A stretch of 64,000 bases of DNA. Source: Treponema sp. GTDB taxonomy: Bacteria; Spirochaetota; Spirochaetia; Treponematales; Treponemataceae. Below, piece after piece: positions 1 to 64,000 of the stretch. The position numbers were made by a program, and so were the translations under genes. The notes beneath the pieces were generated by a model. It did no database searches. It was not told where the DNA came from and worked only from the letters and a program-made list of their open reading frames with translations. The stretch spans positions 1 through 64,000 of the forward strand of contig JAAYNH010000100.1 in the NCBI GenBank assembly GCA_012520945.1, read 5' to 3'. Each line of letters starts with the position of its first letter. Positions within the stretch are counted from its first letter, which is position 1.

Positions 1-612
1 CCTTTCCCGACATTTATGATTGAAATGAAAAGTGGATACCCTACTCAAAAAATAAAACTAAATAAAGGAGACGTTTTATTTTTATATACTGACGGCATAG
101 AAGAAGCAAAACGATTATACAAAAATGACGATGGTGAAAACATTAGATTCATGCATAATTCTGACTCAATCGTTACAGATAAAGAAATTAAAGATGCTAT
201 TGACGGTGAAGAAATGAGCTCTGAAAGAGTTTCAGATATTATCGAAGCTGTTTTCAAAAAAGAAAAATATATTTTGACACGACAAAAAAATCCCATAACT
301 AATTATGATGAAAAACTCACATTTGATTTTTCTTCTTGTGATGGAACGTCTGAAGATGTAATTATGGCATTAGTATGCGTTGAAAAAGTTTTCCGTTTGT
401 ATAAAATTAATACCTCGAATGATTTTGAAACAGTAACGGTTGACAAAAAAGTAGATACATTTTTACAAAAACATTTTGAGCAATATAATTATTATTGTGC
501 AAATAAAGACGAACATCCCAAAAAAGAATATAAAGATGAGTATTTAATATATAAAAACATTTTAGAAGATGAACAATTTGATGATTTAACATTAATTGCA
601 CTTAAAATTTAA
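1..612 (+). CDS. SpoIIE-type PP2C serine phosphatase, C-terminal part (cut by window edge)
   Basis: The frame is open from the first base (reading P-F-P-T-F before the first Met at base 16), so this is the 3' end of a longer gene; about 203 residues are visible. The segment GDVLFLYTDGIEEAK matches the conserved motif of the SpoIIE/RsbU PP2C-like domain, in which the Asp helps bind the metal, and the protein ends with FDDLTLIALKI, the usual final strand (DDxT) of that fold. A long insertion lies between the two. Such phosphatases usually dephosphorylate anti-anti-sigma factors or end a sensor protein. The sensor half, if present, lies outside the window, so the input signal cannot be given. 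The phosphatase call is fairly secure; the pathway is unknown. Confidence 0.8.
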   Translation, partial: PFPTFMIEMKSGYPTQKIKLNKGDVLFLYTDGIEEAKRLYKNDDGENIRFMHNSDSIVTDKEIKDAIDGEEMSSERVSDIIEAVFKKEKYILTRQKNPITNYDEKLTFDFSSCDGTSEDVIMALVCVEKVFRLYKINTSNDFETVTVDKKVDTFLQKHFEQYNYYCANKDEHPKKEYKDEYLIYKNILEDEQFDDLTLIALKI

Positions 613-643
613 AATTTTTATTCTAAAAAACCAGATTGCAGTA

Positions 644-672
644 TTGACATTATATAAATATTGATATATTAT
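644..672 (+). promoter_or_regulatory. Promoter of tRNA-Asp
   Basis: TTGACA at 644-649, a 17-bp spacer and TATTAT at 667-672. The predicted start is about 5 bases before the mature tRNA, so little 5' processing would be needed. Confidence 0.8.
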
Positions 673-683
673 GTTTTCATTAA

Positions 684-757
684 GGGGGTGTAGCGAAGGT
701 GGTTATCGCGCCGGCCTGTCAAGCCGGAGATCGCGGGTTCAAGTCCCGTCACTCCCG
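684..757 (+). tRNA. tRNA-Asp (anticodon GTC)
   Basis: A complete cloverleaf. The acceptor arms are GGGGGTG (684-690) and CACTCCC (750-756), with one G-U pair, and the discriminator is G757. The anticodon stem CCGGC/GCCGG encloses a loop with GTC at 718-720, and the T loop contains GGTTCAAGTC. The 3' CCA is not encoded, so it must be added by CCA transferase. It is a single-gene unit with its own promoter and terminator. Confidence 0.97.
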
Positions 758-760
758 GAA

Positions 761-789
761 GAACATCTTTTATGATGTTCTTTTTTTTT
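761..789 (+). terminator. Rho-independent terminator after tRNA-Asp
   Basis: Stem GAACATC/GATGTTC closed by a short A/T loop and followed by nine T residues, starting four bases after the tRNA. Confidence 0.9.
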
Positions 790-889
790 GCATACATATA
801 AAATATATTACCTTCTAAGCTCGGTTTCAACTTGCAAATTATTATAAATCTATGTATAATTATCAAAATTGTTTATAATTGAGGATTTT

Positions 890-2410
890 ATGAGCACTAA
901 CGAAAAAACAAACAAAAAAGGTATATCACCAAAAAAAATTTTAATTAGTATAGGTTCAATAGCAATTTTAGCTATTGCTGTCATTTCTTTTGTTTTCCTT
1001 CCGGCAATGACTCAACGTACAGGAAACAAATTACCACCTTTTGGAAAATATAATGGTAAAGCTATTGAATATGTACCCGATTCTACAATGGCAAATTACA
1101 TGGCATATTATGCAGAACAAGCCAAAGAACAAGGTCGTCAAATTGATAATGAATATTACTCTCTTTTGAGTAATGCTTTTAATTCAACTGTCATAAACAT
1201 GGCTTTTACCGATGAAGTGAAAAAATCAGGTTTTGTTCCAAGTGAAAAAGCGGTTGATAGGGCAATGAGACCATATTTTTATGACACAAACGGTAAATTT
1301 TCACAAAAAATTTTTAGAGACACGCCGAATATTGAAAAAATAAAATTACGTAAAAATATCACAAATAATTTAATTTATAAAAGATATGCAAATGATTATT
1401 TTGGTGATAAAGCCTTACAAAATGATGAAACAAAAACCGGACTTTATGGTACAAAAACCAGTAATAAAGAAATTGATTTTATTAGAAAAATGAATGGAAC
1501 ACAACGTTCATTTGACTTAATTTCTTTTTCAACAACTAACTATCCTCTTTCCGAAGTTGCCGAATTTGTAGAAAACTCCAAAAATCTTTTTGGCAAATAT
1601 AATATCTCCATTGTAAACTTTGACACAGAATCCCAAGCTAAAAGCATTCTAAAACAAATTACAAATACTGAAATTACTTTTGAAGATGCAGTAAAAGAAC
1701 TTTCAATCAAAACTTATTCTACCGATGACGGAAAACTTATTTCAAACTATGAATACCAAATAATAAATATTTTAGCTGATGAAAAATCAATTGAAAAAAT
1801 AAACAATACAAATGTTGGCGAATATTCAGAAGTTATTGCTTTTAAAAACGGTTTCGGTTTTATTCGTTGTGACAGCGAAATTTCTACTCCTAACACAACT
1901 GATGAAGCACTTCTTAACGATGCTCTTTCATATATTAAATCAAATGAAATTAGCAAAATTGAAGACTATTTTGTAAATATTGCAAAAGATTTTTCAACAG
2001 CTGCTTTAACAGATGGCATTGATAAAGCATGTAAAGAATTTGAATGTGAAAAAATAGAAGTTCCACCGTTTCCAATTAACTATGAAAACAATGAATTAAT
2101 TGGGACTATTCCTTCAGATATTGTTCCTCAACTTACAGGAGCACAGTACAATGAAAATTTCTTAAAGACTGCATTTTCATTAAAAAAAGATGAATATTCT
2201 TCTCCTATAATTCTTGGTACAAATGTAATTGTTATCAGAATGAATGAAGAAATTATTGACGATGATTCAAGTGATGATACAATGTCATTTATGTATCCTT
2301 ATTATTCATCACTATTCGATGACAGTTCCATATCAACTTTTTTCTTAAAAAGCAAAAAAACTGTAAATAATGTTATGGATGTTTACTTTAATAAAATGTT
2401 AAAAGAATAA
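890..2410 (+). CDS. Membrane-anchored SurA/PpiD-like periplasmic chaperone
   Basis: A 506-residue protein. A short basic N-terminus is followed by one membrane segment (about residues 17-38), and the rest should lie in the periplasm. The part after the anchor (about 50-200) resembles the helical SurA_N chaperone domain. The middle (about 210-335) has the strand pattern of a parvulin domain (an F-D-L-I-S-F start, then a G-F-G-F-I-R end), without clear proof of isomerase activity. This is the layout of PpiD/SurA chaperones that help secreted and outer-membrane proteins fold. I chose the ATG at 890 because GAGGA lies at 881-885; an upstream TTG at 869 has no such site. It is followed closely by the DUF115 gene. 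Confidence 0.72.
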   Translation: MSTNEKTNKKGISPKKILISIGSIAILAIAVISFVFLPAMTQRTGNKLPPFGKYNGKAIEYVPDSTMANYMAYYAEQAKEQGRQIDNEYYSLLSNAFNSTVINMAFTDEVKKSGFVPSEKAVDRAMRPYFYDTNGKFSQKIFRDTPNIEKIKLRKNITNNLIYKRYANDYFGDKALQNDETKTGLYGTKTSNKEIDFIRKMNGTQRSFDLISFSTTNYPLSEVAEFVENSKNLFGKYNISIVNFDTESQAKSILKQITNTEITFEDAVKELSIKTYSTDDGKLISNYEYQIINILADEKSIEKINNTNVGEYSEVIAFKNGFGFIRCDSEISTPNTTDEALLNDALSYIKSNEISKIEDYFVNIAKDFSTAALTDGIDKACKEFECEKIEVPPFPINYENNELIGTIPSDIVPQLTGAQYNENFLKTAFSLKKDEYSSPIILGTNVIVIRMNEEIIDDDSSDDTMSFMYPYYSSLFDDSSISTFFLKSKKTVNNVMDVYFNKMLKE

Positions 2411-2422
2411 TTTTTTTTTATT

Positions 2423-4081
2423 ATGTCCGAACAACCAATGCAAAAACCTTGTCTGATTGAAACCGGGCAAGGTTTTTCTGTTTTATACAATGAACGTTTT
2501 CTCTATTCAAAATACAATCCTGCAAACGCAATATTACGAACCATTGAAAAATTAAATATTAAAGAAAATACCCTTGTGCTTTGTTTTTCACCTGTGCTTT
2601 TTTATGGTTTGACAGAATTAATTTATAAATTACCTAAAAACTGTTTTATCCTGGCTTTAGAATGTGATGAAAATCTTTATAATTTTTCATTATCGCACTA
2701 TGAAAATATTTTATCTATAATTAAAAAAGAAAACAAAAATTTAACACAAATATTTTCATATGAATTTTGTCCAACAATACGGAGTTTCAGTAAAATATTT
2801 GATGAAGAAAAGTTATTCAAACTTGGAAATTTCAAAAGATGTATTACTCTTAATTTTTCTGCCGGAACCAATTTTAAAACAGTTCAATACGACACTTTTA
2901 CAAAACTTGCCGATGACTTTATAAGTACATTTTGGAAAAATAGAATCACGTTAATTAAAATGGGACGACTGTATGCAAAAAATATTTTCAAAAATATAAT
3001 TGAAAATACAAAAGCTGAACCTTTAATCAAAAACAGTGTAAAACAAAATATTATTGTTTTTGGTGCAGGACCTTCTCTTGATAATATTGCACCACAAATA
3101 AAAAAATATGCTGACAATTATTTTATTATTTCAGTTGATGCTTCAACAATTCCGCTATTAAAACATGGAATCATTCCAGACAGAATTATTGCTGTAGAAA
3201 GTCAAATAGCAAATGAAAAATCTTTTATAGGATTAAAAAACTCAAAAATTCCTTTAATTGCTGATTTAACGTCCCGCACAAATATTATTAATGTAACAGG
3301 TGGAGATAAATATTTTTTCTTATCTGAATATGCAAAGTTAAATTTTTTAGACAGACTAAAATCTGCTAACCTGGTAAATTTCTCAATTCCTCCTGTAGGC
3401 TCTGTTGGACTTGCTGCAATGGAAATTGCATTATTTTTACGATATTCAGAAGATACTAAAATATTTTTTTGCGGTTTAGACTTTTGTTTTGAAGTTGGAA
3501 AAACCCATTGCAAAGAATCTTCTCATATAACATCTTTACTAAATTCTACAAATCGTATTAAAACTTGTGAAAACTTAGATAGCAGTTTTCAAAATAATTC
3601 TTTTTTTTGTAAAGGTAAAGACGGCAAAACAAAAGTTTGTAACTCTACTCTTCTTGGCTATGCAAAACTATTTAGTGCAAGATATAGTATGAAAAAAAAT
3701 ATTTTTGACATCGGTGATGTTGGCATTGACATAGGCTCACGCTATTGCAGTGTCGAAGAAATGATACAAAATACACAATCTGATATTACCTCAAATGAAT
3801 TTAATCATTATAAAAATGATGAATTATCTTTACTAAGAAAAACAAATAAATTTTATGAAACAGAATTAAATGCACTAAAAAAAATCAAGGCAATGTTAAC
3901 AGGAAAAGATAAAACAGAAGATAAGCTCCTAGAAAAACTACTTATAGAAAGAGAATATTTATATTTACATTTTCCAGATGCACATTTAGGTTTAAAAATG
4001 GAAAGAAGTTTTTTAAAACGCATTAGAGCTGAACTTGATTTTTTTATCAAAGATATTGAAGCAAGAATACAAAATAATTAA
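2423..4081 (+). CDS. DUF115 / Maf-like protein (6-hydroxymethylpterin pyrophosphokinase MptE-like domain)
   Basis: A 552-residue soluble protein. The core (about residues 205-370) has the DUF115 pattern: a nucleotide-loop-like VFGAGPSLDN, then SVDAS, PDRIIAVES and FFCGLDFCF. DUF115 is shared by archaeal MptE and by the motility-associated factor (Maf) proteins that add nonulosonic-acid sugars to flagellin. In spirochaetes a glycosyltransferase role on flagellin or surface polymers is the likelier one, but no flagellar or sugar-nucleotide gene is nearby. It starts 12 bases after the chaperone gene, with only a weak A-rich ribosome binding site, so coupled expression is probable. The family call is good; the substrate is unknown. 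Confidence 0.72.
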   Translation: MSEQPMQKPCLIETGQGFSVLYNERFLYSKYNPANAILRTIEKLNIKENTLVLCFSPVLFYGLTELIYKLPKNCFILALECDENLYNFSLSHYENILSIIKKENKNLTQIFSYEFCPTIRSFSKIFDEEKLFKLGNFKRCITLNFSAGTNFKTVQYDTFTKLADDFISTFWKNRITLIKMGRLYAKNIFKNIIENTKAEPLIKNSVKQNIIVFGAGPSLDNIAPQIKKYADNYFIISVDASTIPLLKHGIIPDRIIAVESQIANEKSFIGLKNSKIPLIADLTSRTNIINVTGGDKYFFLSEYAKLNFLDRLKSANLVNFSIPPVGSVGLAAMEIALFLRYSEDTKIFFCGLDFCFEVGKTHCKESSHITSLLNSTNRIKTCENLDSSFQNNSFFCKGKDGKTKVCNSTLLGYAKLFSARYSMKKNIFDIGDVGIDIGSRYCSVEEMIQNTQSDITSNEFNHYKNDELSLLRKTNKFYETELNALKKIKAMLTGKDKTEDKLLEKLLIEREYLYLHFPDAHLGLKMERSFLKRIRAELDFFIKDIEARIQNN

Positions 4082-4134
4082 TTGCTGAATCCTTGTTTAC
4101 AATAAAAATAATATTATTTCTTCTTGAGTTATTT

Positions 4135-5940
4135 TTAATTATCATTAGTTTTCAAAACCGCTAAAAATGCACTTTGTGGTAACTCAACATCGCCTACCAT
4201 TTTCATGCGTTTCTTACCTTCTTTTTGTTTTTCCAAAAGTTTTCTTTTTCGAGTAATATCTCCACCGTAACATTTTGCTAAAACATCTTTTCTAAGTGCA
4301 TTAACTGTTTCGCGAGCAATAATTTGACTTCCAATTGCACCTTGAATTGCAATTTTAAACTGCTGTCTGGAAATTTCATTTTTAAGTTGTTGACAAACAT
4401 GTCGAGCCCTATCATAAGCATTTCCTTTATATGAAAGCTGTGAAAGAGCATCAACGCTTTTACCATTAATTAATATATCGATTTTTACTAATTCCGTATC
4501 TTGATAACCTAAAACTTCATAATCAAAAGAAGCATATCCATGAGAATAACTTTTCAATCGATCATAAAAATCGAACAAAACTTCAGCTAGAGGCATTTCA
4601 TATACAATCTCAACGCGCTTTTGATCCAAATAATGCATATTCGTTTGAACACCACGCTTTTCAGCACATAAAGCCATAATAGAACCTAAATACGTTGCAG
4701 GAGTAATAATAGATGCTTTGATATACGGTTCTTTAGCATTTATAATTTTATTTTGTTCAGGATAATCTGCCGGATTGTCAATAAATTTTTCTTCACCGTT
4801 TGTTAATGTAATTGCATAGCGAACAGATGGAGCAGTAAAAATTACAGCTTGATTAAAATCTCGCTCCAATCTTTCTTGAACAATTTCTAAATGTAATAAT
4901 CCTAAAAAACCACAACGAAAACCATGACCTAATGCTAAAGAAGAGTCTTTTTCAAAAATTAAACTTGAATCATTGAGTTTTAATTTATCCATGCTTTCTT
5001 TCAATTCTTCATAATCATTGGAATCAATAGGATAAATTGAAGAAAAAACAACAGGTTTAACTTCACGGAAACCGCCAAGAGGCTCATCGGCAGGGTCATT
5101 AGCCAAAGTTATTGTGTCTCCAACATTAATATCAGAAACGGTTTTTACTCCGGCAATAATATAACCAACATCGCCGGCATTTAAACTATCTGTTTCTTCT
5201 AATTTAAGACGAAAAATACCCACGTTTTCAACACGATATTCCGTTTCTGTATTCATAAAACGAATGGTTTGTCCTGGTTTTATTGAGCCCCCAAACATTC
5301 GCACATGAACAATTACCCCACGATATGAATCATAGTGACAATCAAAAATTAAAGCTTTTGTTTTTCCTGAAGGATCTGCTACCGGAGAAGGAATACGTTG
5401 TACAATTGCTTCAAATAAATCATCAATGCCAATACCATTTTTTGCTGAAACTAAAACTGCACTATCAGGATCGAGTCCCAAGTCATGATCAATTTGCTGC
5501 TTAACAGCGGGAATGTCTGCAGCAGGTAAATCAATCTTATTAATCACCGGAACAATTTCCAAATCGTGTTCCATTGCTAAAAACAAATTAGAAAGCGTTT
5601 GGCTTTCAACACCCTGTGCAGCATCAACTAATAGCAAAGCACCCTCACAAGAAGCTATTGCTCTAGAAACTTCATAAGAAAAATCAACGTGCCCTGGGGT
5701 GTCAACAAAATTAAGTTTATATTTTTTTCCGTCTTTTGCGGTATAAGGAATTGTTACAGCTTGGCTTTTAATTGTAATTCCACGCTCTCTTTCAATATCC
5801 ATACTATCTAAAATTTGATTCTGAAATTTTCTATCATCAATGATTTGTGCTTTTTGAATAAGTCGATCGGACAATGTTGACTTACCATGATCAATATGTG
5901 CTACGATGCAAAAGTTGCGAATATGTAATAAATCAGTCAT
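4135..5940 (-). CDS. lepA: Elongation factor 4 (LepA), ribosomal back-translocase GTPase
   Basis: A 601-residue protein, the family's normal length. G1 is AHIDHGKST, G2/G3 are RERGITIKSQA and DTPGHVDFSYEV, and G4 is NKIDLP. The LepA-specific C-terminal domain is intact (CYGGDITRKRKLLEKQ, KRMKMVG). EF4 acts on stalled ribosomes and in subunit assembly. It is the last gene of a minus-strand run, 12 bases after the HtrA-like protease gene, and it ends convergently with the DUF115 gene. The 53-base gap between the two stops shows no strong terminator hairpin. The ribosome binding site is weak. Confidence 0.97.
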   Translation of the reverse strand: MTDLLHIRNFCIVAHIDHGKSTLSDRLIQKAQIIDDRKFQNQILDSMDIERERGITIKSQAVTIPYTAKDGKKYKLNFVDTPGHVDFSYEVSRAIASCEGALLLVDAAQGVESQTLSNLFLAMEHDLEIVPVINKIDLPAADIPAVKQQIDHDLGLDPDSAVLVSAKNGIGIDDLFEAIVQRIPSPVADPSGKTKALIFDCHYDSYRGVIVHVRMFGGSIKPGQTIRFMNTETEYRVENVGIFRLKLEETDSLNAGDVGYIIAGVKTVSDINVGDTITLANDPADEPLGGFREVKPVVFSSIYPIDSNDYEELKESMDKLKLNDSSLIFEKDSSLALGHGFRCGFLGLLHLEIVQERLERDFNQAVIFTAPSVRYAITLTNGEEKFIDNPADYPEQNKIINAKEPYIKASIITPATYLGSIMALCAEKRGVQTNMHYLDQKRVEIVYEMPLAEVLFDFYDRLKSYSHGYASFDYEVLGYQDTELVKIDILINGKSVDALSQLSYKGNAYDRARHVCQQLKNEISRQQFKIAIQGAIGSQIIARETVNALRKDVLAKCYGGDITRKRKLLEKQKEGKKRMKMVGDVELPQSAFLAVLKTNDN

Positions 5941-5952
5941 ATTACAATCTTA

Positions 5953-7587
5953 TTAGAAAATGAATGGATTGTCTAGTAGACTGGAAATTAGCATGGCAAC
6001 GTCTAAATAACCGTTTTTACGTTTTTTTGCATAAACCTCAGCATATATAAAATTTTGTTCATGCATAACTTTTACTTTTAAAATTTCAACAGGATCATTT
6101 TCTGAAAAGCTGGATTCATCTGCACTTGAGCCTGGAATAATTGACTTTATGACAAATTTTTTCTTAATATCCGAAACAGGAACAAGTTCCATACCAAAAA
6201 TCGGATACATTGCATTATGCAAAAGTTCACTATCAAAAATTTTTACAACAGGGTTATCAGGTCTACTTTCCAAGCGAATTTTTCGTACAACATTTTTTCC
6301 ATCAACTGTTTTAACTTCAAATGGTACTATTGTATTAGGCAAATAATAAAGTAAAGCATTTTGCATTTTTTCAATTGAATCAATTTCTATATCACCAATT
6401 TTATAAATTAAATCACCTTTTTGTAAACCTGCATAAAATGCAGAACCTCCCGTCATAGTATAAAAAACTTCTACACCAATACCGTCTGAATCAATTGGAT
6501 TAATTTTTTTTGTACGTCCATATGCACCACACCAAGAATGTTCAATTTTACCGCCAATATATAAATTAGGTAAAATTAATTTTAAATATTCAACAGGAAT
6601 TGCAAAATTTAATCCTTCAAATTGTAGCATACCTGCAAAAACAATTCCTTGTACATTTCCTTTTTGATCTATAATCGGCCCACCTGAATTTCCGGTATTA
6701 ACAGCGGCATCAATTTGCATAACAGAGGCAACGGAAAAAAGTTTTCTGTTAAATGCAGAAACAATTCCACTTGTCAAAGTTTTTTCCAAACCAGCAGGAG
6801 AACCAATTGCAAAAATTTTATCACCAATATTAATATTTTGAGATGAACCAAGTTTAAAACAATATTTTGGAGTAACTTCAACTTTTAACAGGGCTAAATC
6901 AAGAGTAGGATCCCAACCGATCACCTTTGCAGGAATTCTAGAATCAGGATCGTCACTCATCTTTACATAAACTCTTGAAAAACCTTTATATTTTGGATCA
7001 ACGTGTTTATCAATCACATGATGATTTGTAACTATGTATCCACGATCATCAATAAAAAATCCTGAACCAATAACTCTTTCAGGAAAGCCAACTCCTTTTT
7101 CAATTTTTACACCTAAGTCTACCCAAATTGTAACAGTTCCATCAATATAATTTGAAATTTTATTTTCATAATTTTTTTGAGATTTTGTATTTAATATCAT
7201 TTCAATTTGTTCATCGAAAAATAAATTAAAATCAAATTCCAAAGATTTTAATTTTTCCGAATTACATGTTTTTAAACTCAAATAATATTTCCATATATCT
7301 AAAAAAGAATTATTTTCAATATGTTTTTTTAATGAATTAAAAACTTTTTCTTCGCTTTTTACAAATATATTTTTTACATTTTCATCAAAACTTGCTGCAT
7401 CAAAAAGATGAATTGCTTTCTCTAGTGCACGAATTTCATCAACTTCTATCAATTTTTCAATTTCTTTAATTTCTGTTTGTCTAATCTTTTCATCGGAATA
7501 TTCAATTGCACTCGGAATAATTTTAATATCATCTGTAGCACAAGAAAAGAAACAGAAAAGAAAAATTAAAATCTTAAAAAATTTCAT
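5953..7587 (-). CDS. HtrA/DegP-type serine protease, lipoprotein
   Basis: A 544-residue protein with a lipoprotein signal ending at Cys16 (lipobox F-F-S-C). An N-terminal helical part of about 150 residues precedes a trypsin-like domain with the complete triad: His190 (in TNHHV), Asp230 (DLALLK) and Ser301 (GNSGGPI). A PDZ-like domain follows (about 365-425, G-L-Q-K-G-D-L-I) and a second, more divergent C-terminal domain may be another PDZ. It probably acts in envelope protein quality control, anchored to a membrane through its lipid. Its start overlaps the end of the upstream TPR gene by 14 bases, which indicates translational coupling. The long N-terminal extension is not typical of DegP. 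Confidence 0.88.
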   Translation of the reverse strand: MKFFKILIFLFCFFSCATDDIKIIPSAIEYSDEKIRQTEIKEIEKLIEVDEIRALEKAIHLFDAASFDENVKNIFVKSEEKVFNSLKKHIENNSFLDIWKYYLSLKTCNSEKLKSLEFDFNLFFDEQIEMILNTKSQKNYENKISNYIDGTVTIWVDLGVKIEKGVGFPERVIGSGFFIDDRGYIVTNHHVIDKHVDPKYKGFSRVYVKMSDDPDSRIPAKVIGWDPTLDLALLKVEVTPKYCFKLGSSQNINIGDKIFAIGSPAGLEKTLTSGIVSAFNRKLFSVASVMQIDAAVNTGNSGGPIIDQKGNVQGIVFAGMLQFEGLNFAIPVEYLKLILPNLYIGGKIEHSWCGAYGRTKKINPIDSDGIGVEVFYTMTGGSAFYAGLQKGDLIYKIGDIEIDSIEKMQNALLYYLPNTIVPFEVKTVDGKNVVRKIRLESRPDNPVVKIFDSELLHNAMYPIFGMELVPVSDIKKKFVIKSIIPGSSADESSFSENDPVEILKVKVMHEQNFIYAEVYAKKRKNGYLDVAMLISSLLDNPFIF

Positions 7588-9562
7588 CTATTATTTCCCC
7601 AAAACAAAAGCCGTTAACCTTAAATGCAAAAATTTTTTTATCACCTATTTCAAAAATATCTAAACCATATGATGAATTTAATTTTTGCATTATTATTTTT
7701 GCTTCATTATTTTTACCAACTTTACCTATCCAATAAAACTCATAACTATCATCTTTAGTTACAGGAATTTCCATGTTTTGTTTTTTTATTAAAACAGGTT
7801 TATGATTTTTTAAAACACAATATACATTTTTGCCGGTTGTAAAATCTCTATAAAAAATTTCTTCATTACCTTGTGCATCATTTGAAAAGCCAATATCATA
7901 AACACCATCATCATCAATATCCCAGCCACAAACTTTTGTATTATTTTCTTTATATATTTCAAAATAATCATTAATGGAATTTCCATCCAAATCACATACA
8001 ACTTTTGATAAATATAATCCTTTTGGAGGATGTAATGTTCCAAACAAAATTTTTCCCATTGTATGTTGTTCTTTTTCTGTCTGAATATTGATATAGTTTT
8101 GTTCATCAAATGAATAAAATTCCGTAACTTCGAATCTTCCATCCATATCATTATCAACATTTCTGAAAAGAGGTAGCCCATTTTCAAATGCAGCATAAGC
8201 AAATTTATTGCCTGTAGATGAATAATAATTAGCAGTTATAATTTGTCCATTTAAAACAGTAAAGTGAATTGTACCATTTACACGTTCGTCTGTTGTAGTT
8301 TTGAAACCGGCTACATTATTTATAAAATTTTTAAAAGTTAGTTGTTTTGCATTTTCAAAAACATATTCAGGAAAAATAAAAGTAATATTGGACTTATCTT
8401 GAAAATTTATATGTTCAATAATTTTAAATTGAATTTCATTTGGAACAAGAATAACATCTTCGCCGGTTTCAAATTTTATTCTAGATACATCCGGATATTT
8501 TGAATATTCAAAGTTCATATTATATTTTGAATAATCCAATTTTATAATTTCATTATTTTTATATTCTGCTTCAAAAGTTAAAAAATCATCTTGTATTTCA
8601 AAAAATTCTACTTTGATTAATTGTCCATTTTCATAATAAGCATAAAAATCTTCAATATAATCTTTTGAATAATCTTTAGTAACAATTCCTGAATAATTAT
8701 TTAACAGTTTAAAATAAATTTCTTTATGAGTATTTTCAATTAATAATGAATAAAATTTTTCAAGTTGTGATTGTTTAAAATTTTTATTACCAATAGTTGC
8801 GAACAAATTTAGTGCTTCATCTGCTGTTTTTAATTGGGTTTCTAAAGCAAATATTATATAATCTAAAGAAATTTTATTTATTTTTTCAAATTCTAAAAGC
8901 ATTTGTTTTTGTTCTTCCTCATCAACGAAATGCGAAGCGTAAATTAAGATTTCAGGAGCAAAACGTTTCCAAGTATCAACAAGTTTTACAAGTTGTTTTG
9001 CCAAAAGAACATCTGTGTCATATGGATTTTCAATTTGAAAAAATAACAAGGCAAATCTTTCATCTCCGGTAAAAACTTTTCGTGCAGTTGAAATGTTTTT
9101 ACGAGCTGCAGAAAAATTTCCTAATCTATAATTCGATTTTGCACGAATAAATTCCGCATCCGAAGAAAAAATCGCAGGTTTTGAATCAAGAATTTTTAAT
9201 GCCTCTCCACTCCTATTTGTATCGCTCATATAATTTGCATATAAAATTCTTGCACTATCAGGATTAATTTCTCTCCACAGATTATTTTCAACTGCTTGCT
9301 TTACACAATCAATTGCCAAATATTTTTTTTCTCCAAGTGCAGCAAGAGAATATGCTTTCAAATAAAGTAAATCACTAAAGTTTTTTTCATATGCTAAACC
9401 ACGTTCAGTTTGCTCAAGAGCCTCTGTCCATTTTCCTTCCAAGGATAAACTTCGTGCAACTTGTGCATAACGTAATGCTGTTCTAAAACTTGCATTATCA
9501 ACTGCAGAAGAAAAGTATTCAAGGGCAAAAATAATTAATATAACTAAAAAAAACTTCTTCAT
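7574..9562 (-). CDS. Secreted TPR protein with EF-hand-like loops; function unknown
   Basis: A 662-residue protein with a Sec signal peptide (about residues 1-20). The first third is helical with TPR-like repeats (for example WTEALEQTERGLAYEKN). The remainder is strand-rich and has the look of repeated Y-E-N-G-Q / K-N-N-E antigen-repeat segments. Three acidic loops near the C-terminus match the EF-hand/dockerin spacing: D470-x-D-x-D-G-x(5)-E481, D524-x-D-x-N-x(3)-D-x(2)-E535, and one starting at D548. They could bind calcium. The ribosome binding site AGGGG (9568-9572) sits inside the end of the adjacent tandem repeat. The gene overlaps the downstream protease gene, so the two may work together in the periplasm. 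I cannot assign a function. Confidence 0.7.
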   Translation of the reverse strand: MKKFFLVILIIFALEYFSSAVDNASFRTALRYAQVARSLSLEGKWTEALEQTERGLAYEKNFSDLLYLKAYSLAALGEKKYLAIDCVKQAVENNLWREINPDSARILYANYMSDTNRSGEALKILDSKPAIFSSDAEFIRAKSNYRLGNFSAARKNISTARKVFTGDERFALLFFQIENPYDTDVLLAKQLVKLVDTWKRFAPEILIYASHFVDEEEQKQMLLEFEKINKISLDYIIFALETQLKTADEALNLFATIGNKNFKQSQLEKFYSLLIENTHKEIYFKLLNNYSGIVTKDYSKDYIEDFYAYYENGQLIKVEFFEIQDDFLTFEAEYKNNEIIKLDYSKYNMNFEYSKYPDVSRIKFETGEDVILVPNEIQFKIIEHINFQDKSNITFIFPEYVFENAKQLTFKNFINNVAGFKTTTDERVNGTIHFTVLNGQIITANYYSSTGNKFAYAAFENGLPLFRNVDNDMDGRFEVTEFYSFDEQNYINIQTEKEQHTMGKILFGTLHPPKGLYLSKVVCDLDGNSINDYFEIYKENNTKVCGWDIDDDGVYDIGFSNDAQGNEEIFYRDFTTGKNVYCVLKNHKPVLIKKQNMEIPVTKDDSYEFYWIGKVGKNNEAKIIMQKLNSSYGLDIFEIGDKKIFAFKVNGFCFGEIIDEIF

Positions 9563-9580
9563 ACATACCCCTATAAAAAG

Positions 9581-9721
9581 TTACTGAGAAAATTTCAATT
9601 TTCGAAAATAACTTTTTATTGCACTTTCGCAATGAAATGAGAAAGTGCAGTATATTAGCAAGTTTGTTTTATACAAACTTGACAATGAGTAGAGAGGCGC
9701 TATTTTAGCCGAGCTACTCAT
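9581..9721 (-). CDS. Possible 46-residue small protein inside repeat copy 1
   Basis: An ATG at 9721 is preceded by AGGGGG (from the end of repeat copy 2) at a suitable distance. The frame runs 46 codons to TAA and reads M-S-S-S-A-K-I-A-P-L and so on. The copy-2 frame differs from it by two synonymous Tyr codon changes and one Ile/Val change, which is what selection on a protein would leave, although three changes are too few to prove it. No homology or domain is recognised. The main alternative is that the frame is a by-product of a hairpin repeat. Confidence 0.3.
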   Translation of the reverse strand: MSSSAKIAPLYSLSSLYKTNLLIYCTFSFHCESAIKSYFRKLKFSQ

Positions 9722-9739
9722 TAATCCCCCTATAAAAAG

Positions 9740-9880
9740 TTACTGAGAAAATTTCAATTTTCGAAAGTAACTTTTTACTGCACTTTCGCAATGAAATGAG
9801 AAAGTGCAATATATTAGCAAGTTTGTTTTATACAAACTTGACAATGAGTAGAGAGGCGCTATTTTAGCCGAGCTACTCAT
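9740..9880 (-). CDS. Possible 46-residue small protein inside repeat copy 2
   Basis: This is the same frame as in copy 1, starting at ATG 9880, 12 bases after the ftsH stop codon. Unlike copy 1 it has no ribosome binding site in front, so translation would depend on coupling to ftsH. It is very similar to its neighbour (Val for Ile at residue 35). Coding status is uncertain. Confidence 0.25.
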   Translation of the reverse strand: MSSSAKIAPLYSLSSLYKTNLLIYCTFSFHCESAVKSYFRKLKFSQ

Positions 9881-9892
9881 CTAAAAAATGTT

Positions 9893-11731
9893 TTATACAA
9901 CCTCAACAGTTTCAGAAACAGGAACAATTTTTAGCAATTCTCTAATTTCTTCATCGTCCATCGTTTCTTTTTCCAACAATTCTTTTGCTAAACTTTTTAA
10001 TTGTTCAATATTTTTTCTTAAAATTTCTTCTGCTTTACTTTGAGCAAATTTAATAATTTTTTTTATTTCAAAGTCTATTTCTTCTGCAGTTTTTTCTGAA
10101 TAATCTTTGTATCGTGCTATTTCTTTACCCATAAAAATAGGTTCATCATCTTGCCCAAAACTTACAGGACCTAGATCCGACATACCCCATTGACAAACCA
10201 TATTACGTGCTATTTCTGTTGCACGTTGAATATCATTTTGTGTTCCCGTTGTTGTATCATTATAAATGACTTTTTCGGCAGCATAACCACCATGCAAAAT
10301 TATAAGCTGATCCTTTAAATATTCCTTTGTATGACTATAAGAATCTTCCTTTGGTAAACCAATTGTTACTCCCAATGCACGCCCTCGCGGAATTACAGAA
10401 ACTTTATGCAAAGGCGAAACATTTTTAAGATGATAATACATAAGAGTATGTCCTGCTTCATGAACAGCAGTCATCTCGCGTTCTTTTTCAGGTAAGACCA
10501 TCGACTCCCGTGCAACGCCCATAAGAATTTTATCACGTGCAAACTCAAATTCTTCATCACCAACTATATTTTTATCTTTTCTTGCCGCAAAAAGAGCAGC
10601 TTCATTAATTAGGCTTGATAAATCTGCACCACTCATGCCTGGTGTTGCACGTGCAAATTTTTCTAAATCAACTTTTTCATCCATTTTAATTTTTTTTGCA
10701 TGAACTTTTAAAATTTCCGTACGTTCTTTTACATCAGGCATTACAACATGAACTTGTCTGTCAAAACGACCGGGTCGTAAAAGTGCTTTATCTAAAACAT
10801 CAGGACGGTTTGTAGCCGCTAAAATTATAATTCCGCTAGTAGATTCAAAACCGTCCATTTCAACAAGTAGTTGATTTAATGTTTGTTCACGCTCATCATG
10901 ACCACCTCCAAGACCGGAACCACGACTTCGACCAATTGCGTCTATTTCATCAATGAAGACAATTGCAGGAGCTGCTGTGCGAGCTTGCGAAAATAAATCA
11001 CGAACACGACTTGCTCCTACACCAACAAACATTTCCATAAAATCACTACCGGACATATGAAAAAAAGGAACATCCGCTTCACCGGCTACCGCACGTGCAA
11101 GTAAAGTCTTACCTGTTCCTGGATTTCCAACAAGTAAAACCCCTTTTGGAATTTTTGCACCAAGATCTAAATATTTATTTTTGTTTTTTAAAAAATCAAC
11201 AATTTCTTCTAACTCTCGTTTCGCTTCAACTTGACCGGCAACATCATTAAAAGAAATATTTTTTGAATTTTTATCATACAACTTTGCTCTACTTCTTCCA
11301 AATTGCATTCCACGTTCATTAGTTACAGAATTTTGACGCATAAGCATAAAAAAAACAAAAACCATCATTATCATTGGAAGTAAATTTATAATTACAGATA
11401 AAAAACCGTCTTTAGTTGTTTTTCCAAAAATTGCAACTTTTTTTTCACGAAGAAGTTTCATTAATTCTGCGTCAGCATAAGGAATATCTAATGTAACCGG
11501 AGTAATAACACCGCCGTTTGCAATGATTTTTGCATTTATAATTTTTTCATCTATGATGACAATTTCTTTAACATTATCATTTTCAAGAAAAGTCAAAAAA
11601 TCCGAATAACTAATTGTTGCAACAGTATTTTTATTAGTTATAAACATACTAAATAACAATGCAACAAACATTACAATAAAAAAAATAAATGCAAAAGAAG
11701 GCTTTTTTCTTTTTAAAATATTATTATCCAT
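9893..11731 (-). CDS. ftsH: ATP-dependent zinc metalloprotease FtsH
   Basis: A 612-residue membrane protease that degrades damaged membrane proteins and short-lived regulators. Two membrane segments (about residues 11-31 and 111-131) flank the periplasmic domain. The AAA module has Walker A GNPGTGKT (202-209), Walker B IVFIDEID and the arginine-finger region RPGRFDRQ. The zinc site is HEAGH (424-428), with a downstream acidic ligand expected in the M41 domain. It starts 9 bases after tilS, a pairing seen in many bacteria, so the two are probably co-transcribed. The 154-bp hairpin duplication follows directly and may separate its expression from the TPR gene. Confidence 0.97.
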
Positions 11732-11740
11732 AAATAAAAA

Positions 11741-12799
11741 TTATTCCCTTTCATTTTTTTCATAATTAGAAAAAATTTCAAAACCATTATCTTTTTCTAT
11801 TATAGCAAAAAAACTTTTATTAGTCATAATTTTCAATCTTTTTTTAATAAAAACTTTTTCTTTTTTACAATCAAAAATAAATCCTGAAGTTTTGCAAAAC
11901 TTAAAATCAACTGCAAATTTTTCTAAAAAATTTGTTGAAATTCTTTCAGTGCAATTTAATTTTCTCAATGCATTTTTTAAAGCACGAACTTTAATATTCA
12001 AAGGATATTTTATAAATTCTTCTTTATTACAAAAAAGAAAAACTTGATTATCTTTATCTATTTTTTTTTGCCAAATAATTTTTTTTGATAAATTTTTAAG
12101 CAAGTTACCATCTTGTGCAATTTTTTTTGCACCTGTAACAACAGCCTTTTCCCAACCAAAAAAATTTTCATTTAAAAATGGAATTAGTTTATTTCGAATT
12201 TTATTTCGTAAATAGTTATTATTTTGATTTGTTAAGTCTTCATGAAAAGGTATTAAAAAAATTTTTGCATATTCTTCAATTTTTTGACGGTCAACATTTA
12301 ATAAAGGACGAAAAAAAATATCTCTTTGTTTTTTTATACCGGTAAAACTTTCAGAGTCTGAGCCCTGTAAAAATCTTTGTAAAAGAGTTTCTACCTGATC
12401 TGAAAAGGTATGTGCCGTCAAAACAATATCTGCATTACATTCTTTTGCCGCTTGTTCAAAACACTTATATCTTAAAAATCGTGCAGATTCTTCCTCCCCA
12501 CGATTTCTTTCCAATGCAGTTTTTTTAATCATTCCAACAGGAATTTCTTTTTTTATGTAAGGAATATTTAAACTATCGCAAAACTCTTTTATAATTTGAA
12601 AATCTTTTAAGGTTTCCTCAGTACTACGAATATTATGATTTACTGTAACGACAAAAATATTCAATTTAAATTTAATTTTTTGACTAACAACAAGATGAAG
12701 TAAAACCATAGAATCAATACCGCCGGAAACACAGACAAGAATGTTTTTTTCATAAAACCGCGATAATTCTTTTTGAATGCTCTTTAGAATAATTTCCAT
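11741..12799 (-). CDS. tilS: tRNA(Ile)-lysidine synthase
   Basis: A 352-residue protein. The PP-loop SGGIDS lies at residues 24-30 and binds ATP; HTFSDQVET and the substrate-recognition region (QGSDSESFTGI) follow. TilS converts C34 of the CAU-anticodon tRNA-Ile to lysidine so that it reads AUA, a codon used heavily in AT-rich genomes such as this one. The C-terminal region is shorter and more basic than in E. coli TilS but lies within the family range. It is transcribed with ftsH. Confidence 0.93.
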   Translation of the reverse strand: MEIILKSIQKELSRFYEKNILVCVSGGIDSMVLLHLVVSQKIKFKLNIFVVTVNHNIRSTEETLKDFQIIKEFCDSLNIPYIKKEIPVGMIKKTALERNRGEEESARFLRYKCFEQAAKECNADIVLTAHTFSDQVETLLQRFLQGSDSESFTGIKKQRDIFFRPLLNVDRQKIEEYAKIFLIPFHEDLTNQNNNYLRNKIRNKLIPFLNENFFGWEKAVVTGAKKIAQDGNLLKNLSKKIIWQKKIDKDNQVFLFCNKEEFIKYPLNIKVRALKNALRKLNCTERISTNFLEKFAVDFKFCKTSGFIFDCKKEKVFIKKRLKIMTNKSFFAIIEKDNGFEIFSNYEKNERE

Positions 12800-12821
12800 A
12801 AAACTACATAATGTATTTTAA

Positions 12822-12878
12822 AAAAATAAAACCACAGATTAACACCGTAAACCTTTGTTCACTTGTGCAACTGTGGTT
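12822..12878 (-). terminator. Terminator after rplY
   Basis: Read on the minus strand, stem arms AACCACAG (12878-12871) and CTGTGGTT (12837-12830) are followed by TTATTTTTTT. The 33-base loop can form a smaller inner helix. It separates rplY from tilS. Confidence 0.75.
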
Positions 12879-12899
12879 ATTATTTAGGCTTATGTAAAA

Positions 12900-13454
12900 C
12901 TATACTCTCATGTCAATAACTTGTGCTACAATTACATCTTTATCACTGAGAACTTTAACGCTCTTATCAAAAGGAAGATCTGCAATTGTAACTGTTTTAC
13001 CAAGACCCAATTTATTAACATCTGCAACGATACGAACAGGAAGATCTTTTGGCATACATTCAATATCTACAGTTGAAACACCTTTTTGAAAAACACCACC
13101 TTCACGGACACCAACAGGGTTACCGCTAACAATAATTTTCATAGTTGCTTTCAAAGGTTTATCTTCATCAATTATTTGAAAATCAACATGTAAGTTTCTG
13201 TCTTGAATAATATTATATTCAGTGTCCTTAATAAATGCTTTTTTTACTGAACCGGCAACATCTAAGTTGATAAGCGTTGTCGGAGTAGCTTGATTCCAAA
13301 CTTTAATGAATTCAGATTCATCAATATCAAGCATTACGGCTTCACCTTTCGAATTATACATAACTGCAGGCAAACGACCACTTTCACGAAGTCTTTTTGC
13401 AAAACGTTTTCCTGCTTCAGTGCGTGTATTAGCCTTAATAACTAATTGATCCAT
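12900..13454 (-). CDS. rplY: Ribosomal protein bL25, long (Ctc/TL5) form
   Basis: A 184-residue protein with an N-terminal 5S-rRNA-binding L25 domain (K-A-N-T-R-T-E-A-G-K at the start) and the C-terminal Ctc/TL5 beta domain. The length fits the two-domain form rather than the short E. coli L25. AAAGGAG precedes the ATG. The leader between tRNA-Gln and the start codon contains two interlocked 6-bp complementary pairs directly before the ribosome binding site (see findings), which may control translation. spoVG, tRNA-Gln and rplY lie in line on the same strand with no terminator visible between them, so a joint transcript is possible. Confidence 0.95.
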   Translation of the reverse strand: MDQLVIKANTRTEAGKRFAKRLRESGRLPAVMYNSKGEAVMLDIDESEFIKVWNQATPTTLINLDVAGSVKKAFIKDTEYNIIQDRNLHVDFQIIDEDKPLKATMKIIVSGNPVGVREGGVFQKGVSTVDIECMPKDLPVRIVADVNKLGLGKTVTIADLPFDKSVKVLSDKDVIVAQVIDMRV

Positions 13455-13470
13455 TTGAGGAACTCCTTTC

Positions 13471-13512
13471 CATGACTATATAAACTGGGAAGCTGTCATG
13501 TTTTTTGCTTCC
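13471..13512 (-). promoter_or_regulatory. Possible pseudoknot in the rplY leader
   Basis: Minus-strand order is GGAAGC (13512-13507), CATGAC (13500-13495), GCTTCC (13493-13488), GTCATG (13476-13471), then the ribosome binding site. The first pairs with the third and the second with the fourth, giving an H-type pseudoknot or two mutually exclusive hairpins. Short 6-bp arms can arise by chance. Confidence 0.4.
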
Positions 13513-13523
13513 GATTTTAAATA

Positions 13524-13596
13524 CTGAGCCGGCAGGATTCGAACCTGCGGAATGCTGGTACCAAAAACCAGTGTCTTACCACTTGACGACGGCTCA
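13524..13596 (-). tRNA. tRNA-Gln (anticodon TTG)
   Basis: A full cloverleaf on the minus strand. Acceptor TGAGCCG (13596-13590) pairs with CGGCTCA, with G discriminator at 13524. The anticodon stem CTGGT/ACCAG encloses TTTTGGT, with TTG at 13564-13562. The T loop is GGTTCGAATCC. CCA is not encoded. It lies between spoVG and rplY. Confidence 0.97.
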
Positions 13597-13622
13597 AAAT
13601 ATTTTCAAATCAAGATATGACT

Positions 13623-13904
13623 CTATTCGTCATCTGCAGAAGGTTCTTCTACATTACCGGCGGCATATTCTGCAAGAATTTTTTCTTGCAAATCCGCTCG
13701 GAATTCAGGACTAATCGGATGAGCAACGTCCTTATATTCTCCCGCAGTTGTTCTGCGAGAAGGCATTGCAATGAACAATCCTGATTTGCCTTCAATAATC
13801 TTGACATTGTGTACTACAAAACAATTATCAAAAGTAACGGTTACATAAGCCTTTAGCTTACCCTCAGCGGCAACTTTGCGAATGCGAATTTCTGAAATCT
13901 GCAT
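13623..13904 (-). CDS. spoVG: SpoVG-family RNA/DNA-binding regulator
   Basis: A 93-residue protein with the family's core [10 protein letters not shown], the hinge [11 protein letters not shown] and the conserved [10 protein letters not shown] motif with K-D-V-A-H-P-I after it. Despite its sporulation name, SpoVG is a nucleic-acid-binding regulator in spirochaetes and many non-spore-formers. I chose the ATG at 13904 because GGAGG lies within the preceding codons (13914-13918); an in-frame ATG at 13919 is part of that ribosome binding site. The acidic C-terminal tail is typical. Confidence 0.95.
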
Positions 13905-13944
13905 AGCATTATCCTCCATTATTTATTAAACAAACAACGCAAAA

Positions 13945-14832
13945 CTAGGAGGAAGGAAGTATAAAACATCTCTTCCACTTCTTTTCAAGCAAATTTCCGG
14001 CTTTTTTTGCTTCCTCAATGGAATTAAAAATACCATAAACAGAAGAACCGCTTCCTGACATTTGAGCATAAGCAGCACCCAAACTTTTCAATTCTTCTAT
14101 TGCTTGACCGATGATAGGATATTTAACTCTTAATATATCTGTAAAAGAATTTTTAAAATGCCAATCATCGACTGACATTTTATACATTTTTTCCAAATTA
14201 TGCAAGAGTGGAAAACCACTATCATTTATTAAATCCTGATTTTCATCAACAAGAGCATATGCCTCTTTTGTTGCAATATGAACTTCAGGACAAATTAGTA
14301 CATAATTAAAACTACGACTTTCATTTATCCGCTGAATATTTTCGCCCCTACCCGTAACTATACAGCATAAATTGTAATCATATGAAGATACTTTAGTACC
14401 GCCTGCAACAAAAAAAGGAACATCACTGCCTATCTTTTGTGCAATTTGTTTACACGTAGCATAACTTAATTGTGCATCAAACATCGTATTTAATACACGC
14501 AAAAAAGCAGCTGCATTTGATGAACCGCCACCCAAACCGGCACCTAATGGTATATGCTTATGTAAAACAACTCTTACACCATGATTGATACCTGTTATTT
14601 TTGAAAACTCTTCATAAGTTTTAGTAATTGTATTTTCAAGCGGAAGTTCCACCTGACGACAATCAACAATGCATTTTTTTTCATTTTCAAGAAAAAAAAC
14701 TTCCAGTTCATCACCAAAAGGTATAAGTTGAAAAATGCTTTCAATGTCGTGGTATTTATCACTACGCTTTGACAAAACTTTCAACGAAAGATTAATTTTA
14801 GCAGGTGAAAATACCCTTACATAATCCAACAT
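13945..14832 (-). CDS. ispE: 4-diphosphocytidyl-2-C-methyl-D-erythritol kinase
   Basis: A 295-residue GHMP-family kinase that phosphorylates CDP-methylerythritol in the MEP route to isoprenoids. S-P-A-K-I-N-L begins the substrate site, GLGGGSSNAAA is the ATP loop, and M-S-G-S-G-S-S-V-Y-G-I-F is the C-terminal motif. There is no ribosome binding site before the ATG. A near-consensus promoter ends only about ten bases upstream, so the message is probably leaderless. It lies upstream of spoVG with a 40-base gap. Presence of ispE implies that the organism makes isoprenoids by the MEP pathway. Confidence 0.95.
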   Translation of the reverse strand: MLDYVRVFSPAKINLSLKVLSKRSDKYHDIESIFQLIPFGDELEVFFLENEKKCIVDCRQVELPLENTITKTYEEFSKITGINHGVRVVLHKHIPLGAGLGGGSSNAAAFLRVLNTMFDAQLSYATCKQIAQKIGSDVPFFVAGGTKVSSYDYNLCCIVTGRGENIQRINESRSFNYVLICPEVHIATKEAYALVDENQDLINDSGFPLLHNLEKMYKMSVDDWHFKNSFTDILRVKYPIIGQAIEELKSLGAAYAQMSGSGSSVYGIFNSIEEAKKAGNLLEKKWKRCFILPSS

Positions 14833-14841
14833 ATAAGATTT

Positions 14842-14870
14842 ATAATACTAAAAACTAAATATTATGTCAA
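14842..14870 (-). promoter_or_regulatory. Promoter of ispE
   Basis: Minus strand: TTGACA (14870-14865), 17-bp spacer, TATTAT (14847-14842). A start about 7 bases beyond the -10 falls near 14835, three bases before the ispE ATG. Confidence 0.75.
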
Positions 14871-15033
14871 CTACAACACCATTAATATATTTATCAATAT
14901 ATTTAATACAATAATATAAATGATAAGATTAATTACAATAAAAAAAATTATTTAAACAAAATTATTTAAAGATATTAAATTAAAAATTTGTAAAAAAAAT
15001 ATGAAAAAAATGTAATTTTTATGCATTTGCTAG

Positions 15034-15063
15034 TTGACATAAAGGCTAACTTCAATTTATGTT
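15034..15063 (+). promoter_or_regulatory. Promoter of the acidic-protein gene
   Basis: Perfect TTGACA at 15034-15039 and TATGTT at 15058-15063 with an 18-bp spacer. The 160 bases upstream are almost pure A/T with A- and T-tracts, which could act as an UP element. No gene is seen between here and the ispE promoter. Confidence 0.65.
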
Positions 15064-15097
15064 TAAAGCAACAACAACTTAATAAGGATGTGTTTTT

Positions 15098-15334
15098 ATG
15101 CTAACTGAAACAGAATTGTTAGATGAATCTAGTATGACCGGCTACGGCTTTGATTACGATGATGATTATGATGACGATTTTGAAGATGATGACTCATTGG
15201 ATGATTTTGAAGATGATGAATTTTTAGATGACGACTTTGAGGACGATTTGGACGATTACGATGACGACTCTGACGATGACTTCGATTATGAAGAAGACGA
15301 TGAAGACGACGAATTCGATGATATCTTTGGCTAA
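15098..15334 (+). CDS. Ultra-acidic 78-residue orphan protein
   Basis: The protein has 35 Asp and 11 Glu among 78 residues and no Lys, Arg or His at all, giving a net charge near -46. Short D/E blocks are broken every three to six residues by Phe, Tyr or Leu. After a more ordinary first 17 residues the rest should be disordered or folded only on binding a cation or basic partner. Expression looks deliberate: near-consensus promoter, AAGGA at 15084-15088, an ATG at a suitable distance and a strong terminator. Possible roles are a DNA/RNA mimic, a chaperone of basic proteins such as ribosomal proteins, or calcium binding. I do not recognise a family and give no function. Confidence 0.75.
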   Translation: MLTETELLDESSMTGYGFDYDDDYDDDFEDDDSLDDFEDDEFLDDDFEDDLDDYDDDSDDDFDYEEDDEDDEFDDIFG

Positions 15335-15340
15335 AAAAAG

Positions 15341-15380
15341 AAAAAGTTGCCTTTTTCATAAAAGGAATCGGCAACTTTTT
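15341..15380. terminator. Bidirectional terminator between the acidic gene and rsfS
   Basis: Perfect 11-bp stem AAAAAGTTGCC (15341-15351) and GGCAACTTTTT (15370-15380). The A-tract and T-tract make it work as a terminator in both directions. It lies between two converging genes. Confidence 0.9.
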
Positions 15381-15394
15381 AAACAAATTCTTTA

Positions 15395-15739
15395 TTATTT
15401 AATCTTTTCACCACCGTGCCAAAGTTTTTCTAAGTCATAAAATGCACGTGCTTCACTTGACATTAAATGTACAACTACGGGACCTATATCTATTAAATTC
15501 CAATCATCTCCACTAGGTACCTTTCTGTTAACAATATGAATCTCCATATCATTTGCTTTCACATAATCTTTAATATGTTTATATATGCCCTTCCAATGAG
15601 CTCGTGAATTTATAGTAACAATAACAAAAAAATCTGTCCAACTTGAAAGCCCGGAAACATCAATTACAGTAACATCATCTCCTTTATAATCTTCAGCAAT
15701 TGTTGCAATATCTAATGCTTTTTCTTTCATTGTTTTCAT
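15395..15739 (-). CDS. rsfS: Ribosomal silencing factor RsfS (Iojap family)
   Basis: A 114-residue protein matching the family throughout: D-V-S-G-L-S-S-W-T-D-F-F-V-I near the start, then W-N-L-I-D-I-G-P-V-V-V-H-L and a final Y-D-L-E-K-L-W. RsfS binds uL14 on the large subunit and blocks joining when nutrients are short. Its start overlaps the end of the LCP-like gene by four bases, and it ends the nadD-yqeK / LCP / rsfS set, an arrangement close to the nadD-yqeK-rsfS cluster common in bacteria. Confidence 0.95.
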   Translation of the reverse strand: MKTMKEKALDIATIAEDYKGDDVTVIDVSGLSSWTDFFVIVTINSRAHWKGIYKHIKDYVKANDMEIHIVNRKVPSGDDWNLIDIGPVVVHLMSSEARAFYDLEKLWHGGEKIK

Positions 15740-16968
15740 CTAACATACCTTCCATCAAAATCTTTTCCTAAAATTATTGTAAAATCTACCAATGAAGCAG
15801 ATTCAAACCCTTCTTCATCAGTTTTTATCTCTTCCGTTTTTATATTATCACAAGTAATGAACGCACCTAAACTCTTTGCTATATCCGGATTTCCAATATG
15901 GTCAATAATTACGGTTTTTTCATAATCTTGAGTTTCTGCATTTTTCATACTCAAAACATCATATCCAACATTTTGCAAAAGGGCTGCTGTATTTCGTGCC
16001 AATCCTTGTACAAAAGTACCATTTTGAATTTCCAAAACATAAGTACGTTCATAAACGGCATCTGTGGAAACGACCAAAGCACTCATAGTTTGCTTACATA
16101 TATCTTTGATAAGCTGACCGTCATAAAATGGAAACAATAATGTTTTTCCATCGACATTACGTAACGAACCAGTAATTGTTTGTGGAACCAAGCGCTCCGC
16201 ATCTATAGTTGCTAGCTCTTTTAGCAATCTATAAAGTCCGTTTTTATTTAAACTTGTTTGAAAATTTTCAGCATAATGCGAAAAAACTTTTTTATTAAAA
16301 ACTTCAGAGGATTTTTTATTCAAGCTCATCAAAAATGCAAGAATTGCCATTTGTCGTCTTTCTTGTAACTCAGAATCGGTTTCTTCAAGAATATTATATT
16401 CTAAAAATGTACAAATTTTATCGCCATCTAAATTTACAGCTCCTGAGGGTAAAAGATAATGCACACCATCAACACTAGTATCTACCGGTGACGATATAAA
16501 TACGCGAAGACCGCCGAGCAAATCCGTCAAAACTGAAAACTGTTCAAGGTTCATAACTAAATAAAAAGGAATTGTTGTTCCTAACATCTTTTCAATTTCG
16601 TTTTTATATGAGTCTATGCCATTATCCAAATATACAGCATCAATTCTATCGGTACGTCCCGATTGTCCAAGACTTGAGTATATGGAACCTGTGTTTCCGG
16701 GAATGTCAAACATAGCAACACGACGCGACTCAGGATAATACATCAAAACGCCTGTAAAAAGTACCGACTTAGGAACATTTTTTTCTTCACCAAAATTTTC
16801 AGCACTTTCAAGAACAATAAGCGTTTTTAAAATTTGATCTTTATTTAACGCTTCTTCAATTGGGTCAATTTGCATAAAAACAACCAAAAAGACAGAAGTT
16901 ACAATCAAAATAACTAAAATGATTAATAAAAAAATCAAATTTATATTTGTTGAAAGTCTATTTGTCAT
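15736..16968 (-). CDS. LytR-CpsA-Psr (LCP)-like membrane protein with LytR_C domain, catalytic motifs altered
   Basis: A 410-residue protein with one N-terminal membrane helix (about residues 9-31). An LCP-like domain (about 60-240) follows: R-T-D-R-I-D-A-V-Y, F-S-V-L-T-D-L-L-G-G-L-R-V and a closing E-R-R-Q-M-A-I-L. A LytR_C domain lies at about 305-405 (E-I-Q-N-G-T). LCP enzymes normally transfer polymers to peptidoglycan using conserved Arg and Asp residues. Here the usual I-P-R-D reads I-P-G-N and the V-R-x-R segment reads L-E-Y-N, so the phosphotransferase activity is doubtful. It may have been kept for binding rather than catalysis. The ribosome binding site AAGGA fits the chosen ATG. 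Confidence 0.75.
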   Translation of the reverse strand: MTNRLSTNINLIFLLIILVILIVTSVFLVVFMQIDPIEEALNKDQILKTLIVLESAENFGEEKNVPKSVLFTGVLMYYPESRRVAMFDIPGNTGSIYSSLGQSGRTDRIDAVYLDNGIDSYKNEIEKMLGTTIPFYLVMNLEQFSVLTDLLGGLRVFISSPVDTSVDGVHYLLPSGAVNLDGDKICTFLEYNILEETDSELQERRQMAILAFLMSLNKKSSEVFNKKVFSHYAENFQTSLNKNGLYRLLKELATIDAERLVPQTITGSLRNVDGKTLLFPFYDGQLIKDICKQTMSALVVSTDAVYERTYVLEIQNGTFVQGLARNTAALLQNVGYDVLSMKNAETQDYEKTVIIDHIGNPDIAKSLGAFITCDNIKTEEIKTDEEGFESASLVDFTIILGKDFDGRYVR

Positions 16969-18121
16969 AAATTTCCTTCTTTAACCATTTTTGCATTTCT
17001 AAAGATAAATCAGAAGCAACTTTGCCTTTATTGTGCAAATATTCTATATTTTCTTCAAGTACTGAAAGTGTCATTTCATTTAAACTTAATGAAAAAAGTC
17101 TTTCATAGTATTCAGGATTAGTTTGCTGACGTTCAGGTTCAATTTTATCTGCTACAAATAACATCATACCAATTTCACTCATATGTGGCTTACCAAAAGT
17201 ATGAAAAGCCACCGCTTCAAGAACATCTTTGTGAATAATACCAAAATCTTTAGCTAATTTTACTGCTGCCGCTCTGCCATGCAAAAGAACGGGAAATTCT
17301 TTTTCTACTTCAGTCAAAGGCATTCCATCTATGCTAACAATTTCTAACATATCTTTTTCATTCATTCTTTTGCATAAATCATGTGAAATACCGGCAAAGT
17401 ACCCTTTTTCTCTGTCCAAATCATAGTGCTTACATAATTTATCCATCATTTGTGCAACACGTAAACTATGTTCATAGCGATGTTCCGAAACATTTATTTT
17501 TAAAGCGGCAGTAACTTTTTTAGTAACTCCTTGCCAATAACCATAAAGGCCGTTAAGTTTTATATAATCACTTACTTCAGCGGATAAATATTTTTCCCAA
17601 CCACAACTTGCTGTTAAAACTAATTTACGTACATCCGAAGAAGCGCCATTAACTATAGGATTTTTAATAGATATATGTTCATATGCAAACTCAATCGGTT
17701 TTTCAAAATGACGGCGGGCAAGAACAATTTGAGCAATTTTTGAAAGCTTTTTAGGTTCATTCCATTTGTCAAAATCTTTTACTAAATCATCTCCAATTAT
17801 CAAATAAATTCTAGTCTTATATTTACGATTCAAATACTCAACTGTATCCATCGTATAAGAAACTCCGCCTCTATCAATTTCACAAGTGTCTATAATTAAT
17901 TTATCACAACTGCTTTCTGAAATGGCAAGTTGCAACATTTCCAAGCGATTTTTATCTGAAATGCCCATGTCAACGGGAGTTATTTCTTGCTTAAAAGGAG
18001 AAACAAAAGCCGGAACAAATATAAGTTTATCCAAGTTAAGAGATTTTACAGCATTTTTTGCCAGTTCCATATGTCCATTATGAACAGGATTAAAACTACC
18101 GCCAATCATTCCAATTTTCAT
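16958..18121 (-). CDS. nadD: Fused NadD (nicotinate-nucleotide adenylyltransferase) and YqeK (HD-domain Ap4A hydrolase)
   Basis: A 387-residue protein. Residues 1-195 are NadD: GGSFNPVHNGH is the nucleotidyl-transferase motif, and the closing segment reads S-S-D-V-R in place of the usual S-S-T-x-I-R. It adenylates nicotinate mononucleotide for NAD synthesis. Residues 200-387 are YqeK: H-R-Y-E-H-S-L-R-V-A, then G-I-S-H-D-L and further metal-binding His/Asp, an HD phosphohydrolase that splits diadenosine tetraphosphate. In many bacteria the two are adjacent genes; here they form one frame with no internal stop. The gene overlaps the LCP-like gene by 11 bases and starts four bases after obgE. 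The pncB gene at 56.9 kb feeds the same NAD pathway. Confidence 0.93.
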   Translation of the reverse strand: MKIGMIGGSFNPVHNGHMELAKNAVKSLNLDKLIFVPAFVSPFKQEITPVDMGISDKNRLEMLQLAISESSCDKLIIDTCEIDRGGVSYTMDTVEYLNRKYKTRIYLIIGDDLVKDFDKWNEPKKLSKIAQIVLARRHFEKPIEFAYEHISIKNPIVNGASSDVRKLVLTASCGWEKYLSAEVSDYIKLNGLYGYWQGVTKKVTAALKINVSEHRYEHSLRVAQMMDKLCKHYDLDREKGYFAGISHDLCKRMNEKDMLEIVSIDGMPLTEVEKEFPVLLHGRAAAVKLAKDFGIIHKDVLEAVAFHTFGKPHMSEIGMMLFVADKIEPERQQTNPEYYERLFSLSLNEMTLSVLEENIEYLHNKGKVASDLSLEMQKWLKKEIYDK

Positions 18122-18124
18122 ATT

Positions 18125-19264
18125 TTAATTTTCACTTCCCGGATACTGAATCATATCATCTAATTCAACTGCATTGGAACGACTAGCCATAAAAGTACTT
18201 TCTTCCGTTTTGGAGACCACAACTACATTATTATCTTGAAAGTTATTTTTTTTCATATAGGCTTTTTTTTCCATTTCATTTACTAACCGAATTATTGCAC
18301 GACGCACTTTATCAAGTCCTTCCCTAGAATAAATACTCATAGGTATAACAGTTTCTTTTGGAAGTTTTTTTGCAACAACAGCGGCATTTGATGCAGCTCC
18401 TTCACAGTCAATTTTATTACATAAAACAATACGTGGTTTTTCCGCTAAATCAGGAGAAAAGCTTTTTAATTCTTCTAAAAGTTTTTCAAAAGCACTTTCA
18501 AAATTTTCATCGCTACAATCAATAATAAAAACAAGACCTGCAGTTCTATAAATATGTTTCAAAAAACGAATTCCAAGTCCTGCTCCTTCAGAAGCACCTT
18601 CAATAATTCCCGGAATATCGGCAATGATAATATCACGCTCATCATCACCTCTAAGAACACCTAGATTGGGAATTTTTGTTGTAAAAGGATACGATGCTAT
18701 TTTAGGACGAGCATTTGTAAAAAAGTCTAAAAGGCTGGATTTGCCTGCATTTGGAAAGCCTACTAAACCTATATCAGCCATAATTGAAAGTTCAACGCGA
18801 AGTTTACGAGTTTCTCCAGGTTTGCCTTTATGTGCATAGCGTGGTGCTTGATTGGTACTTGATTTGAAATGTATATTACCCCAACCTCCGTTTCCGCCTT
18901 TTAAAAAAGTAAATGTTTCTTCTTCACTTTCGCTAATAAATTCACAAATTTTTTCACCCGTTACTGCATCACGAATAATTGTTCCCGGCGGAAACGGAAT
19001 AATTACATCTTCTCCGTCTTTACCGTATCGATTACGACCACTTCCATCACTACCGTTTTTTGCCTTAAATACTTGTTTATATCTTAAATGCGAAAGTGTT
19101 CTTAAATTATGTTTTACGCAAAAAATTACATCTCCCCCACGACCACCGTCACCACCGGCAGGTCCGCCAAGAGGAACATATTTTTCACGACGAAACGCAA
19201 TGCAACCGTTTCCGCCTTTACCTGAACGCACTTCAATTAGTGCTTCATCTGCAAAATGTATCAT
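18125..19264 (-). CDS. obgE: Ribosome-assembly GTPase ObgE/CgtA
   Basis: A 379-residue protein. The glycine-rich Obg fold occupies residues 1-158 (R-S-G-K-G-G-N-G-C, then G-G-D-G-G-R-G-G-D). The G domain has GFPNAGKSS, D-I-P-G and N-K-I-D. The last 50 residues are polar and unconserved. Obg binds the large subunit and links assembly to the nucleotide pool. A strong terminator lies upstream after rpmA, so although next to the L21/L27 genes, as in most bacteria, it is probably transcribed from its own promoter. A 27-base palindrome sits just before it. Confidence 0.96.
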   Translation of the reverse strand: MIHFADEALIEVRSGKGGNGCIAFRREKYVPLGGPAGGDGGRGGDVIFCVKHNLRTLSHLRYKQVFKAKNGSDGSGRNRYGKDGEDVIIPFPPGTIIRDAVTGEKICEFISESEEETFTFLKGGNGGWGNIHFKSSTNQAPRYAHKGKPGETRKLRVELSIMADIGLVGFPNAGKSSLLDFFTNARPKIASYPFTTKIPNLGVLRGDDERDIIIADIPGIIEGASEGAGLGIRFLKHIYRTAGLVFIIDCSDENFESAFEKLLEELKSFSPDLAEKPRIVLCNKIDCEGAASNAAVVAKKLPKETVIPMSIYSREGLDKVRRAIIRLVNEMEKKAYMKKNNFQDNNVVVVSKTEESTFMASRSNAVELDDMIQYPGSEN

Positions 19265-19278
19265 AATTTTTTTTTCCC

Positions 19279-19305
19279 ATTACAAAATCATATTAATTTT
19301 GTAAT
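19279..19305. promoter_or_regulatory. Perfect 10-bp inverted repeat upstream of obgE
   Basis: ATTACAAAAT (19279-19288) and ATTTTGTAAT (19296-19305) with a 7-bp spacer, between the rpmA terminator and the obgE ATG. It could be a protein-binding operator or a hairpin near the ribosome binding site. Confidence 0.55.
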
Positions 19306-19311
19306 TTTTCT

Positions 19312-19362
19312 TAAAAAAAAACCCGGTAGCACAAATTTACCAATATGGCAAGGTGCTCCGGG
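19312..19362 (-). terminator. Strong terminator after rpmA
   Basis: Minus strand: CCCGGAGCAC (19362-19353) pairs with GTGCT-A-CCGGG (19332-19322) with one bulge, followed by nine T residues. It separates the ribosomal genes from obgE. Confidence 0.9.
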
Positions 19363-19392
19363 ATTTATAAAAGAAAAACCTTTAACATTCAA

Positions 19393-19650
19393 TTATTCTG
19401 CAAGTGGAACAATTGAAGCGTGTTTTCTACCTTTGCGCGCATGATAAACAACATTACCTGTTTCTGTAGCAAAAAGTGTATCATCTCTACCTTTACCAAC
19501 ATTTTTTCCAGGATGAATTTTTGTTCCGCGCTGACGAACAAGAATTGAACCGGCTGTTACATATTCTCCGCCATATACCTTAACACCCAAATATTTAGGA
19601 TTTGAATCGCGGCCGTTTTTAGCACCGCTACCACCTTTTTTACGTCCCAT
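19393..19650 (-). CDS. rpmA: Ribosomal protein bL27
   Basis: An 85-residue protein starting [16 protein letters not shown], which aligns directly with mature L27 (compare A-H-K-K-A-G-G-S). There is therefore no cleavable N-terminal leader of the Firmicutes type, although a Prp protease gene lies just upstream. The ribosome binding site GCGGAGG supports this start and there is no room for an extension, because the prp stop codon is only two bases away. L27 lies near the peptidyl transferase centre. Confidence 0.97.
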
Positions 19651-19651
19651 T

Positions 19652-19990
19652 TTAAACCTCCGCTAAAATATCAAGTGAAACACATTTTGGATACTCTGTG
19701 CAAAGTCTTTGAAAACCATTTTGCAAAAAATCAGCCATGTATTTCAATATTATCTGTGCTTCTTTTGAAGCGTCTTTTGTCCAAACACAAAAAAATAAAT
19801 CTCCGCGTCCGAAACTCTTTGTTTGTAATTCCAACAAATCATTTTTTGCAAAAGTTTCAATTGATGTACGAAGTAAAATCGTTACCGATGCACAAACGAT
19901 GTCTTTTCCTTTTTTTGCAAAACCGGCATGACCTGTTGCACTACATTTATGCAGCATTCCTTCTTTTAGAACAATCTGCACATTAATCAC
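19652..19990 (-). CDS. prp: Prp-family cysteine protease (ribosome-associated)
   Basis: A 112-residue protein with the family's catalytic pair in G-H-A-G (His) and D-I-V-C-A-S-V-T (Cys), 12 residues apart. The GTG start at 19990 is supported by AAGGA a few bases upstream. Position between rplU and rpmA is conserved in many phyla. In Firmicutes the enzyme removes a short N-terminal extension from L27, but the L27 here has none, so its substrate in this organism is an open question. Confidence 0.88.
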
Positions 19991-20000
19991 TTATAATTCC

Positions 20001-20315
20001 TTATGCTCCAACAATATCCGAAATACGTATATTTGTGTATTGTTGACGATGACCAATTGTGCGATGATAGTCTTTTTTACTCTTATATTTGTAAACGATA
20101 ATTTTTTTATCTTTGAAAGTATCTTCTACAACAGCTTTAACAACTGCACCTTCAACATATGGAGTACCTACAGAAACCTTATCTCCATCGCTAAGCAAAA
20201 CAACAGTGTCAATATCGATAGTTTGTCCTTGTTCTGCGTCAATTTTATCTACTTGAATAAGAGCACCTTTTTCAGCTTTATACTGTTTACCCTTATACTC
20301 AACAAGTGCGTACAT
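20001..20315 (-). CDS. rplU: Ribosomal protein bL21
   Basis: A 104-residue protein of normal length, with M-Y-A-L-V-E-Y-K-G-K-Q-Y at the start and the K-K-D-Y-H-R-T-I-G-H-R-Q-Q-Y-T RNA-binding motif near the end. First gene of the L21-Prp-L27 operon, with a strong promoter about 80 bases upstream and a structured leader. The ribosome binding site is AGAGGTG. Confidence 0.97.
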   Translation of the reverse strand: MYALVEYKGKQYKAEKGALIQVDKIDAEQGQTIDIDTVVLLSDGDKVSVGTPYVEGAVVKAVVEDTFKDKKIIVYKYKSKKDYHRTIGHRQQYTNIRISDIVGA

Positions 20316-20389
20316 TTTACACCTCTAAAAATATATTTCTTGGAAACGGCACTAAACGGGAATAAGCCGCCATCCTGTTTACATAAGTA
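20316..20389 (-). promoter_or_regulatory. Leader of the rplU operon, possible L21 autoregulatory RNA
   Basis: About 74 bases of leader. A hairpin with CGGC/GCCG (20369-20366 with 20350-20347) is extended by GGA/TCC across small internal loops. L21 leaders with regulatory structure are known in other bacteria; I have not matched this one to a known family. Confidence 0.4.
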
Positions 20390-20395
20390 TTCGAA

Positions 20396-20425
20396 ATTAT
20401 AACATTTTTTATCATTTATTGTCAA
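20396..20425 (-). promoter_or_regulatory. Promoter of rplU-prp-rpmA
   Basis: TTGACA (20425-20420), 18-bp spacer and TATAAT (20401-20396), preceded by TG at the extended -10 position. The best promoter in the window. Confidence 0.85.
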
Positions 20426-20514
20426 TCCTTAACATTACAACATACAACGTAATAAAACGAAATTATTATATTTTAAGTAAATTTTTATTATTATTATTAA
20501 ATGTAAAATAAAAT

Positions 20515-20550
20515 TAAAAAAAACTCTGCACTCACAAAAATGCAGAGTTT
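20515..20550 (-). terminator. Terminator after the pectate lyase gene
   Basis: Minus strand: AAACTCTGCA (20550-20541), 10-base loop, TGCAGAGTTT (20530-20521), then further T residues. Confidence 0.9.
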
Positions 20551-20568
20551 AAAATAAGATAAAAATAA

Positions 20569-23500
20569 TTAATCTGCTACTGAAAAAATTAATGCATAAA
20601 TATTAAGTGTTGAATCTTTTGTTAATAAATGTGGCCCCGCAGGAAGATTTTTTTGTACTATTCCGTCAGAATCCGTATTTTCCGATGTTCCATCAATTTT
20701 TATACGACCTGTAGGCACATCAGTAACAATTGTTAATTTAACAGCGTCTGAAAAATTGAAAGAAAACTCTGTTTTACTTTCCATTTTCCAAGCAGTTGTA
20801 TATGTTACGCCATTATATATTTTCGGAGCAACACCTGATTTTGGATTGCCGTTAAATTTTACTCCGTTTACAGTATGTGTTCCAGCGGATAAACCATCAA
20901 AAATCACCGAAAATCCGGCAAATGCTGTAATTTTTAATGTATCGCTTTCACTTCCTCGTGATATTGTTACTGTTACACTTGAATCATCATTAGTTGTAAC
21001 GATTGTTACTCCATATTTTGTCTTCATATTTGTAACTTCTGCCGTTTGTAATTCCTCATCGACTAAGGTTTTAGTTGTTGTGGCATCTGTATTCCACGTA
21101 AATGCATCATTTGTTTCCAAAATTGACTTTACAGTTGCAACATAATCTGCATCGGTCGGCTTTGAAATAGATACCGTATCACTTACTGTGGCATCACTAG
21201 TAGATTGTATCGTTACAACTATATCGCCACTTTCAATTGATGCAGTTGCAGTTGTTTCATCAACCAATATTAATGTGTCGAGTATTGTATTTACTTCAGA
21301 CAATATTTGTTCAGCCGTATTATCCGGGGTGTAATCTATTTCAGAAAGTGCATTTTTCACGGTTGTTTTTGAAACTGCAACTTTTTCCTGAGGACTTGTA
21401 GGTGAAGTAGTATCTTCATATGAAGTTGTCTGAATACTAACTAATTTTGAAGAATAATTAAGAATTGCATTTTTTAAGGCAGTATTTACATCGTATGAAG
21501 AATCATCTACAGCATTATTAAAAGCCCATGTAAAGTCTGTGTTGTGACGTCCGGCATATTTTATTACATATGTTTTTGCAGTATCAGGATCTGTAGGCAA
21601 ATTTGTCAAACCAAGCCCTTTATCACCTAACATTGTATCAAAGTTGTTATATGTCGTACCACCTGCAATTGTTTTTACCGAATCGGGAACAATATCGCTT
21701 CTGTTATCAACTTCATAACAATCAATATTATTACTACCGGGGTTGGTTTTATTCGTTATAAACTGAAATTTTACGCCGTTTGTATTATTTTCTGTAAATT
21801 TGTTATTATAAGATTTAATTATACCGCCGTTTTCTCCACTGAATGTTCCATCACCACGTGCATCTGTACCTTGTTTTGAAGACATCATAGGGTTATGAGC
21901 GTTGCGGAAAAAGTTTCCTTCTGCAAATATTGAACAACCCATTGTTGCACCAATACCATATTTTGCATTACCGTCATAATAATTATTATAAACGTGAACT
22001 GATAATGTACGAACACGTGGATGGCGAGAATCCGAATGATCAAACCAGTTATGATGATATGTAATTCGATGATCTGCAGATTCCGATTTCATTCCGCAAA
22101 GACTGGCTTTTCCACTGTCCCAGAAGTGATTATATGAATATGTATTATTATTACTTCCTGCTTTAACATCAAGTGAACCGTCTCCTTTTGCTTGATCGCC
22201 ATCCGAGCCGACTTTTCCATAATAATAATCAATATTATGAACCCAGGTATACATATTTCCCGTATCAATTGAAGTTCCGTCGTCTAGAAAATTCATAATA
22301 CCAATATTTGCATATTCTACATGTGTTGTGCGACTTGCCATTAAACCGAATCCCCAAATAGTTGCATCGTGACCAACTCCTTCCAAGGTGATTGGGGATT
22401 TATTATTTTTTATTTGAAGACCTTCTGCACTGCTCCAACCGGATGAATTGGAATCAACATCTTCCAATTTAATCAAACCGATTATGCGTACACAAAGAGG
22501 TTTAGTATAATGTTTTACATTAGATTCACCCAAAATACCTTGCAGTCCTGTTGCTGTTACATCTGTTTTACCATTATTATATGTATATGTTACTGTTTTT
22601 GCATTATCTTTTGTAACATAAATAACATCCGCATTATCTTTTAATGTTCCGTCCATCTTATATGCACCAGGAGTATCTGTACCTGTAAATGCAAAACCAC
22701 TTCTGTCATGGTCAATAACATTTAATTTTATAGTTGTGGCATCTGTTACAGTCATTGATGAAGTAACCGCTTGAACTGACATTTCATGACTTCCGGCTTT
22801 TAAACCAAGTGCATCGGCACGAATATATTCAGGATATGTTCTAATCAACTCCGGAGCAATTGCTTCACCGTCAACTTTTACAATATAACCTACTGCATTG
22901 GAATACGGCTCAAATTCGATATATGCACTATTAAGCCAACCTTCCGATTTAATAACATTTATACTTCCCGTGCTAGCTTCGCCTTCAGTGTCGGGAACTG
23001 TAACATCACCGGAATTATCTTCTTCTTCATATTGATCACCTGTATCAGAATCTATTACAGGAGGAGCTTCAATTTCCTCAACTTCCCATGCTGTTGGAGC
23101 AATAACTTTAATAGAAGTAATATTTAAAGCATTAGTTTCATCCGAATTATAAATAACGATAGTTTTTCTCGTTAATGCATTACCTTCTTCATCTTCAACT
23201 ATAGTAAAATCAGGAGAAAACTCATAATCGGCATATTCTTTTCCTATTGGCTGAGTTGTTTTCCATTCTTCTGTACTTGTTGAAATGCTCATAACAACGT
23301 TTTCGCCTGTAGAAGTGTCGCATTTTGCATTAACAATAATTTTATTCGCATTTAATGGAACATAAAAACTTATTCCCGTAGAAAGAGAACCGTTTTTATT
23401 TAATTGTATGTATTCACATACCCCATTTATGGCTTTAGATTTACAGCCACCAAGAATTGCCACTCCACCAAAAGCTCCCGTAACATCTGCATTTTCCGTG

Positions 23501-23661
23501 GAAGTTGTAAAGCTATGATCTGTGGCTAACCAGTTCATAACAGTAAACATTTCTTCCTGCCCGTTTGGCTCAACGGTGGTATTATGTTTACATGTGGCAA
23601 ATAACAATATTAAACATAATGAAATAAGAATAATAAAAAAATTTCTAATTTGCTTTGTCAT
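20569..23661 (-). CDS. Pectate lyase family 1 lipoprotein, multidomain
   Basis: A 1030-residue surface or periplasmic enzyme. The lipoprotein signal ends at Cys24 (F-A-T-C). Residues 40-185 look like a carbohydrate-binding beta domain, followed by an acidic linker and a fibronectin-like domain (about 225-310). The parallel beta-helix of PL1 spans about 320-700, with G-D-G-S-L-D-V-K-A-G-S and D-S-R-H-P-R-V-R, where the Arg pair carries the catalytic base. After it come Ser/Thr/Asp-rich segments and a C-terminal domain (about 910-1030). PL1 enzymes cleave polygalacturonate by beta-elimination with calcium. Galacturonate released in this way would feed the hexuronate genes at 43-48 kb. AGGAGG precedes the ATG. 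Confidence 0.88.
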   Translation of the reverse strand: MTKQIRNFFIILISLCLILLFATCKHNTTVEPNGQEEMFTVMNWLATDHSFTTSTENADVTGAFGGVAILGGCKSKAINGVCEYIQLNKNGSLSTGISFYVPLNANKIIVNAKCDTSTGENVVMSISTSTEEWKTTQPIGKEYADYEFSPDFTIVEDEEGNALTRKTIVIYNSDETNALNITSIKVIAPTAWEVEEIEAPPVIDSDTGDQYEEEDNSGDVTVPDTEGEASTGSINVIKSEGWLNSAYIEFEPYSNAVGYIVKVDGEAIAPELIRTYPEYIRADALGLKAGSHEMSVQAVTSSMTVTDATTIKLNVIDHDRSGFAFTGTDTPGAYKMDGTLKDNADVIYVTKDNAKTVTYTYNNGKTDVTATGLQGILGESNVKHYTKPLCVRIIGLIKLEDVDSNSSGWSSAEGLQIKNNKSPITLEGVGHDATIWGFGLMASRTTHVEYANIGIMNFLDDGTSIDTGNMYTWVHNIDYYYGKVGSDGDQAKGDGSLDVKAGSNNNTYSYNHFWDSGKASLCGMKSESADHRITYHHNWFDHSDSRHPRVRTLSVHVYNNYYDGNAKYGIGATMGCSIFAEGNFFRNAHNPMMSSKQGTDARGDGTFSGENGGIIKSYNNKFTENNTNGVKFQFITNKTNPGSNNIDCYEVDNRSDIVPDSVKTIAGGTTYNNFDTMLGDKGLGLTNLPTDPDTAKTYVIKYAGRHNTDFTWAFNNAVDDSSYDVNTALKNAILNYSSKLVSIQTTSYEDTTSPTSPQEKVAVSKTTVKNALSEIDYTPDNTAEQILSEVNTILDTLILVDETTATASIESGDIVVTIQSTSDATVSDTVSISKPTDADYVATVKSILETNDAFTWNTDATTTKTLVDEELQTAEVTNMKTKYGVTIVTTNDDSSVTVTISRGSESDTLKITAFAGFSVIFDGLSAGTHTVNGVKFNGNPKSGVAPKIYNGVTYTTAWKMESKTEFSFNFSDAVKLTIVTDVPTGRIKIDGTSENTDSDGIVQKNLPAGPHLLTKDSTLNIYALIFSVAD

Positions 23662-23691
23662 ATGTTCCTCCTTAACTACAAAGACTAGATA

Positions 23692-23700
23692 AATATAGCA
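23692..23700 (-). promoter_or_regulatory. Extended -10 element upstream of the pectate lyase gene
   Basis: TGCTATATT on the minus strand, about 30 bases before the start codon. There is no good -35 box. The region 23701-23772 is A/T-rich with nothing else recognised. Confidence 0.5.
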
Positions 23701-23772
23701 TATAACAAAAAAAATATGTTTAAAAAAACAAATTTTTATCTAATTTTAATTATAATTCAAAATATATATTTC

Positions 23773-23806
23773 AACAAAAAAACCGGCTTCAAAACGAAAC
23801 CGGTTT
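23773..23806 (-). terminator. Terminator after the 279-residue lipoprotein gene
   Basis: AAACCGG (minus strand 23806-23800) and CCGGTTT (23786-23780) with a 13-base loop, followed by T residues. Confidence 0.88.
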
Positions 23807-23839
23807 GTGTTTTTAAAACATACTTAAAATATAAAATGA

Positions 23840-24679
23840 TTATTCTTCAATCATATTAAATGCAGGACCAACAATGGTTTTGTCTTTAAAAGTATTTTTT
23901 TCCGTATCATATTTTGCAACAACTTTAGCACCTTTAATACAGTTTGCATAAACACCAATGCCACCAACACAATATTTGTCCCATTCTGGATCACTGTTGT
24001 CTTTTGATTTTACAGCACCTTCATATGTTGCAATTTTTTTTGCGTTATCTCCTGCACCAAAATAAACTGCATACGTTCCTTCCGGTTCTTGTTTTATTGA
24101 AATGGTTAAAGAAGCTTTAGCTGCCGTTGTTTCAACAACACCTATAGGTAAATCTTTCCAGTCATTTGGAACTTGTTCATTACCTAAAGTCATTGAACCA
24201 ACATCACCAACAAATGATTTATAATCACCCAAGGAACTTTCATCTGTATCAAGAGGATTACCTGCATCATCTTTTCTCAATTTAGCCAAATCAACATTTT
24301 CATAGCGTTCAATATAAAACTTATTAGATCCGTCAAAAGGTTTCCAACCGATTAGATTAAAAGACATTTTTTTATCTTTAGTGTGAATATCAAACATATA
24401 ACCAACAACGGAAGCTCCTGTTACATCTGCCGTATCAACGGTAATTTTTGTTGTAATAAAACCAACGTCTTCAGTTTTACTGATTTTTTTAAAAGCACGT
24501 CGATATTTGGTATCGATGGTATTTTCCGGTTTTGTTCCGCTTGCATCAACTGTAAGAGTTGTTGAATGTTTAGTTCCTCCTACATCGGCTTTACCGAATA
24601 CATCACAGCCAATAACAACCATTGACAACACCAACAAAAGTGTTACCATCACAAAAACTAATTTTTTTGTCATTTTCAT
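23840..24679 (-). CDS. Lipoprotein of unknown function
   Basis: A 279-residue protein with a clear lipoprotein signal ending at Cys25 (V-I-G-C). The mature part is strand-rich with many Lys and Asp, no membrane segment and no motif I recognise. The segment F-N-L-I-G-W-K-P-F-D and the aromatic residues around it would suit a carbohydrate-binding beta-sandwich, but that is only a guess. It is monocistronic: GAGGAG and a TATAAT-like box lie upstream and a terminator downstream. It sits between the pectate lyase and a LacI-sensor/AraC regulator, so a part in plant polysaccharide use is possible. Confidence 0.6.
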   Translation of the reverse strand: MKMTKKLVFVMVTLLLVLSMVVIGCDVFGKADVGGTKHSTTLTVDASGTKPENTIDTKYRRAFKKISKTEDVGFITTKITVDTADVTGASVVGYMFDIHTKDKKMSFNLIGWKPFDGSNKFYIERYENVDLAKLRKDDAGNPLDTDESSLGDYKSFVGDVGSMTLGNEQVPNDWKDLPIGVVETTAAKASLTISIKQEPEGTYAVYFGAGDNAKKIATYEGAVKSKDNSDPEWDKYCVGGIGVYANCIKGAKVVAKYDTEKNTFKDKTIVGPAFNMIEE

Positions 24680-24986
24680 TGTAATTCTCCTCTTGCCTTT
24701 GTAGGCAAAAATTTTCTTAAATTATATTCTATCACAAAGTATCTAAATTTTCATGAATTTTTTATTAGATTATTGTTTAATTTTGTTACAACAGTCTAAA
24801 AATTACATATAACTTACAATCTTATAATTTAAAAAAATTTAATTATATAATTTATTTTTTTTTTAACTAAATATTGATAAACTAATAATTGCATTTATTT
24901 TTACATTTTAAAAAAAAATAACTTTTTTTACATTTTTTTTTGAAACTATATACAAAATTTGCTCATCTTGTGATATAATGATTTAT
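24680..24986. other. A/T-rich divergent regulatory region between a lipoprotein gene and an AraC-type regulator
   Basis: About 300 bases with no gene. On the minus strand GAGGAG and TATAAT (24726-24721) serve the lipoprotein gene; the matching -35 is poor. On the plus strand TGATATAAT serves the regulator. The middle is over 80 percent A/T with long A- and T-tracts, likely curved DNA. I see no convincing operator pair. Confidence 0.6.
24971..24979 (+). promoter_or_regulatory. Extended -10 promoter of the AraC-type regulator
   Basis: TGATATAAT matches the full extended -10 consensus. The -35 region is poor (TACAAA). The predicted start at 24986-24987 coincides with the ATG at 24987. Confidence 0.65.
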
Positions 24987-27155
24987 ATGAACCATGGTAT
25001 TGCAAAAAGAAGAAACTTTCTAAATAATCGCAAAAAAAACGGTCAAAGGTTGACAATAGCATTTACAGGAATTGCAGATTTTCGTTCTTTCATAGGGCAG
25101 GAATACATTGCCGGTATTATGAAAGCAGTAAATGATTACGACATAAATTTCATTAATATGGCAAGTGCCATAAAATATTCGCTTTTTGATGACATTGACT
25201 TTCTTCATCACTATATGAAAAAATTCAGTTTTATCAAAAAACCTTTAATTGACGGCTTAATTACTTGGGCTTCAAGTTTATCTCCATATATGAGTAATAA
25301 TGAAATTGTCGATACTTTTACATCCCTTAAACCCATGCCCATGGTTGACATAGGTTATTTTCCTATTCCCGGCATACCTTCAATCCGCATTGACAATAAT
25401 TCTTCCATGCACAGTATTATGAAACACTTGGTTGAAATACACGGCTATAGAAATTTTGCATTTATCGGCTCAAGTGATACTAACCCGCACAAAAAACGTC
25501 TTTCTGTTTTTTTAGATGAATTGCGTAAATATAAATTAACTGAACTTGAAGATGCTATCTTTTTATGTCCTTCAATGGAACAAAAAGATATTGCTGAAAG
25601 TATGAATCGATTTTGCTATAAGTATGATTTAACAAAAAAAGGCACAATTGATGCAATTGTAACACCAAGTGATGTTATAGCAAATGCCGTAATTCAAGAG
25701 TTGTCCAAACGAGGCATTAGTGTGCCGGGGCATATTGCCGTTACAGGTTTTAATAATCAATATTCAGGTATCACGACTCCTTCTCCTGTGACAACAATTG
25801 ATTTGGAATATTTTAAGCGCGGATATGCTGCCGTAGAACTTTTGATTGATTGTATTATGACACCTGAAATAGAAGTTAAATCAAAATTAATGCCAACCTC
25901 TTTGCTTATTCGTCAATCTTGCGGATGCTTTGAAAAAAGTATTGTCGAAGCCGGTAATTTTCAACATACGGAAATGGGAAATGTTCCTGTTTTTGAAAGC
26001 GAGTCCGATGTTCGAAGTTATCTTATGGAAAAAATAGATACAAGTTTTTTCAGACAAAGCGGAGATGAAAAAGAAAGACTTATTAATGCAATTTTTCATG
26101 ATTTATATGAGACAGATGAAAAATCACAATTAATGACATGTTTTCAAGATTTCTTACAAAATGAAAAAAACGATGAAAAAATTCCGTCAAGTTATTTTCA
26201 ACAAAAAATCAGTGACTTACGCAGAACCGTTTTACCTTTAATAAAAAATGATGAAACTCAACAAATTCGCATGGAAAATATTTTTCATCAATTACGTGTT
26301 CTAATTTCCGTTGCCATTGATTATGTTGTTATGGCACAAAAAGAAAATATGTACTTTTTTAATAATATTACAAATGTTGCAATACACTTTGCGTCTGCTT
26401 CAAATAAGCAACAAATTCAAGAAGTTTTAGCACATCAATTAAGTGAGCTGGAAATAAGCGGAATTATTTTAGCATTAAATGAAAATGTAACTGCAGATTT
26501 AACAAAAGCGACAATCGAATTTATATATCCAAAACTTGATTTTTATGTACAAGAAAAATTACCTTATGTAATTCCTGATGCGGTAAGCATTCCTAAAATA
26601 TTTTTTCCGCGAGAAAGACCTTATTCTTATATGCTTGAAATTCTTTACTATGACAATAAATATTTTGGATATGCTTTATTGGAAATGGGTTCTCAAAACG
26701 TTGCTTTGTATGACTCTGTGCGCATTTTATTAAGTCACGCATATATGACAATTTTTACAAAGGAAAAAAATAAAAACACAATCACCTCAACGCTTTTACA
26801 AAGTGACAGTGAGATTTTAAAATATACAAACAATAGTTCTTCGGGTTCAAAAAAAATTGTCTCTTATTTAATGAATCATTTAGATGAAATGACGGACTTA
26901 AATAAAATGGCAGAAGAACTTTCTATGAGTAAATCTCACTTGATCCGTCAGTGTAAAGAATTAACCGGTTATACTGTACAAACATTGCATGAAATGTTAA
27001 AAATTGATCAAGCAAAAAATCTTTTACACATAGACGGAATGAAGCTTTCAGAAATTGCAACAAGACTTGGTTTTCAAAACCAAAGTTATTTTTCTGCAGT
27101 TTTCAAAAAAAATACCGGTATGAGTCCAAAAAACTGGATACAACGCAATAGATAA
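24987..27155 (+). CDS. Transcription regulator: LacI-type sugar-sensing domain fused to AraC DNA-binding domain
   Basis: A 722-residue protein. Residues 20-310 form a periplasmic-binding-protein-like ligand domain as in LacI/GalR (I-A-F-T-G near the start, then D-A-I-V-T-P-S-D and G-H-I-A-V-T-G-F-N-N). About 330-600 is a helical and mixed region with no clear match. The last hundred residues are an AraC double helix-turn-helix (M-A-E-E-L-S-M-S-K-S-H-L-I-R, then I-A-T-R-L-G-F-Q-N-Q-S-Y-F-S-A-V-F-K-K). The LacI DNA-binding head is absent, so DNA contact is through AraC. The ligand is probably a sugar. No ribosome binding site precedes either possible ATG (24978 or 24987); the promoter position favours 24987 and a leaderless message. 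Likely targets are the adjacent lipoprotein or pectate lyase genes. Confidence 0.85.
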   Translation: MNHGIAKRRNFLNNRKKNGQRLTIAFTGIADFRSFIGQEYIAGIMKAVNDYDINFINMASAIKYSLFDDIDFLHHYMKKFSFIKKPLIDGLITWASSLSPYMSNNEIVDTFTSLKPMPMVDIGYFPIPGIPSIRIDNNSSMHSIMKHLVEIHGYRNFAFIGSSDTNPHKKRLSVFLDELRKYKLTELEDAIFLCPSMEQKDIAESMNRFCYKYDLTKKGTIDAIVTPSDVIANAVIQELSKRGISVPGHIAVTGFNNQYSGITTPSPVTTIDLEYFKRGYAAVELLIDCIMTPEIEVKSKLMPTSLLIRQSCGCFEKSIVEAGNFQHTEMGNVPVFESESDVRSYLMEKIDTSFFRQSGDEKERLINAIFHDLYETDEKSQLMTCFQDFLQNEKNDEKIPSSYFQQKISDLRRTVLPLIKNDETQQIRMENIFHQLRVLISVAIDYVVMAQKENMYFFNNITNVAIHFASASNKQQIQEVLAHQLSELEISGIILALNENVTADLTKATIEFIYPKLDFYVQEKLPYVIPDAVSIPKIFFPRERPYSYMLEILYYDNKYFGYALLEMGSQNVALYDSVRILLSHAYMTIFTKEKNKNTITSTLLQSDSEILKYTNNSSSGSKKIVSYLMNHLDEMTDLNKMAEELSMSKSHLIRQCKELTGYTVQTLHEMLKIDQAKNLLHIDGMKLSEIATRLGFQNQSYFSAVFKKNTGMSPKNWIQRNR

Positions 27156-27200
27156 TTTTTTTTGCGAAATCTTCTTATATATGTACATTATTTCTAATTT

Positions 27201-28835
27201 ATGTTATCCTCTTCTCAAATGGATTTTACAGAATTTTCTTTGAATAAAAACTTGCTTGAAGGTATAGAAAAAGCAGGTTATATTACATGCACGCCGGTGC
27301 AAGAACATGTCATTGCCGGTTCTCTTAACGGTGCGGATTTATACGTTCAATCTCAAACAGGGACGGGAAAAACGGCTGCTTATTTAGTATCAATTATTCA
27401 ACAACTTTTAGAACGTGCAGAATCAAAAAATAAAAAAGCAATAATATTAGTTCCTACTCGTGAATTAGCAGTGCAAGTTGAACAAGAAGCAAAAATACTT
27501 TGCCATAAAACAAAATTAAAAGTAGCAAGTTTTTACGGTGGTGTTGGATATACACGTCAAATTGAAAATTTGAAAAAAAATATTGACATCATTGTTGGAA
27601 CTCCCGGTCGTATAATCGATTTAGTTGAACAACAACACTTGATATTTGACAATATTACCTTTTTGATTGTTGATGAAGCAGACAGAATGTTTGATATGGG
27701 ATTTTATCCTGACTTACGTAAATTAATTAAATTTTTACCAAAATCTGAAAATAGGCAAACAATGCTATTTTCTGCTACACTAAACAATTATGTAAAAAAC
27801 TTAGCTTGGGAATTTACACGCGAACCCAAAGAAATTACTATTGAATCGGAAAATATTACAGTTGAAGAAATTGATCAACTTTTACTTCATGTTTCAAGTG
27901 ATGCAAAAATGCGACTTTTGTTAGGTGTGTTAAAAAATGAAAAACCTGAAAGTGTAATTATTTTTTGTAACACGAAAAAATCATGTGAGATTGTTTCTAA
28001 ACGATTACAAATTAACGGCATTGAAAATAAATATATTATTGGTGACCTACCTCAAAATAAACGACTGGAAGTTTTGAATAATTTTAAAAACGGTAAACTC
28101 ACTTGTTTAGTTGCAACCGATGTAGCTGCTCGTGGCATTGATGTTAATAATTTAGCCATGGTAATAAATTATGATTTACCAAACGAAGCTGAAAATTATG
28201 TACACAGAATTGGACGAACGGCTCGTGCAGGAAAATCAGGTAAAGCATATACTTTTTGCAGTGAACAAGATGTATACAACCTAATTCCAATTGAAAGATA
28301 TATTGATATGAATATTCCAAGTGAAGTTGCATTTGAAGATCAAATGGTAGAAGATGCAAGCAAAAACATATACATAAAACTGGAAAGTTATGATGATGAT
28401 GAAGAAAAAGTATATAAACGTCATGACAAAAATAAATTAAAAGACACTCGTTCTAAAAACTTCAATGATAAAAATAGAAATTATAAAAAGCAAGACAGTA
28501 GAACTGATATACAAAAAACTAAACCTGTCGAAAAATTTGACGAAAGTTTAATTGGTCTTTCCTTTGAAGAACGCATGAAAAAATATAAAGAAAAATACGG
28601 TCAAGGAAGCTTTGTGGCATCAAAAAATGATGATACAAAAAAAGATTATGAAACTTCTGCAAACCAAGATGTAAATATAAGCAAAACAAATGCATTTAGA
28701 ATTAAAAACAATTCAAAGCAAAACATTGGTACAAAAAAACAAAATACTGATTTTAATCAAAAAAATGAACCAACAAAAAAAGGCTTAAACAGTTTGACAA
28801 TTCTTGAACGCATAAAATTATTTTTCAAAAAATAA
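27201..28835 (+). CDS. DEAD-box RNA helicase
   Basis: A 544-residue protein with all core motifs: the Q motif (T-C-T-P-V-Q), QTGTGKT, PTRELA, TPGRI, DEAD, SAT, and RIGRTARAG in the second RecA domain. The core covers residues 1-375; the rest is a long, charged, Lys/Asn/Asp-rich tail of the kind that binds RNA without order. It is related to the RhlE/CsdA group, which remodels ribosomal RNA and mRNA, especially in the cold. Clear SD sequence is lacking; a CATTAT box at 27186-27191, with TTGCGA 18 bases earlier, ends ten bases before the ATG, so a very short leader is possible. It follows the regulator by 45 bases. Confidence 0.9.
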   Translation: MLSSSQMDFTEFSLNKNLLEGIEKAGYITCTPVQEHVIAGSLNGADLYVQSQTGTGKTAAYLVSIIQQLLERAESKNKKAIILVPTRELAVQVEQEAKILCHKTKLKVASFYGGVGYTRQIENLKKNIDIIVGTPGRIIDLVEQQHLIFDNITFLIVDEADRMFDMGFYPDLRKLIKFLPKSENRQTMLFSATLNNYVKNLAWEFTREPKEITIESENITVEEIDQLLLHVSSDAKMRLLLGVLKNEKPESVIIFCNTKKSCEIVSKRLQINGIENKYIIGDLPQNKRLEVLNNFKNGKLTCLVATDVAARGIDVNNLAMVINYDLPNEAENYVHRIGRTARAGKSGKAYTFCSEQDVYNLIPIERYIDMNIPSEVAFEDQMVEDASKNIYIKLESYDDDEEKVYKRHDKNKLKDTRSKNFNDKNRNYKKQDSRTDIQKTKPVEKFDESLIGLSFEERMKKYKEKYGQGSFVASKNDDTKKDYETSANQDVNISKTNAFRIKNNSKQNIGTKKQNTDFNQKNEPTKKGLNSLTILERIKLFFKK

Positions 28836-28967
28836 ATCTTCACAAAAATTATTGCTCTTTTGTTTTGACAAATTTGCAAACGAATGCGTTGCATTTGATA
28901 AATTAATCATTAAAATACTGTGGAGTTTTGGGGAAGACATTCAATTGCCCAAATATAAGGATAAATT

Positions 28968-30611
28968 ATGATTACTGTTAGTGATGTTAGCTTAAAATTT
29001 TCAGAAAAACCGCTTTTTAAAGACGTAAACTTAAAGTTTACAGCCGGAAATTGCTATGGTATTATTGGAGCCAACGGAGCGGGAAAATCTACTTTTCTAA
29101 AATTATTATCCGGAGAATTAAGTTGTGACTCCGGGACCATTACTATTTCATCTGGAAGTCGCATTGCAGTTTTGAAACAGGACCACTATGCATTTGATGA
29201 ATTTTCTGTAAAAGATACTGTTTTGATGGGGCATCCAAAATTATATGAATGCTCAAAATCCAGAGAAGCAATTTATGCTAAAGAAGATTTTTCAGAAGAA
29301 GATGGTAACAAGGCTGCCGAGTTGGAAGGAGAGTTTTCTGAACTTGGTGGTTGGGAAGCGGAAAATCAAATTGAACAAATGCTTTCCGGTCTTGGATTAG
29401 ATGAAGAATACCATGACAGAATGATGAGTGAACTTGACGAAAGTCAAAAAGTGCGTGTACTTTTAGCACAATCAATTTTCGGTGAACCGGACATATTAAT
29501 TTTAGACGAACCTACAAACGGATTAGACATTGAATCAATTACGTGGCTTGAAGAATATCTTATTAATTTTCCAAACATAATCATTGTTGTTAGCCATGAC
29601 CGTCACTTTTTGAACACTGTTTGTACATGTATTTGCGACATCGACTATGGCAAAATTTCTGCATTTAGCGGTAACTATGACTTTTGGTACCAAATGAGTC
29701 AAATAATGCAACGTCAAGCAAAGGATCAAGCAAAAAAACGTGAAGAAAAAATGAAAGACTTACGCGAATTTATTTTGCGTTTTGCAAGTAATGCAGCAAA
29801 AAGTAGACAAGCTACAAGTAGAAAAAAAGTTTATGATAAATTAGCACTGGAAGAATTGGCAGTTACAAGCCGGAAGTTTCCATATGTAAATTTCAAAATA
29901 GATCGTGAAATTGGTAATAATGTTTTACGTGTTGAAAAAATAAATTACTCAAATGAAGGAATTCAACTTTTGAAAGATTTTTCAATAACTGTAAATAAAA
30001 CTGACAAAATAGCATTCGTAGGTATTGAACATAAAGCTAAATCTGCATTTTTTGATATTATTACAAATAATTTAAAAGCAGATTCAGGAGATATTTACTG
30101 GGGACAAACTGTAACACATTCATACTTTGAAATTGATAATGCAAAATATTTTGAAAATGATTATAACATTACTGATTGGCTTAAACAATATTCGAAAGAA
30201 CAAGACGATGCTTACGTACGTGGTTTTTTAGGTCGAATGCTTTTTTCCGGAGATGAGTCCCTTAAACCGGTAAAAGTTTTATCCGGCGGTGAAAAAGTTA
30301 GATGCATACTTTCTAAAATGATGATGTCCGGTGCTAACTGTTTAATTTTAGATGACCCTACAAACCACTTAGACTTGGAAGCAATTCAAAGTTTAAACGA
30401 AGGCTTAATTCAATTTCCTGGAGTTGTACTTTTTGCAAGTCATGACCATGAATTCATTCAATCTATTGCAAATCGAATCATTGAAATTACACCTAATGGC
30501 ATTATTGATCGCATGATGACTTTTGATGAATATATCAATGATGAGCAAGTAACACAGTTAAGAAAAAACTTATATGAAAATACCGGTAAAAAAATAAAAT
30601 ATCGAATTTAA
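28968..30611 (+). CDS. ABC-F ATPase of the YkpA/YbiT type
   Basis: A 547-residue protein of two ABC domains without membrane parts, as in the ABC-F translation factors that bind the ribosomal E site. NBD1 has Walker A GANGAGKST and Walker B I-L-I-L-D-E-P-T-N, but its signature reads L-D-E-S-Q. NBD2 has a good signature (LSGGEKVR), but its Walker A reads G-I-E-H-K-A-K-S-A and the catalytic Glu position is Asp (L-D-D-P-T-N). Both weak elements belong to the same composite ATP site, leaving one consensus and one degenerate site. AAGGA precedes the ATG. A TAAAAT box at 28911-28916 may be its promoter. It ends convergently with clpC. Confidence 0.88.
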   Translation: MITVSDVSLKFSEKPLFKDVNLKFTAGNCYGIIGANGAGKSTFLKLLSGELSCDSGTITISSGSRIAVLKQDHYAFDEFSVKDTVLMGHPKLYECSKSREAIYAKEDFSEEDGNKAAELEGEFSELGGWEAENQIEQMLSGLGLDEEYHDRMMSELDESQKVRVLLAQSIFGEPDILILDEPTNGLDIESITWLEEYLINFPNIIIVVSHDRHFLNTVCTCICDIDYGKISAFSGNYDFWYQMSQIMQRQAKDQAKKREEKMKDLREFILRFASNAAKSRQATSRKKVYDKLALEELAVTSRKFPYVNFKIDREIGNNVLRVEKINYSNEGIQLLKDFSITVNKTDKIAFVGIEHKAKSAFFDIITNNLKADSGDIYWGQTVTHSYFEIDNAKYFENDYNITDWLKQYSKEQDDAYVRGFLGRMLFSGDESLKPVKVLSGGEKVRCILSKMMMSGANCLILDDPTNHLDLEAIQSLNEGLIQFPGVVLFASHDHEFIQSIANRIIEITPNGIIDRMMTFDEYINDEQVTQLRKNLYENTGKKIKYRI

Positions 30612-30642
30612 CAATTGTTAAAAATCAGACTTAACAATTGTT
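30610..30642. terminator. Hairpin between the converging ABC-F and clpC genes
   Basis: AACAATTGTTAA (30610-30621) and TTAACAATTGTT (30631-30642) form a 12-bp stem with a 9-base loop. The right arm lies in the last codons of clpC. The T-run is weak in both directions, so termination strength is uncertain. Confidence 0.5.
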
Positions 30643-33137
30643 GGCAGAGTAGAAGGCACATTTGATTTTTTTTCAATTGATTCAAATGTGTCTTTTTGTT
30701 TTTTTACGTTGAGTAAAATATTTTCATTTTTGCAATCAACAATTACAACTGAGAACGGAGAACAACTACCTTGAATAATTTTTGTTGCAAGCGGATCTTC
30801 AATTTCTTTTTGAATTAGTCGACGCATAGGTCGTGCACCAAAAGCAGGATCATAGCCATTTTTAATCAAATATTCTTTTGCTTTTGGTTTTAACTTAATA
30901 TCAATATTTTGTTCAGCTAATCTTTCACGTAATTCATCAAGCTGAATTTTTAAAATTTCAGAAATTTCTTCACTTGTCAAAGCTGAAAAAACAATTGTAT
31001 CATCAATCCTATTTAACAGTTCAGGTCTCATTATTTTTTTTAATTCATGCATTGCATTTGATTTAATTTCATCATAACTAAAATATGAATCAATTGAAGA
31101 AGCAAAACCTACTTTACCTTCGTTAGAAATTTCCCTAGCGCCAACATTACTTGTCATTATAATAATTGTGTTTCTGAAATTAACAATTGTTCCTGTACTA
31201 TCACTCAATTCGCCTTCTTCTAAAATTTGTAAAAGTAAATTAAAAACTTCAGGATGAGCTTTTTCAATTTCATCAAATAAAATAACACTATATGGATTGC
31301 GTCGTACTTTTTCTGTTAGAACACCACCTTCATCATATCCTACATATCCCGGAGGAGCACCAACAAGTTTTGATGAATTATGTTTTTCCATATAATCACT
31401 CATGTCAATGCGAATCAGTGAATCTTGCGAACCAAATAAAAATTTAGCCAATGTTTTTGCAAGTAATGTTTTACCGACACCTGTCGGACCAAGAAAAATA
31501 AAAGAACCGGTTGGACGCCTTGTAGAAGAAACACCTGCCCTACTTCGTCGAATGGCTGAAGAAATAACCTTAATTGCTTCTTTTTGTCCAATCACAGTTT
31601 TATGTAATTCATTTTCCATATTAACAAGTCTATTTGTCTCATCTTCATCAAGTTGCTCCAAAGGAATTCCTGTTATAGAAGAAACTACATTGCAGATATC
31701 TTGTTTTGAAATTATAGGTCTAGCTTTTTCCGGATTGTTTCGCCAATAATTTGAAATTGATTCAAGTTGTTTTTTTAAGTTGCGAACTTCATCGCGAACT
31801 TTTGCAGCTCCTTCATAATCTTGATTATGAACAAACATATCTTTTTTTTGAGAAAGTTCTTCTATTTTTTCTTCAAGTTCAACAAGCTCGAAAGGACGCG
31901 GATCTTGTTCAATTTTTTTTATGGCTCCGGCTTCATCCATTATATCAATTGCTTTATCGGGCAAAAATCTGTCAGTCAAATAACGAACACTAAGTTTAAC
32001 AATATCTTTGCAAATATCATCTGAAAAAAATACTCCATGATAATCTTCATAATGTTTTTTTAGTCCAAGCAAAATTAATTCAGTTTCTGCTTCAGTAGGT
32101 TCAACAACTTTTACAGTTTGAAAACGACGAACAAGAGCCGCATCTTTTTCAAAATATTTTCTGTATTCTTTTAATGTTGTCGCACCTATACATTGTAATT
32201 CTCCGCGAGAAAGTGCAGGTTTTAACATATTTGAAGCATCCATTGCTCCTTCACCGCCACCTGCACCAACAATTGTATGCATTTCATCTATGAACAAAAT
32301 AATATCTTTGTTTTCCTTAACTTCTTTAATAATTCTTTTTATTCGTTCTTCAAATTCACCGCGATATTTCGTTCCTGAGATAACTTGTGCCAAATCTAAA
32401 GATAAAACTTTTTTATTTAACAAAATTCTTGGGACATTCTCTGAAACAATTCTTTGAGCTAAACCTTCAACTATTGCCGTTTTCCCAACACCCGGTTCGC
32501 CAATCAAAATAGGATTATTTTTTGTACGTCTAGCTAAAATTTGAATTACTCTTTGTATTTCTTTATCGCGACCAATTACATTGTCCAACAACCCATCTTT
32601 AGCTTTTTCAGTAATATCAGTACTAAACTCAGCGATAAATGAAATATTTTGTTTTACGTTTTTTTTATTATTAGCAACGATAATTGCACTTTGAGTTGAT
32701 TTAGTAAAATAATTAATAATAAGAGAACGAACATCGTCAGGAAAAATTCCTGCACGTGTAAAAAATTTATTTACAACACTATTTCCTTCGCGTAATGCTG
32801 CAAGGAATAAATGCTCCGTACCGATATAATCACTTTTTAATACTTTTGCTTCAACCGTTGCTACATCAAATAAAACACTTAATCTTCTTGACGGAGGTCT
32901 GTCACCAAGAATAATTTGTTTTTCATTTTTTTGAAAAGATTGTTCTAACGCAAACTGAAAACTTAAAAAATTTAAATTCATTTTTTTAAAAATTTTATAA
33001 GCTGTACATTCTTCTTTTTTTAGCATAGCTAAAATTAAATGCTCAGGTAATAAAGAATCGCTGCCAAAAGATACTGCTTCTTTCTGAGCTTCATAAGAGA
33101 TAATATGTTGTGCATTAAATGATAATCCTTTTGGCAT
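30618..33137 (-). CDS. clpC: ClpC-type AAA+ unfoldase
   Basis: An 839-residue HSP100 protein. Two Clp N repeats lie at about residues 1-145, then AAA1 (GEPGVGKT), a middle domain with a UVR-like coiled-coil stretch (D-Y-E-G-A-A-K-V-R-D), and AAA2 (GPTGVGKTLLAK, with arginine finger and sensor motifs intact). This layout is ClpC rather than ClpA or ClpB. It feeds unfolded proteins to ClpP, which is not in this window. I chose the ATG at 33137 because GGAGG precedes it; the upstream ATG at 33161 would overlap mcsB. The mcsA-mcsB-clpC order is that of the Firmicutes ctsR operon but ctsR is absent. Confidence 0.95.
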   Translation of the reverse strand: MPKGLSFNAQHIISYEAQKEAVSFGSDSLLPEHLILAMLKKEECTAYKIFKKMNLNFLSFQFALEQSFQKNEKQIILGDRPPSRRLSVLFDVATVEAKVLKSDYIGTEHLFLAALREGNSVVNKFFTRAGIFPDDVRSLIINYFTKSTQSAIIVANNKKNVKQNISFIAEFSTDITEKAKDGLLDNVIGRDKEIQRVIQILARRTKNNPILIGEPGVGKTAIVEGLAQRIVSENVPRILLNKKVLSLDLAQVISGTKYRGEFEERIKRIIKEVKENKDIILFIDEMHTIVGAGGGEGAMDASNMLKPALSRGELQCIGATTLKEYRKYFEKDAALVRRFQTVKVVEPTEAETELILLGLKKHYEDYHGVFFSDDICKDIVKLSVRYLTDRFLPDKAIDIMDEAGAIKKIEQDPRPFELVELEEKIEELSQKKDMFVHNQDYEGAAKVRDEVRNLKKQLESISNYWRNNPEKARPIISKQDICNVVSSITGIPLEQLDEDETNRLVNMENELHKTVIGQKEAIKVISSAIRRSRAGVSSTRRPTGSFIFLGPTGVGKTLLAKTLAKFLFGSQDSLIRIDMSDYMEKHNSSKLVGAPPGYVGYDEGGVLTEKVRRNPYSVILFDEIEKAHPEVFNLLLQILEEGELSDSTGTIVNFRNTIIIMTSNVGAREISNEGKVGFASSIDSYFSYDEIKSNAMHELKKIMRPELLNRIDDTIVFSALTSEEISEILKIQLDELRERLAEQNIDIKLKPKAKEYLIKNGYDPAFGARPMRRLIQKEIEDPLATKIIQGSCSPFSVVIVDCKNENILLNVKKQKDTFESIEKKSNVPSTLPTIVKSDF

Positions 33138-33154
33138 TTTTCCTCCAAATAAAT

Positions 33155-34261
33155 TTAACATAAAATTTCAATTTTTGAAAGACTTTCTTGAATTATTAGT
33201 GAACGCAATCTGTCTATTTTCAATTCATCCGTATCAACATCTACTTCAAAATTTAAATCACTTGAACGAATTACATATTGTAAATGAGCTGTTTGAATTC
33301 TATATAAAAGTGAAAATAATTCAGTATCAGTAATACCTGAAATTAACTTCATATTCAAACCCCATTTAATTTTTGAAAGTGCATCTATTCCTTCTCTATA
33401 ATTTAAAAACCTACAATATTTTATCAAAGCAATTGCCCTAAAAACTAAATCACGAACAACAGTAGGTTTATTATCGGCAAGTTCTAAGCGAATCTTTCGT
33501 TCTGTTTCACATATATTTTTTGCAATTGAAGTGATTGATTCTATTTGCCCTTCTTCACTTCCAAAAAAACTGGACGAATTACTTAATTGATAATATGAAC
33601 CAAGAGAAGAACCAGAATCACTACCTGTTCCATAAAAGCCTGAAATTATAAAACCTTGTGCAAGAACATCTTTGAAAACTCTTTGTAATATTCCTGTATG
33701 AGTGATTGAAGGAAGATGCAACATTAATGAAATTTTCATTCCACTTCCCGTATCTGAAAACTGTGTTGTTAAATATCCAAAATCTACGGAAGAAGCAAAC
33801 TGCAATCTATTTTGCATTGCTAAATCTAAATTATGAGCTAAATTAAAACCATGTGTTACATCAAGTCCTGAAACAAAAGAAGATATTCTAAGATGATCAA
33901 TATTATTCACCGTACAAGAAACTTTTCCGTCAAGACGCACAACAACACCTGGTGATGGAGATGAAACAATGTCACTAACAATAACGCCACGCTCAATTAA
34001 AATTCTTTGACCTAGATTTTCCAAATTATGAACACAAACAAGTTGATAGTGTTCAGGATTTTCCATATGAACAAATGAATCAAAAATTAAAGCTCTCACT
34101 CTTTCAGCATCATCACCCTTATAAGCAGAAGGAAAGGGAAAATTAACTAAATTTCTAGCAAGGCGAACTCGCGTTGATAAAACAACATCGTTATCCGAAC
34201 CATCAATAGAATACCATGCATCGGAAAAGGAAGTATTTACCGTATCATAAGAACTTTTCAT
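33155..34261 (-). CDS. mcsB: McsB-like guanidino kinase homologue, catalytic residues lost
   Basis: A 368-residue protein aligning with the phosphagen-kinase fold of protein-arginine kinase McsB. The phosphate-binding S-T-R-V-R-L-A-R-N (29-37) and D-H-L-R-I (122-126) are kept. The catalytic loop normally reads N-E-E-D-H but is V-N-N-I-D-H here, without either Glu. The conserved T-S-C-P-T-N-x-G-T-G-x-R reads T-T-Q-F-S-D-T-G-S-G-M-K, losing the active-site Cys and the Arg. It is therefore probably inactive as an arginine kinase, or strongly changed, and may act as an adaptor for ClpC together with McsA. It overlaps mcsA by four bases. AGGAGG lies before the ATG. Confidence 0.8.
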   Translation of the reverse strand: MKSSYDTVNTSFSDAWYSIDGSDNDVVLSTRVRLARNLVNFPFPSAYKGDDAERVRALIFDSFVHMENPEHYQLVCVHNLENLGQRILIERGVIVSDIVSSPSPGVVVRLDGKVSCTVNNIDHLRISSFVSGLDVTHGFNLAHNLDLAMQNRLQFASSVDFGYLTTQFSDTGSGMKISLMLHLPSITHTGILQRVFKDVLAQGFIISGFYGTGSDSGSSLGSYYQLSNSSSFFGSEEGQIESITSIAKNICETERKIRLELADNKPTVVRDLVFRAIALIKYCRFLNYREGIDALSKIKWGLNMKLISGITDTELFSLLYRIQTAHLQYVIRSSDLNFEVDVDTDELKIDRLRSLIIQESLSKIEILC

Positions 34262-34797
34262 TCATTTCCTCCTTCCATCAAAATATCCGGATCAGCAATT
34301 TCAGTAATATCATCACATTCAATTGGAGGATTTTCTAAAAATTTTAATCGATCTCTATAGGTTGCAGCTTTTTCATAGTCTTCATTTGCAACTGCTTGTT
34401 CTAATTTAGTTCGCAATATATTTCTGTCTGTTAAATTAGATTTAAAATGCAAAATTTTTTTTGGCAAAGAACCAATATACGGACCTTCAATACCTTCATT
34501 TTGCATAATTTTTTTTATATCTTCTTTAAATGCTTCATAACATTCAGAACAACCAACTTTTTTATATTTTTGAATTGATTGTAAACTTGTGCTACAAACA
34601 GAACAAACTTTATTTCCTTCTACATTCATCAAACCATGAAGTAAATTTTTTAAAGATAAATCATTTTGATTATCTGTCTTTGTAAAACTACGAAGTTTGG
34701 CACATTGTTCACATAAATAAAATTCTAAAGTCTTATTTCCATTAATTTGACGAAACAAAATAATGGCTTCGTTATTTTTGCAGTCATCACATTTCAT
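34258..34797 (-). CDS. mcsA: McsA-like zinc-finger protein with UVR motif
   Basis: A 179-residue protein with four CxxC pairs (C-D-D-C, C-E-Q-C, C-S-V-C, C-S-E-C) that would bind two zinc ions, followed by a coiled C-terminal UVR segment (N-E-D-Y-E-K-A-A-T-Y-R-D-R-L). In Firmicutes McsA activates McsB and binds ClpC through its UVR-like part. AGGA precedes the ATG. It lies 12 bases after lolE, apparently in the same transcript. Confidence 0.88.
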   Translation of the reverse strand: MKCDDCKNNEAIILFRQINGNKTLEFYLCEQCAKLRSFTKTDNQNDLSLKNLLHGLMNVEGNKVCSVCSTSLQSIQKYKKVGCSECYEAFKEDIKKIMQNEGIEGPYIGSLPKKILHFKSNLTDRNILRTKLEQAVANEDYEKAATYRDRLKFLENPPIECDDITEIADPDILMEGGNE

Positions 34798-34809
34798 ATT
34801 ATTATCCTA

Positions 34810-36129
34810 TTATACTTTTCTTAAAATTGAAAGTGGTTTTTCTTTTCCTGCTTTAATAGATGGAATTACCGAAACAATAATTGATAACAATAAAGTCAAT
34901 GCAACAATTATAAATAATTCTAAAAAAGGAATTATCACAGGAACTTCTTCAAGATAAAAAGCAGGATCTAAAAGATGAATCGTAGAAAAACCATCCTTAG
35001 TGAATAATGAAAAAATAGCTTGTGTGAAAAAATTAATTATCCATTCTAAAAATGTAATAATTTTATTAACATTAATCGCGGCAAGTAACCCAAAAGGAAC
35101 GCCAACTAAAATTCCCAACGCACCTATGCAAGTACCAATCACAATAAAACTTGCACTAATTCCTGAATTGGATGCACCTATGCTTTTCAGAATTGCAATT
35201 TCTCGACGTCGTTCCATAACAAGCATTACTAATGCAGATGAAATATTAACTGTGGCAACAAGAACTATTAAAAACATAATTAATAAAAGCAAAAGTTTTG
35301 TGCTTGCAAAATTTTCAAGCTCTGTTGCATTAAGCTCACTCCATTTATAAAGTGAAAATTCACTTGGCATCATATCTTCTATTTTCTCATATGTGGCATG
35401 AAGTTCCGAAGAAAATGCATCGTATGTTTCAATACCAATTATAACTTGTGAAGCATCATTTGACATAATTGAATATGCTCCTTCAAAAGGAACAAAAACC
35501 CAAAGTGCATCAAGTTCTTGATATCCGGACGAAATAATTCCGGTAACGTTAAAAACAGTTACTTTTGGAACAAGTTTATTATTGGTATTATTTCTTGCTG
35601 TAATTAATCGAACTTTATCGCCTACATTTAAATCTAATATATCAGCAATTTTTGTACCAACTAGAATATTTCTAGGTTTAGATAAATCTAAACTTCCATC
35701 TTTTACCGTAATATATTTTTTAAATACAGTTTCTTTTTCGAAAATTTCAGGCTCCACAGCACGAATCGTTGCACCTGTTCGTCCAGTTTTTCCTGCGGCA
35801 AGTGCAATTCCTTGTCTTTCAGGATATGCGAATTTAACTCCTTCATTTAATCGAATCTTTTCAAGAAAATCATATAATTCTTTTTTATCATCATCTTTAA
35901 TAAATGCAGAATACTGTACTGCTTGTAAATGATAACTTGATAGACCTATCATTCTGTCTGTAATCCCTTCAATCATTCCATTTGTCATAACTAAAACAAT
36001 AACTAACGGTATGATACTAAGAGCAATACAAAGAACAGCACCTAACATTGATTTTCTTGCATTACTTGTCGTTCTAGTTTTTGGAAGAATCATTCTAAAA
36101 GCTAAAAGTATAGAAGATTTTAAATTCAT
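34810..36129 (-). CDS. lolE: Lipoprotein-release ABC permease LolE
   Basis: A 439-residue protein of the MacB/FtsX-type permease family. One membrane helix lies near residues 25-50, a large periplasmic domain at 55-275, then three more helices (about 280-310, 325-355 and 385-430). Together with LolC and LolD it extracts lipoproteins from the inner membrane for outer-membrane delivery, a busy route in spirochaetes. Its start overlaps the lolD stop by one base (TAATG). LolC and LolE assignments rest on gene order and could be swapped. Confidence 0.85.
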   Translation of the reverse strand: MNLKSSILLAFRMILPKTRTTSNARKSMLGAVLCIALSIIPLVIVLVMTNGMIEGITDRMIGLSSYHLQAVQYSAFIKDDDKKELYDFLEKIRLNEGVKFAYPERQGIALAAGKTGRTGATIRAVEPEIFEKETVFKKYITVKDGSLDLSKPRNILVGTKIADILDLNVGDKVRLITARNNTNNKLVPKVTVFNVTGIISSGYQELDALWVFVPFEGAYSIMSNDASQVIIGIETYDAFSSELHATYEKIEDMMPSEFSLYKWSELNATELENFASTKLLLLLIMFLIVLVATVNISSALVMLVMERRREIAILKSIGASNSGISASFIVIGTCIGALGILVGVPFGLLAAINVNKIITFLEWIINFFTQAIFSLFTKDGFSTIHLLDPAFYLEEVPVIIPFLELFIIVALTLLLSIIVSVIPSIKAGKEKPLSILRKV

Positions 36130-36815
36130 TATGACAACTCCAATTCCAATTTACCATTAACAAATTTATAAACATAATCAGCACGTTTAGAAAATTCTTG
36201 ATCATGAGTTACAAGAATTAAAGTTTTATCGTATTTTTCAACCATTGAAAATAGCACCTCTCCAATTAACATAGCATTACTAGGATCCAAATTTCCCGTT
36301 GGTTCATCTGCTAAAATTAATTGCGGATCATTCATTAAAGAACGAGCCACAGCTACTCTTTGTCTTTCACCACCGGAAAGTTGTGATGGTAAATGTTGTA
36401 AACGATGTTCTAAACCAACATCAAACAAAAGTTGTTTAGCCCTTTGCATTGCTTCTTTTTTATTCATTCCTATCATATATGCAGGCAAAAAAACATTTTC
36501 TAATGCAGTAAAATCTTTTAGAAGATAATGAAACTGAAAAATTAAACCTAAAAATTTTGAACGATACTCTGTCAAACTTTGTTCATCCATTTTTAATATA
36601 TCAAAATTTCCGGCTATAATACTTCCACTTGTTGCAACATCAAGCCCTCCGATAATATTCAGTAATGTACTTTTACCGCAACCGCTTTCACCAAGTATTA
36701 TATTTTTTGTTCCGTTTATAATTTGTAAATTCAAATTTTTTAATATAGTTAAACTTTCAGATTCTTCAACATATGTCTTTTCTAAATTTTTAATTTCAAC
36801 AATATAATTATTCAT
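36129..36815 (-). CDS. lolD: Lipoprotein-release ABC ATPase LolD
   Basis: A 228-residue ATPase with Walker A GESGCGKST, Q-loop, signature LSGGERQRVAVARS, Walker B ILADEPTGNLDP and the H-loop VTHD. I chose ATG 36815, which has GGAGG just upstream; the reading frame extends to 36833 but without support. It overlaps lolC by eight bases. LolD sits between lolC and lolE, as in Gram-negative bacteria. Confidence 0.93.
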   Translation of the reverse strand: MNNYIVEIKNLEKTYVEESESLTILKNLNLQIINGTKNIILGESGCGKSTLLNIIGGLDVATSGSIIAGNFDILKMDEQSLTEYRSKFLGLIFQFHYLLKDFTALENVFLPAYMIGMNKKEAMQRAKQLLFDVGLEHRLQHLPSQLSGGERQRVAVARSLMNDPQLILADEPTGNLDPSNAMLIGEVLFSMVEKYDKTLILVTHDQEFSKRADYVYKFVNGKLELELS

Positions 36816-38094
36816 CGCGCAAAACCTCCGCAATATTTAAATTTAATGTTTTACGACTTGCAATCCAAGAAGCAAAAACACTAGAAAAAATTCCAAATAA
36901 AGTTATAAAAACCGCTTCCGAAAAAAAAGGACGAGCAGGAATACGTGCATAAAAAAGAAATACAGAATTTTCACGAACATAAATAATATTTTGAGGAGAA
37001 AAAATCATTGTAAAAAAATATTGAGAAAAATAAGAAAGTTTTGCAATGATTGTAAAAACAGCATCAATGCGAACGCTCAATAGCAAACCAAAAAGTAATC
37101 CAGGTAATGCACCTGAAAATCCGATTATAAAACCACGAAGGATAAAAATTCGTTGAATATCTTTTGCTCTTGCACCTAAAGCAGACAACACACATATTTC
37201 TTCACGTCGCTCAAAAACCATACGACGCATTCCATTAAAAATATTAATACCTACTACAAGAAAAATTAAAATAACCATGAGCATTAAAACATTTTTTTCA
37301 ATGCGTAAAGCACTATAAAAACTTTTATTAAAATTTTTCCATGTTTCATATTTTGCATTTGAATCAATCTTAGTAAGTTGTTGCATTGTGCGAATTTCTT
37401 TTTCCTTATCTTCAATTTTAATTCCATAAATGCATTGTGCATCTTTTCCAAAATGTTTTTTCCCACTTTCTAAAGACACAAATGCAAATAAATTATTAAT
37501 TTCTGCATATCCACAAGAAAAAATTCCGGTAACTAAAAAATTTCTATTATCGGAAAACAAATCCACATCACTTCCACCACTTAATGCAAGAATATTAATC
37601 ATATCACCCGGTCTAACTCCAAGATTTTCTGCAAGCTTCCACCCAAGAACAATTGTATTATCTAAAGTTAAATCAAAATCTCCAAGATACATGCTAACTT
37701 CTTTAGTAAAATTTTTATCTGTTTTTCTAACATCATTTGGTACTGCTCTTAGAATAGACGCACTTTGTTTTCCATACTTTCCAACAAGCAATCCTTGAGC
37801 TTCATAAAATGGTGTAATAGATTTAATTTGGGGATTATTTATAATTTTCTGAAGAAAAAATTCAGAATTAAAATTTTCTTTTGGAGTCACTCTTATATGA
37901 TAAGAAGAAATTTCAAGTAATGAATTTATTGAACCCATTTGAAAACCGTTCATGACAGCCATAACAACAATTAAAGCTAAGACACCAAAACCAATTCCGA
38001 TTGCAGGCATAATACTAGTTACTGCACTTCTGCTTTTACCGTCAACTCTTGAAAATCGTTTTGTAATATAATAGATCCATTTTAAATTTTTCAA
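36808..38094 (-). CDS. lolC: Lipoprotein-release ABC permease LolC
   Basis: A 428-residue permease with the same four-helix plan as LolE. One helix lies near the N-terminus (about residues 25-50, rich in Gly, Val and Ala), a periplasmic domain follows (about 50-260) and the last three helices end the protein. The start is TTG at 38094 with GGAGG upstream, sharing bases with the TGA of the previous gene (TTGA), so translation is coupled. Confidence 0.85.
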   Translation of the reverse strand: MKNLKWIYYITKRFSRVDGKSRSAVTSIMPAIGIGFGVLALIVVMAVMNGFQMGSINSLLEISSYHIRVTPKENFNSEFFLQKIINNPQIKSITPFYEAQGLLVGKYGKQSASILRAVPNDVRKTDKNFTKEVSMYLGDFDLTLDNTIVLGWKLAENLGVRPGDMINILALSGGSDVDLFSDNRNFLVTGIFSCGYAEINNLFAFVSLESGKKHFGKDAQCIYGIKIEDKEKEIRTMQQLTKIDSNAKYETWKNFNKSFYSALRIEKNVLMLMVILIFLVVGINIFNGMRRMVFERREEICVLSALGARAKDIQRIFILRGFIIGFSGALPGLLFGLLLSVRIDAVFTIIAKLSYFSQYFFTMIFSPQNIIYVRENSVFLFYARIPARPFFSEAVFITLFGIFSSVFASWIASRKTLNLNIAEVLRDE

Positions 38095-38849
38095 AAATTT
38101 TTCCTCCGTGTTTCTATACCATTTACAAAATATATTTCCAAAAATTTATTTTCATTTTCAAAATATTTTTCAACTTTCATTGAACCTTCAAAATAAATTA
38201 TCTCAACAAATTTTTCATTATTTATATATTTTTTTTCGCGTACCAAAACATTATTCTCATAAAATTTTTCATCAGGATAATCATATCCTTCATTATAAAT
38301 ATATTTTTGCAAAGAATTAAAATCTTTTTTTTGAAAAATTATCTCAAGCAAATTATTATTTTCGTCATAATTTAAAATTTTTTTTGATATTTCTTTATTT
38401 TCTTTTTTATTTTCTGTCTCATAAATTTCATATTCAATTAAAGATAAAAGTAGTCCTGCATAATTAAATTTTGAAACATTAATTTTTTTTTCTATTAAAT
38501 ATTGTTCATTAATTAAAGATGGAGTCAATACTTCATCTTCATAAAAATATTCTTTAATTAATGAAAGAACATCTTCAGTCCAAAAAATTTCTTTTTTTAA
38601 ACGCATCTTTGAATCAAATATTTTTTTTACAACTTTTTCATCTGAGACTTTTATTAAAGATTCAAAAGAATTTTCAAAATTATTTAATAAAAATTTTTCA
38701 TCTATTGTATTAAGCATTCTTAGTCTTTTGTCTGAATTTAAAAACGAAAAATCTTTTTTTATTATCTCATCATTATTATTTTCAGAATATGCATATTGAT
38801 TATTAATAAAAAGAATAATAAAAAAAGAAAGCAAAAAAGAATTTTTCAT
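38091..38849 (-). CDS. Small secreted protein of unknown function
   Basis: A 252-residue protein with a Sec signal peptide (about residues 1-22, no lipobox). The mature protein is rich in Lys, Glu, Asn and aromatics and contains repeated short segments such as Y-D-E-N-N-N-L-L-E-I-I-F and F-E-G-S-M-K-V-E-K-Y-F, which resemble the Y-x-x-N-G/E-x-L antigen-repeat style. No catalytic motif is visible. It lies between ftsY and lolC and probably belongs to their transcript; a periplasmic part in envelope biogenesis is possible but unproven. Composition is strongly AT-driven. Confidence 0.55.
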   Translation of the reverse strand: MKNSFLLSFFIILFINNQYAYSENNNDEIIKKDFSFLNSDKRLRMLNTIDEKFLLNNFENSFESLIKVSDEKVVKKIFDSKMRLKKEIFWTEDVLSLIKEYFYEDEVLTPSLINEQYLIEKKINVSKFNYAGLLLSLIEYEIYETENKKENKEISKKILNYDENNNLLEIIFQKKDFNSLQKYIYNEGYDYPDEKFYENNVLVREKKYINNEKFVEIIYFEGSMKVEKYFENENKFLEIYFVNGIETRRKNF

Positions 38850-38855
38850 ATGACA

Positions 38856-39716
38856 CTAACCAATCAACTCATCGATATATTTTTTTGTGTCAAATATTGC
38901 AATATCATCATATGTTTCTCCCGTACAAATAAATCCACAAGGAATATTCAGTTCTCTACCAAGTGAAACTAAAATTCCTCCTTTTGCCGTTGAATCATAT
39001 TTTGTAAGAATTACAAAATCCACACCTATTGCCTCATTAAAAACTTCTGCTTGACGTAAAGCATTTTGTCCCGTCGTTGAGTCTATTACAAGAATTTTTT
39101 TATAACAACCTTCACTTGCTTTTGATTTTGCTATGCGATCAATTTTTTTTAATTCACGAACTAAGTTTTCTTTATTATGTAAACGTCCTGCAGTATCAAC
39201 TAATACAACACCACCACCGGAAGCAGAACAACTTTCGCAAGAATCAAAAACAACTGCTGCAGGATCAGATCCGCTTTGATGAGAAACGACTCTCACACCA
39301 AGATTTTCTCCATGAACTTTTAATTGTTCTATTGCAGCGGCACGAAATGTATCTGCAGCACATATTAAAACATTTTGTTCTTGTTTTTTAAAAAAATTAG
39401 CAAGCTTTGCAACACTCGTTGTTTTTCCGACACCGTTTACTCCAAGAACAAGTAAAACATTTATTTTATTTTTTTCAATGTGTATTTTATTTTCTTCAAC
39501 GAACGAACATAAAATATTTTTTAATTTTTCTAAAATTTTTTCCGGTTCATTATTTTTTTCTTTTTTACATTCTTGTTGTAACTGTTCTATAATTTCATAA
39601 GATGTTTTTGCTCCTATATCTCCTTCAATCAATGTATCCGTTAAATCATCAAAAAAATCTTCATTAATTGAATTATGAATGCCAAAAAGTTTTTTTATTT
39701 TATTCTTAAATCCCAT
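38856..39716 (-). CDS. ftsY: SRP receptor FtsY (NG domain only)
   Basis: A 286-residue SRP-type GTPase that docks ribosome-nascent-chain complexes at the membrane. The N domain begins almost at once (about residues 1-85). The G domain has G-V-N-G-V-G-K-T-T, D-T-A-A-R-L replaced by D-T-A-G-R-L, and T-K-Y-D. The acidic A domain of E. coli FtsY is missing, as in many bacteria. I start at 39716 for its spacing to AAGGA; an ATG two codons upstream (39722) is equally possible. It overlaps the preceding gene by about 11 bases. Confidence 0.93.
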   Translation of the reverse strand: MGFKNKIKKLFGIHNSINEDFFDDLTDTLIEGDIGAKTSYEIIEQLQQECKKEKNNEPEKILEKLKNILCSFVEENKIHIEKNKINVLLVLGVNGVGKTTSVAKLANFFKKQEQNVLICAADTFRAAAIEQLKVHGENLGVRVVSHQSGSDPAAVVFDSCESCSASGGGVVLVDTAGRLHNKENLVRELKKIDRIAKSKASEGCYKKILVIDSTTGQNALRQAEVFNEAIGVDFVILTKYDSTAKGGILVSLGRELNIPCGFICTGETYDDIAIFDTKKYIDELIG

Positions 39717-41409
39717 TTTCATTTCCTTCTTTTAGTTTCATTTTATCAACATCATCATTAACTACATTTTTCGATTCAATCATTTCAGTATTCAAACTTT
39801 CATTTTCATTTTTATTAATTGTTTCATTATCATCAGAATTGACTTTGGTTTCAACATAACTTGAGATATTTTCTTTAGTATATGTTTTTGGCAATACTTC
39901 ATTTGCAGCTATTAAATATCTAAAAAGTTGCACACCCCAGTTTATTAGTGCACCGCCTAAAACTCCTGCAGATGTATATGTTGCAATTTCCCAAGTATTT
40001 AGACCATCAGAGGAAAGCTGACCGGCATTGTATGCTTTTTGCCGTGCTTCAAAGTTACCTTGTATAATAAAATAAACAGGCATGGCAATTAAAACATATC
40101 CATACGAACGATAAAAACGCTTACGACTTTTTTCAATTTTTTTTGTAACATCTTCATTAATGGTTTTTAATTTAAGTAATGAAGAATCATTTATTTCATT
40201 AGAATCAAAAACAAAAAATGAACTTGTTTTGTCTTCCGTCAAAATTTCACCAAAATATTTTTTTCCATTAATTAACACATTAACATTTTCGTTTCCTTGA
40301 GGTAATGCATTAATATTTAACTCAACAGATTTATTTTCATTTTTAAAATCAAAATACAAAGGAACGAAATTTTCTTTTTGTAAATTTATAGTTATAAAAA
40401 AAATTGAACTTTTACTAAAATCATAATTAATATTTATGCTTTTAAAACCTTCTGTTTCAATTCGTAAATTTTTAATTCCCGGTTGTAAAGTAAAGTCATT
40501 TTTACTTCCACGATAAACTTTATCTTCTATATATATAATTGATTTTTCAGCATCTTCTTCCGGCAAAATCAACATATCAATTTTGACAGGAACAGTATTA
40601 ATTAACGATGGCAACAATTGTCTTGCCAAACTAACAGCTAAAGATTCCATGTCTGAAATCAAACCTATATCATTTGCCGTTGCATAAAGAACATCTCCGG
40701 GATATTGTCGCAATTCCATTTGTACACTAACATATTCACCGATTGTTTTTATCGTTCCTGTCATCAGTGCATTAATTTTTGCACCAATAATTGCCTTTTC
40801 ATATTCCTGTTTAAAAGCTAACGGATCAATAAAAGTTTTATCAAAAGAAAATAGCTTACTTATGTCATTATTCCAAACAGAAACAACTTCAATATTATTT
40901 TTTATTTTTTCCTTAAAAAAATTATCAAAGAAAGTGTTTTTTTCTTCTGAAATATTCTTTGAAGAAAGGGCTTTTTCTTGTTGAATATTTTTTAAAATTT
41001 TTTCTTTTAACTCTAAAATTTTTGTTTCTGTTTCATAAATTTGTTTTTGAATATTTTCTTTTGTATTACTTGAAAAAATTAATGAATCACGTTTTTTATT
41101 TATGTTTGTCATTTCAGTAAAATAACTTTGCCTTTGTTTTTGTAATTCATAGCGTTCACGTTCAAACTTTTCAGCATCAACAATTATGCGTTCCATTCCT
41201 TCAGTTACTTTACCTAAAATTAATTGAGGAATTTGTTTCGCAGCTGCATTTATTGTAGTTATATTAAAATTTTCTTCAGTATTTGCATTAATATTTTTTA
41301 ATTCACTTGCAGCAATTATCCATTGTTGATTTTCTTTATCATTTGCAAAAACATTTGAAATTAATAAAGAGAAAATCAAAATAAATAAAAAGCTACATTT
41401 AATTTTCAT
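39706..41409 (-). CDS. Secreted coiled-coil protein with a C-terminal membrane segment; unknown
   Basis: A 567-residue protein with a signal peptide (about residues 1-22). Residues 75-150 are a coiled coil rich in Lys, Glu and Gln. The middle (about 160-300) has a mixed fold that includes a short T-G-T-I-K-T-I-G stretch, followed by a region with PEGA-like character (P-G-I-K-N-L-R-I-E-T-E-G). One or two hydrophobic segments at about 440-510 (G-Y-V-L-I-A-M-P-V-Y-F-I and A-T-Y-T-S-A-G-V-L-G-G-A) could anchor it, and the last 50 residues are acidic. It starts directly after the prfB stop codon (TAA then ATG) and is clearly translated with it. I do not recognise a family; it looks envelope-related. 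Confidence 0.6.
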   Translation of the reverse strand: MKIKCSFLFILIFSLLISNVFANDKENQQWIIAASELKNINANTEENFNITTINAAAKQIPQLILGKVTEGMERIIVDAEKFERERYELQKQRQSYFTEMTNINKKRDSLIFSSNTKENIQKQIYETETKILELKEKILKNIQQEKALSSKNISEEKNTFFDNFFKEKIKNNIEVVSVWNNDISKLFSFDKTFIDPLAFKQEYEKAIIGAKINALMTGTIKTIGEYVSVQMELRQYPGDVLYATANDIGLISDMESLAVSLARQLLPSLINTVPVKIDMLILPEEDAEKSIIYIEDKVYRGSKNDFTLQPGIKNLRIETEGFKSININYDFSKSSIFFITINLQKENFVPLYFDFKNENKSVELNINALPQGNENVNVLINGKKYFGEILTEDKTSSFFVFDSNEINDSSLLKLKTINEDVTKKIEKSRKRFYRSYGYVLIAMPVYFIIQGNFEARQKAYNAGQLSSDGLNTWEIATYTSAGVLGGALINWGVQLFRYLIAANEVLPKTYTKENISSYVETKVNSDDNETINKNENESLNTEMIESKNVVNDDVDKMKLKEGNENGI

Positions 41410-42538
41410 TTATTCTTCCTCAGCAGAAGTATTTAAAGATATACCTTTCCATTTAGCAGCTAAAAAAGAATCAATAAACGGATCGATATCACCATCCATT
41501 ACCGCTTGAATATTTCCGCTTTCATGACGTGTACGTAAATCCTTTACCATTGTGTATGGTTGAAAAACATAGGAACGAATTTGGTTACCCCATGAAATAT
41601 CTTTTTTTTCCTGAGCAAACTTTGAATTTTCTTTTTCTTTTTCTTGACGATAATGTTCATACAAGCGGGCTTTTAGCATATTCATTGCTGTTGTTCTATT
41701 CATTATTTGACTACGTTCGGTCTGACAAGCAACAACAATTCCGGTTGGCAAGTGAGTAAATCTAATAGCCGAGTCCGTTTTATTAACGTGTTGTCCTCCT
41801 GCACCACCTGCACGATACGTATCTACACGTAAATCTTCAGGACGAATTTCTACTTCAATTGAATCGTCCAAAACCGGAAAAACATAAACTGAAGCAAAGG
41901 AAGTATGCCGGCGAGCATTTGAGTCAAAAGGGCTAATTCGAACTAGTCTATGAATACCAACTTCACTTTTTGCATAACCGTATGCATATTCTCCGGAAAT
42001 TTGCATCGTCATGGACTTAACTCCACCTTCTGCTTCCAAAAGATCAAGCACTTCAACTTTATAGCCCCGACGTTCTGCCCATCGTGTATACATACGAGAC
42101 AACATTGACGCCCAATCACACGCTTCTGTACCTCCGGCACCCGCATGTACGGTTAGATAACAATCGTTTTTATCTACTTCACCCGAAAGCAAATTCAATA
42201 TACTTAATTTTTCATACGTTTCATTATTAGCATCATATTCGGCTTTTATTTCATCTTCCATGGAGCTATCACCGCTTTCAATTGCTAATTCATACAATGC
42301 TTCCAAATCATCCATTGCTGAAACTAACTTGCGCCACGGTTCAATACGATTTTTTAAAATTTTTATATTGGAAAGAACTTTTTCCGCTTTTGCAGGATTA
42401 TCCCAAAAATCTGCCTGAGCAGACATTTCTTCTTTTTTTGCAATTTGTGATTCAATATCATCAACGTCAAAGACGCCCCCAAACATCAAGGACATTTTCT
42501 TTTAACGTTGTAATAGGAATTTTATAATCTTCGATCAT
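41410..42538 (-). CDS. prfB: Peptide chain release factor 2, with programmed +1 frameshift
   Basis: The gene starts at ATG 42538 (GGAG upstream) and reads 23 codons to CTT (42472-42470) followed by an in-frame TGA (42469-42467). Reading then continues in the +1 frame from GAC (42468) to the stop at 41410, about 375 residues in all. CTT-TGA-C preceded by a GGGGG stretch is the classic RF2 autoregulatory frameshift site. The GGQ loop (G-G-A-G-G-Q-H-V) and the S-P-F anticodon-like motif identify RF2. RF2 ends translation at UGA and UAA and its level is set by this site. The shorter frame that starts at 42495 is only the +1 frame and misses the true N-terminus. Confidence 0.95.
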
Positions 42539-42585
42539 GATTTCTCCAAAAAACTATATAAAATTTATCATTGATAATATTTTAG

Positions 42586-42594
42586 ATAATATCA
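42586..42594 (-). promoter_or_regulatory. Possible promoter of prfB (extended -10)
   Basis: TGATATTAT on the minus strand (42594-42586), about 48 bases before the prfB ATG. The -35 is weak. Confidence 0.5.
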
Positions 42595-42619
42595 CGAATT
42601 TACAAAAATTGCTATAGTT

Positions 42620-42660
42620 AAAAAAAAGGAATTGTTACTCGCAAAGCTTTCACAATTCCT
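42620..42660 (-). terminator. Terminator after the SDR gene
   Basis: Minus strand: AGGAATTGT (42660-42652) and ACAATTCCT (42635-42627) with a 16-base loop, then seven or more T residues. Confidence 0.9.
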
Positions 42661-42679
42661 CTTTCAAATTATTAATTAA

Positions 42680-43531
42680 TTAAACACCGGAATATGCATT
42701 GAAACCGCCGTCAACAGGAATAACTACTCCCGTTACAAATCCGCTGGATTCATTGTCAACGAGCCACATTAAAGTGCCCAATAATTCCTCCGGTTTACCA
42801 AATCGTCCCATCGGAGTGGCTTTAATAATCTTGCCTGTGCGAGCAGTTGGAGTTCCATCCGGATTCCAAAGTAATGCAGCATTTTGAGCAGTACTGAAAA
42901 ATCCCGGTGCAATTGCATTTACACGAATGCCCGTTTTAGCAAAGTGTACTGCCAACCATTGTGTGAAATTTGATATAGCAGCCTTAGCACCTGAATATGC
43001 AGGAATTTTTGTAAGGGGGCAAAATGCATTCATTGATGAAATATTAATAATTACTGCACCCGGCTTGTCAATCATATCTAATGCAAATTCCTGCGTAGGT
43101 AAAAGTGTTCCTAAAAAATTCAAGTTAAAAACAAACTCAACACCTTTTTGCTCCAAATCAAAGAAACTTTTATGTCCCTCCGTGCCAAAAAGTTCTTTGT
43201 TGAATTCCTCATCATCAGAAGTTGCACGAGGATTATTTCCACCAGCACCATTTATCAAAATATCACATAAGCCAAATTCGGATTTAACTTTATCATGACA
43301 TTCTTTTATATTTTCTTTTTCCAAAACATTGCATTTGAATCCTTTAGCCGTACCACCATTTGCCACAATTTCATCAGCAACTTTTTGTGCAGCTTCTTCA
43401 TTTAAATCCAAAATGGCAACCTTTGCACCACAAAGTGCAAGAGCTTTTGCAAAATCTGCACCAAGTACACCACCACCACCTGTAACAACTGCAGTTTTTC
43501 CTTTTAAATTCGGTTTATATGCGAGTTCCAA
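42680..43531 (-). CDS. SDR dehydrogenase, probable D-fructuronate reductase (mannonate dehydrogenase)
   Basis: A 283-residue short-chain dehydrogenase: T-G-G-G-G-V-L-G cofactor loop, N-G-A-G-G, catalytic Ser in N-I-S-S-M-N, and Y-S-G-A-K. It closely resembles the SDR-type D-mannonate oxidoreductases of Firmicutes (YjmF/UxuB type), which reduce fructuronate to mannonate. Its position behind uxaE, kdgK and gnd supports this. The start is TTG at 43531 with CCTCCT complement (AGGAGG) five bases upstream. It is the last gene of the operon, with a terminator after it. A related gluconate or sorbitol specificity cannot be excluded by reading alone. Confidence 0.82.
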   Translation of the reverse strand: MELAYKPNLKGKTAVVTGGGGVLGADFAKALALCGAKVAILDLNEEAAQKVADEIVANGGTAKGFKCNVLEKENIKECHDKVKSEFGLCDILINGAGGNNPRATSDDEEFNKELFGTEGHKSFFDLEQKGVEFVFNLNFLGTLLPTQEFALDMIDKPGAVIINISSMNAFCPLTKIPAYSGAKAAISNFTQWLAVHFAKTGIRVNAIAPGFFSTAQNAALLWNPDGTPTARTGKIIKATPMGRFGKPEELLGTLMWLVDNESSGFVTGVVIPVDGGFNAYSGV

Positions 43532-43584
43532 AATTTCCTCCTAAATAATTAACATAAAATAAAGTTTAAAATGCAATGCAAATA

Positions 43585-45036
43585 TTAAACTGTATATGTT
43601 GAGGCAGATGTACTACCACCCTCACCCGTCCAATTCGTATGGAAAAATTCACCCCTAGGTTTGTCCAAACGTTCATATGTGTGAGCTCCAAAATAGTCAC
43701 GTTGTGCTTGTAACAAATTAGCAGGCAATCTTTCACTTTTGTATCCGTCAAAATAACTTAAGGCTGTTGACATTGCAGGAGCAGGAATACCATTAAGTGC
43801 GGCAGTAGCAACTACATTTCTCCAGCTATCTGTGAGACTTTCAATTATTTTTGAAAAGTGCGAATCTAAAAGTAAGTTTGAAAGCTCAGGATCTTTATCA
43901 TATGCCTCTTTAATTTTTCCCAAGAACACAGAACGAATAATACAACCACCGCGCCACATCAAAGCAATTCCGCCATAATTCAAATGCCAATTATATGTTT
44001 GAGCTGCTTGTCTCATTAATGTATAACCTTGTGCATAAGAAATAATTTTTGATGCATAAAGTGCATTTTTGATATCTTCAATAAATCCTTTTTTATCACC
44101 TCTAAATTTATTTGGTGTTTTTTTATAAACTTTTGATGCAACAACACGTTCATCTTTCATTGCAGAAAGAAAACGCGAATAAACGGCTTCACCAATAAGT
44201 GTAAGCGGAACACCCTCATCCATTGAAGAAATGGCTGTCCATTTTCCTGTTCCTTTTTGCCCTGCTGTGTCTAAAATTTTATCAACGATTGGTTTACCGT
44301 CTTCATCTTTGAATGCCAAAATATCACGTGTAATTTCAATAAGATAACTATCCAGTTCAGATTCATTCCATTCTGCAAAAACTTCATGCATTTCATCTGC
44401 ACTCATTCCAAGAAGATCTTTCATCAAATGGTATGCTTCACAAATAAGCTGCATATCTCCATATTCAATTCCGTTATGAACCATTTTTACAAAATGGCCT
44501 GCACCATTTTCACCAACCCAGTCACAACAAGCTTCACCATTTTCAACTTTTGCACAAATGCTTTGAAAAATAGGTTTAACAGACTCCCAAGCTTTTGGTG
44601 AACCGCCCGGCATCATTGACGGACCTTTCAATGCACCTTCTTCTCCGCCGGAAACACCTGTTCCAACATAAAGAAGACCTTTACTTTCCACATATTCTGT
44701 ACGACGAATTGTATCAGGAAAATGTGAATTTCCACCATCAATTATAATATCACCCGGCTCCAACACTTCTAAAAGTTTGTCAATAAAAGCATCAACTGCT
44801 TGTCCTGCTTTTACCATCAACATAACTTTACGCGGACGTTCCAATTTTTCAGCAAGCTCTTTTAAAGAATATGTACCGATAATATTTTTACCCTTCGCAC
44901 GACCTTCAACAAAACTCGTAACTTTTTCAGTTGTACGATTAAAAACTGCAACAGTGAATCCTTTTGATTCCATATTCATTACCAAGTTCTCGCCCATTAC
45001 TGCAAGACCAACAAGACCAATATCAGCCTTTTTCAT
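43585..45036 (-). CDS. gnd: 6-phosphogluconate dehydrogenase, decarboxylating
   Basis: A 483-residue protein: NADP-binding G-L-A-V-M-G-E-N-L at the start, the substrate and catalytic Lys region in S-G-G-E-E-G-A and K-M-V-H-N-G-I-E-Y-G-D-M-Q, and the conserved G-T-G-K-W-T near residue 265. It oxidises 6-phosphogluconate to ribulose 5-phosphate. I start at ATG 45036, where GGGAG lies within the five codons upstream; an in-frame ATG at 45051 covers that site. It sits in the hexuronate operon but has its own likely promoter, suggesting that pentose-phosphate supply is tied to, but not fully set by, hexuronate use. Confidence 0.95.
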   Translation of the reverse strand: MKKADIGLVGLAVMGENLVMNMESKGFTVAVFNRTTEKVTSFVEGRAKGKNIIGTYSLKELAEKLERPRKVMLMVKAGQAVDAFIDKLLEVLEPGDIIIDGGNSHFPDTIRRTEYVESKGLLYVGTGVSGGEEGALKGPSMMPGGSPKAWESVKPIFQSICAKVENGEACCDWVGENGAGHFVKMVHNGIEYGDMQLICEAYHLMKDLLGMSADEMHEVFAEWNESELDSYLIEITRDILAFKDEDGKPIVDKILDTAGQKGTGKWTAISSMDEGVPLTLIGEAVYSRFLSAMKDERVVASKVYKKTPNKFRGDKKGFIEDIKNALYASKIISYAQGYTLMRQAAQTYNWHLNYGGIALMWRGGCIIRSVFLGKIKEAYDKDPELSNLLLDSHFSKIIESLTDSWRNVVATAALNGIPAPAMSTALSYFDGYKSERLPANLLQAQRDYFGAHTYERLDKPRGEFFHTNWTGEGGSTSASTYTV

Positions 45037-45094
45037 AAATAATTCTCCCATATAAAGCCATTAAGGTAGATTTTACTTCCATATGACTTTTTAC

Positions 45095-45146
45095 ACTGTT
45101 TTGTATTATTATAAAAACAGTATATGATAAACAGTTTGCAACGCAA
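45095..45146 (-). promoter_or_regulatory. Possible promoter and operator of gnd
   Basis: Minus strand: TTGCGT (45146-45141), 16-bp spacer, TATACT (45124-45119). Three boxes with the core ACTGTTT/AAACAGT lie on the promoter: AAACAGT at 45129-45135, AAAACAGT at 45114-45121 and ACTGTTTT at 45095-45102. They could bind a regulator, or be A/T chance. Confidence 0.4.
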
Positions 45147-45235
45147 ACTTTAGAATAAAAACATAGTTTTTACACGTAAAACACAAGAGGAGGATTATTA
45201 TCTCCCACATGTGCACTAATCTTTTTGCGTCAAAA

Positions 45236-46309
45236 TTATCGTCTAACGCGTGCATTACCTTCCCAAATGCTCCAAATTTGTTCTTCATCTGCAGCAATAC
45301 CAAAGTCATCAAGCAACGTTGCAACAAATGCACCGCTTGCCCAAGCAAACTGAACACATTTTAACGGTTCCCAGTTTCTCAAAAAACTGTAAAGTAATCC
45401 ACCTACAAAACCGTCTCCTCCTCCAATGCGATCAAGAACAGGAATATTACGCGGCTCAATTACATGAACATCATCACCACTTAAAAGAATGGCACCCCAT
45501 AAGTGATCGTTTGCACTAATTACTTGACGTAATGTTGTTGCATATCTTGTAGCTTTTGGATATGATTTTTTTACTTCCATTATCATTTTCTTAAAATTTT
45601 CAATTTTTGAAGCAATATCTTTTCCACCCGCCTCCGGACCTTTTACACCAAGACAAAGTTGATAATCTTCTTCATTACCGATAAGAATATCTGAGCTATC
45701 TGCAATTTCATGGAAAACTTCTGAAAGTTCTTTTTCGCGACCTTTCCAAAATGATGCACGATGATTCAAATCAAATGAAATTTTTGTACCGTATTTTTTT
45801 GCCGCACGAGCTAATTCCAAACAAAATTTACTTGTGTCCGGACTTAATGCTGCAATCAATCCTGAAAGATGAAGAATTTGTGCTCCTTCTTGACCAAAAA
45901 TTCGCTCAACATCAAAATCCTTTATGTTTAATGTACGCCCAACTTCACCTGCACGATCATTTGCAACACGTGGAGCACGCAAACCATAACCGGAATCTGC
46001 AATATTAAATTGATGACGATATCCCCACGGACCGCCTTGTTCAACTTCAGGACCCTCAATATCCATACCACGTCTACGTAAATCACCTTTGATAAACTGA
46101 GCAATAGGGCTATCTTTTACAAATGTTGTAAGAACTTTTACAGGCAAACCAAGACCCGCAGCAATTGTTGCAACGTTTGTTTCAGCACTTGTAGCTTGCA
46201 TACGAAATGTATCACTAATGTGTACCGGTTGACGTGTGGCCGGTGTAATGCGAACACCCATACTTGTCGGCACTATCAATGAATATTTACAATTTTTTTT
46301 AAGTTCCAT
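45236..46309 (-). CDS. kdgK: 2-keto-3-deoxygluconate kinase (PfkB family)
   Basis: A 357-residue ribokinase-family enzyme. The closing motif V-L-D-R-I-G-G-G-D-G-F-V-G-G-L-L-Y carries the catalytic Asp; the substrate strand N-V-A-T-I-A-A-G-L-G-L lies near residue 45. It phosphorylates 2-keto-3-deoxygluconate to KDPG, the last step before Eda aldolase. Gene context (uxaE, SDR reductase) supports KDG over other sugars. The aldolase, UxuA dehydratase and UxaC isomerase needed to complete the route are not in this window. The 65 bases from uxaE show a normal ribosome binding site and no terminator. Confidence 0.87.
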   Translation of the reverse strand: MELKKNCKYSLIVPTSMGVRITPATRQPVHISDTFRMQATSAETNVATIAAGLGLPVKVLTTFVKDSPIAQFIKGDLRRRGMDIEGPEVEQGGPWGYRHQFNIADSGYGLRAPRVANDRAGEVGRTLNIKDFDVERIFGQEGAQILHLSGLIAALSPDTSKFCLELARAAKKYGTKISFDLNHRASFWKGREKELSEVFHEIADSSDILIGNEEDYQLCLGVKGPEAGGKDIASKIENFKKMIMEVKKSYPKATRYATTLRQVISANDHLWGAILLSGDDVHVIEPRNIPVLDRIGGGDGFVGGLLYSFLRNWEPLKCVQFAWASGAFVATLLDDFGIAADEEQIWSIWEGNARVRR

Positions 46310-46374
46310 AATTTTTCTCCTTAATATAATTATGTATTATCTAAATTTTTATTTGAGATTAATTTCTTCTCATT

Positions 46375-47865
46375 TTATTTTTCAAAACCACTATAAAGTA
46401 ATTCCAAGTGACGACCTATATGCTTATGAAGCATTTCTGCATACACTTCTTCACCTTCACGCCACATTTTGTATAATTTATCTTTGAAACGGAACGAACC
46501 GTCTGCATTTTTTTCCGTCAAAATAAAACCGTACGTAATGTGAATAAGCTGGCGTGCATCATTTTGATTAAACAATTCCACTAATTCATTATCATTTAAT
46601 GTGTCCACATCTGCAATTTTACTCAAATCCGTTGTTACATGGTAAAATTTTTTCGCTTGTTCAAACATGGACAAAGCAAATTTGTGAATTTCGCGATATA
46701 ACTTTGGATCAACTTTAGCAACTGCACGCATTGCTTCAAGCCAGTTTGTGCCGGCGGTTTTTACGTGGAATTTTCCTTGCGTATATTTACCTATTAATTT
46801 AAATGTGCTGAATTTATCCGAACCTGAGTGAATACTCAGTTTATAACCGAATTTCCGTGCAATAGCGGCATGAATTTTCAATTCTTTTTCAAACTGCACT
46901 AAATCACCGATATAATCAACACCTTTTTGAAACTCACCACAAAAACGAGGAGCCACAGTAGCAAATTTTACACCACGTAAAGTAAGCTCATTTGCAACAT
47001 AAAAATGCTGAAGAGGAGTCGTTGGAGTTGGTGTTTCATCAATAGAAATTTCAAAATCAACATTTGAACTTCCATCGGAAAGATATTTTTCCCAAATAGA
47101 AACGGTATAATCAACTGCTTTACTGTAAATCAACTGAATACGTAAAAGCTCCTCTTCCGTAAATTTTATTTTATCGTCTTCAATTTCAAATGTTTTATCC
47201 AAATATCGCTGTGCAATATCTTTTGGTAAAGAACTTTCAGTTTTTAGCTGGGCAAAAGACATATCATTTACATCGTTACGAATATGATCCGAACAATCCA
47301 ACGTAATCATCGTGAAGCCTAAAGAAAGTGCATATTCAATGTCTTCCGGTTTTTTTAAGTGATCTCCGTCAGCACCAAAACCTCTTTTAAAACCATCACG
47401 GAAAACAGCATAAGAAGCACAATCCAAAACATTTTCATAGGTTCGATTTGTTAGATTTAATTCACGGATAGATTGTTGAGCTAAAATAGGATATGCGTCA
47501 TAATCGTTAAAACAACGAATGTGACCATGAGCGGCTATTCCTAAACGGTCGCCTACACCCATACTTCTTTTTTCACGCAAAACAGGAATGGGTGCTGTAA
47601 AAGCAAAAGTTTTACGCAAAGCAATTGCATTTTCATGGTTTAATGGTGCTTTTATATATGATTTTGCACATTCAGGGCAATTAATTTTTTCGCCTGAAAA
47701 AATCTCACTTCCTTTTCCTGTAGCAATGAGAACATCTTTTTCGCCCTCATTTACCATGAAAACCCACAAATCACCAATATTATTAATTGATTTTTTGTAA
47801 ACACCGGCGTCTTTAGCAGCACTAACATCCGGCAGTTTTTTAATAAAGTCAAATATAGTATTCAT
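46375..47865 (-). CDS. uxaE: Tagaturonate epimerase (UxaE family)
   Basis: A 496-residue protein matching the UxaE family described in Thermotoga, which epimerises D-tagaturonate to D-fructuronate, bypassing UxaB/UxuB branches. Typical segments are R-S-M-G-V-G-D-R-L-G-I-A near residue 115, F-K-R-G-F-G-A-D-G-D-H-L near 175 and Y-K-L-S-I-H-S-G-S-D-K-F near 350. The His and Asp residues in these are likely metal ligands. I start at ATG 47865 because AGGAGGAGG lies seven bases upstream; the longer frame to 47913 runs through the promoter region. First gene of uxaE-kdgK-gnd-SDR. Confidence 0.85.
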   Translation of the reverse strand: MNTIFDFIKKLPDVSAAKDAGVYKKSINNIGDLWVFMVNEGEKDVLIATGKGSEIFSGEKINCPECAKSYIKAPLNHENAIALRKTFAFTAPIPVLREKRSMGVGDRLGIAAHGHIRCFNDYDAYPILAQQSIRELNLTNRTYENVLDCASYAVFRDGFKRGFGADGDHLKKPEDIEYALSLGFTMITLDCSDHIRNDVNDMSFAQLKTESSLPKDIAQRYLDKTFEIEDDKIKFTEEELLRIQLIYSKAVDYTVSIWEKYLSDGSSNVDFEISIDETPTPTTPLQHFYVANELTLRGVKFATVAPRFCGEFQKGVDYIGDLVQFEKELKIHAAIARKFGYKLSIHSGSDKFSTFKLIGKYTQGKFHVKTAGTNWLEAMRAVAKVDPKLYREIHKFALSMFEQAKKFYHVTTDLSKIADVDTLNDNELVELFNQNDARQLIHITYGFILTEKNADGSFRFKDKLYKMWREGEEVYAEMLHKHIGRHLELLYSGFEK

Positions 47866-47887
47866 TAAAGAATACCTCCTCCTAATT

Positions 47888-47924
47888 ATGTACAATTTTG
47901 TTTTTTTATACATTTTTTGTACAT
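47888..47924 (-). promoter_or_regulatory. Likely operator upstream of uxaE
   Basis: Inverted repeat ATGTACAA (47888-47895) and TTGTACAT (47917-47924), centres 29 bp apart (about three helical turns), just before the uxaE ribosome binding site. An A/T-rich tract with TATAAA-like boxes lies between. Fits a repressor pair for the hexuronate operon. Confidence 0.5.
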
Positions 47925-48014
47925 TATTATTCTACCTCGACTTTAGCTAAAACGCAACAAAAAAAACGAGCAAAAACAGAATATTACAATTTTAAGCAAT
48001 TATGATACAAACAA

Positions 48015-48971
48015 TTATCTTTCTTCACGAAAATACGGAATGCTTAATCCCGCCGGAGATTGGTATTCTTTCTTTTTACGGAATGTCATTAAAACCAAAA
48101 CCAAAATTGTGGCAATATATGGAATCATATCTAATAAATGAGGGGAAAAAACAACTTTTTTTCCGAACCAAATCCAATTTACATTTTGAAACTTAAATCC
48201 AATGCCTTTTAGAGCACCAAAAACATATGCAGCAAATATTGCTTTCAAAGGATTCCACGTACTGAAAATGACCAAGGCAACTGCTATCCAACCGGCACCG
48301 GCAGTAATATTTTCCTGCCATCGTGGTACAAAAACCAATGACAAATATGCACCGGCAATACCGCATAAAAATCCGCCTAAAGAAATATGTATATATTTAT
48401 ACAAAGTAACATTTATTCCTGAGGCATCTGCGGCTGCAGGATTTTCGCCCACAGCACGGGTATTTAATCCCCATTGTGTATATTTAAAATATAAAAATAA
48501 TAAAATGGCACATATAATTCCAAAATATACATAAATGCTTTGGTCAAAAAACATTTTACCTACAATTGGAATTTTATGCAAAAGAGGAATTGTCTTAGGT
48601 GCAAAAAAGTTTGAAACAGCTTCCGGTAATGATTTTCCCGCTAACGATTTACCTATATAACCTGAAACTCCACCACCAAAAATTGTAAGTACCAAACCTG
48701 TAACAACTTGATTTCCGCGCAAAGTAACCGTTATTAAAGCATAAATCATTGCACCAAACATACCTGCTAAACCTGATGTTAAAAAAGCAATAACAGGACT
48801 TGCCGTTATCAAAGCCATTTTAAAACCGATAGCCGCTCCCATGAGCATCATGCCTTCAATTCCAAGATTTGTATTTCCAACTTTTTCACACAAAATACCG
48901 CCTAATATGGCAATTAATATATGAGTTCCCATTTGAACCGATGTTTGTAAAAATAATTCAAAACTTAACAT
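48015..48971 (-). CDS. Nucleoside ABC transporter permease (NupQ-like)
   Basis: A 318-residue membrane protein of the branched-chain/BMP-type permease family with about nine hydrophobic segments. The EAA-like loop reads N-P-A-A-A-D-A-S-G-I-N; the end is basic. Its start overlaps the end of the other permease by seven bases. Together with that permease, the ATPase and the BmpA-type lipoprotein it forms a complete importer for nucleosides such as guanosine, or a related solute. Confidence 0.85.
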   Translation of the reverse strand: MLSFELFLQTSVQMGTHILIAILGGILCEKVGNTNLGIEGMMLMGAAIGFKMALITASPVIAFLTSGLAGMFGAMIYALITVTLRGNQVVTGLVLTIFGGGVSGYIGKSLAGKSLPEAVSNFFAPKTIPLLHKIPIVGKMFFDQSIYVYFGIICAILLFLYFKYTQWGLNTRAVGENPAAADASGINVTLYKYIHISLGGFLCGIAGAYLSLVFVPRWQENITAGAGWIAVALVIFSTWNPLKAIFAAYVFGALKGIGFKFQNVNWIWFGKKVVFSPHLLDMIPYIATILVLVLMTFRKKKEYQSPAGLSIPYFREER

Positions 48972-50050
48972 AGTATTTTATCCTTGTTTTTTTCTTTAGA
49001 CCAAACAAATTTGTATCTAACAAAAAATTCACTGCCTAACACAAAGAAAATAATAATGCCTTGCAAAATTTGTGACACATTACTTGGAATTTTCAAAGAT
49101 GTTTGTAAAAATGTGCCTCCTTGAATAAGCATGGAAAACACAAAAGAAACTCCTACAATTGCCGGTGGTGAAAGACGTGCAAGCCATGTGGTAATTACTG
49201 CAGTAAAACCTAAACCGCCGGAAAGCTGGTCGGAAAGAGAACGTTCAATCGCTGAAGCTTGCATCATTCCTGCCATACCGCAAATTCCACCGGAAATCAT
49301 AATTGCACTAAACATTATGCTATTTACGTTCATACCACTGTATCTGGCAGTATCTTCACTTTCGCCAAGCACATCAATTTCATATCCGAGTTTTGTTTTT
49401 TTAAATAAAAAATATAACAAAGCGGCTATCACAATCGTAATAATCCAACCTATGTGAATTCCAAAAACAGTAGGCAAAACGGCATTTTGACTAAAAGGTG
49501 CAATTTTTGGAAAGCCGCTTGCATTCGGATCTTTCCATGGACCATATTGCAAATGACTTATCCATTTTGCAGCCACATAGTTTAACATCAATGTTACAAG
49601 AGTTTCACTTGTCATAAATTTTGCTTTAAGAATAGCAGGAATAAAAGCCCACAAACCACCAAACAAAAAAGCGGCAACAAACATCATCGGTAACAAAATA
49701 ATTGCAGGTAATTCAGGAAAAGCAAACGCAACAACCGCACTTGCCCACGCACCGAGATAAAACTGACCTTCTGCACCTATATTCCAAAATTTCATACGAA
49801 ACGCAACCGCTGTACCTAATGATAAAACAGTTAAAGGAATTGTTTTATTAATAGTTTCTTTAAATCGATAAAACGTTCCAAGAGAGCCATTTATAATTTT
49901 TGCATATACATTAAAAGGATTATAACCCATAAAAATAATAATTATGGCAGAGGCAACCAATGCTGCGACCACCGCCCCAATGCGTACCAAAGTTTCTTTC
50001 CATTTAGGCAATTCAGTCCTATTTACGATTCTAATCATATATTTTCTCAT
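48965..50050 (-). CDS. Nucleoside ABC transporter permease (NupP-like)
   Basis: A 361-residue permease of the same family, larger at the N-terminus, with about nine hydrophobic segments (for example V-A-A-L-V-A-S-A-I-I-I-I-F-M-G). The E-S-E-D-T-A-R-Y-S-G-M-N segment is its ATPase-contact loop. ATGs at 50050 and 50038 are both possible; ribosome binding sites are weak, GAG before 50038 being the better. Transcribed after the ATPase gene. Confidence 0.85.
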   Translation of the reverse strand: MRKYMIRIVNRTELPKWKETLVRIGAVVAALVASAIIIIFMGYNPFNVYAKIINGSLGTFYRFKETINKTIPLTVLSLGTAVAFRMKFWNIGAEGQFYLGAWASAVVAFAFPELPAIILLPMMFVAAFLFGGLWAFIPAILKAKFMTSETLVTLMLNYVAAKWISHLQYGPWKDPNASGFPKIAPFSQNAVLPTVFGIHIGWIITIVIAALLYFLFKKTKLGYEIDVLGESEDTARYSGMNVNSIMFSAIMISGGICGMAGMMQASAIERSLSDQLSGGLGFTAVITTWLARLSPPAIVGVSFVFSMLIQGGTFLQTSLKIPSNVSQILQGIIIFFVLGSEFFVRYKFVWSKEKNKDKILC

Positions 50051-50109
50051 CAATTATGTAGATTTGCAACGATGCAGAAAACTACGTTTCAATATTATGC
50101 CACTAATTA

Positions 50110-51615
50110 TTATGAGTCAGCACCTAACATTAATAAACCGATTTCTTCCTTACTTGTAACAATCGGATCCACAATCTCAACAATTCTACCACTGTGCATT
50201 ATTATCAATCTGTCACAAAGCTCACGCAAAACGTCCAAATCTTCACCAATAAAAAGCACAGCAACTCCATGTGCCTTTTGTTCATTAAGCATATCATAAA
50301 TGGCATAACTGGCACCAATATCCAAACCACGCACCGGATATGCAGTAATGAGTAAACGCGGTTTCATTTCAATTTCCCGCCCTAACAAAACTTTTTGAAT
50401 ATTACCACCGGAAAGTTTTTTTACAATATGATTTACAGACGGTGTTGAAATATCATATTTTTTTATAATTTCTTCAGCTTTCTTTTTGCCGTAATTTCTG
50501 TCAACAAACGCACCTTCCGTTTCTCTATATGTTTTTAAAAGTACATTATCAATAATATTCATACCGGCAACTAAACCCATTCCTAAACGATCTTCAGGAA
50601 TAAAACTCATAGATATGCCTTTTTTAATTATAGCACGTGGTGAAAGGCCTGTAATTTCTTCATCAAGAAACAATATAGAACCTGAATCAATTTTCGTCAA
50701 ACCGGCAATAGTTTCACACAATTCCTTTTGACCACTTCCGGCAATTCCTGCAACACCTAAAATTTCACCACCGTATAAATCAAAACTAATATCATTAAGA
50801 ATTTTTACATCATGTTCGTCTTTTTTTGTTAGATGCCGAATTTTAAGCATAGGTTGTGATGTTGTTGAAGGCTTTTCGCGTTTAATTTCAAGTTCAACAC
50901 TTTCACCAACCATCATTTCAGTTAATTCATATATATTTGTTTTTTTTGTTTCAACCGTACCGATAGATTTTCCTTTACGCAATACAGTTACACGGTCGGA
51001 AATTTCCATAACTTCATTCAATTTATGTGTAATAATAATAATCGCACAACCGGCTTCTTTCATATTACGCATAATAACAAAAAGTTTTTCAATTTCCTGA
51101 GGAGTCAACACCGCAGTAGGTTCATCTAAAATCATCACATTTGCACCGCGATATAAAACTTTTAAAATTTCAACAGTTTGTTTTTCACCAACAGAAAGCT
51201 CATATATTTTTTTATTTAAATCCACATTTAGTGAATACTTTTCTTCCAATTCAAAAACTTTTTTTTCAATTCTTTTCTTATTAAGTAAAAATCCGCTCTT
51301 TTCACCCAAAGCAATATTTTCCAATGCGGACATAACGGGGATTAATTTAAAATGCTGATGCACCATTCCAATATTATTTGCAATAGCATCTTGAGGAGAA
51401 GTAAAAACTTTTTTTTGCCCATCAATATAAATTGAACCTGCATCCGGAGCATAAATGCCGGAAAGCATATTTACTAAAGTGCTTTTTCCACTGCCATTTT
51501 CACCAAGTAAAGCCAAAATTTCACCGGGGTTAACATCAAGATTTACATCGATGTTTGCTTTTACAGCTCCGAAAGATTTACAAATGTCAACTAATTGTAC
51601 ATATGGTTTTTTCAT
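50110..51615 (-). CDS. Nucleoside ABC transporter ATPase, two ABC domains (NupO-like)
   Basis: A 501-residue protein. The first ABC domain has Walker A GENGSGKST and Walker B VMILDEPTAVL; the second has the degenerate loop G-I-A-G-S-G-Q-K and signature L-S-G-G-N-I-Q-K-V-L-L-G-R. This matches the fused ATPase of BMP-type and ribose-type importers. I start at ATG 51615 (M-K-K-P-Y-V-Q-L). No proper ribosome binding site is visible there. A GTG 12 codons upstream lies inside the hairpin of the preceding terminator and is less likely. Confidence 0.9.
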   Translation of the reverse strand: MKKPYVQLVDICKSFGAVKANIDVNLDVNPGEILALLGENGSGKSTLVNMLSGIYAPDAGSIYIDGQKKVFTSPQDAIANNIGMVHQHFKLIPVMSALENIALGEKSGFLLNKKRIEKKVFELEEKYSLNVDLNKKIYELSVGEKQTVEILKVLYRGANVMILDEPTAVLTPQEIEKLFVIMRNMKEAGCAIIIITHKLNEVMEISDRVTVLRKGKSIGTVETKKTNIYELTEMMVGESVELEIKREKPSTTSQPMLKIRHLTKKDEHDVKILNDISFDLYGGEILGVAGIAGSGQKELCETIAGLTKIDSGSILFLDEEITGLSPRAIIKKGISMSFIPEDRLGMGLVAGMNIIDNVLLKTYRETEGAFVDRNYGKKKAEEIIKKYDISTPSVNHIVKKLSGGNIQKVLLGREIEMKPRLLITAYPVRGLDIGASYAIYDMLNEQKAHGVAVLFIGEDLDVLRELCDRLIIMHSGRIVEIVDPIVTSKEEIGLLMLGADS

Positions 51616-51626
51616 AAAAGTTTTAC

Positions 51627-51685
51627 AAAAAAAAGATACACAGATGAACACACTATAAAAAAATTATCTAAACGTGTCCATCTGT
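51627..51685 (-). terminator. Intergenic terminator between the binding-protein gene and the ATPase gene
   Basis: Minus strand: ACAGATGGACAC (51685-51674) and GTGTTCATCTGT (51651-51640), 12 bp with one mismatch, followed by an eight-T run (51634-51627). Expected to leave most transcripts with only the lipoprotein gene. Confidence 0.75.
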
Positions 51686-51698
51686 ATTTAATTATAAA

Positions 51699-52793
51699 TT
51701 ATCTTGAAGATGCGTTTCCAATTACACCTTTAACGAACCAACCGATATTCCAAATTTCTTCATCGGTCATCTTAACACCGGCGGCAACTTTTTCATTTCC
51801 GTTTTGATCGAATAGAGGTCCTGTAAACGGCTCAAAACTTCCATTTTTAAAAGCTTCTTTAATAAGAGCAATTGCTTCTGCTGTTCCCGGAACACAGTTT
51901 TCCGTTAAAATATCCAGTGAAACAGTACCATTTTCAAAACCTTTCCAATATGCACGACTTGTCCAAGTTCCTGCCAAAATTTCATTTACATCTTCTACAT
52001 AAAAAACGTCCCAATGAAAAAGCGGAGCTGTCATATATGCTTTTGGAGCGGCATTCGGTGTTGAAGTATTATATCCGATTGCATAAACACCTTTTTCCTG
52101 TGCGGCAATTTGAGGAGCTGTTGTATCTTGATGCTGAGCGATAACATCACAACCTTTGTTCAAAAGTTCCAATGCGGCTTGTTTTTCAACGGCCGGGTCA
52201 TACCAAGTATTTGTCCAAATAACTTCAACAGTTGCTTCCGGATTTACTGAAAGTGCACCAAGTGTAAATGCATTAATTCCGCGAATAACTTCAGGAATTT
52301 GCATTGCGGCAACATAACCGATCTTACCATTTGCTGTACGAAGACCCGCAGCTATACCGGCAAGATATCTAGCTTGATAAATTTTTCCAAAATATGTTGA
52401 AACATTTGCGGCTGTTTTATATCCTGAACAGTGGCCGAATATAACATTAGGAAATTCAGATGCAACTTTTATTGTCCAATCCATAAAACCAAAACTATTT
52501 GTATATATTACATTACAACCTTGATCAATAAGATCACGAATTGCTTTTTCACAATCTGCATTTTCAGGAACATTTTCAACATATGCAGTTTGAATGCCCA
52601 TTTCATTCAAGGCCAAACGACCTTTGTCATGGGCTTGAGTATATCCTTCATCATTAATTGAACCAATGAATACAAAACCTACTTTAATAGTTTCTGCAGT
52701 GAGCTTTTCATCATTAGCTTTGTTTTCTTTTTTGCAACCTACTGCTAAAACGAGAACCGCCAATACCAATAAAATTGAAATTACCTTTTTCAT
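51699..52793 (-). CDS. BmpA-type nucleoside-binding lipoprotein (ABC importer)
   Basis: A 364-residue lipoprotein. The signal ends at Cys20 (L-A-V-G-C). The mature protein has the PnrA/BmpA pattern: V-G-F-V-F-I-G-S-I-N-D-E-G-Y-T, then N-V-I-F-G-H-C-S-G-Y and A-A-M-Q-I-P-E-V-I-R-G-I-N-A-F. PnrA of T. pallidum binds purine nucleosides. I start at ATG 52793 with GGAGG upstream; a 65-codon in-frame extension crosses the divergent promoter region and into the opposite-strand glycerate kinase gene, so it is not real. A TACAAT box (52825-52820) lies 27 bases ahead. Confidence 0.9.
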   Translation of the reverse strand: MKKVISILLVLAVLVLAVGCKKENKANDEKLTAETIKVGFVFIGSINDEGYTQAHDKGRLALNEMGIQTAYVENVPENADCEKAIRDLIDQGCNVIYTNSFGFMDWTIKVASEFPNVIFGHCSGYKTAANVSTYFGKIYQARYLAGIAAGLRTANGKIGYVAAMQIPEVIRGINAFTLGALSVNPEATVEVIWTNTWYDPAVEKQAALELLNKGCDVIAQHQDTTAPQIAAQEKGVYAIGYNTSTPNAAPKAYMTAPLFHWDVFYVEDVNEILAGTWTSRAYWKGFENGTVSLDILTENCVPGTAEAIALIKEAFKNGSFEPFTGPLFDQNGNEKVAAGVKMTDEEIWNIGWFVKGVIGNASSR

Positions 52794-52819
52794 TTTTTCC
52801 TCCATAAAAAGATTTTTAC

Positions 52820-52825
52820 ATTGTA
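52820..52825 (-). promoter_or_regulatory. Possible -10 box of the BmpA operon
   Basis: TACAAT on the minus strand. The -35 is weak. The next 60 bases toward the divergent gene are A/T-rich with nothing else recognised. Confidence 0.4.
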
Positions 52826-52886
52826 ACATATAAATAATAAAATTAGAAGTATTTTTTTGAAATCTTATTTTTATTCTTTTGACTAT

Positions 52887-52915
52887 TTGACATTGAGCCG
52901 TCATATGCATAAAAT
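52887..52915 (+). promoter_or_regulatory. Promoter of the glycerate kinase operon
   Basis: TTGACA (52887-52892), 17-bp spacer, TAAAAT (52910-52915). The predicted start leaves a leader of only about eight bases before the ATG. Confidence 0.75.
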
Positions 52916-52929
52916 TAATAGTACATTTT

Positions 52930-54105
52930 ATGGTAGATAATAATTTAAAACATAACAAAACATTTATAATAATTCCTGACTCATTCAAAGGCAGTTTAAC
53001 ATCTGAAGAAGTGTGTAGTATTACAAAAAACGAATTGTCTCAAAAATATCCCGATGCAAAAATTCTTACTTATCCTGTTGCAGACGGTGGCGAAGGAACA
53101 GTTGAATGTTTTTTGCATTGTATGAAAAACGGCAAAAAAATTTATACACAAACCGTAGATGCTTTTGGAAAAAATGTTGAAACGGATTATGCCATTTTTG
53201 ACAATTCTTCCAAAGTTGCCGTAATTGAACTGGCAAAAGTTTGTGGACTACCTCAAGCACAGGAACGTGGAATTTTAAATCCTGAAATAACATCAACGTA
53301 TGGAGTTGGACTTCTTATAAAGAATGCAATTGAAAAAGGTTGCACAAAAATTATTTTAGGCTTAGGCGGAAGCTCAACAAACGATTGTGGATGTGGTTTG
53401 GCTGCGGCTCTGGGCGTAAAATTTAGCAAAAACAAAAAGCATAAAAATTCTCACTTAGAACAAAACTCTTTTTTTGTGCCGGTAGGAAAAACACTTTGCG
53501 ATGTTCAACATATTGACACGAATGAAGCCACAAAAAAATTACATAATATTGAAATTGTAGCCATGTGTGATATTAATAATCCTTTATACGGAAAAAACGG
53601 TGCCGCATTTGTTTTTGCACCACAAAAAGGTGCGGATAAAAAAATGGTTTTACAACTGGATAAAAATTTAAAAAAAATTGCACGCATTATAAAGAAAGAT
53701 TTAAAAATTAATGTACAAAAAATTTCAGGCTCGGGAGCTGCCGGAGGTTGCGGTGCAGGTGTTGTCGCATTTCTAAATGGCAAATTAAAAAATGGCATTG
53801 AAACGGTTTTGCAAATGATTAACTTTGATAAGTTACTAAAAACCGAAAAAAACATTATAGTAATAACAGGAGAAGGAAAACTGGATAGTCAAAGTTTTCA
53901 GGGAAAAGTTGTAGGTTCTATTTGCAAACATACTAAAAACATTGAAACAATAGCTATATGCGGTTGCATTGGGGACATTCCCAAAAACTGGAAAGAAAAA
54001 GGTTTGTCAAAATTTTTTGCCATCACTCCGGAAGGAATGAGTTTTAATGAAGCAAAAAAAACAGCAAAGGCTAACTTAATTAAATGCATAAAAAATAATT
54101 TATAA
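52930..54105 (+). CDS. glxK: Glycerate kinase (GarK/GlxK family)
   Basis: A 391-residue type-1 glycerate kinase: P-D-S-F-K-G-S-L near the start binds substrate; G-L-G-G-S-S-T-N-D-C-G, S-G-S-G-A-A-G-G-C-G and T-G-E-G-K-L-D are the nucleotide-binding loops. It phosphorylates glycerate to 2- or 3-phosphoglycerate, drawing C3 acids into glycolysis. The first 11 residues are an extra N-terminal tag. No ribosome binding site is visible. It is divergent from the BmpA gene and heads an operon with four further genes. Confidence 0.92.
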   Translation: MVDNNLKHNKTFIIIPDSFKGSLTSEEVCSITKNELSQKYPDAKILTYPVADGGEGTVECFLHCMKNGKKIYTQTVDAFGKNVETDYAIFDNSSKVAVIELAKVCGLPQAQERGILNPEITSTYGVGLLIKNAIEKGCTKIILGLGGSSTNDCGCGLAAALGVKFSKNKKHKNSHLEQNSFFVPVGKTLCDVQHIDTNEATKKLHNIEIVAMCDINNPLYGKNGAAFVFAPQKGADKKMVLQLDKNLKKIARIIKKDLKINVQKISGSGAAGGCGAGVVAFLNGKLKNGIETVLQMINFDKLLKTEKNIIVITGEGKLDSQSFQGKVVGSICKHTKNIETIAICGCIGDIPKNWKEKGLSKFFAITPEGMSFNEAKKTAKANLIKCIKNNL

Positions 54106-54116
54106 AAGGAAAAAAT

Positions 54117-54746
54117 ATGCTAGACAAAAAACAACAAACAATTGAAATTGCACTTTCATCAATCATAATTATTTCAATTTATGTTGCTACACAAATTTTA
54201 TCGGACATAGGAAGTTTAAAAATTGCATACATTGCTAACTTCAGCATTGATGCCGGCACATTTATATATCCTATTACTTTTACACTGCGCGACATGATTC
54301 ACAAAAAACTTGGAAAAAAAGTCGCACAAATAACTGTAATTACTTGTGCCGGAATCAATTTAGTCATGGCACTTTATTTTGCTTTTGTTGCCTCTTTACC
54401 TTCAGATCCAACTTGGCAACTACAAGAGGCATACTCAAGCATTTTAGGACCTGTATGGAGAATCGTTGTGGCAAGTATTGTAGCTGAAGTTGTCTCTGAA
54501 CTTTTAGACACAGAAATCTATCATCTTTTTGTTACAAAAATTACGACTAAATATGAATGGGCACGCGTTCTTGTTTCAAATGCCGTAAGTGTTCCAATTG
54601 ATTCTGCAATTTTTGCTTTTATTGCATTTTACGGTAACCTACCACTTTCGTCCATTATCTCAATAATTTTTGCAAATATGATAATAAAGTTTTTAGTAAC
54701 TCTAATTTCTGTTCCCGCAATATATTTAGTAAAGGAAAAAAAATAA
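54117..54746 (+). CDS. yhhQ: Queuosine-precursor transporter, VUT (YhhQ) family
   Basis: A 209-residue protein with about six membrane helices and the family's F-T-L-R-D-M-I-H-K-K-L-G-K segment near residue 58. YhhQ imports preQ0/preQ1 for tRNA queuosine; other VUT members transport related bases or vitamins, so substrate is not certain. The organism would then need few queuosine biosynthesis genes of its own. AAAAGGAAA precedes the ATG by a suitable distance; the gene ends directly against the next ATG (TAA-ATG). Confidence 0.78.
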   Translation: MLDKKQQTIEIALSSIIIISIYVATQILSDIGSLKIAYIANFSIDAGTFIYPITFTLRDMIHKKLGKKVAQITVITCAGINLVMALYFAFVASLPSDPTWQLQEAYSSILGPVWRIVVASIVAEVVSELLDTEIYHLFVTKITTKYEWARVLVSNAVSVPIDSAIFAFIAFYGNLPLSSIISIIFANMIIKFLVTLISVPAIYLVKEKK

Positions 54747-55541
54747 ATGTCTCAAAAATTTATTGATTTTCATGCTCATATCTACCCAAAAAAAATTGCA
54801 ATAAAAGCAACTCAATCCGTTGCAAAATTTTATGACATAAATGTTGCATGGAATGGATTAGCTGAAGAACTAATTGAAAGCGGAAGTAAAATAGGAATTA
54901 CAGACTATGTTGTTCTTTCTGTTGCAACAAAAGCAAATCAAGTTGAATCTATAAATAATTTTTTAATAAATGAATGTAAAAAACATTCTCAATTTATTGG
55001 CTTTGCAACTTACCATCAAGATTATGAAAATTTTGAAAAGGAAATTGAACGCGTAACAAAGGCAGGATTAAAAGGGATAAAACTACATCCTGATTTTCAA
55101 AAATTTCAAGTTGATGATTCAAAAATGGATAATTTTTATGCAGCGGTAAGTGAACGCAATCTACCCATTTTAATACATGCAGGAGATTCTCGATTTGATT
55201 TTTCCGGTCCAAAACGAATTGCCAATGTATTAGACAAGCATCCTAACTTAAAAGTTATTGCGGCACACTTCGGAGGTTACTCTGAATGGGACAGTACACT
55301 TAAATATTTAGTTGGTCGCAAAGTTTGGTTTGACACTTCATCAACAACATGGAAATTACCATATGAAAAAGCAAATGATATAATAAAAAAACATGGTGCG
55401 GAATTTTTTCTTTTCGGTAGCGACTTTCCCATGTGGGACCATAGCGATGAATGGAGTCGTTTCAATTTTTTTTCATTTACAGAAGAAGAAAAAAAATTAG
55501 TGCTTTATGAAAATGCACAAAAATTACTTAATTTAAAATGA
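54747..55541 (+). CDS. Amidohydrolase-2 family TIM-barrel metal hydrolase/decarboxylase
   Basis: A 264-residue protein: D-F-H-A-H-I-Y supplies the HxH metal pair, G-I-K-L-H-P the next ligand, A-A-H-F-G-G a His and G-S-D-F-P-M the catalytic Asp. The family includes decarboxylases and lactonases of small carboxylates; I cannot say which. It may act on an intermediate linked to the glycerate kinase, but this is an inference from the operon only. It overlaps the MATE gene by four bases (ATGA). Confidence 0.78.
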   Translation: MSQKFIDFHAHIYPKKIAIKATQSVAKFYDINVAWNGLAEELIESGSKIGITDYVVLSVATKANQVESINNFLINECKKHSQFIGFATYHQDYENFEKEIERVTKAGLKGIKLHPDFQKFQVDDSKMDNFYAAVSERNLPILIHAGDSRFDFSGPKRIANVLDKHPNLKVIAAHFGGYSEWDSTLKYLVGRKVWFDTSSTTWKLPYEKANDIIKKHGAEFFLFGSDFPMWDHSDEWSRFNFFSFTEEEKKLVLYENAQKLLNLK

Positions 55542-56890
55542 ATGCAACAAAAGATTTAACACAAGGAAATCCGGTTAAATTAATTTTACAGTTTTCCTTT
55601 CCTGTTTTTTTAGGATATTTATTTCAAGAATTTTATCATACTTTCGATACAATTATTGTTGGTCGTCTTTTAGGAAGTTATGCACTTGCAGCAGTGGGCT
55701 CCACTTCACCATTAGTTTTTTTAGTTTTTGGTTTTACACAAGGAACAACACAAGGTTTTGCCGTTTTAACTGCACAAAGTTTTGGTGCAAAAAATGACAA
55801 GGCATTAAAGTTTTCTATAGCATCAAATATAATTTTAAATACGTCCCTTACAATTATCGTTACTGTCACAGCATTAATAACTGCAAAACCAATATTAAAA
55901 ATCATCAATACTCCTGAAAATATTTTTAATCAAAGTTATACATACATTTTTGTTATTTATGCAGGAATAGGAGCAAGCATTTTATATAATGCTTGTGCTT
56001 GCATTTTAAGAAGTCTTGGGGATAGCAAAACTCCATTATTATTTTTAATTATTTCTTCAATATCAAATATTATCTTAGATTTTATTTTTATAAAATATTT
56101 ATATGTTATGGGAGCGGCTCTGGCAACTGTAATTGCTCAGTTATTTTCAGGCATAGGATGCTTTATTTATATTTATAAAAAATTTCCAAATCTACATCTA
56201 TCCAAAAAAGATTTTTATATTTCTTTTAATATTTTAAGACAACATATGAAAATTGGTATACCAATGGGTTTTCAATTTTCCATTACCGCAATTGGTTCAA
56301 TAATTTTACAAAGTGCTTTGAATAATTTCGGTGCTTTTGCAATTGCCGGATTTTCAAGTGCACAAAAAGTTGAACACTTAATAACAACTGCCGCAAATAC
56401 TATTGGCGTAACTTGTGCAAATTTCACAGGTCAAAACATCGGTGTAAAAAACATTTTCAGGGTTAGACAAGGTGTCAAAACTTGTATCTATATCAGTATT
56501 ATATGTTGTGCTTTTTCAATGTTTATCGCACTTGTATTTCCAAACCAACTTACTTCACTTTTTGTTTCTGAAAACGAAACCGGCTACACAGAAATTTTAA
56601 GATATGCAAAAGAATTTTTATTTTGGTGTTCACTTTGTTTTTTTCCGTTATATTGTATTTTTATTTTCAGAAACACTTTACAAGCAATGGGCTTTGCACT
56701 TATTCCTTTATTAGGTGGCGTTACCGAACTTTTAGCTCGTTCCATTATTGCATACACTTTACCGCTTTTTTTAGGATACACAGGAATTTGTTTAGCAAGT
56801 TCTATCGCTTGGATTTTAACAAGTTTACTTTTAATAATAAGTTATAGTATAATAGTAAAGAAACATTTTACAAACAGGAGAATAAATTGA
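55538..56890 (+). CDS. MATE-family multidrug/cation antiporter
   Basis: A 450-residue membrane protein with 12 predicted helices and the two-fold MATE repeat. F-Y-H-T-F-D-T-I-I-V-G and G-S-T-S-P-L-V-F-L in the first half mirror I-P-M-G-F-Q-F-S-I-T in the second. MATE proteins export drugs or metabolites in exchange for H+ or Na+. The start ATGA overlaps the previous stop; the TGA at its end overlaps the TTG start of the next gene. Substrate unknown. Confidence 0.9.
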   Translation: MNATKDLTQGNPVKLILQFSFPVFLGYLFQEFYHTFDTIIVGRLLGSYALAAVGSTSPLVFLVFGFTQGTTQGFAVLTAQSFGAKNDKALKFSIASNIILNTSLTIIVTVTALITAKPILKIINTPENIFNQSYTYIFVIYAGIGASILYNACACILRSLGDSKTPLLFLIISSISNIILDFIFIKYLYVMGAALATVIAQLFSGIGCFIYIYKKFPNLHLSKKDFYISFNILRQHMKIGIPMGFQFSITAIGSIILQSALNNFGAFAIAGFSSAQKVEHLITTAANTIGVTCANFTGQNIGVKNIFRVRQGVKTCIYISIICCAFSMFIALVFPNQLTSLFVSENETGYTEILRYAKEFLFWCSLCFFPLYCIFIFRNTLQAMGFALIPLLGGVTELLARSIIAYTLPLFLGYTGICLASSIAWILTSLLLIISYSIIVKKHFTNRRIN

Positions 56891-58356
56891 AAACCAATTG
56901 CGAATATGGTGCACCCACAAGTGCATTATTTACAGATTTTTATGAATTAACGATGGCACAAGGTTATTGGAAAAACAAAATGGATGAACAAGTTGTGTTC
57001 GATATGTTTTTCCGCCGTCAACCTTTTGATGGAGGTTTTTCTGTTTTTGCAGGATTAGATACATTGCTAGATGTTATATCCATTTTTAAATTTTCAGACA
57101 GCGACATTGAATATTTACGCGGTATAAAAATTTTTGAAGAAGATTTTTTAAGCTATTTAAAAGATTTTAAATTTTCCGGCGACCTTTATGCAATGGATGA
57201 AGGCAGTATTGTTTTTCCAAATGAACCTTTAATACGCATTCATGCAAATTTAATAGAAGCACAAATTATTGAAGGGCTCGTATTAAACCACATTAACTTT
57301 CAGAGTCTCATTGCTACAAAAACTGCACGTGTTTGGATGGCATCGAAAAAAGGAGCAATCATGGAATTTGGTTTACGTCGTGCACAAGGACCGGACGGGG
57401 CTATGAGTGCAAGCAGGGCGGCCTTTATCGGAGGTGCTGCCGGAACAAGTAATACATTAGCAGGAAAAGTTTTTGGCATTCCGGTTATGGGAACAATGGC
57501 ACATTCATGGATTATGTCTTTTTCGACAGAACTTGAAGCATTTGAAACATATGCAAAAATGTATCCCGACCGTGCTATATTTTTAATTGATACATATGAC
57601 ACATTAAATAGCGGTGTAAAAAACGCAATCAAAGTGGGGAAAAAACTAGTTGAAAAAGGATATAATTTTGGTGTACGTCTTGATAGCGGAGATATAATGT
57701 ATCTTTCAACAGAGGTGAGAAAACAACTGGATAAAGCCGGCTTTCCAAACGCCTTAATTTCAGTTTCAAATGAATTAACCGAAGAAATTATTGAAACATT
57801 AGTTTTAAAAGATGCACCCATAAATTCATGGGGCGTTGGAACGCACATGGTAACAGGAGGAAATGAATCTTCTTTTACCGGTGTTTACAAACTAGCGGCA
57901 CGTAGCAATCCGGGAAATCATGAAATGATTGCAACAATGAAATTTTCCGACAATCCCGAAAAGACAACAAACCCGGGTGTTAAAAATGTATATAGATTAT
58001 ATGATGAAGATGGAATGGCAAAAGCTGATATTCTTGCATTAGACAATGAAAAAATTTCTACAAAAAATGAAAGTCGCTTTTATCATCCAAGCATTGACTA
58101 TAGACAATTTAGTTTTAAGCCAACAGAAATAAAATCCCTTTTGATAAAACGCATGGAAAAAGGTAATCGTACGGAAAATGCACCTATAAAAGAACAATCA
58201 ATTATTATCCGTGATGCACGTGCAAAAATGATTAGTGACTTAGAAACTTTAGATAACAGTTACAAAAGAATTTTAAATCCACACATTTATAAAGTTTCCA
58301 TAACAGAAAAATTAAAAGATTTAAAATTACAATTTATCAAAGAAAGAATAAAATAA
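56887..58356 (+). CDS. pncB: Nicotinate phosphoribosyltransferase
   Basis: A 489-residue protein with the NAPRTase pattern: Y-E-L-T-M-A-Q-G-Y near the N-terminus, the PRPP-related motifs E-F-G-L-R-R-A-Q-G and G-T-M-A-H-S-W-I-M, and V-R-L-D-S-G-D. It turns nicotinate into nicotinate mononucleotide, the substrate of NadD at 17 kb. The start is TTG with AGGAG seven bases upstream, sharing bases with the MATE stop codon (TTGA). It is the last gene of the plus-strand operon. Confidence 0.93.
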   Translation: MKTNCEYGAPTSALFTDFYELTMAQGYWKNKMDEQVVFDMFFRRQPFDGGFSVFAGLDTLLDVISIFKFSDSDIEYLRGIKIFEEDFLSYLKDFKFSGDLYAMDEGSIVFPNEPLIRIHANLIEAQIIEGLVLNHINFQSLIATKTARVWMASKKGAIMEFGLRRAQGPDGAMSASRAAFIGGAAGTSNTLAGKVFGIPVMGTMAHSWIMSFSTELEAFETYAKMYPDRAIFLIDTYDTLNSGVKNAIKVGKKLVEKGYNFGVRLDSGDIMYLSTEVRKQLDKAGFPNALISVSNELTEEIIETLVLKDAPINSWGVGTHMVTGGNESSFTGVYKLAARSNPGNHEMIATMKFSDNPEKTTNPGVKNVYRLYDEDGMAKADILALDNEKISTKNESRFYHPSIDYRQFSFKPTEIKSLLIKRMEKGNRTENAPIKEQSIIIRDARAKMISDLETLDNSYKRILNPHIYKVSITEKLKDLKLQFIKERIK

Positions 58357-58361
58357 ATTTT

Positions 58362-59069
58362 TCACGGTAGATATTCTGTTTTTATATTTTTCAAGGCGTC
58401 AAAAAGGCGCCTTTTTTGTTTATAATTATCATCTGTTAAATTTTGCAAACGACAACGAGCTTCTTTTCTAGACGAATTATTTTGATAAGTACAAGTGCAT
58501 GTCATATTTTTGTAACCGTTTTCTTTTGCATGTGCAATAATTGTTTTTTCATCAACAAGACTAAGTGGTCGAATAATTGTTACAGGATATTTTTCATATT
58601 TAAATTTTGGAGTCATTGTTGACAACTCGCCTTTTTGCAACGCATTCATCAACAAAGTTTCTAGCACGTCATCTAGATGATGTCCAAGTGCTATTTTATT
58701 AAAACCGTTTTTTACTGCATAATTTTTTAATTCGGTTCTACGTTGTGTTGTACACCACCAACAATTCATTTTTTTATTAGGCTTTAATCTAGTTATAACA
58801 TTTGCATTAACAGTTTGAATTTTAACGTCCCAGCTTTCAATCATTGCTTTTAACTCTTCATTAAAAACTTCACCTAGACCGCTTTCAACATAAAGTGCTA
58901 GAAATTCAAAATTATCTCTGTTTTGTTTTTTTCGTTTAGCAAAATATTCAATAAGAACTGTAGAATCTTTTCCACCCGAAGCTCCAATTAAAATTTTATC
59001 GCCATCTTCAATGAGTGAGTAATCAAAAACTATTTTATCTATTATTCTAAATATTTTAGGCTCAGGCAT
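58362..59069 (-). CDS. ttcA: tRNA 2-thiocytidine biosynthesis protein TtcA-like
   Basis: A 235-residue protein with PP-loop S-G-G-K-D-S-T, then C-W-W-C and C-T-C-T-Y/ARCRL cysteines that would hold the iron-sulfur cluster, and G-H-H-L-D-D. TtcA thiolates C32 of certain tRNAs. Its last 25 codons also contain the terminator for the opposite-strand operon. No ribosome binding site of strength is visible; it is a single gene with the secDF terminators upstream. Confidence 0.87.
   Translation of the reverse strand: MPEPKIFRIIDKIVFDYSLIEDGDKILIGASGGKDSTVLIEYFAKRKKQNRDNFEFLALYVESGLGEVFNEELKAMIESWDVKIQTVNANVITRLKPNKKMNCWWCTTQRRTELKNYAVKNGFNKIALGHHLDDVLETLLMNALQKGELSTMTPKFKYEKYPVTIIRPLSLVDEKTIIAHAKENGYKNMTCTCTYQNNSSRKEARCRLQNLTDDNYKQKRRLFDALKNIKTEYLP
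58393..58418 (+). terminator. Terminator of the glycerate kinase operon, inside the end of ttcA
   Basis: AAGGCG (58393-58398) and CGCCTT (58408-58413) with a T run. It lies 36 bases past the pncB stop, in the coding sequence of the converging ttcA. Confidence 0.7.
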
Positions 59070-59090
59070 AAAATCATTTTACTATCAATG

Positions 59091-59146
59091 CAAAAAAAAA
59101 GCGAGTCAAGGCTTTTGATAAAATTAATAACAAGCCTTAACCGCTT
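59091..59146 (-). terminator. Terminator after secF
   Basis: Minus strand: AAGCG with AAGGCTT (59146-59142 and 59138-59132) pairs with AAGCCTT and CGCTT (59114-59108 and 59103-59099), followed by nine T residues. Confidence 0.9.
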
Positions 59147-59150
59147 AAAT

Positions 59151-59189
59151 AAAGATTAATTTATTTTTCTACATTAATCTTTTTTTTTA
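59151..59189. terminator. Second hairpin between secF and ttcA
   Basis: AAAGATTAAT (59151-59160) and ATTAATCTTT (59173-59182), a perfect 10-bp stem. The T-run after it on the plus strand suggests it mainly stops transcription coming from the ttcA side. Confidence 0.6.
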
Positions 59190-59191
59190 CT

Positions 59192-60409
59192 TTATTCTAC
59201 AGAATAAATTTGTGTTTTTTTATCATCTTCAGACGATTGCCACTTGCGACGCATTGCAGCGATAAATGCACCGGCAATGAAAATTGTAGAATAAACACCG
59301 GATATAAGTCCTATTATTAAAGCCAATGCAAAATCTTTCATACTTCCTGTCGTAAAAATAAACAAAGATACAACGGCTAATAATGTTGTAAAACTTGTAA
59401 TAAGTGTACGTCCAAGCAAATCAGTCTGTGAAATATCAAGAAGTGTGGAAAATTTATTAACCTTAATAAGTTTCATATTTTCACGTACACGGTCAAGAAC
59501 TACAACTGTATCATTAATTGAATAACCGATAATTGTTAGAATAGCAGCAATTGATGCAGACGTAAATTCCATCTGTGTAAAAACCATAAATGCAACCATA
59601 ATTAATGCATCGTGTAAAATAGCTAAGACTGCACCTAGTGCAAAGTCCCACTTAAAACGAATAGTTGCATAAAGCCAAATTAGTACAAGTGACATAAGAA
59701 CGGTAATTATTGAAGTAAAAACCAACTTGCCTGAATATTGAGAACCGATAAAATCTGTTTTTACAATTGCATAATTTTCACTGCCAAATTTTTCAATTAA
59801 TTTTGCAGAAATATCCGAGCGAATTTCTTTAGAACTTTCTCCATCATCACCAACACGAATTTGAAAATGATTATCAAGTGGTACACCAAGTGCCTTTACT
59901 GCAATATCACTTGAATCGTCGAAAATAGCACGAATATCATCGGAAGTAATGTCAACGGCTTTTGAATCCGCAATATGCAAATTATATGGAACGTCTGAAA
60001 GCGTTGAAGATTTATCTGAACTTGTAAAAAGCCCTTGAGCACTTTCTTTACCATCAATATTTTTTAAAGTGGCTGTAACTCCTTCAACTGTGTTAAAACC
60101 TGCTGTCATTTCTTCTAAGTTTTTATATTTTAAATACGGAAACTCATATGTTGTATTGTCTGCACCAACACCGGCAACAACAAGACTTACTCCTTGAGCA
60201 GTAACTTGAACACTAACTTGTGCAGAACCTTTATATGTCAAAGAAATGGCAGTTGGAGCTATTTTAAATTCTTTAATTAAACCGGGTTTAAAATCAACAC
60301 CAAGATTTAGACCTTTTGTAAACATCATGATAGCAGCGGCACCAATAATTGCCAAGCTCATTATTACACAAGGAATAAAAAACTTACTAAAATGAATAAT
60401 TTTTTTCAT
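59192..60409 (-). CDS. secF: Protein translocase subunit SecF
   Basis: A 405-residue membrane protein, about 80 residues longer than E. coli SecF, the extra part being an enlarged periplasmic domain after the first helix. Its core reads G-Y-S-I-N-D-T-V-V-V-L-D-R-V-R-E-N, the conserved C-terminal motif. Six helices are expected. With SecD it uses the proton gradient to complete protein export. GGAGG precedes the ATG, overlapping the end of secD. Confidence 0.95.
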   Translation of the reverse strand: MKKIIHFSKFFIPCVIMSLAIIGAAAIMMFTKGLNLGVDFKPGLIKEFKIAPTAISLTYKGSAQVSVQVTAQGVSLVVAGVGADNTTYEFPYLKYKNLEEMTAGFNTVEGVTATLKNIDGKESAQGLFTSSDKSSTLSDVPYNLHIADSKAVDITSDDIRAIFDDSSDIAVKALGVPLDNHFQIRVGDDGESSKEIRSDISAKLIEKFGSENYAIVKTDFIGSQYSGKLVFTSIITVLMSLVLIWLYATIRFKWDFALGAVLAILHDALIMVAFMVFTQMEFTSASIAAILTIIGYSINDTVVVLDRVRENMKLIKVNKFSTLLDISQTDLLGRTLITSFTTLLAVVSLFIFTTGSMKDFALALIIGLISGVYSTIFIAGAFIAAMRRKWQSSEDDKKTQIYSVE

Positions 60410-62152
60410 TTATTTTATCCTCCAACTGATGCTTATTTTTTGTCTTTTGAGAACTTCCGTGTCAAAGTCAAACATTAAGCGAGAAACAAACAATGCTGTG
60501 AAAACTGATGAAACAACACCGATTGCCAAGCTGACTGCGAATCCTTGAATAGGACCGGTTCCAAGTTGAGAGAGGAACATTGCAGCGATAAACGTTGTAA
60601 TGTTAGCATCCATAACAGACCAAAATGCACCGCTAAAACCTGCATCAATTGCGGCCGCACGACTCTTTCCAATAGCTAATTCTTCTTTAATACGTTCAAA
60701 AACCAATACGTTTGCGTCAACTGCCATACCAATTGTAAGAATCATACCCGCAACAGACGGCAAAGTAAGTGTCAAATTAAATGCACTCAAAATACTGAAC
60801 ATAATATAAAGGTTTAAAACTTGAGCTACAACAGCATTAAGACCTGTACCTTTGTACCAAACCAACATAAATACCATTACTGCAAGCAGACCGTAAATTA
60901 ACGCTTTCAAACCTTGATTGATAGCCTGCTGTCCCAAAGACGCACCAACAACTTGTTGACTTTCAACACTAAGTGGAACACTGAATCTTGCAATTTGTAA
61001 AACTTTTTGTAAATTTTGTGCTTCTTCCAAACCAAAACCGGAAATTGCAACTTGCCCGCCCGTAATAGGTTCATTAATTCTTGCATATGATTTTGCTTTA
61101 TCATCAGAAACAATTGCTAAATTTTCACCTGTATTTTCGGTTGTAAAATTAGCAAAAATTGTAGCACCTTCACTGTCCAAAACAAAATTTACTTGCGGGC
61201 GACCTGTAATACTATCACTGCCTATGTCAGCACTTTTAATATGTCTTCCTTCAAGAGCAATTTCTTTTTTCAAAACCAAATACCCAATGCGCTCATCAAG
61301 ACCATAATCATCTTTTGTATACAAACCCATTACTTCACAATCGGCAGGAATAATGGACGGATCCAAAAGCTCACCGTTTGATGCAAATGTACTTGCAGGA
61401 TTTGCATTATAATATTGAGCAAAAGCCTCTGTTGCCACGCTGTCAACTAAACGAAAATTTAAAATCCCCTTGCCCATAATAATAGTATTTATACGATCCG
61501 TTTCCGCAGCTCCCGGCATTTCAATATAAATACGATCTTCACCTTGTTGACGAATTACCGGTTCAGTTAAACCAAATCGGTCAATGCGGCTTGCCAATGT
61601 TTCAATTGCTTGACTCATTGCACCGGCTTTAATTTGTTCGACATTTTCAGTTATGGGACTACCATCTTGAGAAACCAACGCCGCATCCAAATCTGCACGA
61701 ACAATAATGCTCATGCCTCCGGAAAGATCCAAACCAAGTTTTACAGAATTATTATACTTATTTTTGGCTGCTAAAATTTCATCACGATAACGAGTTTCCA
61801 AAACACCGAGTAATTCCGCTTCATTGCTAAAAGAAAGCATTACATCACGCAATGTCATTTCTTTAGGAGCTTTTTTTCCCATATCCTTGTAGTTTTTTGC
61901 AGCAATCTTTTTAAGAAAAGCAAAATTTTCAGGAATAGCATCCGCTCCATTTGCATTTGTAGCAGCTTTAAGTTCTTTTACATCATCCGACGCCATAACA
62001 CGCGAATAATCCTTAATTTTTTCCAGTGAGCTTAATGCCAATGTTTGTATTTCCTTAGGAGTTCGTGCATACCAACAAATTGATGGCCACAAAAACCAAA
62101 AACAAATGACAAGAATCACCAGAATGAGAAGAAAACGTGATCTTTTACTCAT
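60410..62152 (-). CDS. secD: Protein translocase subunit SecD
   Basis: A 580-residue protein: first helix, then G-L-D-L-S-G-G-M-S-I as in the SecD P1 region, the periplasmic domains, and six helices in all with the D-A-N-V-L-V-F-E-R-I-K-E-E-L motif near the end. Stops one base before secF starts. GGAG precedes its ATG; second gene of yajC-secD-secF. Confidence 0.96.
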   Translation of the reverse strand: MSKRSRFLLILVILVICFWFLWPSICWYARTPKEIQTLALSSLEKIKDYSRVMASDDVKELKAATNANGADAIPENFAFLKKIAAKNYKDMGKKAPKEMTLRDVMLSFSNEAELLGVLETRYRDEILAAKNKYNNSVKLGLDLSGGMSIIVRADLDAALVSQDGSPITENVEQIKAGAMSQAIETLASRIDRFGLTEPVIRQQGEDRIYIEMPGAAETDRINTIIMGKGILNFRLVDSVATEAFAQYYNANPASTFASNGELLDPSIIPADCEVMGLYTKDDYGLDERIGYLVLKKEIALEGRHIKSADIGSDSITGRPQVNFVLDSEGATIFANFTTENTGENLAIVSDDKAKSYARINEPITGGQVAISGFGLEEAQNLQKVLQIARFSVPLSVESQQVVGASLGQQAINQGLKALIYGLLAVMVFMLVWYKGTGLNAVVAQVLNLYIMFSILSAFNLTLTLPSVAGMILTIGMAVDANVLVFERIKEELAIGKSRAAAIDAGFSGAFWSVMDANITTFIAAMFLSQLGTGPIQGFAVSLAIGVVSSVFTALFVSRLMFDFDTEVLKRQKISISWRIK

Positions 62153-62181
62153 TTTTATTATTCTCCAACCTTTGTATTTTA

Positions 62182-62625
62182 TTATTCAGGTAAAACTTCT
62201 TTTGTTTTTCTACCTCGTTTTGTAGATTTTTCTTCAGTTTCCGCAACAGATTCAACTGCTTCTTCTTTTTTAGACTCAGAAACAATTGCTTTTTCTAATT
62301 TTTCAGCAGGTTTTGTTTCATTCGGATTAACCGATGAAATTGCAGAACGTAAAAATTCTATTTTTGTATTGTCATCAACTTTAACAATTACTGTTTTTTC
62401 TTTTGTTTGATGGATTGTTCCATGAATTCCACCAATTGTAACAACTTTATCACCTTTTTTCATTGCATCAAGCATACGTTGTGTTTCTTTTTGACGCTTA
62501 TTATTTGGGCGGATAATCAAAAAATACATTACAATGAAAATTAGAGCAAATGGCAAAAGCATTGAAAGTAAGCTTCCATTTCCAGCTGCACCGCCGGCAG
62601 TTTGCAAAAGATAAAAATTAGACAT
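62182..62625 (-). CDS. yajC: Preprotein translocase subunit YajC
   Basis: A 147-residue protein with one membrane helix near residues 21-40 and M-Y-F-L-I-I-R-P-N-N-K-R-Q-K-E, then the conserved K-G-D-K-V-V-T-I-G-G-I-H-G. The last 40 residues are a charged Glu/Lys tail longer than in E. coli. YajC is the small partner of SecDF. AAGGAAG supports the start; a clear promoter lies upstream. Confidence 0.95.
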   Translation of the reverse strand: MSNFYLLQTAGGAAGNGSLLSMLLPFALIFIVMYFLIIRPNNKRQKETQRMLDAMKKGDKVVTIGGIHGTIHQTKEKTVIVKVDDNTKIEFLRSAISSVNPNETKPAEKLEKAIVSESKKEEAVESVAETEEKSTKRGRKTKEVLPE

Positions 62626-62663
62626 TTAATACTTCCTTAATCTATTAATAGTATATTTGAACA

Positions 62664-62692
62664 ATGTTAGCATAATGAATTAAAAAATTCAA
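62664..62692 (-). promoter_or_regulatory. Promoter of yajC-secDF
   Basis: Minus strand: TTGAAT (62692-62687), 17 bp, TAACAT (62669-62664), with TG at the extended position. An imperfect hairpin (ATTTGAC/GTCAAAT) a little upstream may end the TPR transcript. Confidence 0.6.
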
Positions 62693-62729
62693 CCGAATTA
62701 TTTGACTGAAAATGTTTCGTGTCAAATAT

Positions 62730-64000
62730 TTAGCGTTTTAACAAATCATCGAGTTTTTGATTTAATTGCAAAAGACTTGAGTCATTCGGATTAAGTGCAA
62801 CAACTTGTTTTAAATAATATTGTGCTTTACGATAATCTTTTTTTTCAAAGTATATTTGATACAAGTCAAAAAGTGCATTTTGATTTCGAGGATTGGCAGT
62901 AAGACTTGAGCGCAAATCTGAAAGTTTTTGTTCTTCATCCGATGAAATTCTGCTTTTTTCATAATATAAATTACTTTTATTTTTTCCATTTGCACTTGGT
63001 AAAAGTTTTAAAATTAATTTTTCGGCCTCATCTTTTTTATTTTGAGCGATTAATATTTTCAAAACGGCTTCGTCTAATGCTTCAGGAGAAACAACATTAA
63101 TTTTTTTTAATGAATCCAAAGCATTTTGTGCTTCTGAAATTTTATTTAAGCCGATGCAAATTTCAATTTGACTGAATAGAGAATCTTGGTTAGTTGAAAA
63201 TTTTTGTAAAATTTGCAAATTAATATCATAAGCTTTTTGCCAGTTTTTTTGCTTGATATTTTCTGCAACTAAAATACGTTTTGCATTGAAATTATCCGGC
63301 TCAACTTGTAAAACTTTTTCTGTCATCTCCAATGCAGACAAACCGGCAATTTTTTGATTTGTCATAGTTGCTAAACTACTAGCAGCCAGTAAAACATCAG
63401 TATCATCTTTATATTTTATCAATGCTTCTTCCAAAAAACTTGATGCGGCAACAGAATTTTTATTCCACTCAACCAAAAGTTGAGCTTTTAAAAGCAAATA
63501 CATTTTATTTGACTTATCAACTTTTGCATACATATCAAGCAAAGACGATGCTTTTATGTACTCGCCCCTTGCCATTAAAACACGAATGCGAAACATAAGA
63601 TAATCGGCATTTTCAGGATCTTTTTGTAATGCTTGAGCAATAAATGAATCTGCATCATCGTAATTTTTTTCTAAAAAAGCCGCTTCAGAAGCAAAACGTA
63701 AAAGTTGTGTGTTGTAATTATGCAAAATTAAATTTTCTTTACTCAATTCCAATGCTAAAAAACTTTGATTTGTCGCCAAAAGAGCTTCAATGTATGCAAT
63801 TATAACGGAAATTGATTTTTCTGCATTATATGCATCTTTCAAGAAAGGTACAGATTCTAAAAAACGATTTTGGCGATTAAGTAAAAGACCAAGCAAAAAT
63901 TTAGCAAAAAAAGTTTCATTATTAAATTCGATAGCGGCTTTTAATGCTTGTTCTGCTTCATAATAATAATTAGTAACAGAAGGAACGGTAATTAAAATTA
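62730..64000 (-). CDS. TPR-repeat protein, N-terminus beyond the window
   Basis: The frame is open to the window edge, giving at least 422 residues; the TTG at 63896 is not the true start, since clear TPR sequence (A-E-Q-A-L-K-A-A-I-E-F-N-N) precedes it. About nine 34-residue TPR units are visible, each with the W/L-G-Y-A-P spacing of the consensus. No membrane segment is seen in this part, so the location cannot be judged. It lies upstream of the Sec genes in the same direction but has its own end and a promoter follows it. Confidence 0.75.
   Translation of the reverse strand, partial: ILITVPSVTNYYYEAEQALKAAIEFNNETFFAKFLLGLLLNRQNRFLESVPFLKDAYNAEKSISVIIAYIEALLATNQSFLALELSKENLILHNYNTQLLRFASEAAFLEKNYDDADSFIAQALQKDPENADYLMFRIRVLMARGEYIKASSLLDMYAKVDKSNKMYLLLKAQLLVEWNKNSVAASSFLEEALIKYKDDTDVLLAASSLATMTNQKIAGLSALEMTEKVLQVEPDNFNAKRILVAENIKQKNWQKAYDINLQILQKFSTNQDSLFSQIEICIGLNKISEAQNALDSLKKINVVSPEALDEAVLKILIAQNKKDEAEKLILKLLPSANGKNKSNLYYEKSRISSDEEQKLSDLRSSLTANPRNQNALFDLYQIYFEKKDYRKAQYYLKQVVALNPNDSSLLQLNQKLDDLLKR

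Follow-up and report, generated by a model that had tools for sequence, protein, structure and literature searches.

Tandem copies of a four-hairpin TD-1 relative between ftsH and a TPR-like gene of Treponema sp.: a probable mobile element inserting behind the Shine-Dalgarno motif

Introduction

The IS200/IS605 and REP-RAYT systems are characterized by Y1 transposases, a fixed tetranucleotide and hairpin ends. The Rickettsia palindromic elements are palindromic repeats that can be read as open frames, insert inside genes and are translated. Among the RNA families of Rfam, TD-1 (RF03155), which is of type Cis-reg and comes from Treponema, belongs to the clan CL00124, as does TD-2 (RF03162).

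Here we analyse a pair of repeats located in a stretch of 64,000 nucleotides of Treponema sp. (contig JAAYNH010000100.1, positions 1 to 64,000), which we term the window. It is noted that TD-1 itself is already known; judging from the comparisons below, the new part would be its mobility, the targeting and restoring of the Shine-Dalgarno (SD) motif, a fourth hairpin and the size classes. No mobile TD-1 that targets and restores the SD, no fourth hairpin and no size classes were found in the literature searched, with the original description of TD-1 lying outside it.

Results

The window carries two direct, in-register copies of the repeat (9559-9717 and 9718-9876, minus strand) with a spacing of 159 bp, located between ftsH and a TPR-like gene (Table 1). 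The two 159-bp units including the flanks are 96% identical and the 154-bp unit within them contains three differences, and because the copies are thus 98% alike the tandem duplication is considered to be recent. Along the minus strand each unit has the order H1, H2, H3, H4 and then ATAGGGG(G), with the joint from copy 2 to copy 1 reading ATAGGGGG-ATTA-ATG and that from copy 1 to the TPR-like gene reading ATAGGGG-TATGT-ATG. An earlier note on this DNA had described the tandem duplication of a 154-bp unit 159 bp apart, a 46-codon minus-strand frame in each copy, copy differences of the types Tyr/Tyr, Ile/Val and Tyr/Tyr, and a unit end that gives an SD-like motif ahead of the next ATG, all of which we confirm, with GGGGG ending copy 2 and GGGG ending copy 1. 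As for the two flanking genes that it had named, ftsH stands, and for the TPR gene the Pfam search gives only a sub-threshold TPR-like match of the downstream product.

Table 1. Coordinates of the repeat pair, its hairpins and terminal motifs, and the neighbouring genes and frames in the window
Feature	Position	Strand	Basis
Copy 2 (adjoins ftsH), H1-H2-H3-H4 then GGGGG	9726..9880	-	repeat search, fold, TD-1 match
Copy 1 (adjoins TPR-like gene), H1-H2-H3-H4 then GGGG	9568..9721	-	repeat search, TD-1 match
H1 of copy 2	9844..9880	-	folds of 24 H1 regions, Rfam alignment
H2 of copy 2 (CAAGTTTG..CAAACTTG)	9818..9840	-	fold, paired columns in covariation test
H3 of copy 2 (TGCACTTTC..GAAAGTGCA)	9779..9808	-	repeat search, fold
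H4 of copy 2 (TAAAAAGTTACT..AGTAACTTTTTA)	9733..9777	-	fold, compensatory changes
H1 of copy 1	9685..9721	-	
H2 of copy 1	9659..9681	-	
H3 of copy 1	9620..9649	-	
H4 of copy 1	9574..9618	-	
GGGG, 3' end of copy 1, predicted SD of TPR-like gene, 5 nt ahead of ATG	9568..9571	-	
GGGGG, 3' end of copy 2, ahead of copy 1	9726..9730	-	
TPR-like gene, 662 aa, downstream	7574..9562	-	place behind ftsH conserved in relatives (tblastn)
ftsH, upstream gene	9893..11731	-	PF01434, 8e-66
46-codon frame of copy 1, judged non-coding	9581..9721	-	
46-codon frame of copy 2, judged non-coding	9740..9880	-	

The four-hairpin fold is obtained on either strand, with -52.9 and -55.0 kcal/mol, a z value of about -8 and none of 200 shuffles equalling it, so that the four consecutive hairpins that had been read in each copy are borne out by folding. 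For H2 and H4, both sides are changed in 11 of 20 pairs and the covariation score is 0.385 versus 0.058-0.125 for slid pairings; the base-pair covariation that had been proposed as a check is thus found in the form of compensatory changes in these two hairpins. When RNAalifold is run on the MAFFT alignment, H1 and H3 are missed, their stems being too divergent. The consensus scan found no terminator at H4.

H1, which has the arms ATGAGTAG..CTACTCAT in the window copies, was compared using individual folds together with an arm-swap check, the latter being illustrative only because the arms were hand-picked from the folds. Of 24 regions taken from 18 genomes, nearly all form H1, with the arms differing between genera; in one relative (L026 of genome G268) the free fold of H1 favours another pairing, yet the arms ATGAGTAG and CTACTCAT are intact. 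The loop of H1, around RAAATAGCG, is conserved across the compared copies, and so is the loop TTGAT of H4. Among named records, H1-like hairpins are present in Treponema and Spirochaetaceae metagenome assemblies. H1 is a general part of the element, extending beyond the Rfam model.

The window copies align with the TD-1 model, a three-hairpin consensus ending in UAGGA, over its full length (positions 1-120 of 120), copy 2 at 9729-9849 (minus strand; 59.1 bits, E 3.7e-9 for one genome) and copy 1 at 9570-9690 (minus strand; 55.0 bits, E 2.7e-8 for one genome). Since both scores are under the gathering cut-off of 64.5 bits, we describe the element as a divergent TD-1 relative, not as a formal member; two TD-1 copies elsewhere in this genome, on contigs C65 and C95, score above the cut-off, with 83.1 and 69.6 bits. 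The window copies share with TD-1 the H2-H3-H4 order, the terminal UAGGA, the position before genes and the Treponema family, whereas they differ from it by the sub-cut-off scores, by the possession of the whole H1, of which the Rfam consensus (starting with GUUuAuCUgC) has the 3' arm only and omits the rest, and by the reading as a mobile element here versus a cis-regulatory one in Rfam. TD-2 gives a weak opposite-strand match over H2-H1, with 40.0 bits at a cut-off of 48.7. Strong TD-2 members differ from the window element in their first and last hairpins and in lacking SD flanks. A fusion of TD-1 and TD-2 on opposite strands was dropped, because the TD-2 match is sub-threshold and the strong TD-2 loci look different. 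Matches of TD-2 are found in 163 of the 274 family genomes, and at two loci (L132 of G044, L133 of G034) TD-2 forms short tandem arrays without SD flanks.

By DNA alone (E<=0.001), related matches occur in the window's own genome and in 81 of the 274 family genomes, while the Rfam model (E<=0.01) finds TD-1 in 101 of the 274, spread over 12 of 20 genera; the 14 control genomes have no match at this threshold, and two of them match at a laxer E<=1, below the cut-off. The unit, which the earlier note had suggested searching for in this genome and in other treponemes, hence recurs in its own genome and family-wide, far more than chance would give. The own genome has eight TD-1 matches at E<=0.01, and as three of them are at contig ends the true number of copies is probably higher; the assembly seems to have broken at the repeat, with copies probably missing. 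TD-1 stands at contig ends in C65:5-125, C95:1-82 and 120-238, and C1:2-116 of this genome (G000; L067, L115, L118, L120), and two of the contig-end copies sit in a tandem array. In genome G037, 42 left ends are recovered with the H1 pattern (19 on one strand, 23 on the other), versus one with the reversed pattern. In the viral contigs searched with regard to phage carriage, no H1 pattern of the G037 type was found.

The position of the copies before genes is as follows. Behind copies ending in GGAG, GGGG or AGAGG (SD-ended copies, n=50), a start codon with at least 60 codons open is present 2-10 nt past the terminal motif in 48 of 50, with 45 of the 48 at 5-8 nt, and none of the 23 copies outside this set is before a start codon. 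The genes behind the SD-ended copies are unrelated (phosphofructokinase, chemotaxis receptor (MCP), FtsX-like permease, YidC, EPSP synthase, DapB, a LeuA-type enzyme, GMP synthase and others), and the copies, as is characteristic of TD-1, are upstream of non-homologous genes. On contig C108 of the own genome (L005:1490-1570), H1 and half of H2 followed by ATAGGAG lie directly ahead of the synthetase part of a GMP synthase gene, and the upstream frame ends just ahead of this copy. A second class of copies ends in TTTTAAGGAA(C/G) and has the left flank GAA(C/G) (G030, G033-G036, G053, G058, G059, G093, G094); its loci (L186-L189, L191-L205, L207, L210, L211) have GAA(C/G) on either side and the same hairpin architecture with another target motif.

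To see empty and filled sites side by side, we set two G037 stretches of 20 kb each against four or five congeneric species; their genus is not that of the window. At S3, G038 shows the empty form, TAATACTAGGAG AATAGATATG, whose filled counterpart is TAGTACTAGGAG ATACGATAAACAG...TTTTTATGGGAG AATAGATATG, that is, in the core alignment, ACTAGGAG/AATAGATATG versus ACTAGGAG/ATACGATAAACAG...TTTTTATGGGAG/AATAGATATG. Site S2, with the empty form TTTTAGGAG ATTTTTATG, conforms to this pattern. At S1 the insert is present in G037 and G038 and missing from G039, G041 and G044; at S4 it is present in G037 and G041, and the three species without it include G038, the one most similar to G037. Because the left motif of S4 is AAGAG and the empty sites of G039 and G041 at S1 are shortened, S2 and S3 are the clean cases. 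In these sister species the insert follows the GGAG of the SD immediately on its 3' side, and it, too, ends in GGAG. The right-hand GGAG may belong to the element or may be a 4-bp duplication of the target, and the two would look alike. By parsimony, the filled sites would have arisen by gain rather than the empty ones by precise loss. Like IS200/IS605 elements, the inserts of G037 are located 3' of a fixed motif that is repeated at the right end, with no further duplication, and this is not seen at the window copies.

Over the whole of G037, GGAG or GGGG is present within 12 nt upstream of 23 of 29 left ends versus 4% of random positions, and an SD and a start codon are present behind 27 of 29 inserts. 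The insert lengths are 49-54 bp (H1), 81-85 bp (H1-H2), 152-161 bp (H1-H4) and 218 bp (H1-H4 with an extra stretch in H4), H1 being present in every size class. The short forms (L264, L267-L271, L273-L277, L279), with H1 (~50 bp) or H1-H2 (~83 bp) between GGAG-like motifs, have behind them genes that, judged by eye from the first codons, include hslV, tpiA and proS. The extra ~65 bp in H4, shared by L185 and L282 (GATTCGCTATCCGCTTTAGCGGATACG...GGCTCTGA), itself forms hairpins and is possibly a repeat nested in a repeat. An autonomous copy in G037 was considered and rejected: among 42 left-end and 35 right-end matches, the unpaired left ends read were short forms, ordinary copies or chance, with no cargo. 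The same genome contains a high-copy sequence (L215:5412-6790) with a gene of the PDDEXK_2 nuclease family (PF12784, 'transposase'), which has many copies per sister genome.

At the junction of the window itself, a TPR-like protein match (tblastn) is present behind ftsH in 25 of 30 loci, counting that of the window. The 29 relatives, all of other genera, show no four-hairpin copy there, either by eye or by BLAST. The left flank of copy 2 is ACATTTTTTAG, without GGAG, and the original target to the left of copy 2 may have decayed; the window copies end in GGGG, not GGAG. Behind ftsH of G046 (L229), the sequence AATAAAAAG...GTTTTTATT, with GGGG on one side and GAGAGG on the other, may be what is left of an H1-only form; its best fold has no such hairpin.

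Discussion

We propose that the pair in the window is a non-coding, dispersed four-hairpin relative of TD-1 that inserts in the sense direction behind the GGAG of an SD and itself ends in an SD, and that was then duplicated, a reading to which we give a probability of about 0.8. Based on this proposal, one copy would have entered the ftsH-tpr junction in the way seen in the related genus, i.e., oriented, precise and behind GGAG, and would then have been duplicated, either through unequal recombination or because a further copy inserted at the SD that the first had brought. The insertion would take place in trans, by an enzyme that makes its cut behind GGAG and for which the hairpins, H1 in particular, are the recognition parts. 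The downstream gene would keep an SD, supplied by the terminal motif of the element, and the element in place would be part of the 5' leader, where it probably insulates the gene from translation upstream and gives the mRNA additional stable structure.

The earlier note had leaned toward coding, and it can also be supposed that each copy is a 46-residue peptide translated in relay, with the end motifs of copies 2 and 1 acting as ribosome-binding sites. The frames are indeed open, an SD-like motif stands ahead of the ATG of copy 1 and the copy differences are mostly synonymous. However, in the closest relatives found (L026 and L130 of G268) the hairpins are kept while the frame is shifted by a 2-nt difference in the H2 loop, and the frame stops after 17 codons in L027 and after 19 codons on contig C108 of the window's own genome. 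These four cases are just what had been named beforehand as the outcome that would speak against coding, namely other copies with broken frames and conserved hairpins, and the lean toward coding therefore fails. Moreover, the 46-residue product has no Pfam match, and arrays in other genera have the same architecture built from quite different sequences. A small protein-coding gene was thus rejected since the frame is not kept in relatives, the frames are, on these comparisons, judged to be non-coding, and the peptide relay is hardly credible. Equally far from credible is a recent neutral tandem duplication of ordinary intergenic sequence: the mere three differences between the copies do indicate that the duplication itself is recent, whereas the unit recurs in its own genome and family-wide with covarying stems. 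A neutral origin is possible for the presence of the second copy only.

The Rfam label suggests another reading, in which the element is a cis-regulatory leader RNA, with the hairpins binding a regulator or ligand and controlling the adjacent translation, and with its spread being due to recruitment. This would be consistent with the nearly constant sense position directly ahead of a start codon with the SD at the edge of the element, with the compensatory changes that keep the structure and with the conserved loops of H1 and H4. By contrast, the downstream genes share no function, orthologous genes in sister species are without the element, one genome has many copies that consist of just H1 or H1-H2, the second class sits away from start codons, and the hairpins could be kept for transposition instead; as a full explanation we regard it as unlikely. 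Note also that mobility and cis-regulation are compatible, and some copies may have been recruited as regulators. As to how the element moves, a REP/BIME or IS200/IS605-type palindromic element moved by a Y1 transposase (TnpA or RAYT) would likewise be palindromic and dispersed, would have hairpins at both ends and would insert in one orientation on the 3' side of a fixed tetranucleotide that recurs at the right end, the target being otherwise not duplicated. The differences are that the target of TD-1 is the SD, which is regenerated, and that the Y1 transposase (PF01797) has no match in the own genome or in the TD-1-rich genomes G030, G032-G041 and G044. Over the 274 genomes TD-1 and Y1 genes are, moreover, independent of each other (odds ratio 0.91, p 0.77), and a Y1 enzyme as the mover is accordingly doubtful, still less probable than the regulatory reading. 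The other suggestion of the earlier note, a REP-like repeat or a cassette that had jumped and duplicated and that carries a ribosome-binding site, thus largely stands except for the REP-type (Y1) transposase, which was not found in these genomes.

Compared with other short repeats, the proposed SD-targeting element resembles MITEs in being short, non-coding, dispersed and insertion-polymorphic, and differs from them in that, as comparison of the ends indicates, it has no terminal inverted repeats, H1 and H4 being separate hairpins with different arms. From the Rickettsia palindromic elements it differs by its place before genes and by a frame that is not kept.

Conclusions

It is an even bet, in our estimation, that TD-1 and its short forms constitute a family-wide class of SD-targeting mobile elements, always inserted in the sense direction and regenerating the SD, with a new mobiliser that is not of the Y1 type. 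If this is true, many treponeme genes owe to such insertions an exchangeable 5' leader with one, two or four hairpins, and their translation was kept.

With the proposed model, a candidate cis-regulatory RNA family would be recast as a mobile element and the family model would gain one hairpin. Mobility would account for TD-1 standing before unrelated genes with an SD at its edge, and the question of which enzyme moves TD-1 becomes testable. An SD target rebuilt at each insertion would make a parasitic repeat nearly harmless and able to join gene regulation.
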